A stretch of 36,933 nucleotides of DNA from the NCBI GenBank assembly GCA_022841745.1, contig JALHQW010000072.1, positions 1 to 36,933 of the forward strand, written 5' to 3'. Within the stretch, counting starts at the first letter, position 1, and each line of letters begins with the position of its first letter. This stretch comes from Saprospiraceae bacterium (lineage in GTDB: Bacteria > Bacteroidota > Bacteroidia > Chitinophagales > Saprospiraceae). Under the pieces are notes generated by a model. The model had not been told where the DNA came from and made no database searches. It worked only from the letters and a program-made list of their open reading frames with translations. This document shows positions 1-36,933 of this stretch, in pieces. The position numbers were made by a program, and so were the translations under genes.

Positions 1-286
1 AAACAAAGGCAGAGACAGTAATTGGCTCTGATAGGAGGGTTATTCCCTTATCCGAGCAAATACCTCATCACTGCTATATCTTTCATTTTTCAAAGCTATC
101 TGGCTTGCAATAGGTCAGTAAGTAAGTAAATGAAGTGATCATTAGATATTATGCAGGAATAATTCGTTAATGAACCACTGTTTTGAAGTCAGGCGGTTAC
201 TTCAAGTCATCGTTTAAGCACCTCCAAAATCGCAACTTGAAGGATGCTTGCTTTTTATTCCATTGGGTTTCTAATTTCGCTGCTTT
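1..286. other. Left-edge intergenic stretch, no gene seen
   Basis: No open frame with a recognisable protein and no clear hairpin or promoter was found. The stretch is AT-rich and leads into the ATG at 287. It probably holds the promoter of the following gene, but I cannot point to a convincing TAnnTTTG element. Confidence 0.5.
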
Positions 287-1057
287 ATGAAAAAATACTT
301 ATTCATTTTTATGGCTTGGAATTTCCTCAGTCTATCCAGCTTTTCACAAACTGCTGTTTACGTTCAGGCGAGGGGCGGTGTCTCGGCGGGGATGGGCAGC
401 ATCAAGGATGCTGGGGAGTATTCACAATATTTCCGGACATCACCTTATTTTGGACAGAACACGGGACTGGCCATAGGTCTCAAATTCCAGAATGGGCTTT
501 CCGTTGAGGTGGGCTATGAGAATAATATTATTGGCATTAGGGTAATCGAGAACTTGAGAAATTTGGTTTATGACAGTATTCAAGAAAGCATTCGTGGAGG
601 CATATTCAAAGGGACTGGTATTAATTACCACTGCATTCCTATAAGGTTTTCACTTGACATGGACCTCAGCAAGCGGTTGGTTTTTCAGCCCATATTGGGC
701 TTACAGTTCGGTTTTGAACCTGGGGGCTATACAAATCTTGGAGGATGGGGAGGGCCGGGAATCAGTTTGAAGTTAACTAAAAAAGATAGATTAACTGGCT
801 ATACTGTTGGCTTTCAGTATGGAGGCGAGCTTAGCTGGAAGGCTACAAAAAAGGCCAAACACCCACAATACCTCACCTTTCTGCTACTACACAATGCAGG
901 TCTTTTCACCAACAATGTTTTCACCTACAGCTCTTATGCCGAAGGCTATGGGACGTTCCAGCGGGTGGTTAATTTCAGGGCATCTTATCTTGGCGCCACA
1001 ATAGGGTATCGGTATTTTTTGACCAAGGACAAGCGTAATCCCGATAGTCTTGACTGA
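287..1057 (+). CDS. Putative outer-membrane beta-barrel protein
   Basis: Protein of 256 residues, not recognised at gene level. It begins with a clear signal peptide (MKKYLFIF, hydrophobic core, SLSSFSQ, cleavage near residue 21), so it is exported. The rest alternates polar and hydrophobic residues with many Gly, Tyr and Phe (for example VGFQYGGELSW and LGATIGYRYF near the end), a pattern typical of 8-10 stranded porin-like barrels that are common in Bacteroidota. The C-terminus ends a few residues after the aromatic strand GYRYF, as in such barrels. It is transcribed alone and converges on the next gene (stops 18 bp apart). The function, transported substrate or partner cannot be read from the sequence. 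The start was chosen because only this frame gives a signal peptide. Confidence 0.7.
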   Translation: MKKYLFIFMAWNFLSLSSFSQTAVYVQARGGVSAGMGSIKDAGEYSQYFRTSPYFGQNTGLAIGLKFQNGLSVEVGYENNIIGIRVIENLRNLVYDSIQESIRGGIFKGTGINYHCIPIRFSLDMDLSKRLVFQPILGLQFGFEPGGYTNLGGWGGPGISLKLTKKDRLTGYTVGFQYGGELSWKATKKAKHPQYLTFLLLHNAGLFTNNVFTYSSYAEGYGTFQRVVNFRASYLGATIGYRYFLTKDKRNPDSLD

Positions 1058-1075
1058 AGCGAACTACAAAACGGC

Positions 1076-1612
1076 TTATTCACTTTCCACTATACCAATG
1101 CCCAAAACGTCCTTTGTAGAGGCATCCACGAAAATCCGTTCCCCTGTTTTTAAATCTTCCAACATGTTATAATCATGGTCTTTGAAAAATGGGCTATCGG
1201 TCAGTTGGTGAAGGTCGAAACCGAGGAAGGTGATATTGGCACGCAGGTGTTGAACCCGGTATCGTTTTTCAATACCAGCCTGCTCTATCAGTTGTTGACA
1301 TACGGCATTGAAATAAGCGGCATAGCCTACGCAGTTTGCCTTTTGGGAATAAAAAAGGAGATTGGGGTCGTTGTCGCATTTGCCGAAGGAAAATTCCAAC
1401 TGAGAAGTAGTTAGGTTCAACGATTGCCATACAATGCGCTGCATTGAAGTGTCAATGGGTTGGTTTTCAAGTTGTTGTTTAAACCCTTTGTCGGTCGCTA
1501 ATATGGCTGGGCGCTCGCTGATTGGATGATAGGTTACTGTGAGGCGGTAGAGCCAACCTCGTAGGACGATGACCAATAAAATTAGCAGGAGTATGAATTT
1601 GAATCGTTTCAT
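1076..1612 (-). CDS. Membrane-anchored transglutaminase-like protein
   Basis: Protein of 178 residues when started at the Met before KRFKFILLL (1612). An upstream in-frame Met at 1666 would add 18 residues that precede the membrane segment and look non-coding. Residues 5-20 form one hydrophobic membrane anchor. The remainder carries a Cys-His-Asp order typical of the transglutaminase/cysteine-protease fold: Cys94 in NCVGYA, His146 in KDHDYNM, Asp163 in FVDAS. That fold covers peptidases, transglutaminases and amidases; here it would face the periplasm. The assignment rests on motif order only, so the reaction is unknown. The gene is monocistronic, convergent with the beta-barrel gene, and separated from gyrB by a repeat-rich spacer. 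Confidence 0.6.
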   Translation of the reverse strand: MKRFKFILLLILLVIVLRGWLYRLTVTYHPISERPAILATDKGFKQQLENQPIDTSMQRIVWQSLNLTTSQLEFSFGKCDNDPNLLFYSQKANCVGYAAYFNAVCQQLIEQAGIEKRYRVQHLRANITFLGFDLHQLTDSPFFKDHDYNMLEDLKTGERIFVDASTKDVLGIGIVESE

Positions 1613-1866
1613 CGAAATAAGGCCAAGGTCTTGCCCTTTTTTGTAATTGTGGAGCAATCCGTTCACGTCTCATTTGTGCGCCATTCATGCTTGCCCTCAT
1701 GGCGTGGACGGTTCCCTACGGGATGACAAGGGGAAGTGCCGGGCCTTGACCAACATGTACAGGTTTGCCCCTTTTTTGTCATTGTGGAGCAATCAGTCCA
1801 CGTCTTGTTTGTGGGGCCCCACTGCAATTTCGGTGCAATCTTAATAACAATGATCCTAAACAACGA
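1613..1866. repeat. Intergenic spacer with a ~50-bp imperfect direct repeat
   Basis: Two copies of an element starting GCCC(C)TTTTTTGT, then (a/c)ATTGTGGAGCAATC, then a GTyCACGTCT core and a TTTGTG end, lie at about 1633-1683 and 1765-1815 in the same orientation. Between them, around 1711-1730, is the string GTTCCCTACGGGATGACAA, which closely resembles the reverse complement of 24405-24424. The spacer therefore seems built from dispersed repeat material rather than genes. Open frames through it are short and unlike proteins. Confidence 0.6.
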
Positions 1867-1894
1867 GTGGGCAGCCCACTCAAGGACTGCCCAC
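1867..1894 (-). terminator. Hairpin downstream of gyrB
   Basis: GTGGGCAG (1867-1874) pairs perfectly with CTGCCCAC (1887-1894) across a 12-nt loop. It lies about 50 bp past the gyrB stop, after the repeat array. No long T run follows on the minus strand, so it may be a weak terminator or only an mRNA 3' end structure. Confidence 0.45.
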
Positions 1895-1895
1895 C

Positions 1896-1942
1896 CATAC
1901 CTCATACCTCATACCTCCATACCTCCATACCTCCATACCTCA
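1896..1942 (-). repeat. Short-unit tandem array at the gyrB stop codon
   Basis: Read in the gyrB direction, the stop codon TGA is followed at once by TGAGGTATGG and then by AGGTATGG and AGGTATGA units of 7-8 bp, about six in all. The same GGTATGA unit follows the stop codon of guaB at 20606. Here no inverted second arm is present; the array runs into the GTGGGCAG hairpin. Confidence 0.85.
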
Positions 1943-3991
<2,049 letters not shown>

Positions 3992-4014
3992 TCAAGGCTT
4001 GGCCAGTTTCATTT

Positions 4015-5322
4015 TCAATCTGGTTCGTTCAAACTGTCAATTACCTGTGTTACGGATTCCCTGAACTGTTGCATGACTTCCTCGTCGTTTTCATCAAAGA
4101 AACCATCTTCATCCTCCGCTTTGACTTTTTCCCACACGGCGTCAATAATGGCCTTTTTCGAGGCCTCATCAATGACGATTTTATCTTCTTCGCCATATTT
4201 TCGGTCTATTTCCAGCAATGTTAGCGTCCTTACATTGTAAAAGCTTTTTTCCTCCGATGTAAGCATGTTGAAGGTGTCGTCGAGATAAGCAATCAATTCT
4301 TCCGGCGACAGCGCATCTATTTCTTCTTGTGTCAAGTCGTCCGGTAAAGGCTTGTATTTAGTGTCAAACATGAAATCAAGCGACTTGTAGCGCATCACCC
4401 TTTCCATGATGAGGTTGACGAAGCCCTCTATTGCCTCCTCCAATTCTTTGGTATATTCAACAGGTGGGAGGCCATCGGTTTCCCGCATTCCATCTATTTC
4501 ATCCAGGTAGTAGCCCACCAAATCATCAAAAAAATCGTCATCGTAAACTTCGAGCAGTGTTTCCAACGAACCTTCGGCCATTTCAATGGCAAGGGTGACA
4601 ATTACGGTTTGGTACAAGAAATCTGTCTTCTCCGTTTCGTTCAAACTGTTCAGTTTGTTTTCAACCTTGTCGTTTGGGAGGTATTCTCGAATAACTTCTC
4701 CCCTTAATTTATGGTCTGGCTGATAGGGGTCGTCGAATATGTCGCCGTCGTCCTCTAGCATGAACTTAAAATTGCCTTTACCCAATTTCTTTTCCAGCTT
4801 TTGCATGATTGCAGTCACCTTATCGTACGGCCCGGGTGTAAAGAAAGGCTTCCCGTTCTTGCCAGTCTCTACCTCAATGTACTCAAAATCGTCAGGTTCT
4901 GGTAGCAAATACTGCGTATGCTTGAAGTCCTTGTGCGGCTCGAAACCAAGGTCTTCGGCATATTCAATGCTGGCGTAGATAATATTGAAAGCCAGTGCCG
5001 GTTCGACCACTTCCAAGGGGATTTCATGGCTGGCCATTTCAACTATTTCTTCGTATTCCAACATTGACAAGTTAGCCCTGTAGAATGTATCCTTCAGCCC
5101 CAGGCACCATAGGTCAACCATGTAAAAGCCTACCACCAGATGTCCATTGGGCATCCTTCTGGCCACTGTGACCTGCGTTTTGCCCATGTCTGACCATCCT
5201 TCATGAACCCGGCACTCGAAAATGGGCATGCTCCTGCCTCGTTTGACGATTAGGTTCTCGGGTTTGAGGGAAACGACTTTGGCTTGCGGTTTTTTCTTTT
5301 TAGGCTTCTTGTTTGTGGCCAT
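4015..5322 (-). CDS. Conserved acidic protein of unknown function
   Basis: Protein of 435 residues, not recognised by name. It opens with a very basic tail (KKPKKKKPQAK) and then a compact region, about residues 25-125, containing GWSDMGKTQVTVARRMPNG and VDLWCLGLKDTFY; I have the impression that this resembles a family of uncharacterised proteins in Bacteroidota, but could not check it. From about residue 190 onward it is strongly acidic, rich in Asp and Glu, and mainly helical, with no signal peptide or membrane segment, so it should be cytoplasmic. The basic head and acidic tail could suit nucleic-acid or ribosome contact, but this is inference. The gene is transcribed toward gyrB and stops about 90 bp before it, so the two could be cotranscribed, although gyrB has its own promoter motif. 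Confidence 0.8.
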   Translation of the reverse strand: MATNKKPKKKKPQAKVVSLKPENLIVKRGRSMPIFECRVHEGWSDMGKTQVTVARRMPNGHLVVGFYMVDLWCLGLKDTFYRANLSMLEYEEIVEMASHEIPLEVVEPALAFNIIYASIEYAEDLGFEPHKDFKHTQYLLPEPDDFEYIEVETGKNGKPFFTPGPYDKVTAIMQKLEKKLGKGNFKFMLEDDGDIFDDPYQPDHKLRGEVIREYLPNDKVENKLNSLNETEKTDFLYQTVIVTLAIEMAEGSLETLLEVYDDDFFDDLVGYYLDEIDGMRETDGLPPVEYTKELEEAIEGFVNLIMERVMRYKSLDFMFDTKYKPLPDDLTQEEIDALSPEELIAYLDDTFNMLTSEEKSFYNVRTLTLLEIDRKYGEEDKIVIDEASKKAIIDAVWEKVKAEDEDGFFDENDEEVMQQFRESVTQVIDSLNEPD

Positions 5323-5551
5323 GTCAGGTATGTTTAGTTTAATAGTACTTCGTTGGAATTAGTTGATATTAAGAAATCGAAGTTTCACGCAAGTAAATTA
5401 TGGCTCAGCTGTTTGATTGCCAATGCTTTAGATGAATTTCTTAATTTCAATTAATTTCCAATTTCTACTTAAAATGCCGCAAGTTCCAAAAAAATGGCTT
5501 TACCTAAAAGCAAAGCGCTTACTTGGTTGTTCCTTTGTGAAAAAATATAAC

Positions 5552-6922
5552 ATGCCAACCAACATCCCCGTTTTCAGAGGAAAAAACCGCTTCCTGCCCG
5601 GTGCCGAGTTCCTGCGCAATCCTTTTGAGTTTACCTTGAAGCGCTCGCAGGAGATGGGCGATTTTTACATGATGCCCTTTTTGCACCGCAAAATCTTCGT
5701 GGTGACGAACCACGAAGTGGTGGCACACGTGCTCCAGAAAAACCAAAAGAACTATCGGAAAAGCCCGGCTTACCGCCAGTTGAGATTAGCCATCGGCACA
5801 GGGCTGGTGACCAGCGAAGGGGAGTTCTGGCGGCAGCAGCGGCGACTCGTGCAGCCTGCATTTTATAAAACGCAGCTGGAAGACCTGTTCCGGGGGATGG
5901 GCATCGTGACGGAAAAATACATTGCGGAGCTAAAAGCAAAGACCGCCAATGGGCAACCGCTTGATATGGCCAAGGAAATGATGGAGGCGACGGCCCGCAT
6001 CGTGCTGAAGACGCTGTTCAGCACCGAGAACACTGCCGACATCAACGAAATGTACCGCGTCATGATGGACTCGCAGGACTACCTCGTTTACCGAACGGTG
6101 AAGCCGTACATGATTCCATTCACGTATATTAATGGGATGCACCGAAAGTTCAAACGGGATATCGCCTGGTTCGACGGTTATATTTTCGATTTGATAGAAA
6201 AGCGCCGAAAAGACCCCAATCCGCCGAACGACCTGCTCACCATGCTGCTTACCGCCAAGGACGAGGACACAGGCCAAGCCATGAACGACCAGGCGCTGCG
6301 GGACGAGGCCGTAACGCTTTTTGCCGCAGGCCACGAGACGAGCGCCACGGCGCTCTCTTGGGCAGTTTGGTTGCTGTCGCAACACCCAGATGTCGTGCAG
6401 CGATTGCGCAGCGAAATAGACCAAGTGGTAGGCGACCGGATGCCGGGCTTCGAAGATTTGCGCAAGCTGACCTATACGATGCAGGTGATACAAGAGGTGA
6501 TGCGGCTCTATCCGCCGGGCTTTGCCATTGGGCGGCAGCCCTTGGCCGAGGACGAGGTGCTCGGCGTGAAAATCCCAACGAACGGCATCGTCTTCATTAG
6601 CATAGCGGCCATGCACCGTGACCCTCGTTACTGGGAGCGGCCAACGGATTTTTATCCAGAACACTTCAACCCCGAGGCGGAGAAACTGCGCCCCAAGCTG
6701 GCTTATTTGCCGTTCGGGGCGGGGCCGAGGATGTGCATTGGCAACCATTTCGCCTTAATGGAAATGCAGTTGTTGTTGGCACTCTTGGTTAGGGATTTTG
6801 ATTTTGAGTTGGTACCTGGTCATCCGGTGGAGCCGGAGCCGCTGATAACGTTGAAACCAAAACACGGTATTTTGATGAACGTGCGTCATGTGCGTTTGGC
6901 TACGCCTGTGTCAATTCCGTGA
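5552..6922 (+). CDS. Cytochrome P450
   Basis: Heme-thiolate monooxygenase of about 456 residues. The I-helix oxygen-activation motif AAGHETSATAL lies near residues 255-265, the K-helix EVMR (ExxR) at about 315, and the heme loop FGAGPRMCIG near 388-397 with the axial Cys at about 395. An upstream frame would allow starts at 5432 or 5474, but the ATG at 5552 has an A-rich leader typical of the phylum and begins right at the conserved NIPVFRGKNRFLPG region. There is no N-terminal membrane anchor, as expected for a soluble bacterial P450. Sequence style (FWRQQRRLVQPAF) is close to the CYP4/CYP102-like bacterial group often acting on fatty acids or terpenoids, but the substrate is unknown. No ferredoxin partner gene is adjacent. 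Confidence 0.93.
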   Translation: MPTNIPVFRGKNRFLPGAEFLRNPFEFTLKRSQEMGDFYMMPFLHRKIFVVTNHEVVAHVLQKNQKNYRKSPAYRQLRLAIGTGLVTSEGEFWRQQRRLVQPAFYKTQLEDLFRGMGIVTEKYIAELKAKTANGQPLDMAKEMMEATARIVLKTLFSTENTADINEMYRVMMDSQDYLVYRTVKPYMIPFTYINGMHRKFKRDIAWFDGYIFDLIEKRRKDPNPPNDLLTMLLTAKDEDTGQAMNDQALRDEAVTLFAAGHETSATALSWAVWLLSQHPDVVQRLRSEIDQVVGDRMPGFEDLRKLTYTMQVIQEVMRLYPPGFAIGRQPLAEDEVLGVKIPTNGIVFISIAAMHRDPRYWERPTDFYPEHFNPEAEKLRPKLAYLPFGAGPRMCIGNHFALMEMQLLLALLVRDFDFELVPGHPVEPEPLITLKPKHGILMNVRHVRLATPVSIP

Positions 6923-6961
6923 GAAGGGAACGTGACATAATAACTATTGATTTATTCTTGA

Positions 6962-7003
6962 CCAATAACCCTTCGCCGCATATCGGTCGTGCAGGGTTAT
7001 TGG
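6962..7003 (+). terminator. Hairpin between the P450 and histidine kinase genes
   Basis: CCAATAACCCT (6962-6972) pairs perfectly with AGGGTTATTGG (6993-7003) across a 20-nt loop. It starts 40 bp after the P450 stop. There is no strong T run after it, so it may act as an mRNA 3' stabiliser rather than a classic intrinsic terminator. Confidence 0.5.
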
Positions 7004-7076
7004 GTTATATGACAGGGATACAATTTGATGGAAGCAGAATGAGCAAAAGGGACTACTTTTCGCCAACGTTCAATCA

Positions 7077-10000
7077 ATGATGATGTTGAGGAGGATATTG
7101 TTCATGGTTCTGCTTGCCACCTGTCAGTTTTTGCTAGCGCAAGAGCCTGCCTACCTGCATTATGGGGTTGGCGATGGGCTCCCCAGTGCGATGGTTTACT
7201 GCTCCATTCAGGACAGCAAAGGGTTCCTCTGGTTTGGTACAGCCAATGGGTTAGCAAGGTTTGACGGCACGAGGTTCAGGGTTTTTGGCGTCAAGGATGG
7301 TTTGCCCGATAATGAGGTCGTCAGTCTTTTTGAAGATAGCAAGCAGCGGCTTTGGGTTTCGTGTTTTGGGAAATCTCCGTTGTATCTGAAGAACGACAAA
7401 GTTTACAACGCCGCACAAGATACGGTTCTACAATCAATTGATATTAATACGGCCACGAGCTTTTTCGAAGACGATAACGGCAGGCTTTGGATAAGCGCTG
7501 GTGTTAGGGAGATAATTTGCCTTGAGGGCAACAAGGTCAAGAAAATAGAGACAGAATTCCCAGTCAGGGACCTCGCTACGTTCGGTGGAGATATTTACTC
7601 CCTTTCGTTTTGGGCAATTATCAAATTAAGTGGCAATGCCAATAAACATGAAAGCTATTTTATTCCCCCTCCTTTTTTCGACTCATTAAGGGTCAAGGTC
7701 GGTTTTAACGAGAAAACACTTTTATTGGACAATGAAATGAACACGAAATGCAGGTTCATATTTATGGACAAAACCTTCAACCGCTCTTTATATGCCTTCA
7801 AAGAAGGGCTAATGCTCATTGAATATTCTGATGAAAAGGGTTTTCGGGAAGTGGACAGAGTTATAGGCCTTTCTGCCACCCTTATATTTGGCGATAATTC
7901 AGGCCGGTTCTGGGCAGTGCTGAACGACGGGGGGGCTGTGTATTTTGACAAACTAAGCGAAAAACTGACCCCCTCCAAACTTTTCTTGCCTTCCAAGAAA
8001 ATATCGAACGTGATAGAAGACATTGAGGGCAATATCGTTTTCACAACCTTGGACGACGGCATTTATCTCCTCCCTAACAATGCTGCACTAACTTATAAAA
8101 GCGGTAAAGCATCGCCTTTCTTGTCCAGTAATTTTACAGCGATATCTCAACTTGAAGATAGCATAATAGCTGTTGGGGACAATGAAGGCAACATTTATTT
8201 AAATAATAAATCAGAATGGCAAACCATAACCATTCCCAACTTTACGGGATATGGCCGAATACGGACGATACTCCCCTACCAAAGCAATAACTTCGTGGCT
8301 GTTTCTGACAAGGCAATTTACACAAGACAGAATGGGGTATTGATTCCCCAAAAAATGATAGGTGCATACAAAACCGCTACAGTAACCAATTCGGAGATTT
8401 GGATTGGTACTTCTCACTACCTCGTCAAAATGGACAGGCAAACGGAGGAAATGGAGGTTGTGCTAAAAACAAGGGTTATGGCGTTGCAGGAAGACGACAA
8501 AGGGTATATCTGGGCGGGTGGCCTCAATGGATTGTCATCGGAAAAGGACGGGTTCTCGCACGAATGGCACAGGAAATTCCCCCAACTTTCAAGCAGGATT
8601 ATTGACATAAAAAAAGCTGGGAAAGGTAGCTTGTGGGTGGTCACCCAAGCGTATGGCCTTTTAAAACTAAGCGTAAATGACGGCAAAGTCACCCAAGTGG
8701 TTGCCGCCAATGACCAATTGCAATCCCCCATAGAAAATATCCAGTCCATTTTCGTGGATGACAAGGAAAGCGTGTGGCTGGCTACCAACAATGGCGTTTT
8801 CGCAATCTCCAAACAATGGGAAACCGCGCATTATGACCAAATGAACGGCCTTTCCAACAACGACGTGAATGCCGTGACCGTTTCGGGCGACACATTGTGG
8901 GCAGCGACCGCAACGGGCCTTTCCAAGCTCTTGATAAAGGAACAGCAAGGGAAAAACAATTTTGCTACGCTCATCACCGGCCTGCGATATTCGATTGGTG
9001 AGCAGAAAGTCCATACCTGGAAATCGGCAGGCACAAAGGATTATACCTTGCCCCCGAATACTGCCATGCTGGAGGTTGAACTGGCGGCGCTGTATTTCCG
9101 CAGCCGGGGAAATATGCGTTATGAATTCAGTGTATGTGAGAAACTGCTACCCTTCAGCCACTTGACCTTTCCCAATTTATTCGCATCGTTGTTTGGGGGA
9201 GTCGAAAAAAACATGAACGAAAGCCCAGTGCACAATTTCGGGGCGAGCGTGGCACCGGGCAGTTATTTGGTCACAGCCACGGCCATTTTGCCGGGCAACG
9301 TCGCCAGCAAAATGCCAGATAGTTTAACAATTACGGTTTTGCCCTATTGGTGGCAAACGATATGGTTGTGGCTAGTCGGGGCCACGTTGCTCCTTACGAT
9401 GCTTTGGCGGCTGTTGAAGGCCCGTGAGCATTACCTGAAGACGCTGAGTGCCAACTCGGAGCTACAGTTGCAAGCAATTAGGGCACAAATGAACCCCCAC
9501 TTCGTCGGCAACAGCATCAACGCCATACAGCAGTTTTTTTACCCGCCCGACCCAGTTAAGGCGAGTGAGTACATTTCCATCTTCTCGGACCTGCTCCGCC
9601 GCACCATGTACTTTTCCGAAACCGATTTCATCAGCTTTGGGGATGAACTGGCCTACGTGAACGACTACCTGAAAATGATAAAACTGCGGTTTGGCAACCG
9701 CTTCTCTTATAATATCATCGGTGCGTCGGCCATTGATGAAACCGCCCTATTCCCTGCCATGCTGCTGCAGCCAATCCTCGAAAATGCAACGATACACGGC
9801 CTTTCCCCGAGGGGGCCTTGCAACGTTGAAGTTGAATTCTATAAGAAGGATGAGCGCCTGTTCTGCACCGTCACCGACAATGGTGTCGGGATTGAAGCCT
9901 CCAAGGCACGAAAATTGGCCAACCCCGGCAACAAGCGAATCTCAAAGGGCATCTCGCTCCTTGAGAAAAAAGTGCAGACGCTAAACCTGCTTCACCCGGT

Positions 10001-10139
10001 TGAACTGGCCTTGGAAATTGTGGACCTATCTAAGTTGGCAGATGGCTCACATGGTACAAAGGCGACTATCTCATTCCGGCTATTAAAAGACTCAAACAAG
10101 GGATATTCCGCCATTGAACAGATAAGCAAAATGCCATGA
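7077..10139 (+). CDS. Beta-propeller sensor histidine kinase, LytS type
   Basis: Membrane sensor kinase of 1020 residues. A signal peptide (residues 1-22, ending FLLAQ) exports a long N-terminal region of repeated propeller blades: GDGLPSAMVYCSIQDSKGFLW, DGLPDNEVVSLFEDSKQRLW, DDNGRLW and so on to about 610. A Y_Y_Y-like immunoglobulin domain follows, then one membrane helix near 757-780. The cytoplasmic part is a His_kinase (PF06580-like) domain with the phospho-acceptor in AQMNPHF (His about 808), and a GHKL ATPase with ILENATIHG and DNGVGI. The usual NPHFLFNSLN is altered to NPHFVGNSIN. It should signal to the LytTR regulator encoded just downstream. The ligand is unknown; such propeller sensors commonly sense polysaccharides or envelope states. 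Confidence 0.9.
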   Translation: MMMLRRILFMVLLATCQFLLAQEPAYLHYGVGDGLPSAMVYCSIQDSKGFLWFGTANGLARFDGTRFRVFGVKDGLPDNEVVSLFEDSKQRLWVSCFGKSPLYLKNDKVYNAAQDTVLQSIDINTATSFFEDDNGRLWISAGVREIICLEGNKVKKIETEFPVRDLATFGGDIYSLSFWAIIKLSGNANKHESYFIPPPFFDSLRVKVGFNEKTLLLDNEMNTKCRFIFMDKTFNRSLYAFKEGLMLIEYSDEKGFREVDRVIGLSATLIFGDNSGRFWAVLNDGGAVYFDKLSEKLTPSKLFLPSKKISNVIEDIEGNIVFTTLDDGIYLLPNNAALTYKSGKASPFLSSNFTAISQLEDSIIAVGDNEGNIYLNNKSEWQTITIPNFTGYGRIRTILPYQSNNFVAVSDKAIYTRQNGVLIPQKMIGAYKTATVTNSEIWIGTSHYLVKMDRQTEEMEVVLKTRVMALQEDDKGYIWAGGLNGLSSEKDGFSHEWHRKFPQLSSRIIDIKKAGKGSLWVVTQAYGLLKLSVNDGKVTQVVAANDQLQSPIENIQSIFVDDKESVWLATNNGVFAISKQWETAHYDQMNGLSNNDVNAVTVSGDTLWAATATGLSKLLIKEQQGKNNFATLITGLRYSIGEQKVHTWKSAGTKDYTLPPNTAMLEVELAALYFRSRGNMRYEFSVCEKLLPFSHLTFPNLFASLFGGVEKNMNESPVHNFGASVAPGSYLVTATAILPGNVASKMPDSLTITVLPYWWQTIWLWLVGATLLLTMLWRLLKAREHYLKTLSANSELQLQAIRAQMNPHFVGNSINAIQQFFYPPDPVKASEYISIFSDLLRRTMYFSETDFISFGDELAYVNDYLKMIKLRFGNRFSYNIIGASAIDETALFPAMLLQPILENATIHGLSPRGPCNVEVEFYKKDERLFCTVTDNGVGIEASKARKLANPGNKRISKGISLLEKKVQTLNLLHPVELALEIVDLSKLADGSHGTKATISFRLLKDSNKGYSAIEQISKMP

Positions 10140-10222
10140 GAAACGCTATCATTTCAATGATCTTTACTGGCTTTGGGCATGAAGCTGGTACTTGGATTGA
10201 TAAAATGTAACTACTTACAAGC

Positions 10223-10269
10223 GGGTGTTTTTTTGGTAAAAATTGAAAATTTTTACCAAAAAAACACCC
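10223..10269. repeat. Perfect 22-bp inverted repeat between kinase and regulator genes
   Basis: The arm at 10223-10244 (GGGTG, seven T, GGT, AAAAATT) is matched without any mismatch by 10248-10269, leaving only the 3-nt loop GAA. The remaining spacer to 10455 shows no gene. A structure of this kind could attenuate or process the kinase-regulator transcript. A rho-independent terminator is possible, but the right arm is followed by C-rich sequence rather than a T run. Confidence 0.85.
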
Positions 10270-10455
10270 CTCCCACCCCCTCTTTAAAAATTACGATAAA
10301 ATAATAAATCCGTTTTCCCTAACCAATTAGTGAATAATGAATGATGAATAGCCTGTCCCAGCTTGTCGGGAATGAATTTGCAGGACCCTGATTTACAGGT
10401 GTTTGCAAAAAAAATGGGCTTATTTATCTATTCAATTTCACTCAACTTTTACATC

Positions 10456-11220
10456 ATGAAAAAAATCAACACACTTATCGTTGACGATGAAGAAAGCGCC
10501 ATCAACACCCTTCGAGGGATGCTGGGAAGCTATTTCCCCCAAATAGAGGTGGTCGCCGCTGCCAACAATGTGGAGGACGCTTTGCAGAAGGCAGCCGCAC
10601 ACCAGCCTAACTTGGTTTTTCTCGATGTTGAAATGCCGCCGTTTGGCAGCGGTTTTGACTTTTTGGAGAAATGCCCCAACAGGAACTTCGGGGTCATTTT
10701 TGTAACTGCCTACCCCAAATATGCCATAAAAGCCATCAACGATGTCCAACCTTGGGGCTATTTGGTGAAGCCCTACAGCGTCAACGAGCTGACATTGGCA
10801 ATTCAAAAAGCAGAAGAGAAAATCAGGGAACTTAATGACTTGAACAACAAGCTAAATGAAGAACATTCGATTGTGTTGCCCGATGCTCGCAAAGGCAACG
10901 TGGTCATTCGGACAAAGGACATCATCTATTGCGAAGCAGATGGGACAACTACCGACATCTTCTACCAAAAAGAAGACAAAATACAAAGGTTCACGGCTTC
11001 CAAAACCTTGAAGGATATTGAAGAACTACTGCCTGCACGGCCTTTTTGTAGAAGCCACCATAGCTATGTTGTAAACCTTGCCTTTGTGGACAGGTACGAA
11101 CGCACGGGTCGCAATGGGGCCATCCATTTCAAGAATGGCACCAATGCCCCTATCTCGGTTGGGAAAATGGAGGATTTCGAAGATCGGTTCCTCCTTTTTA
11201 TCAGCGCTGGGGACGTCTGA
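10456..11220 (+). CDS. LytTR-family response regulator
   Basis: Two-component regulator of 254 residues. The receiver domain (about 3-120) has the acidic pair in IVDDEE, the phospho-acceptor Asp57 in LVFLDVEMP, a Thr in FVTAYPKYA and Lys in LVKPYS. The C-terminal LytTR DNA-binding domain (about 145-250) shows IIYCEADGTTTDIFY, the FCRSHHSYVVNL segment and the ending GKMEDFEDRF. The frame is open upstream, but the ATG at 10456 is chosen because it directly precedes KKINTLIVDDEE and has a typical A-rich context. It follows the beta-propeller kinase in the same direction after a 316-bp spacer with a strong hairpin, so the pair is functionally linked but may be regulated separately. Confidence 0.93.
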   Translation: MKKINTLIVDDEESAINTLRGMLGSYFPQIEVVAAANNVEDALQKAAAHQPNLVFLDVEMPPFGSGFDFLEKCPNRNFGVIFVTAYPKYAIKAINDVQPWGYLVKPYSVNELTLAIQKAEEKIRELNDLNNKLNEEHSIVLPDARKGNVVIRTKDIIYCEADGTTTDIFYQKEDKIQRFTASKTLKDIEELLPARPFCRSHHSYVVNLAFVDRYERTGRNGAIHFKNGTNAPISVGKMEDFEDRFLLFISAGDV

Positions 11221-11709
11221 GTTTTGTCAAAAATTGGCTATTCTGCACAGTTATTGGTTAAACCAACAGGACTATTACTTACCACTGGACAAAGGCGTCC
11301 TGACTCAGTACCTTTACGTTATAACAATTGAATGTGCTCTCTTAAAAGGCGTACGCTCTTTAAAATTCACACATTCTCAATTTTTACACGCTTACTTTTT
11401 ATCAGTTGGTCCGGCGAAAAACACGCACTTTTAAGATGAATGCCCTCAACACATCCAAAATCTTAAAGAAACCAATTCGAATCGGCTTTAGGTACCAACC
11501 TTGGCCGATTTCTTTTTTGCGCAACTACATAGGAAAGTGTGGGAGGAGATTTTCTCTACCCCCCCACATTTCGGGATGTTTTTGGGCTTTAACAAAAATT
11601 TAGCTGACAATCCAAACACCCCCGACACCTTTCCACGTTATTTTTGCGCTACACGATAGCGAATTCGCTTATCACGAGCCGCATTTCAAAATCAAAAAAT
11701 CCAAAGCGC
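11221..11709 (+). promoter_or_regulatory. Intergenic region with hairpin and possible promoter
   Basis: No gene is apparent. A hairpin AATCGGC (11480-11486) with GCCGATT (11514-11520), with an inner AGGT/ACCT stem, is followed by TCTTTTTT and looks like a weak terminator. TATTTTTG at 11639-11646 fits the TAnnTTTG -7 consensus and would give a leader of roughly 57 nt for the lipoprotein gene; no convincing -33 TTTG was found. Confidence 0.4.
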
Positions 11710-12267
11710 ATGAAACTTTCCCACTTGTTTTTCCTGATGATCTTCACATTGTTGGCAGCCTGCAAGGATGATGATACCGTACCCGACGGCACTACTATTC
11801 TCCAATATGACAACCAAAACATCTCAGGCCCACTGCTCGACGCTGGTGAGCACGAGTTGGCAGTCCGTTTTCCCGCCAGCATGTTGGCCGACCATATTGG
11901 CAAAAACCTGACAGAGGTACAGGTTTTTGTGGGCAACAAACCTGCTGCCTGCCGTATTCGCATTTATGGGCAAGGCGATGCCTTTACCCCGGGTGCAAAA
12001 AAATACGATGCCGATGTGACCAGTGCCGTTCCAACGAGGGAATGGTACAACCATGCCATTGCCACCGACATGGAGATTACTGGTGAAGACGTCTGGGTTG
12101 GCATCTATGTGGAGCATACCGTAGAGATGAACTCCATCGGCTGCGACGCCGGCCCTCGCCAGGCCAATGGCGACTGGCTCTTCTCCGGCTCCGACCTCTC
12201 TTGGAAAACCTACCAAGAACGAACGGGTGAAGGCGTCAATTGGAACATCCGTGCGAAAATTGAGTAA
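11710..12267 (+). CDS. Small lipoprotein of unknown function
   Basis: Protein of 185 residues. The N-terminus MKLSHLFFLMIFTLLAAC is a lipoprotein signal with the lipobox LAAC (Cys18), followed by KDDD, the acidic stretch often seen in exported Bacteroidota lipoproteins. The rest is rich in beta strands, with VQVFVGNKPAACRIRIYGQGD and EDVWVGIYVEHT, consistent with a carbohydrate-binding or adhesin-like jelly-roll. Similar short modules are found within Bacteroidota peptidases and surface proteins. I cannot name a ligand. The upstream in-frame start at 11644 would place a polar segment before the signal and was rejected. A good terminator follows at 12292. Confidence 0.75.
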   Translation: MKLSHLFFLMIFTLLAACKDDDTVPDGTTILQYDNQNISGPLLDAGEHELAVRFPASMLADHIGKNLTEVQVFVGNKPAACRIRIYGQGDAFTPGAKKYDADVTSAVPTREWYNHAIATDMEITGEDVWVGIYVEHTVEMNSIGCDAGPRQANGDWLFSGSDLSWKTYQERTGEGVNWNIRAKIE

Positions 12268-12291
12268 CCCGATTTGATAAATTGAAAATGA

Positions 12292-12328
12292 AACGCTGAT
12301 TGTGCAAAAGCACGGTCGGCGTTTTTTT
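12292..12328 (+). terminator. Intrinsic terminator after the lipoprotein gene
   Basis: AACGCTGATTGTGC pairs with GCACGGTCGGCGTT (14 pairs including G-U wobbles) across the loop AAAA, and is followed directly by a run of T. This is a textbook rho-independent terminator. Confidence 0.85.
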
Positions 12329-12351
12329 GTTTTGGAACAACGGCGTTCGGT

Positions 12352-12359
12352 TACCTTCG
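12352..12359 (+). promoter_or_regulatory. Possible promoter of the SDR gene
   Basis: TACCTTCG is one base off TAnnTTTG, with TTTG at 12331-12334 seventeen bases upstream as a candidate -33 element. The SDR ATG lies 19 bases further on. Confidence 0.4.
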
Positions 12360-12378
12360 CACTTATAACCCATAGCTT

Positions 12379-13149
12379 ATGCTTTCAGGAAAAAACATTG
12401 TCATCGTCGGCGGCACATCGGGCATGGGGCTGTCCGCTGCCCAAGCCTTTCAAAGGCAAGGGGCGAAGGTGGTGGCGCTTGGCATTGGCAAAGAAACTTC
12501 TATCCGAGCCATTGAAGTGCTCGGCCGCAATGCGCACGTGCTCACAGGTGATGCCACAGAGGAAGGCCAAACCGAGTCCGCCATCGAAAAATGCCTCGAA
12601 AGATTTGGCCCCCTTCACGGCCTCTACCATGTGGCCGGTGGCAGCGGTCGGCGCTTCGGCGATGGCCCCCTCCACGACCTAACGCTCGAAGGTTGGGAAT
12701 ATACCCTTCAACTGAACCTAACCTCCGTCATGCTTTCAAACAGGGCTGCCGTGCGGCAATTTTTGCAACAAAACAGCGGCGGCGCCTTGCTCAACATGGG
12801 ATCGGCCTTGGCTTTTTCGCCCGCCCCGCAATTTTTTTCCACCCATGCCTATACTGCCGCTAAAGCTGCCATAGAAGGCTTCACCAAAAGCGTTGCCGCC
12901 TATTATGCGCCGCAAAACATCCGGGCCAACGTCATAGCCCCCGGTCTGACCGATACGCCCATGGCCCAACGTGCCGTGCAGAACGACGACATCATGCAGT
13001 ACGTGCGCCACCGCCAACCTCTCGACGGGGGGCGGGCTGGCTCTCCGCATGACTTGGACGGGCTTGCTTCTTTATTGCTCTCCGATGCTGCCAATTTCAT
13101 CACCGGGCAGGTGGTGGCAGTGGATGGTGGGTGGAAATTGGGAAATTGA
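12379..13149 (+). CDS. SDR-family NAD(P)-dependent oxidoreductase
   Basis: Short-chain dehydrogenase/reductase of 256 residues, the usual classical-SDR size. The nucleotide-binding glycine motif is VGGTSGMG (10-17). The catalytic set is Asn113 (QLNLTS), Ser142 (MGSALAFS), Tyr158 and Lys162 (YTAAK). The NNAG motif is replaced by HVAGGSG (84-90), which occurs in some divergent members. The tail (ANVIAPGLTDTPM, then ITGQVVAVDGGW) is typical of FabG-like enzymes. The substrate is unknown. The last codons (GGA AAT TGA) lie within a perfect 25-bp inverted repeat shared with the convergent neighbour. Confidence 0.92.
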   Translation: MLSGKNIVIVGGTSGMGLSAAQAFQRQGAKVVALGIGKETSIRAIEVLGRNAHVLTGDATEEGQTESAIEKCLERFGPLHGLYHVAGGSGRRFGDGPLHDLTLEGWEYTLQLNLTSVMLSNRAAVRQFLQQNSGGALLNMGSALAFSPAPQFFSTHAYTAAKAAIEGFTKSVAAYYAPQNIRANVIAPGLTDTPMAQRAVQNDDIMQYVRHRQPLDGGRAGSPHDLDGLASLLLSDAANFITGQVVAVDGGWKLGN

Positions 13150-13199
13150 GAAAGATAGGAAATTGGACACCGTTCCAATTTCCTATCTTTCTCAATTTC
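13142..13199. terminator. Perfect 25-bp inverted repeat between convergent genes
   Basis: The arm 13142-13166 (GAAATTGAGAAAGATAGG and on) is exactly complementary to 13175-13199 with the 8-nt loop ACACCGTT. The SDR stop codon lies inside the left arm, and the hydrolase stop on the minus strand begins at base 13202, adjoining the right arm. It can act as a bidirectional terminator. It is built from GGAAATTG-like units that match the final codons of both genes. Confidence 0.9.
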
Positions 13200-14039
13200 T
13201 CAATTTCCGAACTTCTTCCTAAGGAACTCCACCGCCAACTTGTTCGCCGCTTGGGCTGCGGCGTCGTTGTATCGGGGGCTGGTCGGGTTGGCGAAGGCAT
13301 GGTCGGCCTCGAACCAATGGTTCTCTACCTTTTTGCCAGTGGCCTTGGCCAATGCCTCAAATTTACCAATAGCTTCTTGGTTGATCCATTTATCCTGGTC
13401 GGCGAAAATGCCGAGCACGTCGCATTGCAACGGGGCAAGTTCGTCCGCTTTTTCCACGGGCATGCCGTAATACATCACACAACCGACGCCCCGCTCGGCA
13501 GCCAATATGCTGCTCCGCAACGACCAGCCGCCACCGAAGCACCAGCCGATAGTGGCTACCTCGCCATCTTTGCCTGCAAAAGCCAAAGCCGCCTTTACGA
13601 TGGCCTCACGGCGTTCTTGGGACACGCTACCCATCAGTTTGCCAGCCTCGTCAGGGTTAGCGGTCATCTTGCCGTCGTAGAGGTCGAGGGCCAAAACGGT
13701 CACGTTGCCAAGTTCATCGGCAAGGCGGTCTGCCTCCTGCTTGATTTGGTCGTTCAGGCCCCACCATTCGTGAATCACGAAAAGGTACTTAGTGGTACGG
13801 GGATTAGCTACCACAGCGTAGGCCTTGGTCATGCCACCGTCAGCGGTACGAAGGTCAATCATCTTGCCACGACCTTGATAATCAATGACTTGCGGCGCTT
13901 CGTGTGCCTTGATGAAATTGGCGTCTGCGGTGAACTTGGACATGGCATCACCGCCTTGTTCAGTGATAGCGTCGTTGGTGCAGTTGCTGAACGCAAACAG
14001 TGCAAGCATTGCGAAGCAGAAAAGGAAACTGTTTTTCAT
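13200..14039 (-). CDS. Dienelactone hydrolase family lipoprotein
   Basis: Alpha/beta hydrolase of 279 residues. The likely catalytic residues of the family are visible: Cys167 in the nucleophile elbow IGWCFGGGW, an Asp in IFADQDK (214 or 216) and His247 in EADHAFANP, plus the Glu of IHEWWG (91) that activates the Cys in dienelactone hydrolases. The N-terminus MKNSFLFCFAMLALFAFSNC ends in a Cys at 20 that could be lipidated, so the enzyme is probably periplasmic or anchored. The start at 14039 is chosen over an in-frame 14066 because it begins the signal peptide. Both ends of the gene touch repeat arrays. It likely hydrolyses an ester or lactone; the true substrate is unknown. Confidence 0.9.
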   Translation of the reverse strand: MKNSFLFCFAMLALFAFSNCTNDAITEQGGDAMSKFTADANFIKAHEAPQVIDYQGRGKMIDLRTADGGMTKAYAVVANPRTTKYLFVIHEWWGLNDQIKQEADRLADELGNVTVLALDLYDGKMTANPDEAGKLMGSVSQERREAIVKAALAFAGKDGEVATIGWCFGGGWSLRSSILAAERGVGCVMYYGMPVEKADELAPLQCDVLGIFADQDKWINQEAIGKFEALAKATGKKVENHWFEADHAFANPTSPRYNDAAAQAANKLAVEFLRKKFGN

Positions 14040-14098
14040 GATTGTTTGATTGTTGAATTGTTTCATTGTTTCATGGCTTCATGGCTTCATTGTCGGAG
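14040..14098 (-). repeat. ATGAAACA-type array in the leader of the hydrolase gene
   Basis: In the hydrolase direction the leader consists of ATGAAGCC, ATGAAGCC, ATGAAACA, ATGAAACA-like units ending in AACAATC just before the start codon. The same units, in mirror orientation, precede guaD about 130 bp away. The 8-bp period places upstream ATGs in all three frames. Confidence 0.8.
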
Positions 14099-14230
14099 TG
14101 TTGCATTGTTTAAAAACAACGGATGCAATGCGAAGAAATCAACATATTTGCCCAAAACTAAGGCAATAGTTCAAAACGCCGCATTTTTGACTTGAAACCG
14201 CTAAACCATGAACGATTAAATCAATGTAGC

Positions 14231-14294
14231 GATGAACAATGAAACAATGAAGCCATGAAACAATGAAACAATGAAACAGTGTAGCCATGAAACA
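14231..14294 (+). repeat. ATGAAACA-type array running into the guaD start codon
   Basis: Units ATGAAACA and ATGAAGCC are repeated about seven times at 8-bp spacing (one 16-bp unit reads ATGAAACAGTGTAGCC), and the guaD start itself (ATGAAACAG) is the last unit. The spacer between this array and the one at 14040 holds the divergent promoters, which I could not resolve. Confidence 0.8.
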
Positions 14295-14766
14295 GTTGAA
14301 CCACGAGACTTTCATGCAAGCCGCCATCCAACTCGCCTTCGACGGGATGCGCAGCGGCCAAGGCGGGCCTTTTGGGGCAGTCATTGTAAAAAACGGTGAA
14401 ATCATCGGGCGGGGCAACAACAAGGTGGCCCTATCGCTCGATCCTACGGCACATGCCGAGGTGGTAGCCATCCGGGACGCCTGTAAAAACCTCGGCCATT
14501 TCCAGCTCGACGACTGTGTGCTGTACACCTCTTGCGAGCCTTGCCCGATGTGCCTCGGTGCCATCTACTGGGCAAGGCCAAAGGCGTTCTATTTTGCCTG
14601 CACCAAGCACGACGCAGCTGCCATTGGCTTTGATGACCAGTTTATTTATGATGAAATCGAACTGCCGTTTGACAAAAGGAGGATACCGACCATTCCACTG
14701 TTGCGGGAGGAGGGTTTGAAGGCGTTTGAGGAGTGGGCAGGGATGAATAATAAATTTGTGTATTGA
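14287..14766 (+). CDS. guaD: Guanine deaminase (cytidine-deaminase fold)
   Basis: Zinc deaminase of 159 residues that should convert guanine to xanthine. The zinc site is His56 in TAHAEV, Cys86 and Cys89 in the PCPMC motif, with Glu58 as proton shuttle. It resembles Bacillus GuaD through GGPFGAVIVK, LDDCVLYTSCEPCPMCLGAIYWARPK and the C-terminal GFDDQFIYDEI segment, rather than TadA, which lacks that end. A tRNA adenosine deaminase is therefore the less likely alternative. The start coincides with the last unit of an ATGAAACA repeat array; the following Lys-Gln-Leu-Asn-His-Glu-Thr fits the family N-terminus (NHETF). It adds to the purine theme with guaB 5 kb away, though not in one operon. Confidence 0.9.
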   Translation: MKQLNHETFMQAAIQLAFDGMRSGQGGPFGAVIVKNGEIIGRGNNKVALSLDPTAHAEVVAIRDACKNLGHFQLDDCVLYTSCEPCPMCLGAIYWARPKAFYFACTKHDAAAIGFDDQFIYDEIELPFDKRRIPTIPLLREEGLKAFEEWAGMNNKFVY

Positions 14767-14803
14767 CAACTTTTTGTTGAACTTTGAAATTGAAATTAAA
14801 AAA

Positions 14804-15271
14804 ATGATAGAAGAAATTTTCAATAAAGATAAAACTACTACTAAGGCAATTACCCAAACTGGTGGTAAAAGCGGTGGTGTTGAATCAACTTGGAGAAAAC
14901 GTAGTATAGCACTTCAAGGAAAAATTGACTCCTTGGTTCAACAAAAAAATATTTTGTCGAGGTTAGAGGAGTTTCAAAAACTTGAGCAAAATTGGGATGG
15001 CTATAATGCTGACCCGCTTTCAAATAAAGCCTTAGAATTTGCTAATACTGTTGCTAAGTATTTAATTTCAGCCAAAGTTAAAATAGATTTTTGTGCGCCT
15101 ATGAGAAATGGAGGGGTTCAATTTGAATTCAACTTAGGCAAAGAATGTGAGGTAGAGGTACATCCTAATGGCGACATTTATTTTCTAACTTATGATGAAG
15201 CTGCCAACCTTTTGAACAAAGAAAGGATTACACTTGAACAAATACAGAAACATGCCAAACAAGCCCTATGA
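14804..15271 (+). CDS. Uncharacterised protein, first gene of a two-gene module
   Basis: Protein of 155 residues with no name I can give. The N-terminus is polar, residues 30-55 are likely helical, and the core reads LEQNWDGYNADPLSNKAL, a W-D-G-Y-x-A-x-P motif I recall from small uncharacterised proteins carried in accessory DNA. The second half (GGVQFEFNLGKECEVEVHPNGDIYFL) is beta-rich. No signal peptide. The ATG at 14804 follows a run of A; an earlier in-frame ATG at 14756 overlaps the guaD stop and seems less likely. Base composition is clearly more AT-rich than in the flanking genes, suggesting transfer. Its end overlaps the next gene by 20 bp, so the two products are probably made together. 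Confidence 0.75.
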   Translation: MIEEIFNKDKTTTKAITQTGGKSGGVESTWRKRSIALQGKIDSLVQQKNILSRLEEFQKLEQNWDGYNADPLSNKALEFANTVAKYLISAKVKIDFCAPMRNGGVQFEFNLGKECEVEVHPNGDIYFLTYDEAANLLNKERITLEQIQKHAKQAL

Positions 15272-15617
15272 GATTAAAAGCACTGACAGCTTACTACGTC
15301 GAATCCCACTAAAACCTTCCCATATCTTTCAAGGAAGTATAACCAGCGCATGCTTCAAGACCAAACCTGGCGAAGTTGGCTTATCCGTTGATATTGAGGC
15401 GCTTATCAACAGAATTTCTGAAAGTTATAATCAGGAAACCCACACACTTTCTCGCTTATCTGCTGCATTGCCAATGGAACTTGGCTATGAGTGCAAACAC
15501 GACCCCGTTGATGGCAATTTTGCCCATGCCCTAATTATCGGAGACACCAACCCCATTGCTAAAAGACTAGCGCTTGCTGCTCAACCAATAGACCCCAATG
15601 CTATCTCCAATTTCTAA
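15252..15617 (+). CDS. Uncharacterised protein, second gene of a two-gene module
   Basis: Protein of 121 residues starting at the ATG inside the end of the previous gene. It carries LLRRIPLKPSHIF, ITSACFKTKPGEVGLSVDIEALI and the C-terminal HDPVDGNFAHALIIGDT followed by KRLALAA. I recall this pattern (R-R-I-x-P near the start, S-A-x-F-K followed by G-L-S-V-D, then H-D-P with an A-H-A-L near the end) from a widespread family of unknown function, but cannot verify it here. No signal peptide or membrane segment. The overlap with the upstream WDGY-type gene suggests translational coupling and a joint role, for example a toxin-antitoxin-like or conflict pair; that is inference only. Confidence 0.75.
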   Translation: MPNKPYEIKSTDSLLRRIPLKPSHIFQGSITSACFKTKPGEVGLSVDIEALINRISESYNQETHTLSRLSAALPMELGYECKHDPVDGNFAHALIIGDTNPIAKRLALAAQPIDPNAISNF

Positions 15618-15651
15618 AGTTACTTGCTTGAATCTTCGATTTCTCGATTTC

Positions 15652-16767
15652 TTAATCCCCATTCCCCAGCCCCGCCATCCTTTCTTTCAAGTTATGCACA
15701 ATATGGAACTCGCTGAGGAACACCGAGGCAATCACCCGTAGCACCATATAACCAGGTATAGCCAGTACCATCCCGGTCACCCCGCCGATTTTTGCGCCTA
15801 TCAATACCACGAAGAAAATCTCCAGTGGATGCGTCTTCAGTGTGCTTGAAAAGATATAAGGCTGCATAAAGTTGTTGTCAATCAATTGGCAGCCGAAAAA
15901 CACGCCAATGACCTTTAGCACCATCGGCATAGTGTAGTCGTAAAAGTTCACTTCCAAGTTGGAGGACACCGTAAAAATGACCCCAAAGGCCATGCCCACG
16001 ATGGGACCGACGTAGGGGATCACGTTTAAAAGCCCTCCGAACACGCCAATGAGCAAGGCATTCTTGACGCCTAAAGCCCATAACGCCAAGGTTACCATGA
16101 TCGAAAATGTCAACATTTGAAGCACCAAGCCACGGAAGTAAAGCGCAAGGTTCTTCGCAATATCGGATAAGGCATGCTTTACCTGCCCATCATATTGGCT
16201 GGGCATGAGCGAGGAAATGAAATTGACAAAAATGCCCTGCTCCTGCAAGAAGAAGAAGCTGATAAACGCTACCGAACCAAGGGTGACGCCGATATTACCT
16301 GCCGTTGCAAAGAACCCGTTAATGTATCTTTTGATGGAAGATGGTTCGAAAGACCCTGTCAGCCGCTCTTGCAACTGTTGCTCCAATGGGATATTGGCGT
16401 CCACAAGGCCATAGCTTGCCAGTTGGGTTTGTAAATTGGCCAAGGGTTCTTGCAGTGCCCGACCCAGTGCAGCATAGTCCACATGTGCCAAATTGTTGAT
16501 TTGCGTGATAATAGGCGGCACGAATACCATTATCAACAGAATCAAGCCCAGAAAAAACGTAATGAGCGTCAGTGCCGCCGCCAAATTGTCTCCAACCTGG
16601 TATTTCCACACCTTTATTTTTTTGAAAAAACGCATGAGCGGCTGCCCCAACATGGAGACTACCCAAGCCAGCACGGCGTACATTACGAGGTCGCTGAAAA
16701 ACCAAACAAGGGCGCCCATTAGCATAAGGCTGACCAAAAGGGCAAGGGTGCGGTTTGTTATTTTCAT
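15652..16767 (-). CDS. AI-2E family transporter (YdiK/PerM-like)
   Basis: Integral membrane protein of 371 residues, with about eight hydrophobic helices. The family pattern is seen: two N-terminal helices, a helix pair around ALTLITFFLGLILL, a soluble loop (about 90-165) after PPIITQINNL, and the C-terminal core with LGVKNALLIGVFGGLLNVIPYVGPIVG and a final PGYMVLRVI stretch. Members were first linked to autoinducer-2 export, but many serve other roles including Na+/H+ exchange, so the substrate stays open. The Met at 16767 is chosen because upstream residues are polar and lie in a leader. It is divergent from the DUF1761 gene across a long inverted repeat. Confidence 0.88.
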   Translation of the reverse strand: MKITNRTLALLVSLMLMGALVWFFSDLVMYAVLAWVVSMLGQPLMRFFKKIKVWKYQVGDNLAAALTLITFFLGLILLIMVFVPPIITQINNLAHVDYAALGRALQEPLANLQTQLASYGLVDANIPLEQQLQERLTGSFEPSSIKRYINGFFATAGNIGVTLGSVAFISFFFLQEQGIFVNFISSLMPSQYDGQVKHALSDIAKNLALYFRGLVLQMLTFSIMVTLALWALGVKNALLIGVFGGLLNVIPYVGPIVGMAFGVIFTVSSNLEVNFYDYTMPMVLKVIGVFFGCQLIDNNFMQPYIFSSTLKTHPLEIFFVVLIGAKIGGVTGMVLAIPGYMVLRVIASVFLSEFHIVHNLKERMAGLGNGD

Positions 16768-16874
16768 TTTGGCAAAGTTTGGCGCAAAGTAAATCGAAAA
16801 ATAGAAACAAATATTTTCAAAAATGTACAATCTTTTGGTTTGATTCAATTACTTTTAGGCCGATATTCTTCAAT

Positions 16875-17013
16875 GGTTCTGGTGTTTTCGGGTTTTCGGG
16901 TTCTGGGGTTTTCGGGTTTTCGGGTTCTGAGGTTATCGGGCGCAGTCCCCGAAAACCCGAAAACCCCAGAACCCGAAAACCCCAGAACCCGAAAACTCCA
17001 GAACTCCAGCACC
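16875..17013. repeat. Large inverted repeat of CGGGTTTT-type units
   Basis: Units TTTTCGGG and TTCTGGGG fill 16875-16940, and their complements CCCGAAAA and CCCCAGAA fill 16948-17013. Within this, 27 bp at 16898-16924 match 16948-16974 perfectly as an inverted repeat. The structure lies between divergent genes; its right edge is about 30 bp before the DUF1761 start, so it would be in that gene's leader. Confidence 0.9.
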
Positions 17014-17043
17014 ATCCATCTTTTCACCAACTTTATCAAAATT

Positions 17044-17553
17044 ATGGAAATCAACTATTTCGCCCTGATCGTTGCGGCCCTCGTGCCCATGTTGCTCGGA
17101 TTCGTTTGGTACCACGAAAAAGTCTTCGGCAAGGCTTGGATGGCCGCTGCTGGCATGACCGACGAAAAAGTCAAAGGTGGTAACATGGCGCTCATTTTTG
17201 GTCTTTCTTTTCTATTCGCCCTGATGCTGGCCTTTGAAATGAGCATCCTTTCCGTGCACGATGCCTTCGTCAGCGGAGCCATGTATTATGCCACCAACGG
17301 CACCATGCAACCAGAAGCAGGCTCGGAACTGGCCAAGTGGATGGACTATTACAATACCAACTTGGCAGCCTCCAACCATACCTTCAAGCATGGTGCATTC
17401 CACGGCGTGATGCTTGGCATCATGGTGGTGCTGCCAATATTTGCCACCAATGCCCTATTTGAACGCAAAGGCTTCAAGTACGTAGCCGTGAACGTAGGGT
17501 ACTGGATAATATGTATAGCCATTATGAGCGGCATCGTGGCGGCTTGGCGTTGA
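17044..17553 (+). CDS. DUF1761 membrane protein
   Basis: Protein of 169 residues with four predicted membrane helices (about 5-22, 55-75, 112-130 and 145-165). The opening NYFALIVAALVPMLLGFVWYHEKVFGKAWM is the usual DUF1761 signature, with a W-Y in the first helix and G-K-x-W just after. Function is unknown in the family. The ATG at 17044 is used; earlier in-frame codons run through the CGGGTTTT repeat array and encode low-complexity sequence. A good terminator follows the stop. Confidence 0.88.
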   Translation: MEINYFALIVAALVPMLLGFVWYHEKVFGKAWMAAAGMTDEKVKGGNMALIFGLSFLFALMLAFEMSILSVHDAFVSGAMYYATNGTMQPEAGSELAKWMDYYNTNLAASNHTFKHGAFHGVMLGIMVVLPIFATNALFERKGFKYVAVNVGYWIICIAIMSGIVAAWR

Positions 17554-17574
17554 GCTTTGTCTTGAAAAAACGCT

Positions 17575-17611
17575 AACGCCCCGGCATACTTCAAATGCTG
17601 GGGCGTTTTTG
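17575..17611 (+). terminator. Intrinsic terminator after the DUF1761 gene
   Basis: AACGCCCCGGCAT pairs with ATGCTGGGGCGTT (one wobble pair) around a 7-nt loop, and a run of T follows. The remaining spacer to 17837 shows a poly-T tract near 17660 and no gene. Confidence 0.85.
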
Positions 17612-17837
17612 TATCATGCCTGTTGGGCTGAACTTGTCTTTTCAACAATGTGCCGTTTTTTTTTTTTGATAAATAATCCATGATTTGGATCACTTCGTAA
17701 TTGTTGTTGTTGGGTACGCTGCTTCATTGATGCGCCAATTGGGACTGATGAACTGATGCCCAATAGCTTATTCGCTTGCACTCATTCAAGTTTTTATTGC
17801 CTTACTATTTTCAAATGCGTTAAAAAATCAACTGATT

Positions 17838-18242
17838 ATGTCAAACAATCTCGCAACCGTTCATCAAATGTTCGCCAGCTTTGGTCAGGGCGACCTACCG
17901 GGCGTTCTCGCCTGTTTGGCCGACGATGTTACTTTTTTCAACGGCTCCAATCCGAGCAAAACACCTATCGGGGGCAGTTACTTAGGCGCTGACGGTGCGC
18001 TGGACTATTTCCAGCGCCTCGTTGGCAATCAGCAGATCAATTCTCTCACGCCAACTAATTTCCAAGAAACGCCAGACGGCAAAATACTCCACGATGTGCG
18101 TGAGGAAGGCATCGTCCGGTCAACGGGCAAACCCTACGCCCTTGACATGCACTTCGCTTGGACCTTCAACGATGCCGGAAAGGTGAGGGACTGGAAAGGC
18201 ACGGGCAATTTTTCAAGCCTTGAAAATGCCTATTCGAACTGA
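17838..18242 (+). CDS. NTF2/SnoaL-like domain protein
   Basis: Protein of 134 residues filling one SnoaL-like cone-shaped barrel. It opens with the family helix TVHQMFASFGQGDLPGVLACLADDVTFF and ends with the beta-strands ALDMHFAWTFNDAGKVRDWKGTG. Members are isomerases, hydrolases or ligand-binding proteins acting on small hydrophobic molecules; key residues vary too much to assign a reaction. It has no signal peptide. It sits 49 bp before the sulfotransferase gene in the same direction and may be cotranscribed with it. Confidence 0.82.
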   Translation: MSNNLATVHQMFASFGQGDLPGVLACLADDVTFFNGSNPSKTPIGGSYLGADGALDYFQRLVGNQQINSLTPTNFQETPDGKILHDVREEGIVRSTGKPYALDMHFAWTFNDAGKVRDWKGTGNFSSLENAYSN

Positions 18243-18291
18243 TGTAAAAACAACCTTGCTACCTTCCCCCATGGTCTAACAATTGAGCAAA

Positions 18292-18984
18292 ATGGGACTT
18301 AAAATCATCGGAGCAGGTTGGGGCCGCACCGGAACCGAATCGCTCAAAAAAGCATTGGAAATCTTGGGTTACACCAAGTGCTACCACATGTTCGAGCTGC
18401 TCACGGACAGCACTCGGCTTCGGTTCTGGGAGCAGCTTGACCAGGAGCGCACCACCAATTTTGAAGCGCTGTTCGAAGGCTATGAGGCCGGAGTGGACTT
18501 CCCCGTGGCAGGCTACTACAAGGAATTGATGCAGCACTATCCGGATGCCAAAGTCATCCTGACCGTTCGTGACCCCGACAAATGGTTCGAGAGCGCCTCA
18601 AAGACCATTCTCCGCAAGCCGCCAGCCTTTGTCTTCCTGGTGCTGAGGTTCCTTGGGCTGTTCTCGAGAAAAATGGGCAATTTTCCAAAGGTTCATGCCT
18701 ACGCAGAGCGCACCATCCTCAAGGGACTCCTGCAAGGCAGGCTTACCGACAGGGAGTTCCTAAAAGCCAAAATGCAGGAATGGAACAATGAAGTTGTTCA
18801 ATCTGTGCCACCGGACCGGCTGCTGATTTACGAAGTAAAAAACGGATGGGAGCCACTGTGTGCTTTCCTCGGCAAGCCAGTGCCAAACACGCCATTCCCA
18901 AGGGCAAACGACAGTGATGCTTTCCAAAAAAGGTTGAAGCTGAAGAATTTGATAAAGGTGCAATCAGGGCTTGAAAAAACCTGA
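18292..18984 (+). CDS. Sulfotransferase family protein
   Basis: Protein of 230 residues. The N-terminal GAGWGRTGTESLKKALEILGY is the phosphosulfate-binding loop of the Sulfotransfer_4-type family, in which the motif G-x-G-R-T-G-T-x-S-L binds the PAPS sulfate donor. Further hallmarks are the catalytic-region VILTVRDPDKWFES (the R-D-P binds the 3'-phosphate) and the C-terminal WEPLCAFLGKPVPNTPFPRAND. It should transfer sulfate from PAPS to an unknown acceptor. A TTG at 18283 would add three residues, but the ATG at 18292 is adopted. No PAPS synthesis genes are in the window. Confidence 0.88.
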   Translation: MGLKIIGAGWGRTGTESLKKALEILGYTKCYHMFELLTDSTRLRFWEQLDQERTTNFEALFEGYEAGVDFPVAGYYKELMQHYPDAKVILTVRDPDKWFESASKTILRKPPAFVFLVLRFLGLFSRKMGNFPKVHAYAERTILKGLLQGRLTDREFLKAKMQEWNNEVVQSVPPDRLLIYEVKNGWEPLCAFLGKPVPNTPFPRANDSDAFQKRLKLKNLIKVQSGLEKT

Positions 18985-19066
18985 GCAAGCCACCAGGTGC
19001 TGTTCCATAGGGGCGATCAAATTTTGAGTTTATTTTCACCCCTAATTTTTCCTTCCGTCCATTTGA

Positions 19067-20605
<1,539 letters not shown>

Positions 20606-20608
<3 letters not shown>

Positions 20609-20680
20609 GGTATGAGGTATGAGGTATGTAGGTATGGGAGCCAACGCTATCATACCTACATACCTCATACCTCCATACCT
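20606..20680 (+). terminator. GGTATGA array forming a perfect 23-bp hairpin after guaB
   Basis: From the guaB stop codon the sequence reads TGAGGTATGAGGTATGAGG and so on. The arm 20614-20636 is exactly complementary to 20651-20673, with a 14-nt loop. The unit is the same as in the array after gyrB. No T run follows. It could end guaB transcription or separate it from the glycosyltransferase gene. Confidence 0.85.
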
Positions 20681-20699
20681 GTTAAACCATACTATTGAG

Positions 20700-21410
20700 T
20701 TGAAACTTTCAATTGTAATTCCCGCCTACAACGAGGCACGCACCATCCACCTGATTTTGGACAAAGTCAGGGCGGTGACGCTCATGCAGGGCATGGAGAA
20801 GGAGGTCATCATCGTTAATGACTGCTCGAAGGACGGGACGGAGGAGGCCATTTTACGGTATAAAAACGAGAACCCCGACCTGCCCATTTCCTATCAAAAA
20901 CACGCGATGAACAAGGGCAAGGGCGCTGCCCTGCACACGGGCATCCGCCACGCCACGGGCGATTTCGTCATCATACAGGACGCCGACCTGGAGTACGACC
21001 CACGGGAATACAATATGTTGCTTCAACCCATCATCGAAGGCATGGCCGATGTGGTGTTCGGCAGCCGTTTCATGGGCGGCAACCCGCACCGCATCCTGTT
21101 CTTCTGGCACAGCATCGGCAACAAGTTCCTCACCATGCTTTCCAATATGTTCACCAACCTGAACCTGACGGACATGGAGACCTGCTACAAGCTTTTCCGC
21201 CGGGAAATCATTCAAAGCCTTGATTTACAAGAAAACAGGTTCGGTTTCGAGCCAGAGGTGACTGCCAAGATTGCCCGCATACCGGGCATCCGCATTTACG
21301 AAGTGGGCATCTCCTACTATGGCCGCACCTACGCCGAGGGCAAGAAAATCAACTGGAAGGACGGCTTTCGTGCCATTTATTGCATCCTGAAATACAATAT
21401 CTTCAGGTAA
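20700..21410 (+). CDS. Family 2 glycosyltransferase (polyprenol-phosphate type)
   Basis: GT-A glycosyltransferase of about 236 residues. It shows LSIVIPAYNEARTI at the start, VNDCSKDGTEEAI, the metal-binding DADLEYDPREY and the substrate loop FGSRFMGGNPHR, closely resembling dolichyl-phosphate mannose/glucose synthases. It should charge a polyprenyl phosphate with a sugar at the inner membrane. The start is uncertain: TTG at 20700 immediately precedes the conserved KLSIVIPAYNE, while the in-frame ATGs at 20619 and 20634 lie in the guaB hairpin array. The stop overlaps the ATG of the next membrane protein (TAATG), which suggests that the lipid-linked sugar is used by that protein. Confidence 0.88.
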   Translation: MKLSIVIPAYNEARTIHLILDKVRAVTLMQGMEKEVIIVNDCSKDGTEEAILRYKNENPDLPISYQKHAMNKGKGAALHTGIRHATGDFVIIQDADLEYDPREYNMLLQPIIEGMADVVFGSRFMGGNPHRILFFWHSIGNKFLTMLSNMFTNLNLTDMETCYKLFRREIIQSLDLQENRFGFEPEVTAKIARIPGIRIYEVGISYYGRTYAEGKKINWKDGFRAIYCILKYNIFR

Positions 21411-23329
21411 TGTCCAGATTAAAGCCCGCCAGCTTCTTCCTCCTCACCATCGCCATTTACCTGGGTTCGCTCTTCTATTACTCCTCCTGGTCTTGGGCAG
21501 TCGTGGGCGGTGGCGACCCTTGGGGCTACTATGCCTACCTGCCCGCCGCCTTCATCCACCACGACCTCGACAACCTGCAACGCACCGTGGAAGTGCGCAA
21601 GCAGTACAAGCCCGAAACCGTGCGGCCCACTGAGGATAACCCGCTCGGCATCGGTGAGGCGCTGCGGGTGGAGGACCCCAAAGGGGCAAGCCACCCAGCG
21701 GAGGCAACCCCCACAGGGGCGAGCAGCAACTACGTCATAAAATACACGATGGGCGTCGCCATCTTGGAGGCCCCTTTTTTTGCGGCAGCACATGCCTACG
21801 CCAAGCTGACCGGCAGCCACCCCGCCGATGGGTGGTCGCTGCCCTATATGCTCGCCATACACTTGGCTGGGCTTTGCTACGCAATATGGGGGCTATGGCT
21901 GCTCTGGCTGACCTTGCGCCGATTTTTCAGCGAGTACGTCACCTTGGCCGTGCTTACCGTATTGGCACTGGCCACCAACCTCTACTATTTCTGCGTGTAT
22001 GCGGGCGTGATGGCCCATGCTTTCCAGTTCTTCTTGTTTGCTTTAGTGATATATGCCACCGTGCGCTGGTATGAGTCCCAACGTCTTGGCCATGCGCTGC
22101 TCATGGGCTTCGCCTGTGGCATGGTCACGCTGGTGCGTCCGACAGAAATTATCGTGCTGGCCGTGCCGCTGCTCTTCGGGCTGAAACCGGGTCATGGCCT
22201 CAAAGAACGGCTCCAATTGTTGCGGAGCAACCTAAGCCACGTAGCGCTGGCCGCCGTTGCCTTCTGCTTGGCCGGGCTGCCGCAACTGCTCTATTGGAAA
22301 TGGACTTCGGGCCACTTCCTCTATTACAGCTATGGCGAGGAGGGCTTCGATTTCCTGAAACCGCAGCTGTGGCGGGGGCTGGTCGGGTACAAGAACGGCT
22401 GGCTGGCCTACACGCCCGTCATGTGGCTCGGCCTGCTGGGGCTGTTTTTTTTGCGCCGCAATGCGAAGGACTGGTTCTGGCCCGTGTGGGTCTTTTTGCC
22501 ATTGCATGTTTATATCATCTACAGCTGGTGGTGCTGGAACTATATCAACGGCTTCGGCTCCCGCCCAATGGTGGAGGCGGCGGCGGTGATGGCCTTCCCG
22601 TTGGCTGTTTTTTTCATGGAGGCCTCCAAGCGGAAATGGCTGCTGGCGCTGACCACGGTGGCCGTGCTTTTCTGCATCTGGCTGAACATCTTCAACACCT
22701 GGCAGTTCAAAAAAGGACTTATCCTAAGCGACTCCGGCAAGGGTGCCTACTTCTGGCGGATGCTCGGCAAAACGGAGATGAACTACCTCGACTTGGTGGT
22801 TTATGACACTGGCGAGCCACAGCCCGACCCCAATGAGGTAAGCATGAAGCGGGTACTTTTTACGGACGGGTTCGAACAATTGACCGACACCGCCGCCCTC
22901 GCCAAGAAAGCCTTTGCAGGCCAATGTGCCCTTAAAATCGAAGGGAGAAAAGACGACCAGAAGCACGATCAAACCTTCTTCATCGCCAAAATCAGCGACC
23001 TTGGGATCCAGCGGGGCCAGTGGATAAAAATCAGCGCACAGGCCTATATCACGGGCCGTCCACAGCACATGTACCGGGGCAACTACCTCACCTGCCGTTT
23101 CATGCGGGGCAAAAAATCCCGTAAGAGCCGTAACCTTCGCCTTGACTCAAAGCCCGGCAACGACCCCGTCAGCCTCTGGGGCGGTCGGGACAATCTTTGG
23201 GGCGAAGCCTATTATTGGGTGAAAGTGCCCCCCTTCCTACGCCCCGACGACGAGCTGCTCATCGGGTTCAATAGTTTGAATGCGAAGACGGTTTATTTGG
23301 ATGAGTTGAGGGTGGAGGTGTGGGAGTAG
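21410..23329 (+). CDS. Large membrane protein, likely glycosyltransferase-like
   Basis: Protein of 639 residues. About ten to twelve hydrophobic helices occupy residues 5-440, including WAVVGGGDPWGYYAYLPAA in the first periplasmic loop with the early Asp typical of GT-C (ArnT/PMT-like) enzymes. A conserved-looking stretch YKNGWLAYTPVMWLGLLGLFF lies in the middle, and WWCWNYINGFGSRPMVEAA later. The last ~160 residues are soluble and beta-rich, possibly a carbohydrate-binding domain (KISAQAYITGR, YLDELRVEVW). The start overlaps the stop of the GT2 gene by one base. A role transferring a sugar from the polyprenyl carrier to a periplasmic acceptor is inference from fold and context. Confidence 0.8.
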   Translation: MSRLKPASFFLLTIAIYLGSLFYYSSWSWAVVGGGDPWGYYAYLPAAFIHHDLDNLQRTVEVRKQYKPETVRPTEDNPLGIGEALRVEDPKGASHPAEATPTGASSNYVIKYTMGVAILEAPFFAAAHAYAKLTGSHPADGWSLPYMLAIHLAGLCYAIWGLWLLWLTLRRFFSEYVTLAVLTVLALATNLYYFCVYAGVMAHAFQFFLFALVIYATVRWYESQRLGHALLMGFACGMVTLVRPTEIIVLAVPLLFGLKPGHGLKERLQLLRSNLSHVALAAVAFCLAGLPQLLYWKWTSGHFLYYSYGEEGFDFLKPQLWRGLVGYKNGWLAYTPVMWLGLLGLFFLRRNAKDWFWPVWVFLPLHVYIIYSWWCWNYINGFGSRPMVEAAAVMAFPLAVFFMEASKRKWLLALTTVAVLFCIWLNIFNTWQFKKGLILSDSGKGAYFWRMLGKTEMNYLDLVVYDTGEPQPDPNEVSMKRVLFTDGFEQLTDTAALAKKAFAGQCALKIEGRKDDQKHDQTFFIAKISDLGIQRGQWIKISAQAYITGRPQHMYRGNYLTCRFMRGKKSRKSRNLRLDSKPGNDPVSLWGGRDNLWGEAYYWVKVPPFLRPDDELLIGFNSLNAKTVYLDELRVEVWE

Positions 23330-23724
23330 GGCCCTGCTTGCCCATATTGGCGCTTCTTCCTAGTGAGACTTGAGGCGACGCCCCAATGGGCGTATGCGCT
23401 CCAGTTGTTGGCCATAACCAAGACAAGAGGTTAAATTAAAAGCGTTGACATTTTTTGAAAAAGCGGTCATTTAGGTTCGATAAAATGTTCCCATTGCAGA
23501 AGGATAATAGTTTGGTGCGCTTCGCTGGTTGCGGTTTTTTATTGACCTTTGGTTGTCGCTATTGACCTTGAAGCGGGTTAGGCATTTGCCACTTTTGAAT
23601 TCTATGATATATCCAAGCGAGCAATTGATGATTTTATAAAATAAACTTCACGGACTTGGTGAAAGCACCAAGCTGCGGTTTTTTTGAGTGAATGGGTTGG
23701 CTTTTCGTGGCATTTTCGTTTTTC
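23330..23724. other. Intergenic, no gene seen
   Basis: No coding frame or known RNA was found. The stretch probably contains the decayed flank of the IS110 remnant that follows, since GC content drops and no promoter-like signal toward neighbouring genes is clear. Confidence 0.5.
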
Positions 23725-24082
23725 TCATGCCTTGTGCCTGCCAAGTTCCACATAGGGCGTCCCCCTTTTGACAACGGCAAAAATCCGCTGCACCAGCTTG
23801 TTCTTGACGTTGTTCTGGACGAGGAACTTGCACTTGCCTTCCTTGAGCTTCTTGGCATAATAGGCCTTCAAGTCGGCGGGCGACCAGGGCACCGTTGCTT
23901 ATCAACGCCTTGAGCTTCTTGTTGGCCAGGTCCGACACGAAACGGAGCATCCGGTGGAAGCCCTTGTCGTCGTTGTCGAAGCGCCCGTGAGGCATGTCCT
24001 TTTTCTGGCTGTCGTGGCACAGGCACACGTCAATCCAATGCTTCGAGATGTCAATCCCGATGAAAAGCACGTACTTTTGCAT
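23725..24082 (-). pseudogene. IS110-family transposase, internally deleted and frameshifted
   Basis: The N-terminal half reads YVLFIGIDISKHWIDVCL, the DEDD-type opening of IS110-family transposases, followed by FDNDDKGFHRMLRFVSD. It then joins in frame to a late segment, ANKKLKALISNGAL, that normally lies more than 150 residues further on. A single frameshift near 23900 must be crossed to continue as DLKAYYAKKLKEGKCK, then VQNNVKNKLVQRIFAVVKRGTPYV, ending at the stop at 23725. Both ends of the normal protein are therefore present while the catalytic middle and the transposase-20 domain core are gone. It cannot be active. Flanking inverted repeats are not expected for this family and none were seen. 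Confidence 0.85.
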
Positions 24083-24371
24083 GAGTCAAACAATTTAAAA
24101 AGTTGTTCAATCGCTCTTGCGAAAAGGATGCTTGGCGAATACCTTTCGTGGACCTTGAAGTCTGGGATTCTATTGAGCCCTGCATCTTTGGCGTGGTGGC
24201 AGAACTAATTCAAAAGGTTGACCTGGAAATCACGTCATGGCCATAGTTCACTGCCCCCACGCCGCAAGAGCCTTAACACCGAAAATTAGTGTTAAAACCC
24301 TGCGCTTCAAGGGTTTGAAGCCCGTGTTTTTTCATCCCCAACAGCCTCTTTTGGCTGATGGCAAAACTAAA
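24083..24371. repeat. Small-hairpin cluster in spacer
   Basis: No gene. Several short hairpins lie close together: TTAACAC/GTGTTAA (24273-24295), CTTCAA/TTGAAG (24305-24320) and CAGCC/GGCTG near 24340-24355. They look like remains of small dispersed repeats next to the IS110 remnant. Confidence 0.5.
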
Positions 24372-24458
24372 GGTCATGGCCGTAGGCCACCTCTGCATCA
24401 CGTTTTGTCATTCCCGAAGGGAACCTACGTGACTCAGAGGTGGCCTACGGCCATGACC
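24372..24458. repeat. Palindromic REP/MITE-like element, 24-bp perfect arms
   Basis: GGTCATGGCCGTAGGCCACC and four more bases (24372-24395) are exactly complementary to 24435-24458. The 39-nt centre contains further pairing (TCACGT with ACGTGA) and an inner TTCCCGAAGGGAA hairpin. The core 24405-24424 is nearly the reverse complement of 1711-1729, so the central part seems to be dispersed. Confidence 0.8.
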
Positions 24459-24639
24459 GAAAGGGGACGAGACGACAAAATACTAGTTTGCAAATTAACA
24501 CTGCTTATCATTCGTTTACCCCTCCCCCCATTCGTTGAAAAAACCTGCCCATCCCCCCAATCTTTCGTTCCTTTGTTTAAACCAAATGGCCGGGCTTCAG
24601 TCCTACCATTTTTCTAATTCAACATCAACAACCTGCTGT

Positions 24640-26220
24640 ATGCCAAAAAGACTGTTTATCCTACCCGTACTTTGTTTATTTGCTGTGCAATTGGGTGCCC
24701 AGACCTGGGCCGATGACATAGCCTGCATCGTTTATACGCATTGCTCCCGCTGCCATAGCCCCGGGAACATCGGGCCTTTCTCGCTGATGAGCTACGAGGA
24801 GGCTTATGATGCCCGGCAGTCCATCCAGTATGCTGCCACGAGCCGGAACATGCCACCTTGGAAAGCCGACCCGCACTTCGGCGACCATGCGGGCAAGCGG
24901 TTGCTCACTGACGAGGAGGTGGCGCTGATTGATGCCTGGGTCAACAACGACGCACCCGCTGGCAACCTCGCCAATGCGCCCGCAGCGCCCGTTTACACCA
25001 GCACAGAGGAAATCACCAGCCCCGACCTCACGGTGCAGATGCCGAGCTATACCGTGCCAAGCATCCTGAACAACGACCTTTACCGGGTCTTCGCCATTCC
25101 TGTCAGCCTGCCGGGCGATCGCTTCATCACGGGCATGGAGGTGATACCGGGCAACCGTAGCGTAGTACACCATGTGCTGGTCTATCAGGATGACTCTGGG
25201 CAAGCATTGGCCCAGGATGCATCCGACCCTGAGCCGGGCTACACGGCTTTTGGCGGCATCGGCGTGTTCGGGGCGAAGCTGATTGGCGCTTGGGTGCCGG
25301 GCGGCGGCGCACAGATTTACCCGCCGAACATGGGCGTGAAGCTGTCGCAGAACACGGCCATCGTGCTGCAAGTCCACTACCCGGTGTCAGCAGCGGGGCA
25401 GACCGACCAGACCAAGTTGAACCTTCGCCTCTCGGACGGTTCGCTGCGGGAAGTGGAACTTAACCCAGTGCTCAACCATGTGACGAGCATGACCAACGGC
25501 CCCTTGCAGGTCATGCCCAATGAAGTAGTGACCTTTCACCAGGAAGTTACCATACCGCAGACAAGGACTTTGTTCAGCATTGCGCCCCATGCGCACCTGG
25601 TTTGCACGAGCATGAAGGCGTTCGGCGTCACGTTCCAGGGCGATACCATCCCGCTCGTGGACATCCCTAAATGGGACTTCCACTGGCAGGGGACTTACCA
25701 GTTCCAAAAGCCGCTCAAGATTCCGGCCCTTACCAAGCTGCACGGCTATGCCACCTATGACAACACTTCCAATAACCCGCACAACCCTAATTCTCCACCA
25801 CAGGTCATCAACCTTGGCGAAGCCACTACGGACGAGATGATGCTGTTCTATCTCTCCTATACGGGCTACCAGCAGGGCGACGAGAACATCATCATTGACA
25901 CGGCCAGCCATACCCCCCACCACCTCGGCTGTGAGACGAGCACGGTGCTTTCCTCAACGCATGAACATGGTTTTAAAGGAGCTGATTTCAAGCTGTACCC
26001 CAATCCGGCTGGCGATTTTTTCACCCTCGAAAATTCGTTTGAAGGGACGGCATTGCTCCGTTTGACGGATTTTTCGGGCAGGCAGGTGTTGCTCCGCAAT
26101 ATCAGTGAAACAACCACGCAGGTGGAGGTTGGCGGTTTGCCGCAGGGTATTTATTTAGCCAGTGTTTTTGCGGAAAATGGGCGGTTGGTAGGTAGTAAAC
26201 GAATTGTATTGGTACGATAG
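24640..26220 (+). CDS. Secreted copper type II monooxygenase-like protein with cytochrome c motif
   Basis: Protein of 526 residues. A signal peptide (1-20, ending LGAQ) is followed by a single c-type heme motif CSRCH (35-39) in a short cytochrome-like domain with NMPPWKADP. The middle, about 110-430, resembles the two-domain peptidylglycine/dopamine monooxygenase fold, with candidate copper ligands His177-His178 (VVHHVLVY), His246 (QVHYP) and His317/His319 (PHAHL). The end (residues about 448-526) is a type A sorting domain of the type IX system: KLYPNPAGDFF through GLPQGIYLASV to IVLVR. It should be secreted or surface-attached and could oxidise a C-H bond, with the heme domain as electron donor. 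That reaction is inferred from family resemblance. An upstream in-frame start at 24535 lacks a signal peptide. Confidence 0.85.
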   Translation: MPKRLFILPVLCLFAVQLGAQTWADDIACIVYTHCSRCHSPGNIGPFSLMSYEEAYDARQSIQYAATSRNMPPWKADPHFGDHAGKRLLTDEEVALIDAWVNNDAPAGNLANAPAAPVYTSTEEITSPDLTVQMPSYTVPSILNNDLYRVFAIPVSLPGDRFITGMEVIPGNRSVVHHVLVYQDDSGQALAQDASDPEPGYTAFGGIGVFGAKLIGAWVPGGGAQIYPPNMGVKLSQNTAIVLQVHYPVSAAGQTDQTKLNLRLSDGSLREVELNPVLNHVTSMTNGPLQVMPNEVVTFHQEVTIPQTRTLFSIAPHAHLVCTSMKAFGVTFQGDTIPLVDIPKWDFHWQGTYQFQKPLKIPALTKLHGYATYDNTSNNPHNPNSPPQVINLGEATTDEMMLFYLSYTGYQQGDENIIIDTASHTPHHLGCETSTVLSSTHEHGFKGADFKLYPNPAGDFFTLENSFEGTALLRLTDFSGRQVLLRNISETTTQVEVGGLPQGIYLASVFAENGRLVGSKRIVLVR

Positions 26221-26244
26221 GGGGATTTTTATTAGAATTAGGAT

Positions 26245-26375
26245 TTATGATGTAAGATATATGATGTAAGATGTATGATTTTGGGAGCCGTAAACTCCTG
26301 TAAATGCTGACGCTTTTAATTAAGCAGCGGCCAATAAATCTAAAATCTTAAATCGTCTATCTTATATCTTAAATC
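26245..26375. repeat. Imperfect inverted array of GATGTAAGAT-type units
   Basis: GATGTAAGATATATGATGTA-type units (about 26248-26281) face complementary ATCTTAAATC/ATCTTATATC units (about 26338-26375), separated by a unique spacer of about 55 bp. It lies between the convergent monooxygenase-like and SpoIIM-domain genes. Pairing is imperfect, unlike the arrays at 13142 and 20614. Confidence 0.65.
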
Positions 26376-26402
26376 AAAATCCAAACTATAGAAAGCAACA
26401 CA

Positions 26403-28292
26403 TCACCCCTCCCTCTCCAGCCCCCGGATCCTTGGCCGCTTCCCAATGATGGCCAACCGTTCCCGCAGGAAAAAAGCTTCGTTGGCTTCCAATGCCGAGA
26501 AGTATTGCATGCCGCCGCCAGCCGCCCAAAGCGACATGCAGAGCAAGAAAAGGAACATCCCCGTGAAGGTGAACCCGATATAATGGAAGGCCGAGTTGCT
26601 TGCTGGGCTTAAATCGAAATTGATGCTGACGATATTGAGCAAGTGCCCGACGAGGCCAGTATCGAGCAGGAGGGAGGCCATGGTGGCGCAAAGGAGGAGC
26701 ATGGAGAAGACGCCCATCATTTGTCCGAAGTTGTTGGACAGCAGGCTGCCCATGCGCACAAGGCCCGACCAAAGCCCTTTGCCTTCGTAAACCATCAACT
26801 GCGTCCAAAGCAGGAGCAAGGGGAACAAAGGTATAAGGAGCAGTAGCAGAAATCCACCCGGCAACAAGAATAGCAGGCAGAAAACCAAAGCAGCGACAAT
26901 GGTCTTGAGCAAGGCGTAAAGCAGGCTACCGATATTTGGTGCGGGGGCTTCTATTTCACTTTCATCTTCCCCGTCGGGCGAGTGGTAGCGCCACCGGGCG
27001 AGCAGGTACTGGGTGGTAAAGATGGCAATGCCAATGGCCAATACGGCGAACAAGAACAACCACCTATTGCCCTCACCTTCAAATAAAACAGGAACGGTGG
27101 AAAAAGCGCCAAAAACTCCCGGTTGAAATTCAAACAATTCACCCGGGGGCACATCCGCCAGCAGGAAAGCCCCACCGCAATAAATGGTGCTTCCAACGAG
27201 GGAGGCCAAGGCCAATGGCCCAATGTTTTTCCGAAGGAAAGTAAAGGCATCGGTGAAGAGGCTGCCAGCGGTTTTAACTTGCGTAAAGTCCACCCGGCGC
27301 TCCAAATCAGGTGTCAATCGGATGTCTTCCTCAATGTTGAAATGACCTTTGCGGGCTTTCCACCAAGGGAGCAATGCAAAATAGAACAACATGAACCCAA
27401 AACAGGCAGTGATGAAGATGGCCCGCAGCCAATCGGGCGCCTCGGTGTGGCGGGTGAGGTAACTCTCCACAAAGCCCGCAAAAATGAACAGCGGCACCAC
27501 ACCCACCATCAGGCTCATGCCTCGCCGGGCGGCCAACTGGAACGACCGCTCACGGGAAAGGGTGCCGGGGAAGGCCAGCCCACGCCCCAATGTCAAGCCC
27601 GCTCCGCCAGCCACTACGATGCTCGAAATCTCCACTGCCCCGTGCATCCAGATAGTGAGGAATGACTCCTGGAACAGCCCTTTTTCAACGAAAAAATACT
27701 GGAAGGCACCAATCATAATGCCATTAAATATCAATGCCCCAATGGTGCCCACGCCAAAGAACAGGCCAAGCACAAAGGTGATGAAGGCCACGAGTATATT
27801 GTTCAAAGTGATGCCGAGGAACATGTTGAACGCCCCGGCCTCTTTATAAACAGCCAAGGGGTCGCCGGATTTAATGTTTTCCTCGGTCATGTCCACATAG
27901 CGGTCGCCCATGATGCTGCGCACGAATTCTGGCTCAGCCCAACTGGACAACATGCCGATGGCCATGCACAGCGAAAAAATGCACAGCGAAAGACGAAGTT
28001 CGTTCCTTGATTCATGGATGAGCCTTGGCAAGTCCTCCAACCAGAAAGCCACAAAAGCACTGCGTCTCGATTTTTTGGTCTTGTAAATATTGAAGAAAAT
28101 CCGCTGTGCCAGCCCATTGAGATAAACCCGAACGGAGCGGTTCGGATAGAAAGTGCGGGCAAAGGAAAGGTCGTCCGTCACATGGACGAAGAGTTCGCTT
28201 AGCTTCTCGGGGTCGCTCACCTTGCCTTCCAGCAGTTGCTCGAATTCCCGCCACTTCTGCTGGTTTTGTTCTATGAAGGTGGTTTCACGCAT
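26403..28292 (-). CDS. SpoIIM-domain membrane protein with extended C-terminus
   Basis: Protein of 629 residues. The first ~320 residues match the SpoIIM/stage II sporulation protein M-like family common in non-sporulating Bacteroidota: RETTFIEQNQQKWREFEQLL, FYPNRSVRVYLNGLAQRIFFNIY, then helices with FNMFLGITLNNILVAFITF and TIWMHGAVEISSIVVAGGAGL. The usual family member ends around 330 residues; here about 300 more residues follow, starting FNIEEDIRLTPDLERRVDF, with further membrane helices including a very Leu-rich block (LLFLLPGGFLLLLLIPLFPLLLL). This looks like fusion with a second membrane protein. Its role is unknown; relatives lie near RDD and DUF4129 genes, none of which is here. The 5' leader is a long GTGAGAG microsatellite. 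Confidence 0.85.
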   Translation of the reverse strand: MRETTFIEQNQQKWREFEQLLEGKVSDPEKLSELFVHVTDDLSFARTFYPNRSVRVYLNGLAQRIFFNIYKTKKSRRSAFVAFWLEDLPRLIHESRNELRLSLCIFSLCMAIGMLSSWAEPEFVRSIMGDRYVDMTEENIKSGDPLAVYKEAGAFNMFLGITLNNILVAFITFVLGLFFGVGTIGALIFNGIMIGAFQYFFVEKGLFQESFLTIWMHGAVEISSIVVAGGAGLTLGRGLAFPGTLSRERSFQLAARRGMSLMVGVVPLFIFAGFVESYLTRHTEAPDWLRAIFITACFGFMLFYFALLPWWKARKGHFNIEEDIRLTPDLERRVDFTQVKTAGSLFTDAFTFLRKNIGPLALASLVGSTIYCGGAFLLADVPPGELFEFQPGVFGAFSTVPVLFEGEGNRWLFLFAVLAIGIAIFTTQYLLARWRYHSPDGEDESEIEAPAPNIGSLLYALLKTIVAALVFCLLFLLPGGFLLLLLIPLFPLLLLWTQLMVYEGKGLWSGLVRMGSLLSNNFGQMMGVFSMLLLCATMASLLLDTGLVGHLLNIVSINFDLSPASNSAFHYIGFTFTGMFLFLLCMSLWAAGGGMQYFSALEANEAFFLRERLAIIGKRPRIRGLEREG

Positions 28293-28295
28293 GGT

Positions 28296-28487
28296 TAAGA
28301 GTTGTGAGAGGGTGAGAGAGTGAGAGTTGTGAGAGAGTGAGAGAGTGAGAGTTGTGAGAGAGTGAGAGAGTGAGAGTTGTGAGAGAGTGAGAGTTGTGAG
28401 AGAGTGAGAGAGTGAGAGTTGTGAGAGAGTGAGAGTTGTGAGAGAGTGAGAGTTGTGAGAGAGTGAGAGTTGTGAGAGAGTGAGAGG
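28296..28487. repeat. GTGAGAGAG microsatellite
   Basis: About 190 bp made almost wholly of a 17-bp unit (TTGTGAGAGAGTGAGAG) and a 25-bp variant with an extra AGTGAGAG. It begins next to the SpoIIM-domain start codon and ends at the stop codon of the four-helix-bundle gene. The complementary CTCTCACC units lie on the other side of that gene at 28868-28899. An open frame through the array encodes only Ser-Leu-His-Asn repeats and is not a gene. Confidence 0.95.
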
Positions 28488-28488
28488 G

Positions 28489-28848
28489 TCATGGGGCCAA
28501 TGAGGATTTGATTTTGGCTGTCACTTTTAGTATTTCAAGTGCTTCATTGGACAGCCAAGCTAATTCGTTTTTTTCGCCGTATCCTATTCCATCAAAAATA
28601 TCCAACCAGTAAACACATTCGTCTGCCTCTTCAACCACGATGCATATCTTGGAATATTTCTCATTTTTAGAACGACCACGACAAAATGCCCTGAAGTTTG
28701 CCCCAACTGAGGTAGCGGCTTTGCCAAGTTGGAACGATGTTATTTTCGTCCCAGTATTGTAAGGAACAGTTTCCAAAAACTTTAAGGTTCTGACTGCAAA
28801 GTTCCGAGTTCTCTTTCTAAAATTCTCATTGAATTCTTCGTTCGTCAT
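28489..28848 (-). CDS. Four-helix-bundle protein (23S rRNA intervening-sequence family)
   Basis: Protein of 119 residues in the small four-helix-bundle family first noted inside 23S rRNA intervening sequences and related to the accessory Avd protein of diversity-generating retroelements. Seen here are the basic first helix (NFRKRTRNFAVRTLKFLETV), the conserved SVGANFRAFCRGRSKNEKYSKI turn and the EEADECVYWLDIF helix. Such proteins form pentamers with basic surfaces and are thought to bind nucleic acid; no enzymatic role is known. It is more AT-rich than the flanks and is enclosed by GTGAGAG and CTCTCAC arrays in opposite orientation, separating cdsA from the SpoIIM-domain gene. It is not in an rRNA operon and no reverse transcriptase is nearby. 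Confidence 0.9.
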   Translation of the reverse strand: MTNEEFNENFRKRTRNFAVRTLKFLETVPYNTGTKITSFQLGKAATSVGANFRAFCRGRSKNEKYSKICIVVEEADECVYWLDIFDGIGYGEKNELAWLSNEALEILKVTAKIKSSLAP

Positions 28849-28867
28849 AGCAGTTTATTTGTTTATT

Positions 28868-28899
28868 TCTCACCCTCTCACCCTCTCACTCCTCTCACC
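28868..28899. repeat. CTCTCACC array at the cdsA stop codon
   Basis: Four units, in cdsA direction reading GGTGAGAGGAGTGAGAGGG and on. The cdsA TGA stop (28895-28897) is inside the first GGTGAGAGG unit. It is the inverted partner of the longer array at 28296-28487. Confidence 0.85.
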
Positions 28900-29728
28900 T
28901 TATGTACAGCAAATACGCCGCCGCAAACGGTAGCAAGAAGATAAAGGCGTCGAACCTGTCCAACATACCGCCGTGGCCGGGGAGCAGGGTACCGGAGTCC
29001 TTGATGTTGATGCTTCGCTTGAGCATGGACTCAATGAGGTCGCCGATGCTTCCGAAAACAGCGACGATGGCAGAGAGGATCATCCAGTCTTGCAACCGGA
29101 GTTCGCCCGTTATAACGCAAAAAAGATAGCCTACCAGGAAGGTGACAGCCACACCGCCCAAGGTGCCTTCCCATGTTTTTTTTGGAGAAATGCGGGGCAG
29201 CAGGGGCGTCTTGCCAAACTTGGAACCAATGATGTAAGCGCCCGTGTCGTTCATCCAAGTGAGCAGCAACAGGCCAAAAATGGGCCAGACATTGAAGCCA
29301 TCTTCATTGAAGGCGATGAAATTGAGCAGTGAAAATGGTGCACCGATATACACCATGCCCAGCACCATAAAGGCGACGTTTTGGAACGGCTTTTCGGAGC
29401 CAGTAAACAGTTCGTAGATGAAGGCCATAAAAATCAGCGGGAAGAACAGCACCGAAGTGATGATGACAAACTGGTCGTTGCTGACGATGGCCATGTGCAT
29501 GACAGAGGCCAGCACAAAGGGCGAAAGCCCAAATATGACCCCAATGAAAATACGGATCCAATCACGCCTGGTGTCATGGTGGAGTACCAAGTTCAGGAAC
29601 TCCCAAAGGCAGAGCACGGTGATGATGGCAAATAACAGGATGAACGACATCTTGCCGATGAACAAGCCCGTGAGCATCACTACGACAAACAGGGCAGCGG
29701 TCATGGCCCTTCGAGTAAGTCCTTTCAT
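28895..29728 (-). CDS. cdsA: Phosphatidate cytidylyltransferase
   Basis: Integral membrane enzyme of 277 residues making CDP-diacylglycerol from CTP and phosphatidic acid. The C-terminal family signature is complete: SMLKRSINIKDSG, then the LPGHGG turn and MLDRFDAF. About seven hydrophobic helices precede it, and the conserved acidic site near SIGDLIESM is present. The length matches the bacterial family. The ATG at 29728 gives a short basic head (MKGLTRRAM) before the first helix. The stop codon lies inside a GTGAGAG-type array that leads to the inserted four-helix-bundle gene. Confidence 0.94.
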   Translation of the reverse strand: MKGLTRRAMTAALFVVVMLTGLFIGKMSFILLFAIITVLCLWEFLNLVLHHDTRRDWIRIFIGVIFGLSPFVLASVMHMAIVSNDQFVIITSVLFFPLIFMAFIYELFTGSEKPFQNVAFMVLGMVYIGAPFSLLNFIAFNEDGFNVWPIFGLLLLTWMNDTGAYIIGSKFGKTPLLPRISPKKTWEGTLGGVAVTFLVGYLFCVITGELRLQDWMILSAIVAVFGSIGDLIESMLKRSINIKDSGTLLPGHGGMLDRFDAFIFLLPFAAAYLLYIR

Positions 29729-30097
29729 AAAAGGTTAAGGTTCCCGTTTAAAGTTATGCCTCGCTGTGGGAACGGCTGTTTATTGAACGGCAAACCTACT
29801 GTTTAGGCTCGTAAATCTGTACTAAGCGCTCGTAAAAGTTTATCCCCCCGGAACAAGGGACGGTAACATAAGCCTCAAATGCCTATGTTGGCTTGGTTAG
29901 TATAGCCTACCCAAATTGTGGTTGATAGTGGCAGGCCACAAGAAATTTGAAACTTATTGGTAAAACGCAAATTTCAGGATGCAGGGTGGGATGTTGCGAT
30001 GCGCTGCACCTAGAACGGATGGCCGTGCTTGCCCTACAAATGTTGCGGTGCGCTGCACCTTTATATTCAACTCCTAATTCACCTAATAATAGCTCAG
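29729..30097. repeat. Intergenic region with REP-like direct repeats
   Basis: No gene. ATGTTGCGATGCGCTGCACC(T) at 29991-30011 is repeated with one mismatch at 30040-30060; the second copy contains the small hairpin GGTGC-GCT-GCACC. Such GGTGCAGCGC elements look like dispersed extragenic palindromes. The rest shows nothing recognisable. Confidence 0.6.
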
Positions 30098-30138
30098 GCT
30101 GCCAAGTATTCCCAAAACGATGGGAAAAACTTGGCAGC
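30098..30138 (-). terminator. Hairpin downstream of the TonB receptor gene
   Basis: GCTGCCAAGT (30098-30107) pairs with ACTTGGCAGC (30129-30138), with an inner CCCA/TGGG stem. It lies about 28 bp after the receptor stop. On the minus strand the T-rich stretch is inside the stem, so it is not a classic terminator. Confidence 0.55.
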
Positions 30139-30165
30139 ATGAAGCATAGTAGCACTCATTATTAT

Positions 30166-32469
30166 TCAAAACTTCGCTCGTAAAGACAGCACAAAATTCC
30201 TCCCTGCTGCCGCAATGCCTGAACTGTAGGGTCGGTACCGCTGGTCGGTGATGTTCTCCACGCCGCCGCTGATGGCCCACAGTTCCGACAACTGGTACAT
30301 GGCCCTGAAGTTCAGGGTGTACCAGCTTGGGGAGTACGGGTTGCCATTTTTGTCCAAGGCGTAGAGATAGTCCTTGCCCTGCTCCTCCGGCGCAAGGTCA
30401 GCATTGGATACTTCGCCACTAAAGGCAAAGCTGGCCTCCATCCTGAACTGCTGCTTGGTGTAGCCCAAACGGGTGATGCCGAATACTGGCGCAGCATGGC
30501 GGAGTGGGGCTGTCGAACCATCGTCCAGTTCTTCCTCGCCCGCTTGCCAGGTAAGGTGCGATGAGAGGGTACAACCCTCTGTCAGCCGGATTTCCAGACC
30601 TGCTTGAATGCCCCTGACGGTGGCACTGGCCGCATTCTGCATGGCCTGCACTTGGCTCATCTCACCATCGTAGAGGATGCTGTCCTGTCCGTTCAGCGTG
30701 AAATTGCGGAGCACCAAGGCATGGTCGAGCAGGGTGTAGAAGCCTGTGACATCCAGCCGCAGCAGTTTTCCGAACTCTTTGGCAAAGCCCAATTCTGCAT
30801 TATAGGCATACTCTGGCCCAAGATTAGGATTCGGCACGGTGACGGTGCCAGGGGCGGAATCGAAGACCTTGCCCATGTCGTCCACATTGGGGGAGCGGAA
30901 GCCCGTAGAGAGGTTAGCCCGTAGTTGCAAACTAGTGCTTGGGTGTAGCACGGCCCCCAAATTGCCCGTGAGGGCACCAGAACGTTGCTCGGCGGTTGAG
31001 AACGGGAACGGGTAGAACGCCGCATCGAACCTGGCATCCATTCCAAAGCTGTTGTACCTCGCTCCGCTGAACAGCGTCAGTTTTTGCGAAGCCTCAAACT
31101 GCCAGGCCATGTAGGCGGCATACGACGACCAGTCGGCCTGTGGATACCTCGCTGGGCCTACCACGACTTCGTGCGTCTCCATATTCTCGTTGTTACCACT
31201 GGATTTCACATTGTCATGGATAGCCTCCACGCCATAGAACAAGCTGTGGCGCTTGCCGATGGCCTTTTGCAAATCGAGGTTGAGCGACCACGCATTGACC
31301 TTCTCCAAACGGGTGCGCCGCTCGGCCATGTTGAAGTCCCGGTCGGTGCGGCTCTCCTCAAAATGCTGTTGGGCCAAAATGAGCTTTGCCTTGTCATATA
31401 TGCCACTGTTGGCCTTGTGCGAAACGCTAAGGTTGTTCATTGTCCATAGCTGCGGACCATACCGCCACTCGGCGCTCCTTGGAAGCCCCTCTCGATAACG
31501 GAGCAGGCGGTCGTAGCGGTCGAAGTCTGTGGTGGTGGAATAATGGAAGCCGTAGGTAATGTCCCAATCCTTGCTCGGCTGGTAGCGTACCTTCTGCATC
31601 AGGTTGATTTGCTGGTAGCCGGTTGGGCGCTGCACGAGCGGGTCGGGATTCGCCACCACCACGTCCTTGTTATCCATGCGCTGTACGTACTCCGTTCGGA
31701 GGTACTCATTAGGGCCATTGGTGCCCATGCGGAGGTCGCCGAAATCGGAATGCGTGAGGCTGGTGGCCAAGGCGAGTTTTTTCCAGGCGGTGTTCAGGTC
31801 GAAATGTGCGGTTGTCTCCTCGTTGGCGGAGGAGTAGCGCACCGTCGCATTGCCCGTGGCAAAATTGGGCGATTCGCTGGCCAATTTCGGCGGTAGTGTC
31901 GTGAAGTTCATCACGCCGCCCACGGCATCACTGCCGTACATGACCGAGCCAGGGCCAAAGAGTACCTCGGCGCTTTGCATCGCAAATGGGTCGAGCGAGA
32001 TGATGTTCTGCAAATTGCCGCTTCGGAAGATGGCTGTGTTCATGCGCACGCCGTCCACGGCAATCAAAAGCCGGTTAGTGGCAAAGCCCCTGATCATCGG
32101 GCTGCCGCCGCCTTGCTGGCTTTTTTGGATAAAAACCTCGCCCGTCATGCCGAGTAGGTCGGCAGCGGTCTGCGGGTTTTGCAGCGCAACATCGCTCGGC
32201 TTCACCGTGGCAATCCTGAATGGGACATTGCGGCTGACTTGGCTCCAACGAGTGGCGCTCACCACTACTTCACCGAGTTGGAGCACCTGCTGGGAGGTGA
32301 TGGTATCCTGTATGTTTATGCCGAGCGTGTCATCTGAAACGAGTGTATTTTTTTGAGTCGGAATCAAGTTGGGAGGTAATTCTGCGATGGCGCCTTGCAG
32401 CCATGCTGACTGGCAGAACAAGGCCCCCCACACCCCCAGGCATAGCCCAAGGGAAATGTATTTTTTCAT
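30166..32469 (-). CDS. TonB-dependent outer-membrane receptor
   Basis: Receptor of 767 residues. The signal peptide is followed by the region QVLQLGEVVVSATRW, a TonB-box-like strand. The plug domain (about 75-200) has NPQTAADLLGMTGEVFIQKSQQGGGSPMIRGFATNRLLIAVDGVRMN and GPGSVMYGSDAVGGVMNF, the typical plug end. A 22-strand barrel follows, with TGFRSPNVDDMGK and the terminal aromatic strand ending in Phe. The plug style (QSQQGGGSPMIRG) is close to heme/hemin and cobalamin-type receptors; the ligand is not certain. No carboxypeptidase-like N-terminal domain or SusD partner is present, which argues against a SusCD glycan system. A small membrane protein gene lies upstream in the same direction. 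Confidence 0.93.
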   Translation of the reverse strand: MKKYISLGLCLGVWGALFCQSAWLQGAIAELPPNLIPTQKNTLVSDDTLGINIQDTITSQQVLQLGEVVVSATRWSQVSRNVPFRIATVKPSDVALQNPQTAADLLGMTGEVFIQKSQQGGGSPMIRGFATNRLLIAVDGVRMNTAIFRSGNLQNIISLDPFAMQSAEVLFGPGSVMYGSDAVGGVMNFTTLPPKLASESPNFATGNATVRYSSANEETTAHFDLNTAWKKLALATSLTHSDFGDLRMGTNGPNEYLRTEYVQRMDNKDVVVANPDPLVQRPTGYQQINLMQKVRYQPSKDWDITYGFHYSTTTDFDRYDRLLRYREGLPRSAEWRYGPQLWTMNNLSVSHKANSGIYDKAKLILAQQHFEESRTDRDFNMAERRTRLEKVNAWSLNLDLQKAIGKRHSLFYGVEAIHDNVKSSGNNENMETHEVVVGPARYPQADWSSYAAYMAWQFEASQKLTLFSGARYNSFGMDARFDAAFYPFPFSTAEQRSGALTGNLGAVLHPSTSLQLRANLSTGFRSPNVDDMGKVFDSAPGTVTVPNPNLGPEYAYNAELGFAKEFGKLLRLDVTGFYTLLDHALVLRNFTLNGQDSILYDGEMSQVQAMQNAASATVRGIQAGLEIRLTEGCTLSSHLTWQAGEEELDDGSTAPLRHAAPVFGITRLGYTKQQFRMEASFAFSGEVSNADLAPEEQGKDYLYALDKNGNPYSPSWYTLNFRAMYQLSELWAISGGVENITDQRYRPYSSGIAAAGRNFVLSLRAKF

Positions 32470-32652
32470 GGTGTGCCTGTTTTCTCATTTTAGGTAAATA
32501 GTGCGGCTGGAATTTTTTCTCCCACAGATAGCTTAACTGCCTTTCGGAAGACAGGGATTTTCGCAGAGGTTTAATCGAGTTATTCCAATAAATACCTGCG
32601 TTCATCACCTAAATCTGCGGAAGACAGTTTATCGTGTACAGCCAGCCTTTTT

Positions 32653-33195
32653 TCAATTAATTGAAGAAAATAGCCGCTCTGGAGGCGGTGAGTCGGCAGG
32701 TGGACAAAAGGTTTTTGTTGAAAAATGGTAAGGAAAATGGTTTACGGTAGAGGCAATGGCTGGCCGTTCGACCGCTGGCTGGTCGTTGCAGAACAACGAT
32801 TTCAGGAAGTCGAAGAAATTGCCAAGGGCAGCCTTGTGTTGTGGGTCCTTGCCCGTTTCGAGGGCGGTTAGTTGATCGAGGTGGCGGTTGATTTCGGTTT
32901 CTGCCTTGTCGTGGATGCACCAGTAGGTGATGCTGTCGGCCTGCTGCTCGGCCTTCACCACGTCGTACATCTCGCCTTTGTATTCAAATTCCTTGGAATG
33001 CTCCCACTCCAGCTCCGTTTCAATAGCTTGCAACGAAAAGCTAAGCTCCACCAATTCGTTCTGCCCGACCCCAGCGAGTATGCGCTCCTTGACGGTTTCA
33101 CGGATTCGCTCCTTTCGGAGCAATAGAATGGCCTTTGTGCCCAAGAACGGGTACAACGAGACAACAAGCAAGAGTATGGCAAAGCCTTTTCTCAA
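32653..33195 (-). CDS. Small membrane-anchored protein upstream of the TonB receptor
   Basis: Protein of 180 residues, not named. One hydrophobic N-terminal segment (about 3-25, FAILLLVVSLYPFLGTKAILLL) is followed by a charged region (RKERIRETVKERI) and a soluble domain with KEFEYKGEMYDVVKAEQQADSITYWCIHDKAE. I recall similar small proteins (E-F-x-Y-x-G-x-M-Y-D-V-V) next to receptor genes for metal or heme uptake in Bacteroidota; this is memory, not a search. The C-terminus is rich in Pro, Ser and Phe and may be disordered. It is 183 bp upstream of the receptor in the same direction, so a shared uptake role is plausible. Confidence 0.72.
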   Translation of the reverse strand: MRKGFAILLLVVSLYPFLGTKAILLLRKERIRETVKERILAGVGQNELVELSFSLQAIETELEWEHSKEFEYKGEMYDVVKAEQQADSITYWCIHDKAETEINRHLDQLTALETGKDPQHKAALGNFFDFLKSLFCNDQPAVERPAIASTVNHFPYHFSTKTFCPPADSPPPERLFSSIN

Positions 33196-33388
33196 GGGGG
33201 CAACGGTTAAATGCTAATGCCAGTTTGCTATTTGAACGAGTGGAATTGAATGGGATGGGCTAAAGGATAACAGGCGTAGGTTTTCACTCACCGAATGGTG
33301 AGCAAAGGGCAAAATTCAGGGAGAACCATTCACCAGTCAAATTTTTGTTTTACGGATAAAAACGGATTTTAATGTCACGCCCCAGTTG

Positions 33389-34138
33389 TTACCCCACAAA
33401 AACAAATTTAAAACCTGCGGTCAAGAGCACCAAGGCCAAGATGGCCAAGATGAGCTTATTGGAAAATTTGGAGGTGCCCAGGTACGAGCCAATCAGCCCG
33501 CCGATGATGACCGCCACGGCCCAATAGCCAATGCCCTCGTCCACTTTTTGCAGCTTGGAGAGGTGGCCGATGAGGCCCGTCACCGAATTGCAAAGGATGA
33601 ACAGTGCCGCCACACCCGAGGCTTTTTTCACGGTCGTCCAGTTCATCAAAATCATGATAGGGGAGAGAAAGACGCCGCCGCCCACGCCTATCAGGCCGGA
33701 CAGGAACCCTATGGCTGCGCCAATGCCGAGGCCGGGCACGAGCGGTATATCCTTTGGTTCCTCGGTACTGGGTTTCACAAGGTAGTTTTTCCCAATCAGC
33801 AGCACGGCGGAAAGCACGAGGAAAATGCCCGCCAATAGCTTGAACAGTTTGGGGTCGAGCTGCATGGCCCCGCCCACAAAGGCGATTGGGATGGAGGTGA
33901 CAGCGAAGGTGAGAAAGACTTTTTTATCGAAATAACCCGCCTTGAGGAAGCGGTAGGTTCCAATGGCCGATACCAGTATGTTCAGCACCAGCGAAGTGCC
34001 CTTGATGCTGTCCACGGGAAAGGAGAGCAGCGCCATGATGGCCAAGTAGCCCGTTGCGCCAGCATGGCCGACGGAAGAGTACAGCAGGGCGACGACAAAG
34101 AACAGGCCAAGGGCGAGCAGGGTGACTTCAATTGTCAT
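33389..34138 (-). CDS. TauE/SafE family membrane transporter
   Basis: Integral membrane protein of 249 residues with about eight helices, of the sulfite exporter TauE/SafE family (anion export, often sulfite, sulfoacetate or other sulfur compounds). The two family half-motifs are seen: YSSVGHAGATGYLAIMAL near the start and GFLSGLIGVGGGVFLSPIMIL in the second half. The Met at 34138 is chosen; an upstream in-frame Met at 34183 would run into the promoter element. A link with the sulfotransferase 15 kb away would be speculative. The IS3 remnant ends about 50 bp upstream. Confidence 0.9.
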   Translation of the reverse strand: MTIEVTLLALGLFFVVALLYSSVGHAGATGYLAIMALLSFPVDSIKGTSLVLNILVSAIGTYRFLKAGYFDKKVFLTFAVTSIPIAFVGGAMQLDPKLFKLLAGIFLVLSAVLLIGKNYLVKPSTEEPKDIPLVPGLGIGAAIGFLSGLIGVGGGVFLSPIMILMNWTTVKKASGVAALFILCNSVTGLIGHLSKLQKVDEGIGYWAVAVIIGGLIGSYLGTSKFSNKLILAILALVLLTAGFKFVFVG

Positions 34139-34161
34139 GTGGAGGAGTATCGTTGTACCCA

Positions 34162-34169
34162 CAAAGATA
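34162..34169 (-). promoter_or_regulatory. -7 element of the TauE/SafE gene
   Basis: TATCTTTG on the minus strand fits TAnnTTTG and lies 23 bp before the chosen ATG. The expected -33 position falls at the end of the adjacent IS3 remnant, so the native upstream promoter half may have been replaced. Confidence 0.5.
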
Positions 34170-34185
34170 TAACGGGGTGCCAATC

Positions 34186-34352
34186 TGACATGGTCCCATT
34201 TTCACGGACATTGAATTAAGTTAGAAAAATACAGTTCCTCAAACTTGTCAGGGCAAAGATACCCAAGCGCAGAATGCCTTCTTTTGGAGTTATAATAGCA
34301 CTCGATAAAGCTGAAGATTTCCGTGTAAGCATCCTCAAAGGTATCAAAACGC
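34186..34352 (-). mobile_element. IS3-family transposase remnant, C-terminal end
   Basis: The coding part (34202 to about 34350) encodes FDTFEDAYTEIFSFIECYYNS, then KRRHSALGYLCPDKFEE, the end of an IS3 OrfB integrase core: the family's YNxxRxHSALGYxSP motif just after the third catalytic residue. The sequence TGACATGGTCCCATTTTCACGG at 34186 onward looks like the element's terminal inverted repeat. Upstream it breaks off abruptly near 34350 into an unrelated gene fragment on the other strand. It cannot be active. Confidence 0.85.
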
Positions 34353-34640
34353 CAACTACAAAGCCCCCTGCTCAACCTCGCCGCCAAGACCCTCCTGCTC
34401 AAAACCTGCCGCCACCTCTGCGAATTCGACCTGTTGCAGTCTCACCTTGACGCCATGCGGAACTACATCCATCGCTCGGAGGTCATCGGCTACCATCGAA
34501 CCAACTACCTCAACTTCATCCGTTACTTAGACAAGCTGCTACAAGTGAACCGCTTGGACAAAAAAGCGGTGGAGAAATTGCGCCAGCAAATCAAGAACGA
34601 GCAAGTGCTGACGGAGCGAGGGTGGTTGGGGTGTTTAACA
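34350..34640 (+). pseudogene. Internal fragment of an uncharacterised chromosomal gene
   Basis: An open frame without its own beginning reads LLNLAAKTLLLKTCRHLCEF, then DLLQSHLDAMRNYIHRSEV and YHRTNYLNFIRYLDKLLQ, ending near RQQIKNEQVLTERGWL. This helical, leucine-rich pattern fits the C-terminal part of large uncharacterised Saprospiria proteins, as far as I recall. Its left end is cut by the IS3 remnant and its right end is lost before 34700, where the frame drifts into non-coding sequence. It is treated as a gene remnant rather than a small gene. Confidence 0.55.
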
Positions 34641-34846
34641 AAAAAAGCAGCTAATTGCTTGTATATAGCGTGGCAATATCCAAATGCACAGCGCCCCAAT
34701 GTTGGTTCCCAAGCATACGCCAAACCTACCCAAACTTCATGGTTTTTGCTACTTTATTCCGCAGCCTAAATGCCAAAAAGAACAAGTTTTCTATTACTCA
34801 AAATTGTTGAAAACTACGGAAAAATTACCTTAGCGAAAAACAAATC

Positions 34847-35741
34847 ATGAACACCCTTAGCGACTTACTCGAACGAGGGGTACCCACCGTTCGGAACGTC
34901 TGTCAAAAAAAACGTTGAGCGCCTTGTTGAACAAGATGAAAACGGCCCACAGTTGCAAGGTTTGGACGCTTTCGTCCGACCGGAACGAGTACGAGCGCTT
35001 TGCCTACCTGCTGGGCAAGCCCGACGAAGGCGGCCTTTCCATCGCTTCGTTCAACGAGCTGCTGCAGGAGCGTGCGGTGTCGGCCTACGACGCCCCCTGC
35101 TCCGTGACCATCGTGCATGACCCGTGCGACATCCGAAAGCCGTACTCCCAACAGATGGAGTGCCTCGACACGGTTCGCTCCCTGCAGGGGCAGACCATCA
35201 ACGGGTACCAGACCTTCAACAGCGTCGTACTGGAGAAGGACCGAATGCACTTGGCGGGATGCATGCCCTATAGTCGCAAAGAGGGCGGCGCAGGTGCAAC
35301 GTGCGACGAAAAAGCGCTGATGTTCTCCCAGATGAAGGACATCAGCCTTGCATTCAAGGCAGACCACCCGGAACGGGTCGTCTGCCACGTGATAGACAGG
35401 GAGGCGGACGACGCCGAGTTCTTCCGCTTCATTGACCAGGAACTGCACGACCGCTTTGTCATCCGGCTGAAGCTGAACCGCAACTCGGACGTAAAGGCAT
35501 GGGATGACAAGGGGCAGCGTGAGGTGTGGCTCAAGCTGGCGAAGAAGCCCCTCGACAACCGCTTCGAGCAGGTGTACCAGGAGTTCCGGTGGAAGGGCAG
35601 GACCTACCGGCAGGCCAGGGCAGTCGTCAGCCACGAGCACATCCACATTGGCAACGGCTGGTACTGGGTGGTGCGGGTAGAACTGCTGGACAAGCCCATC
35701 TTCTCCGACCCGATGCTGCTGGTGACCAACCACCGGGTACG
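34847..35741 (+). pseudogene. DDE transposase (IS4-like), frameshifted near the start and truncated at the end
   Basis: The ATG at 34847 opens MNTLSDLLERGVPTVRNVCQKKR and stops at once. A -1 shift on the run of eight A (34905-34912) joins it to the main frame: TLSALLNKMKTAHSCKVWTL and onward. Catalytic-type motifs are VTIVHDPCDIRKPYS (first Asp) and CHVIDREADDAEFFRFID (second Asp), followed by DRFVIRLKLNR as in IS4-type transposases. The third acidic residue region is missing, because the frame runs at about 35741 into an NTPase gene on the opposite strand. About 60 further codons of open frame there are a shadow of that gene. The A-run could be a programmed frameshift site in the parent element or a decay mutation. 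Confidence 0.78.
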
Positions 35742-36380
35742 CTGCTTCCGTAGGTGTTCGGCCAGCAGTCTGCCCCGGTCGTGGGGGGAGAAGGGCAGCT
35801 TGGTTTCGTCCTCGCCAAACCATTTCAGGATGTCCACGATAAACAAATCGGCGCTGCTCTGCCGCTGGTCGCTGGCACCTTGGCTGTAGAACGATCAGGC
35901 ATAGACGGCCACATCGTCGAGTTTGCAGTCGGCCATGCGGCCCAGCAGCCAAGAGGTCACCAATCCGGTCTTGCCCACGCCGCCCCATGCGATGAATTGG
36001 AGGAGCTTGCAGCTGCGGTTGTCCCATGCTTCGTCGAGGAGGGCGAGTTATTTTTCACGACCGAAGAGGTGCGGAGTGGTGGAAGGAAGTTTTGATACAA
36101 AGGGATGGGGGGTGAGGGATGAGGAATGATGGCCCCCGAGGTCACGTAAGATTTCAATCAGCGAATTGCCGATTTGGTTTTGCGTTCTGGTTGCATCCTC
36201 GAAGCTGATTTCGCCATCCCTCCGCTGCTTGCGCAACGTCTGGAATCGGGTTGATTGAATAATTACAGTGTTGTTAGCATCCGTGCCTTTGGTTGTTTCC
36301 TGCAATAAGGTAATAGCATCTTCTATTTCGCCATTAGCGATGAGGTCTCGAATGCGTTGAATCTTATCTTGTCCGTGCAT
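35736..36380 (-). pseudogene. EAD-STAND NTPase, N-terminal remnant with two nonsense codons
   Basis: The start at 36380 opens MHGQDKIQRIRDLIANGEI, then LQETTKGTDANNTVIIQS, RFQTLRKQRRDGEISFEDAT and NQIGNSLIEILRDL, which fits an effector-associated domain (EAD11-like) of bacterial conflict proteins. It continues HLFGREK, stop, LALLDEAWDNRSCKLLQFIA, then the P-loop WGGVGKTGLVTSWLL, VAVYA, stop, SFYSQGASDQ and LKWFGEDETKLPF to LLAEHLRKQRT. The two in-frame stops (TAA at 36048-36050, TGA near 35900) probably replace Glu and Trp codons. The rest of the NACHT/STAND core and all effector or sensor repeats are missing where the transposase fragment begins. Such genes recruit effectors in antiviral or self/non-self systems; this copy is dead. 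Confidence 0.82.
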
Positions 36381-36933
36381 TTGAAGGGGAGTTTGCTTCT
36401 GGCGGGAGAGGTATTTAAAAAAGCTTGCATTTGCGCAGCTTTTCCATGCTGTTTCGCCCAAAATACATGCTGTGTCAATTGGGCAATTTGGGGCTGTATC
36501 TGAAGACGTTTTTTCAAAACGAAGGCCAAATATTGTTTCACGCAACGCCGCTACGAACGCAACGCAAAAACTTATCGTTGCGGCCGTTGCGACGTTGCGT
36601 GAATAATTTGGTTTGCTCGTTAGCGATTAGACTTTGGAAACCGCCTAAGTTTGGCCGTCCCGATTTTGCATTTGCACAAAACCTTTTGGCGTGAGGTATA
36701 AAGATACACCCCGTCCAAAATCATCGCACCCATCCATTCCCACCAAAACTCATGCACCTTGAATGACCTAAATCACCCGCTGGCCCATAGCCCATTTGAG
36801 TCATTAGAATAAATGCCAGGATTGTTTTTTATTTCTATTTTCTAAAGATATGCAACGGTTGGCATATACGCCTTTTGCCCGTTTAGGGCAAATAGGCGTA
36901 TATGCTATGTTCACTTCCGTCTTCTTTTTCATT
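36381..36933. other. Right-edge intergenic region with palindromes, no gene seen
   Basis: No credible coding frame. A hairpin TTCACGCAACG (36538-36548) with CGTTGCGTGAA (36592-36602) encloses further GCAACG/CGTTGC pairs. A second, stronger palindrome lies at 36862-36905 and is listed separately. Confidence 0.55.
36862..36905. repeat. Near-perfect 19-bp palindrome at the right edge
   Basis: GCATATACGCCTTTTGCCC (36862-36880) pairs with GGGCAAATAGGCGTATATGC (36886-36905) with one bulged base and the 5-nt loop GTTTA. It could be a terminator of a gene beyond the window, or the tip of a small transposable palindrome. Confidence 0.75.

Follow-up and report, generated by a model that had tools for sequence, protein, structure and literature searches.

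S23/IVP four-helix-bundle genes between inverted arrays of short words suggest a new kind of bacterial mobile element

A 600-bp block between cdsA and a SpoIIM-domain gene of a Saprospiraceae bacterium is probably a copy of a mobile element, formed of a gene for an S23/23S rRNA intervening-sequence protein (IVP) and two arms built from a word specific to the protein's subfamily, with the protein reading this word and bare hairpins representing non-autonomous copies. The block lies in a contig of 36,933 nt (JALHQW010000072.1, assembly GCA_022841745.1), and this whole stretch is referred to here as the window.

Results

The IVP gene of the window encodes 119 amino acids on the minus strand (28489..28848), with an array of 22 GTGAGAG words downstream of it (28298..28486, plus strand) and an inverted array of three CTCTCAC copies, GTGAGAG on the minus strand, upstream (28868..28899). 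This confirms the initial annotation, which had described a four-helix-bundle gene between inverted GTGAGAG and CTCTCAC arrays. The host genes are both on the minus strand, with cdsA upstream (28895..29728; CTP_transf_1 family, PF01148, E 3.8e-61) and a gene with a SpoIIM domain in the Pfam scan downstream (26403..28292). Gene and arrays together occupy the whole gap from the cdsA stop to 5 nt before the ATG of the SpoIIM-domain gene: the TGA stop of cdsA is part of the outermost GTGAGAG word of the right array (28868-28899), the IVP stop codon lies 2 nt from the GTGAGAG array, and the array lies 5 nt from the SpoIIM-domain gene ATG. The element is therefore intergenic, and it lies outside any rRNA gene. 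The sequence GTGAGAGNGTGAGAG occurs 14 times in the window, in all 14 cases inside the two GTGAGAG arrays, and was absent from 100 dinucleotide shuffles. Between the arms the only ORF of at least 80 amino acids is the S23/IVP gene, in which Pfam detected no nuclease or polymerase domain, and the minimum free energy fold of 610 nt of the transcribed strand encloses this ORF by a 30-bp stem.

Assignment of the gene to the 23S rRNA intervening-sequence family, also proposed initially, was upheld by two profiles above their curated cut-offs, Pfam 23S_rRNA_IVP (PF05635; E 8e-11, 42.5 bits against a cut-off of 33.8) and TIGR02436 'four helix bundle protein' (E 1.3e-15, 57.6 bits against 24). An AlphaFold model built from an alignment of 53 sequences has four helices with a pLDDT of 96.3, and Foldseek returned as its best PDB match the S23-family protein 2RLD (TM about 0.8), followed by 2GSC, with weaker matches to the Avd structures 4DWL and 8UB7 (E 0.06-0.3). 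With the Avd profile, one relative among four scanned IVPs gave a match, which was below the cut-off.

We examined 14 genomes of the genus, designated by G-numbers, of which G000 (8.43 Mb) is that of the window. G000 has 13 S23/IVP family matches, and at all 12 testable genes the flanks match each other as inverted arrays of short words (12/12; the thirteenth gene, on C45, is at a contig end and was left out of this count), so that the other copies of the family in this genome also carry arrays. Each locus has one word, namely GTGAGAG, GAAGGATT, GCGGATT, AAAGTACAAAGG, GGCAGTTCGACAGT, GGTTTCAG, GCTGTTGG, GGTTTTCG, GAGGTATG, GGATACT, CGTGATT and GAAATTG, and this variation from locus to locus rules out a single genome-wide word.

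Across the genus there were 136 family matches, up to 16 per genome, of which 122 were read (the 14 left unread being mostly fragments or weak) and 112 were testable, with 150 nt or more of sequence to each side; with 27 from other families or orders, 149 IVP places were read, 136 with enough flank. An inverted-arm score of at least 16, a threshold set at the 99% point of a null of cross-genome pairs, some of them with the same word, was reached by 92 of the 112 testable genus genes (14 genomes) compared with 3 of 262 G000 control genes, among which the IVP gene on C3 was left in and may be one of the three hits. Arrays around family genes thus extend well beyond the genome of the window, and 10 of 24 IVP genes from other families or orders also reached this score. 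Pairs and loci in these and all following counts are statistically non-independent. Nine of the 20 genus loci below 16 scored 13-15, and one of two low-scoring cases with a long ORF is an IVP gene running through its own 3' arm.

Some unusual loci were seen during this survey. At G005:C77 (L105:1433-1990) no stop codon separates the IVP gene from its 3' arm, and the gene continues in frame through the array, giving a 523-aa fusion, its linker partly encoded by the array, with a gene whose translation reads as aminotransferase-like, which speaks against a reverse-transcriptase fusion; a long ORF at G003:C40:5144 is similar. Four IVP genes with different words lie within 10 kb here (L105:1-9542 and L047; G005:C77:48189-57692), in what seems from reading to be a polysaccharide gene cluster.

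Read inward, the arms contain more G than C at 98 of 102 loci, and the elements consequently have polarity. This is not absolute, since among 107 close pairs 18.7% also match in the opposite orientation, against 45% in the same orientation. C accounts for 8% of arm bases. In 61 of 75 pairs, the arms within a locus resemble each other more than do arms with the same word from different loci. Hints of a conserved motif (GGGG..GC) follow the word on the inner side, although it is variable. The median distance from the outer end of an array to a stop codon is 0 nt (90/112 fall within -15..30 nt), in agreement with the proposed location of the family's arrays after stop codons, and that to a start codon is 8.5 nt (49/66 in the same range).

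We compared the same sites in relatives, and differing states were observed. cdsA is present in 13 of the 14 genus genomes. Its junction with the SpoIIM-domain gene is loaded with the orthologous IVP gene and arrays in G000 and G011, holds bare hairpins in G001 (GTGAGAG), G008 (TGAGGGAT) and G040 (TGAGGATT), and has neither gene nor array in G004. In G012, cdsA is followed by another IVP gene, here with TGAGGGTT arrays, and in the remaining genomes by a different sequence. These states agree with the earlier suggestion of a unit inserted after the cdsA stop, and the relatives with a bare hairpin at this position that it called for do exist (G001, G008 and G040). The opposing case, the orthologue of the window gene without arrays, was not seen at the cdsA loci of these 13 genomes. 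Two further sites lie between genes that, from reading their translations, we take to be mscS and a universal stress gene, and hemB and hemL. The first is loaded with GAGGTATG in G000, bare with GAGGTATG in G011 and bare with another word in G006, and in the seven other loci shown mscS is followed by a different sequence. The second is loaded with GAAATTG in G000, where the terminal codons of HemB are made of the word, and bare with another word in G006; in five more distant loci hemB has another neighbour, two of them (G003 and G005) with word arrays after hemB. When the whole window was compared with stretches of G004, G001, G008, G040 and G011, matches were obtained for 7 of 23 window genes, gene order being too little conserved for this approach. 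No clear target-site duplication was found at the compared sites, and none is evident by eye at cdsA.

The word is coupled to the protein subfamily. For pairs from different genomes without a shared neighbouring ORF, the same word was found in 38 of 43 at ≥180 bits, 21 of 42 at 160-180, 10 of 35 at 140-160, 16 of 97 at 120-140 and 69 of 8004 below 120 bits. At ≥140 bits this amounts to 69 of 120 pairs, against a mean of 2.9 and a maximum of 10 in 2000 permutations. Such non-syntenic pairs share no ORF of at least 50 aa (E<=1e-6, >40% identity) in fetched flanks of up to 2.5 kb, a range beyond which longer synteny is possible; this comparison supersedes a first pair test on 98 genes. IVP pairs within one genome shared the word in only 12 of 489 cases. 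Two genes of the genus are closely related to the window gene: its counterpart at the same site in G011 (90% identity) and a G007 gene (62%) at a different site, where it lies, likewise with GTGAGAG arms, in the gap from a TAG stop to the following ATG.

We also scanned named genomes for the GGCAGT subfamily, taking the best 80 of 455 relatives, 76 of them testable. The pattern [CT]AGTNNN[CT]AG[TG], which was picked after viewing the arms, occurs inward on both arms at 58 of these 76 loci and at 2 of 128 other IVP loci serving as the control; reading outward, it occurs at 2 of the 76. At least three of the 76 (L207, L209 and L212) are apparently the same records as loci behind query A3. Records with the heptad are labelled Bacteroidota, Ignavibacteria, Scalindua and Desulfococcaceae, although many of the 76 are metagenome-assembled genomes and labels may be wrong; the sole Planctomycetes-labelled locus (L239) lacks it. 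By inverted-arm score alone 27 of the 76 reach 16 and 44 reach 14, and the cross-pair 99% point is as high as 23 because these loci share the word. The word thus differs between genes, yet it tracks the protein at unrelated sites and across phyla.

Word matches in the 14 genomes were commonest where the cognate gene was present, and cleanly so for three of five words. GTGAGAG matches numbered 67 in G000, 33 in G007 and 19 in G011, which have the cognate IVP gene, and 11, 8, 7, 1 and seven zeros elsewhere; GAGGTATG gave 105, 32, 31 and 15 with the gene against at most 10 without, and GGAGTAG 592 and 114 against 1 or 0. The other two were less clean, since genomes in which we found no cognate gene can also have many matches: GGCAGTTNGACAGT gave 55, 47, 16 and 12 with the gene and 31, 31, 8, 5 and zeros without, and GAGGGAT 510, 115, 38, 26 and 5 with it and 76, 71, 30 and fewer without. 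One-sided p values, given here as a set for the five words, were 0.0039, 0.0026, 0.0017, 0.011 and 0.054, and combined, 0 of 200000 permutations matched the observation. These counts are overlapping exact-pattern matches and not loci, they include the IVP elements' own arms, and their hairpin form was partly verified. One of the five words was a reversed control pattern that by accident is identical to the word of two IVP genes. In assigning cognates, the GAGGTATG gene of G040 is a fragment, and GGCAGT-cluster genes of G003, G007 and G009 with variant words were counted as lacking the GGCAGT word.

A census of 434 kb of G000 (two large contig stretches and the window) found 81 inverted repeats, 18 with periodic arms, of which 2 are IVP loci and 16 are bare. 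By raw scores, taken without a null, eight of the 16 match the arms of a G000 IVP gene at ≥15, and for another three the only match is to an IVP gene from a relative. GTGAGAG arrays were also seen at the ends of contigs C68, C113 and C136 of G000, and draft assemblies probably break there and undercount such arrays.

Within the window, a bare hairpin with the word GGAAATTG (13133..13208) resembles the arms of the IVP gene G000:C55:21596 (score 17), one with GAGGTAT (20606..20680) shares its word, by inspection, with G000:C36:28311, and one with GGTTTTCG (16873..17015) resembles the arms of G000:C21:38693 (score 39). The first two, at 13142 and 20614, had been suggested initially as possible empty versions of the same kind of element. 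They are indeed built in the same way and belong to the same class, but their words are GGAAATTG and GAGGTAT, and rather than bare copies of the window element they are relatives of the C55 and C36 gene elements; as each protein subfamily has its own word, they belong with other subfamilies. Inverted arrays of ATTGTTTC and GAAACAAT, 132 nt apart (14041..14294), have no IVP match between them, and no G000 IVP gene with their word was found (best score 10). Several copies of non-periodic palindromes, seemingly unrelated, were noted at 24372-24458 of the window and at G000:C2:53590 and 57887 (e.g. ACGTTTACTAAACTT on C2).

A relative was present in 38 plasmid records, and 15 of these, all cyanobacterial, were retrieved. 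Nine of the 15 loci have an arm score of at least 14, with words such as GGGAGTA, GGTGACA, TTTTAGC and GGGAACA. Three cyanobacterial IVP loci are inside cas operons, two at cas6|cas4 and one at cmr2|cmr3, and these elements may bear on the 18 IVP genes in cas loci given in an earlier report (PMC3936711). The sequences that flank the cas6|cas4 gap are 98.2% identical between Anabaena 90 and Dolichospermum UHCC 0315A on one side and 99.2% on the other; the gap itself holds an 849-bp block of arrays and IVP gene in the former and 273 bp of other palindromic sequence in the latter. As both near-identical plasmids carry something, this is an imperfect empty-site pair. By eye only, there is a possible 4-bp CTGA repeat at the Anabaena 90 insert. 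The Dolichospermum insert (L334:2415-2687) ends in GTAGGTTGGGTT and AACCCAACCTAC, and the gap may attract different hairpin elements. Five further plasmids, of 11 listed, have cas6|cas4: three with gaps of 5, 9 and 23 bp, Leptolyngbya with 66 bp and no array, and Pseudanabaena ABRG5-3 with a bare AATTACG array. The idea of phage cargo was set aside, as a tblastn search of the related gene L006 against 50,697 phage records gave no match.

Discussion

We propose that the element consists of an S23/IVP gene framed by two arrays, in inverted orientation, of a word of 7-9 bp, and that gene and arms would travel as one unit. The match between subfamily and word indicates that some component of the element reads the word. 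The protein is the simplest candidate, and most likely recognises tandem copies of its own word, be it in DNA or RNA. The solved S23/IVP relative Xcc0516 is a homopentamer (PMC4990558), and a pentameric protein could read tandem copies of the word through several subunits at once. Arms so poor in C would hardly self-pair and may stay free for the protein or the other arm. No movement enzyme is encoded in the element, meaning that host or other enzymes would have to act, and the protein together with host enzymes would promote the spread, growth and copying of hairpins of its own word, with bare same-word hairpins elsewhere as non-autonomous copies. What we infer here from sequence comparison is that the protein itself reads the word, that hairpins are mobilised in trans and that host enzymes take part. 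Elements would settle at gene ends, where they presumably do least harm, the word supplying or overlapping the stop codon.

Another explanation is that word hairpins are an independent class of repeat, into which the IVP gene inserts as a guest with the arms staying put. The rRNA intervening sequence in a 23S hairpin is a parallel, bare periodic hairpins outnumber loaded ones by 16 to 2 in 434 kb, and the mscS site is bare with GAGGTATG in G011 and loaded in G000. We nevertheless consider this unlikely: the same protein-word pair is present in records of different phyla, the cas6|cas4 contrast spans the whole block, arms included, and irregular details are common to both arms of a locus in 61 of 75 pairs, as expected if arm were copied from arm or if the copy were recent. 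Somewhat less probable still is that IVP is a host regulator of gene-end hairpins, acting on RNA stability, termination or processing and autoregulated via its own arms, with the repeats spreading by slippage and selection. Arrays at stop codons (90/112 within -15..30 nt), a transcript that folds with the gene inside a 30-bp stem, and the cutting of rRNA intervening-sequence stems by RNase III (PMC4990558) would suit such a role, but presence and absence and differing words at orthologous sites in close relatives do not, nor do up to 16 family matches per genome with the word shared in only 12 of 489 same-genome pairs. G000 does have many short tandem repeats and palindromes, but ordinary slippage repeats or plain terminators beside the gene by chance are ruled out by the 92 of 112 loci against 3 of 262 controls and are made highly improbable also by the protein-word correlation.

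For the mobile element that we favour, the closest known system depends on the criterion: in protein and anatomy it is the rRNA intervening sequence, in behaviour REP/RAYT, and in sequence style the heptanucleotide repeats. The rRNA intervening sequences of Leptospira and Coxiella with an S23p/IVP ORF hold the same protein family inside complementary stem-forming arms, that of Coxiella has tandem GACAGAT heptamers before the ORF, like the window arrays, and mobility has been proposed (all PMC4990558); rRNA insertions of CPR bacteria are a further place where IVP ORFs have been found (PMC11270868). In contrast, the elements described here are intergenic, reach 16 matches per genome, have a subfamily-specific word and are accompanied by gene-free hairpins. 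REP/RAYT comprises hairpin families, mostly downstream of genes, together with a cognate gene that is flanked by them and presumed to be responsible for their mobility (PMC3733652). RAYT is a tyrosine transposase, whereas the window gene encodes a four-helix bundle without a known catalytic domain, and our elements differ further in their arms of tandem short words and in having many word-protein pairs per genome. Avd of diversity-generating retroelements has a fold similar to that of the window protein; among five window ORFs scanned, neither of the two genes adjoining the window gene is a reverse transcriptase.

Heptanucleotide repeats go by the name STRR in cyanobacteria. Those of Xanthomonas (GGGAATC), Nostoc (GGGGAYT), Beggiatoaceae (TAACTGA) and Geobacter are, like ours, 7-bp tandem words in largely intergenic positions, with convergent inverted pairs also in Xanthomonas, and the available parts of these papers describe them without a named cognate protein (PMC4692102, PMC4679880, PMC2700814). 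One of them suggests that a repeat-binding protein, its identity not given there, might be the mobile element (PMC4679880). Hairpins in P6b of the Nostoc trnL intron have stems of 7-nt repeats and shifts of word class at one site, as here; unlike here, they are inside a group I intron, and the available part of the paper describes no associated protein gene (PMC4476775). In the accessible portions of the open-access literature, a scope outside which preprints and most subscription papers lie, we found no link of the S23/IVP family to such arrays outside rRNA.

Our results suggest that these repeat-armed genes represent a mobile element of a new kind, which may have given rise to some bacterial 7-letter repeats that have so far been described piecemeal and without explanation. 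More tentatively, and with the odds slightly against it, S23/IVP could be a large repertoire of word readers, in which every subfamily would recognise a single 7-8-nt word in tandem and cause hairpins of that word to arise and spread. Mobile elements of such a class would lack a transposase of their own and be common to Bacteroidota, Cyanobacteria, Ignavibacteria and others; such a view would account for many heptanucleotide repeats and for rRNA intervening sequences. A widespread family with solved structures but no known role thereby gains a candidate nucleic-acid partner that can be read beside each gene, and, if the protein does read the word, nature would offer many protein-word pairs from which to learn a recognition code.
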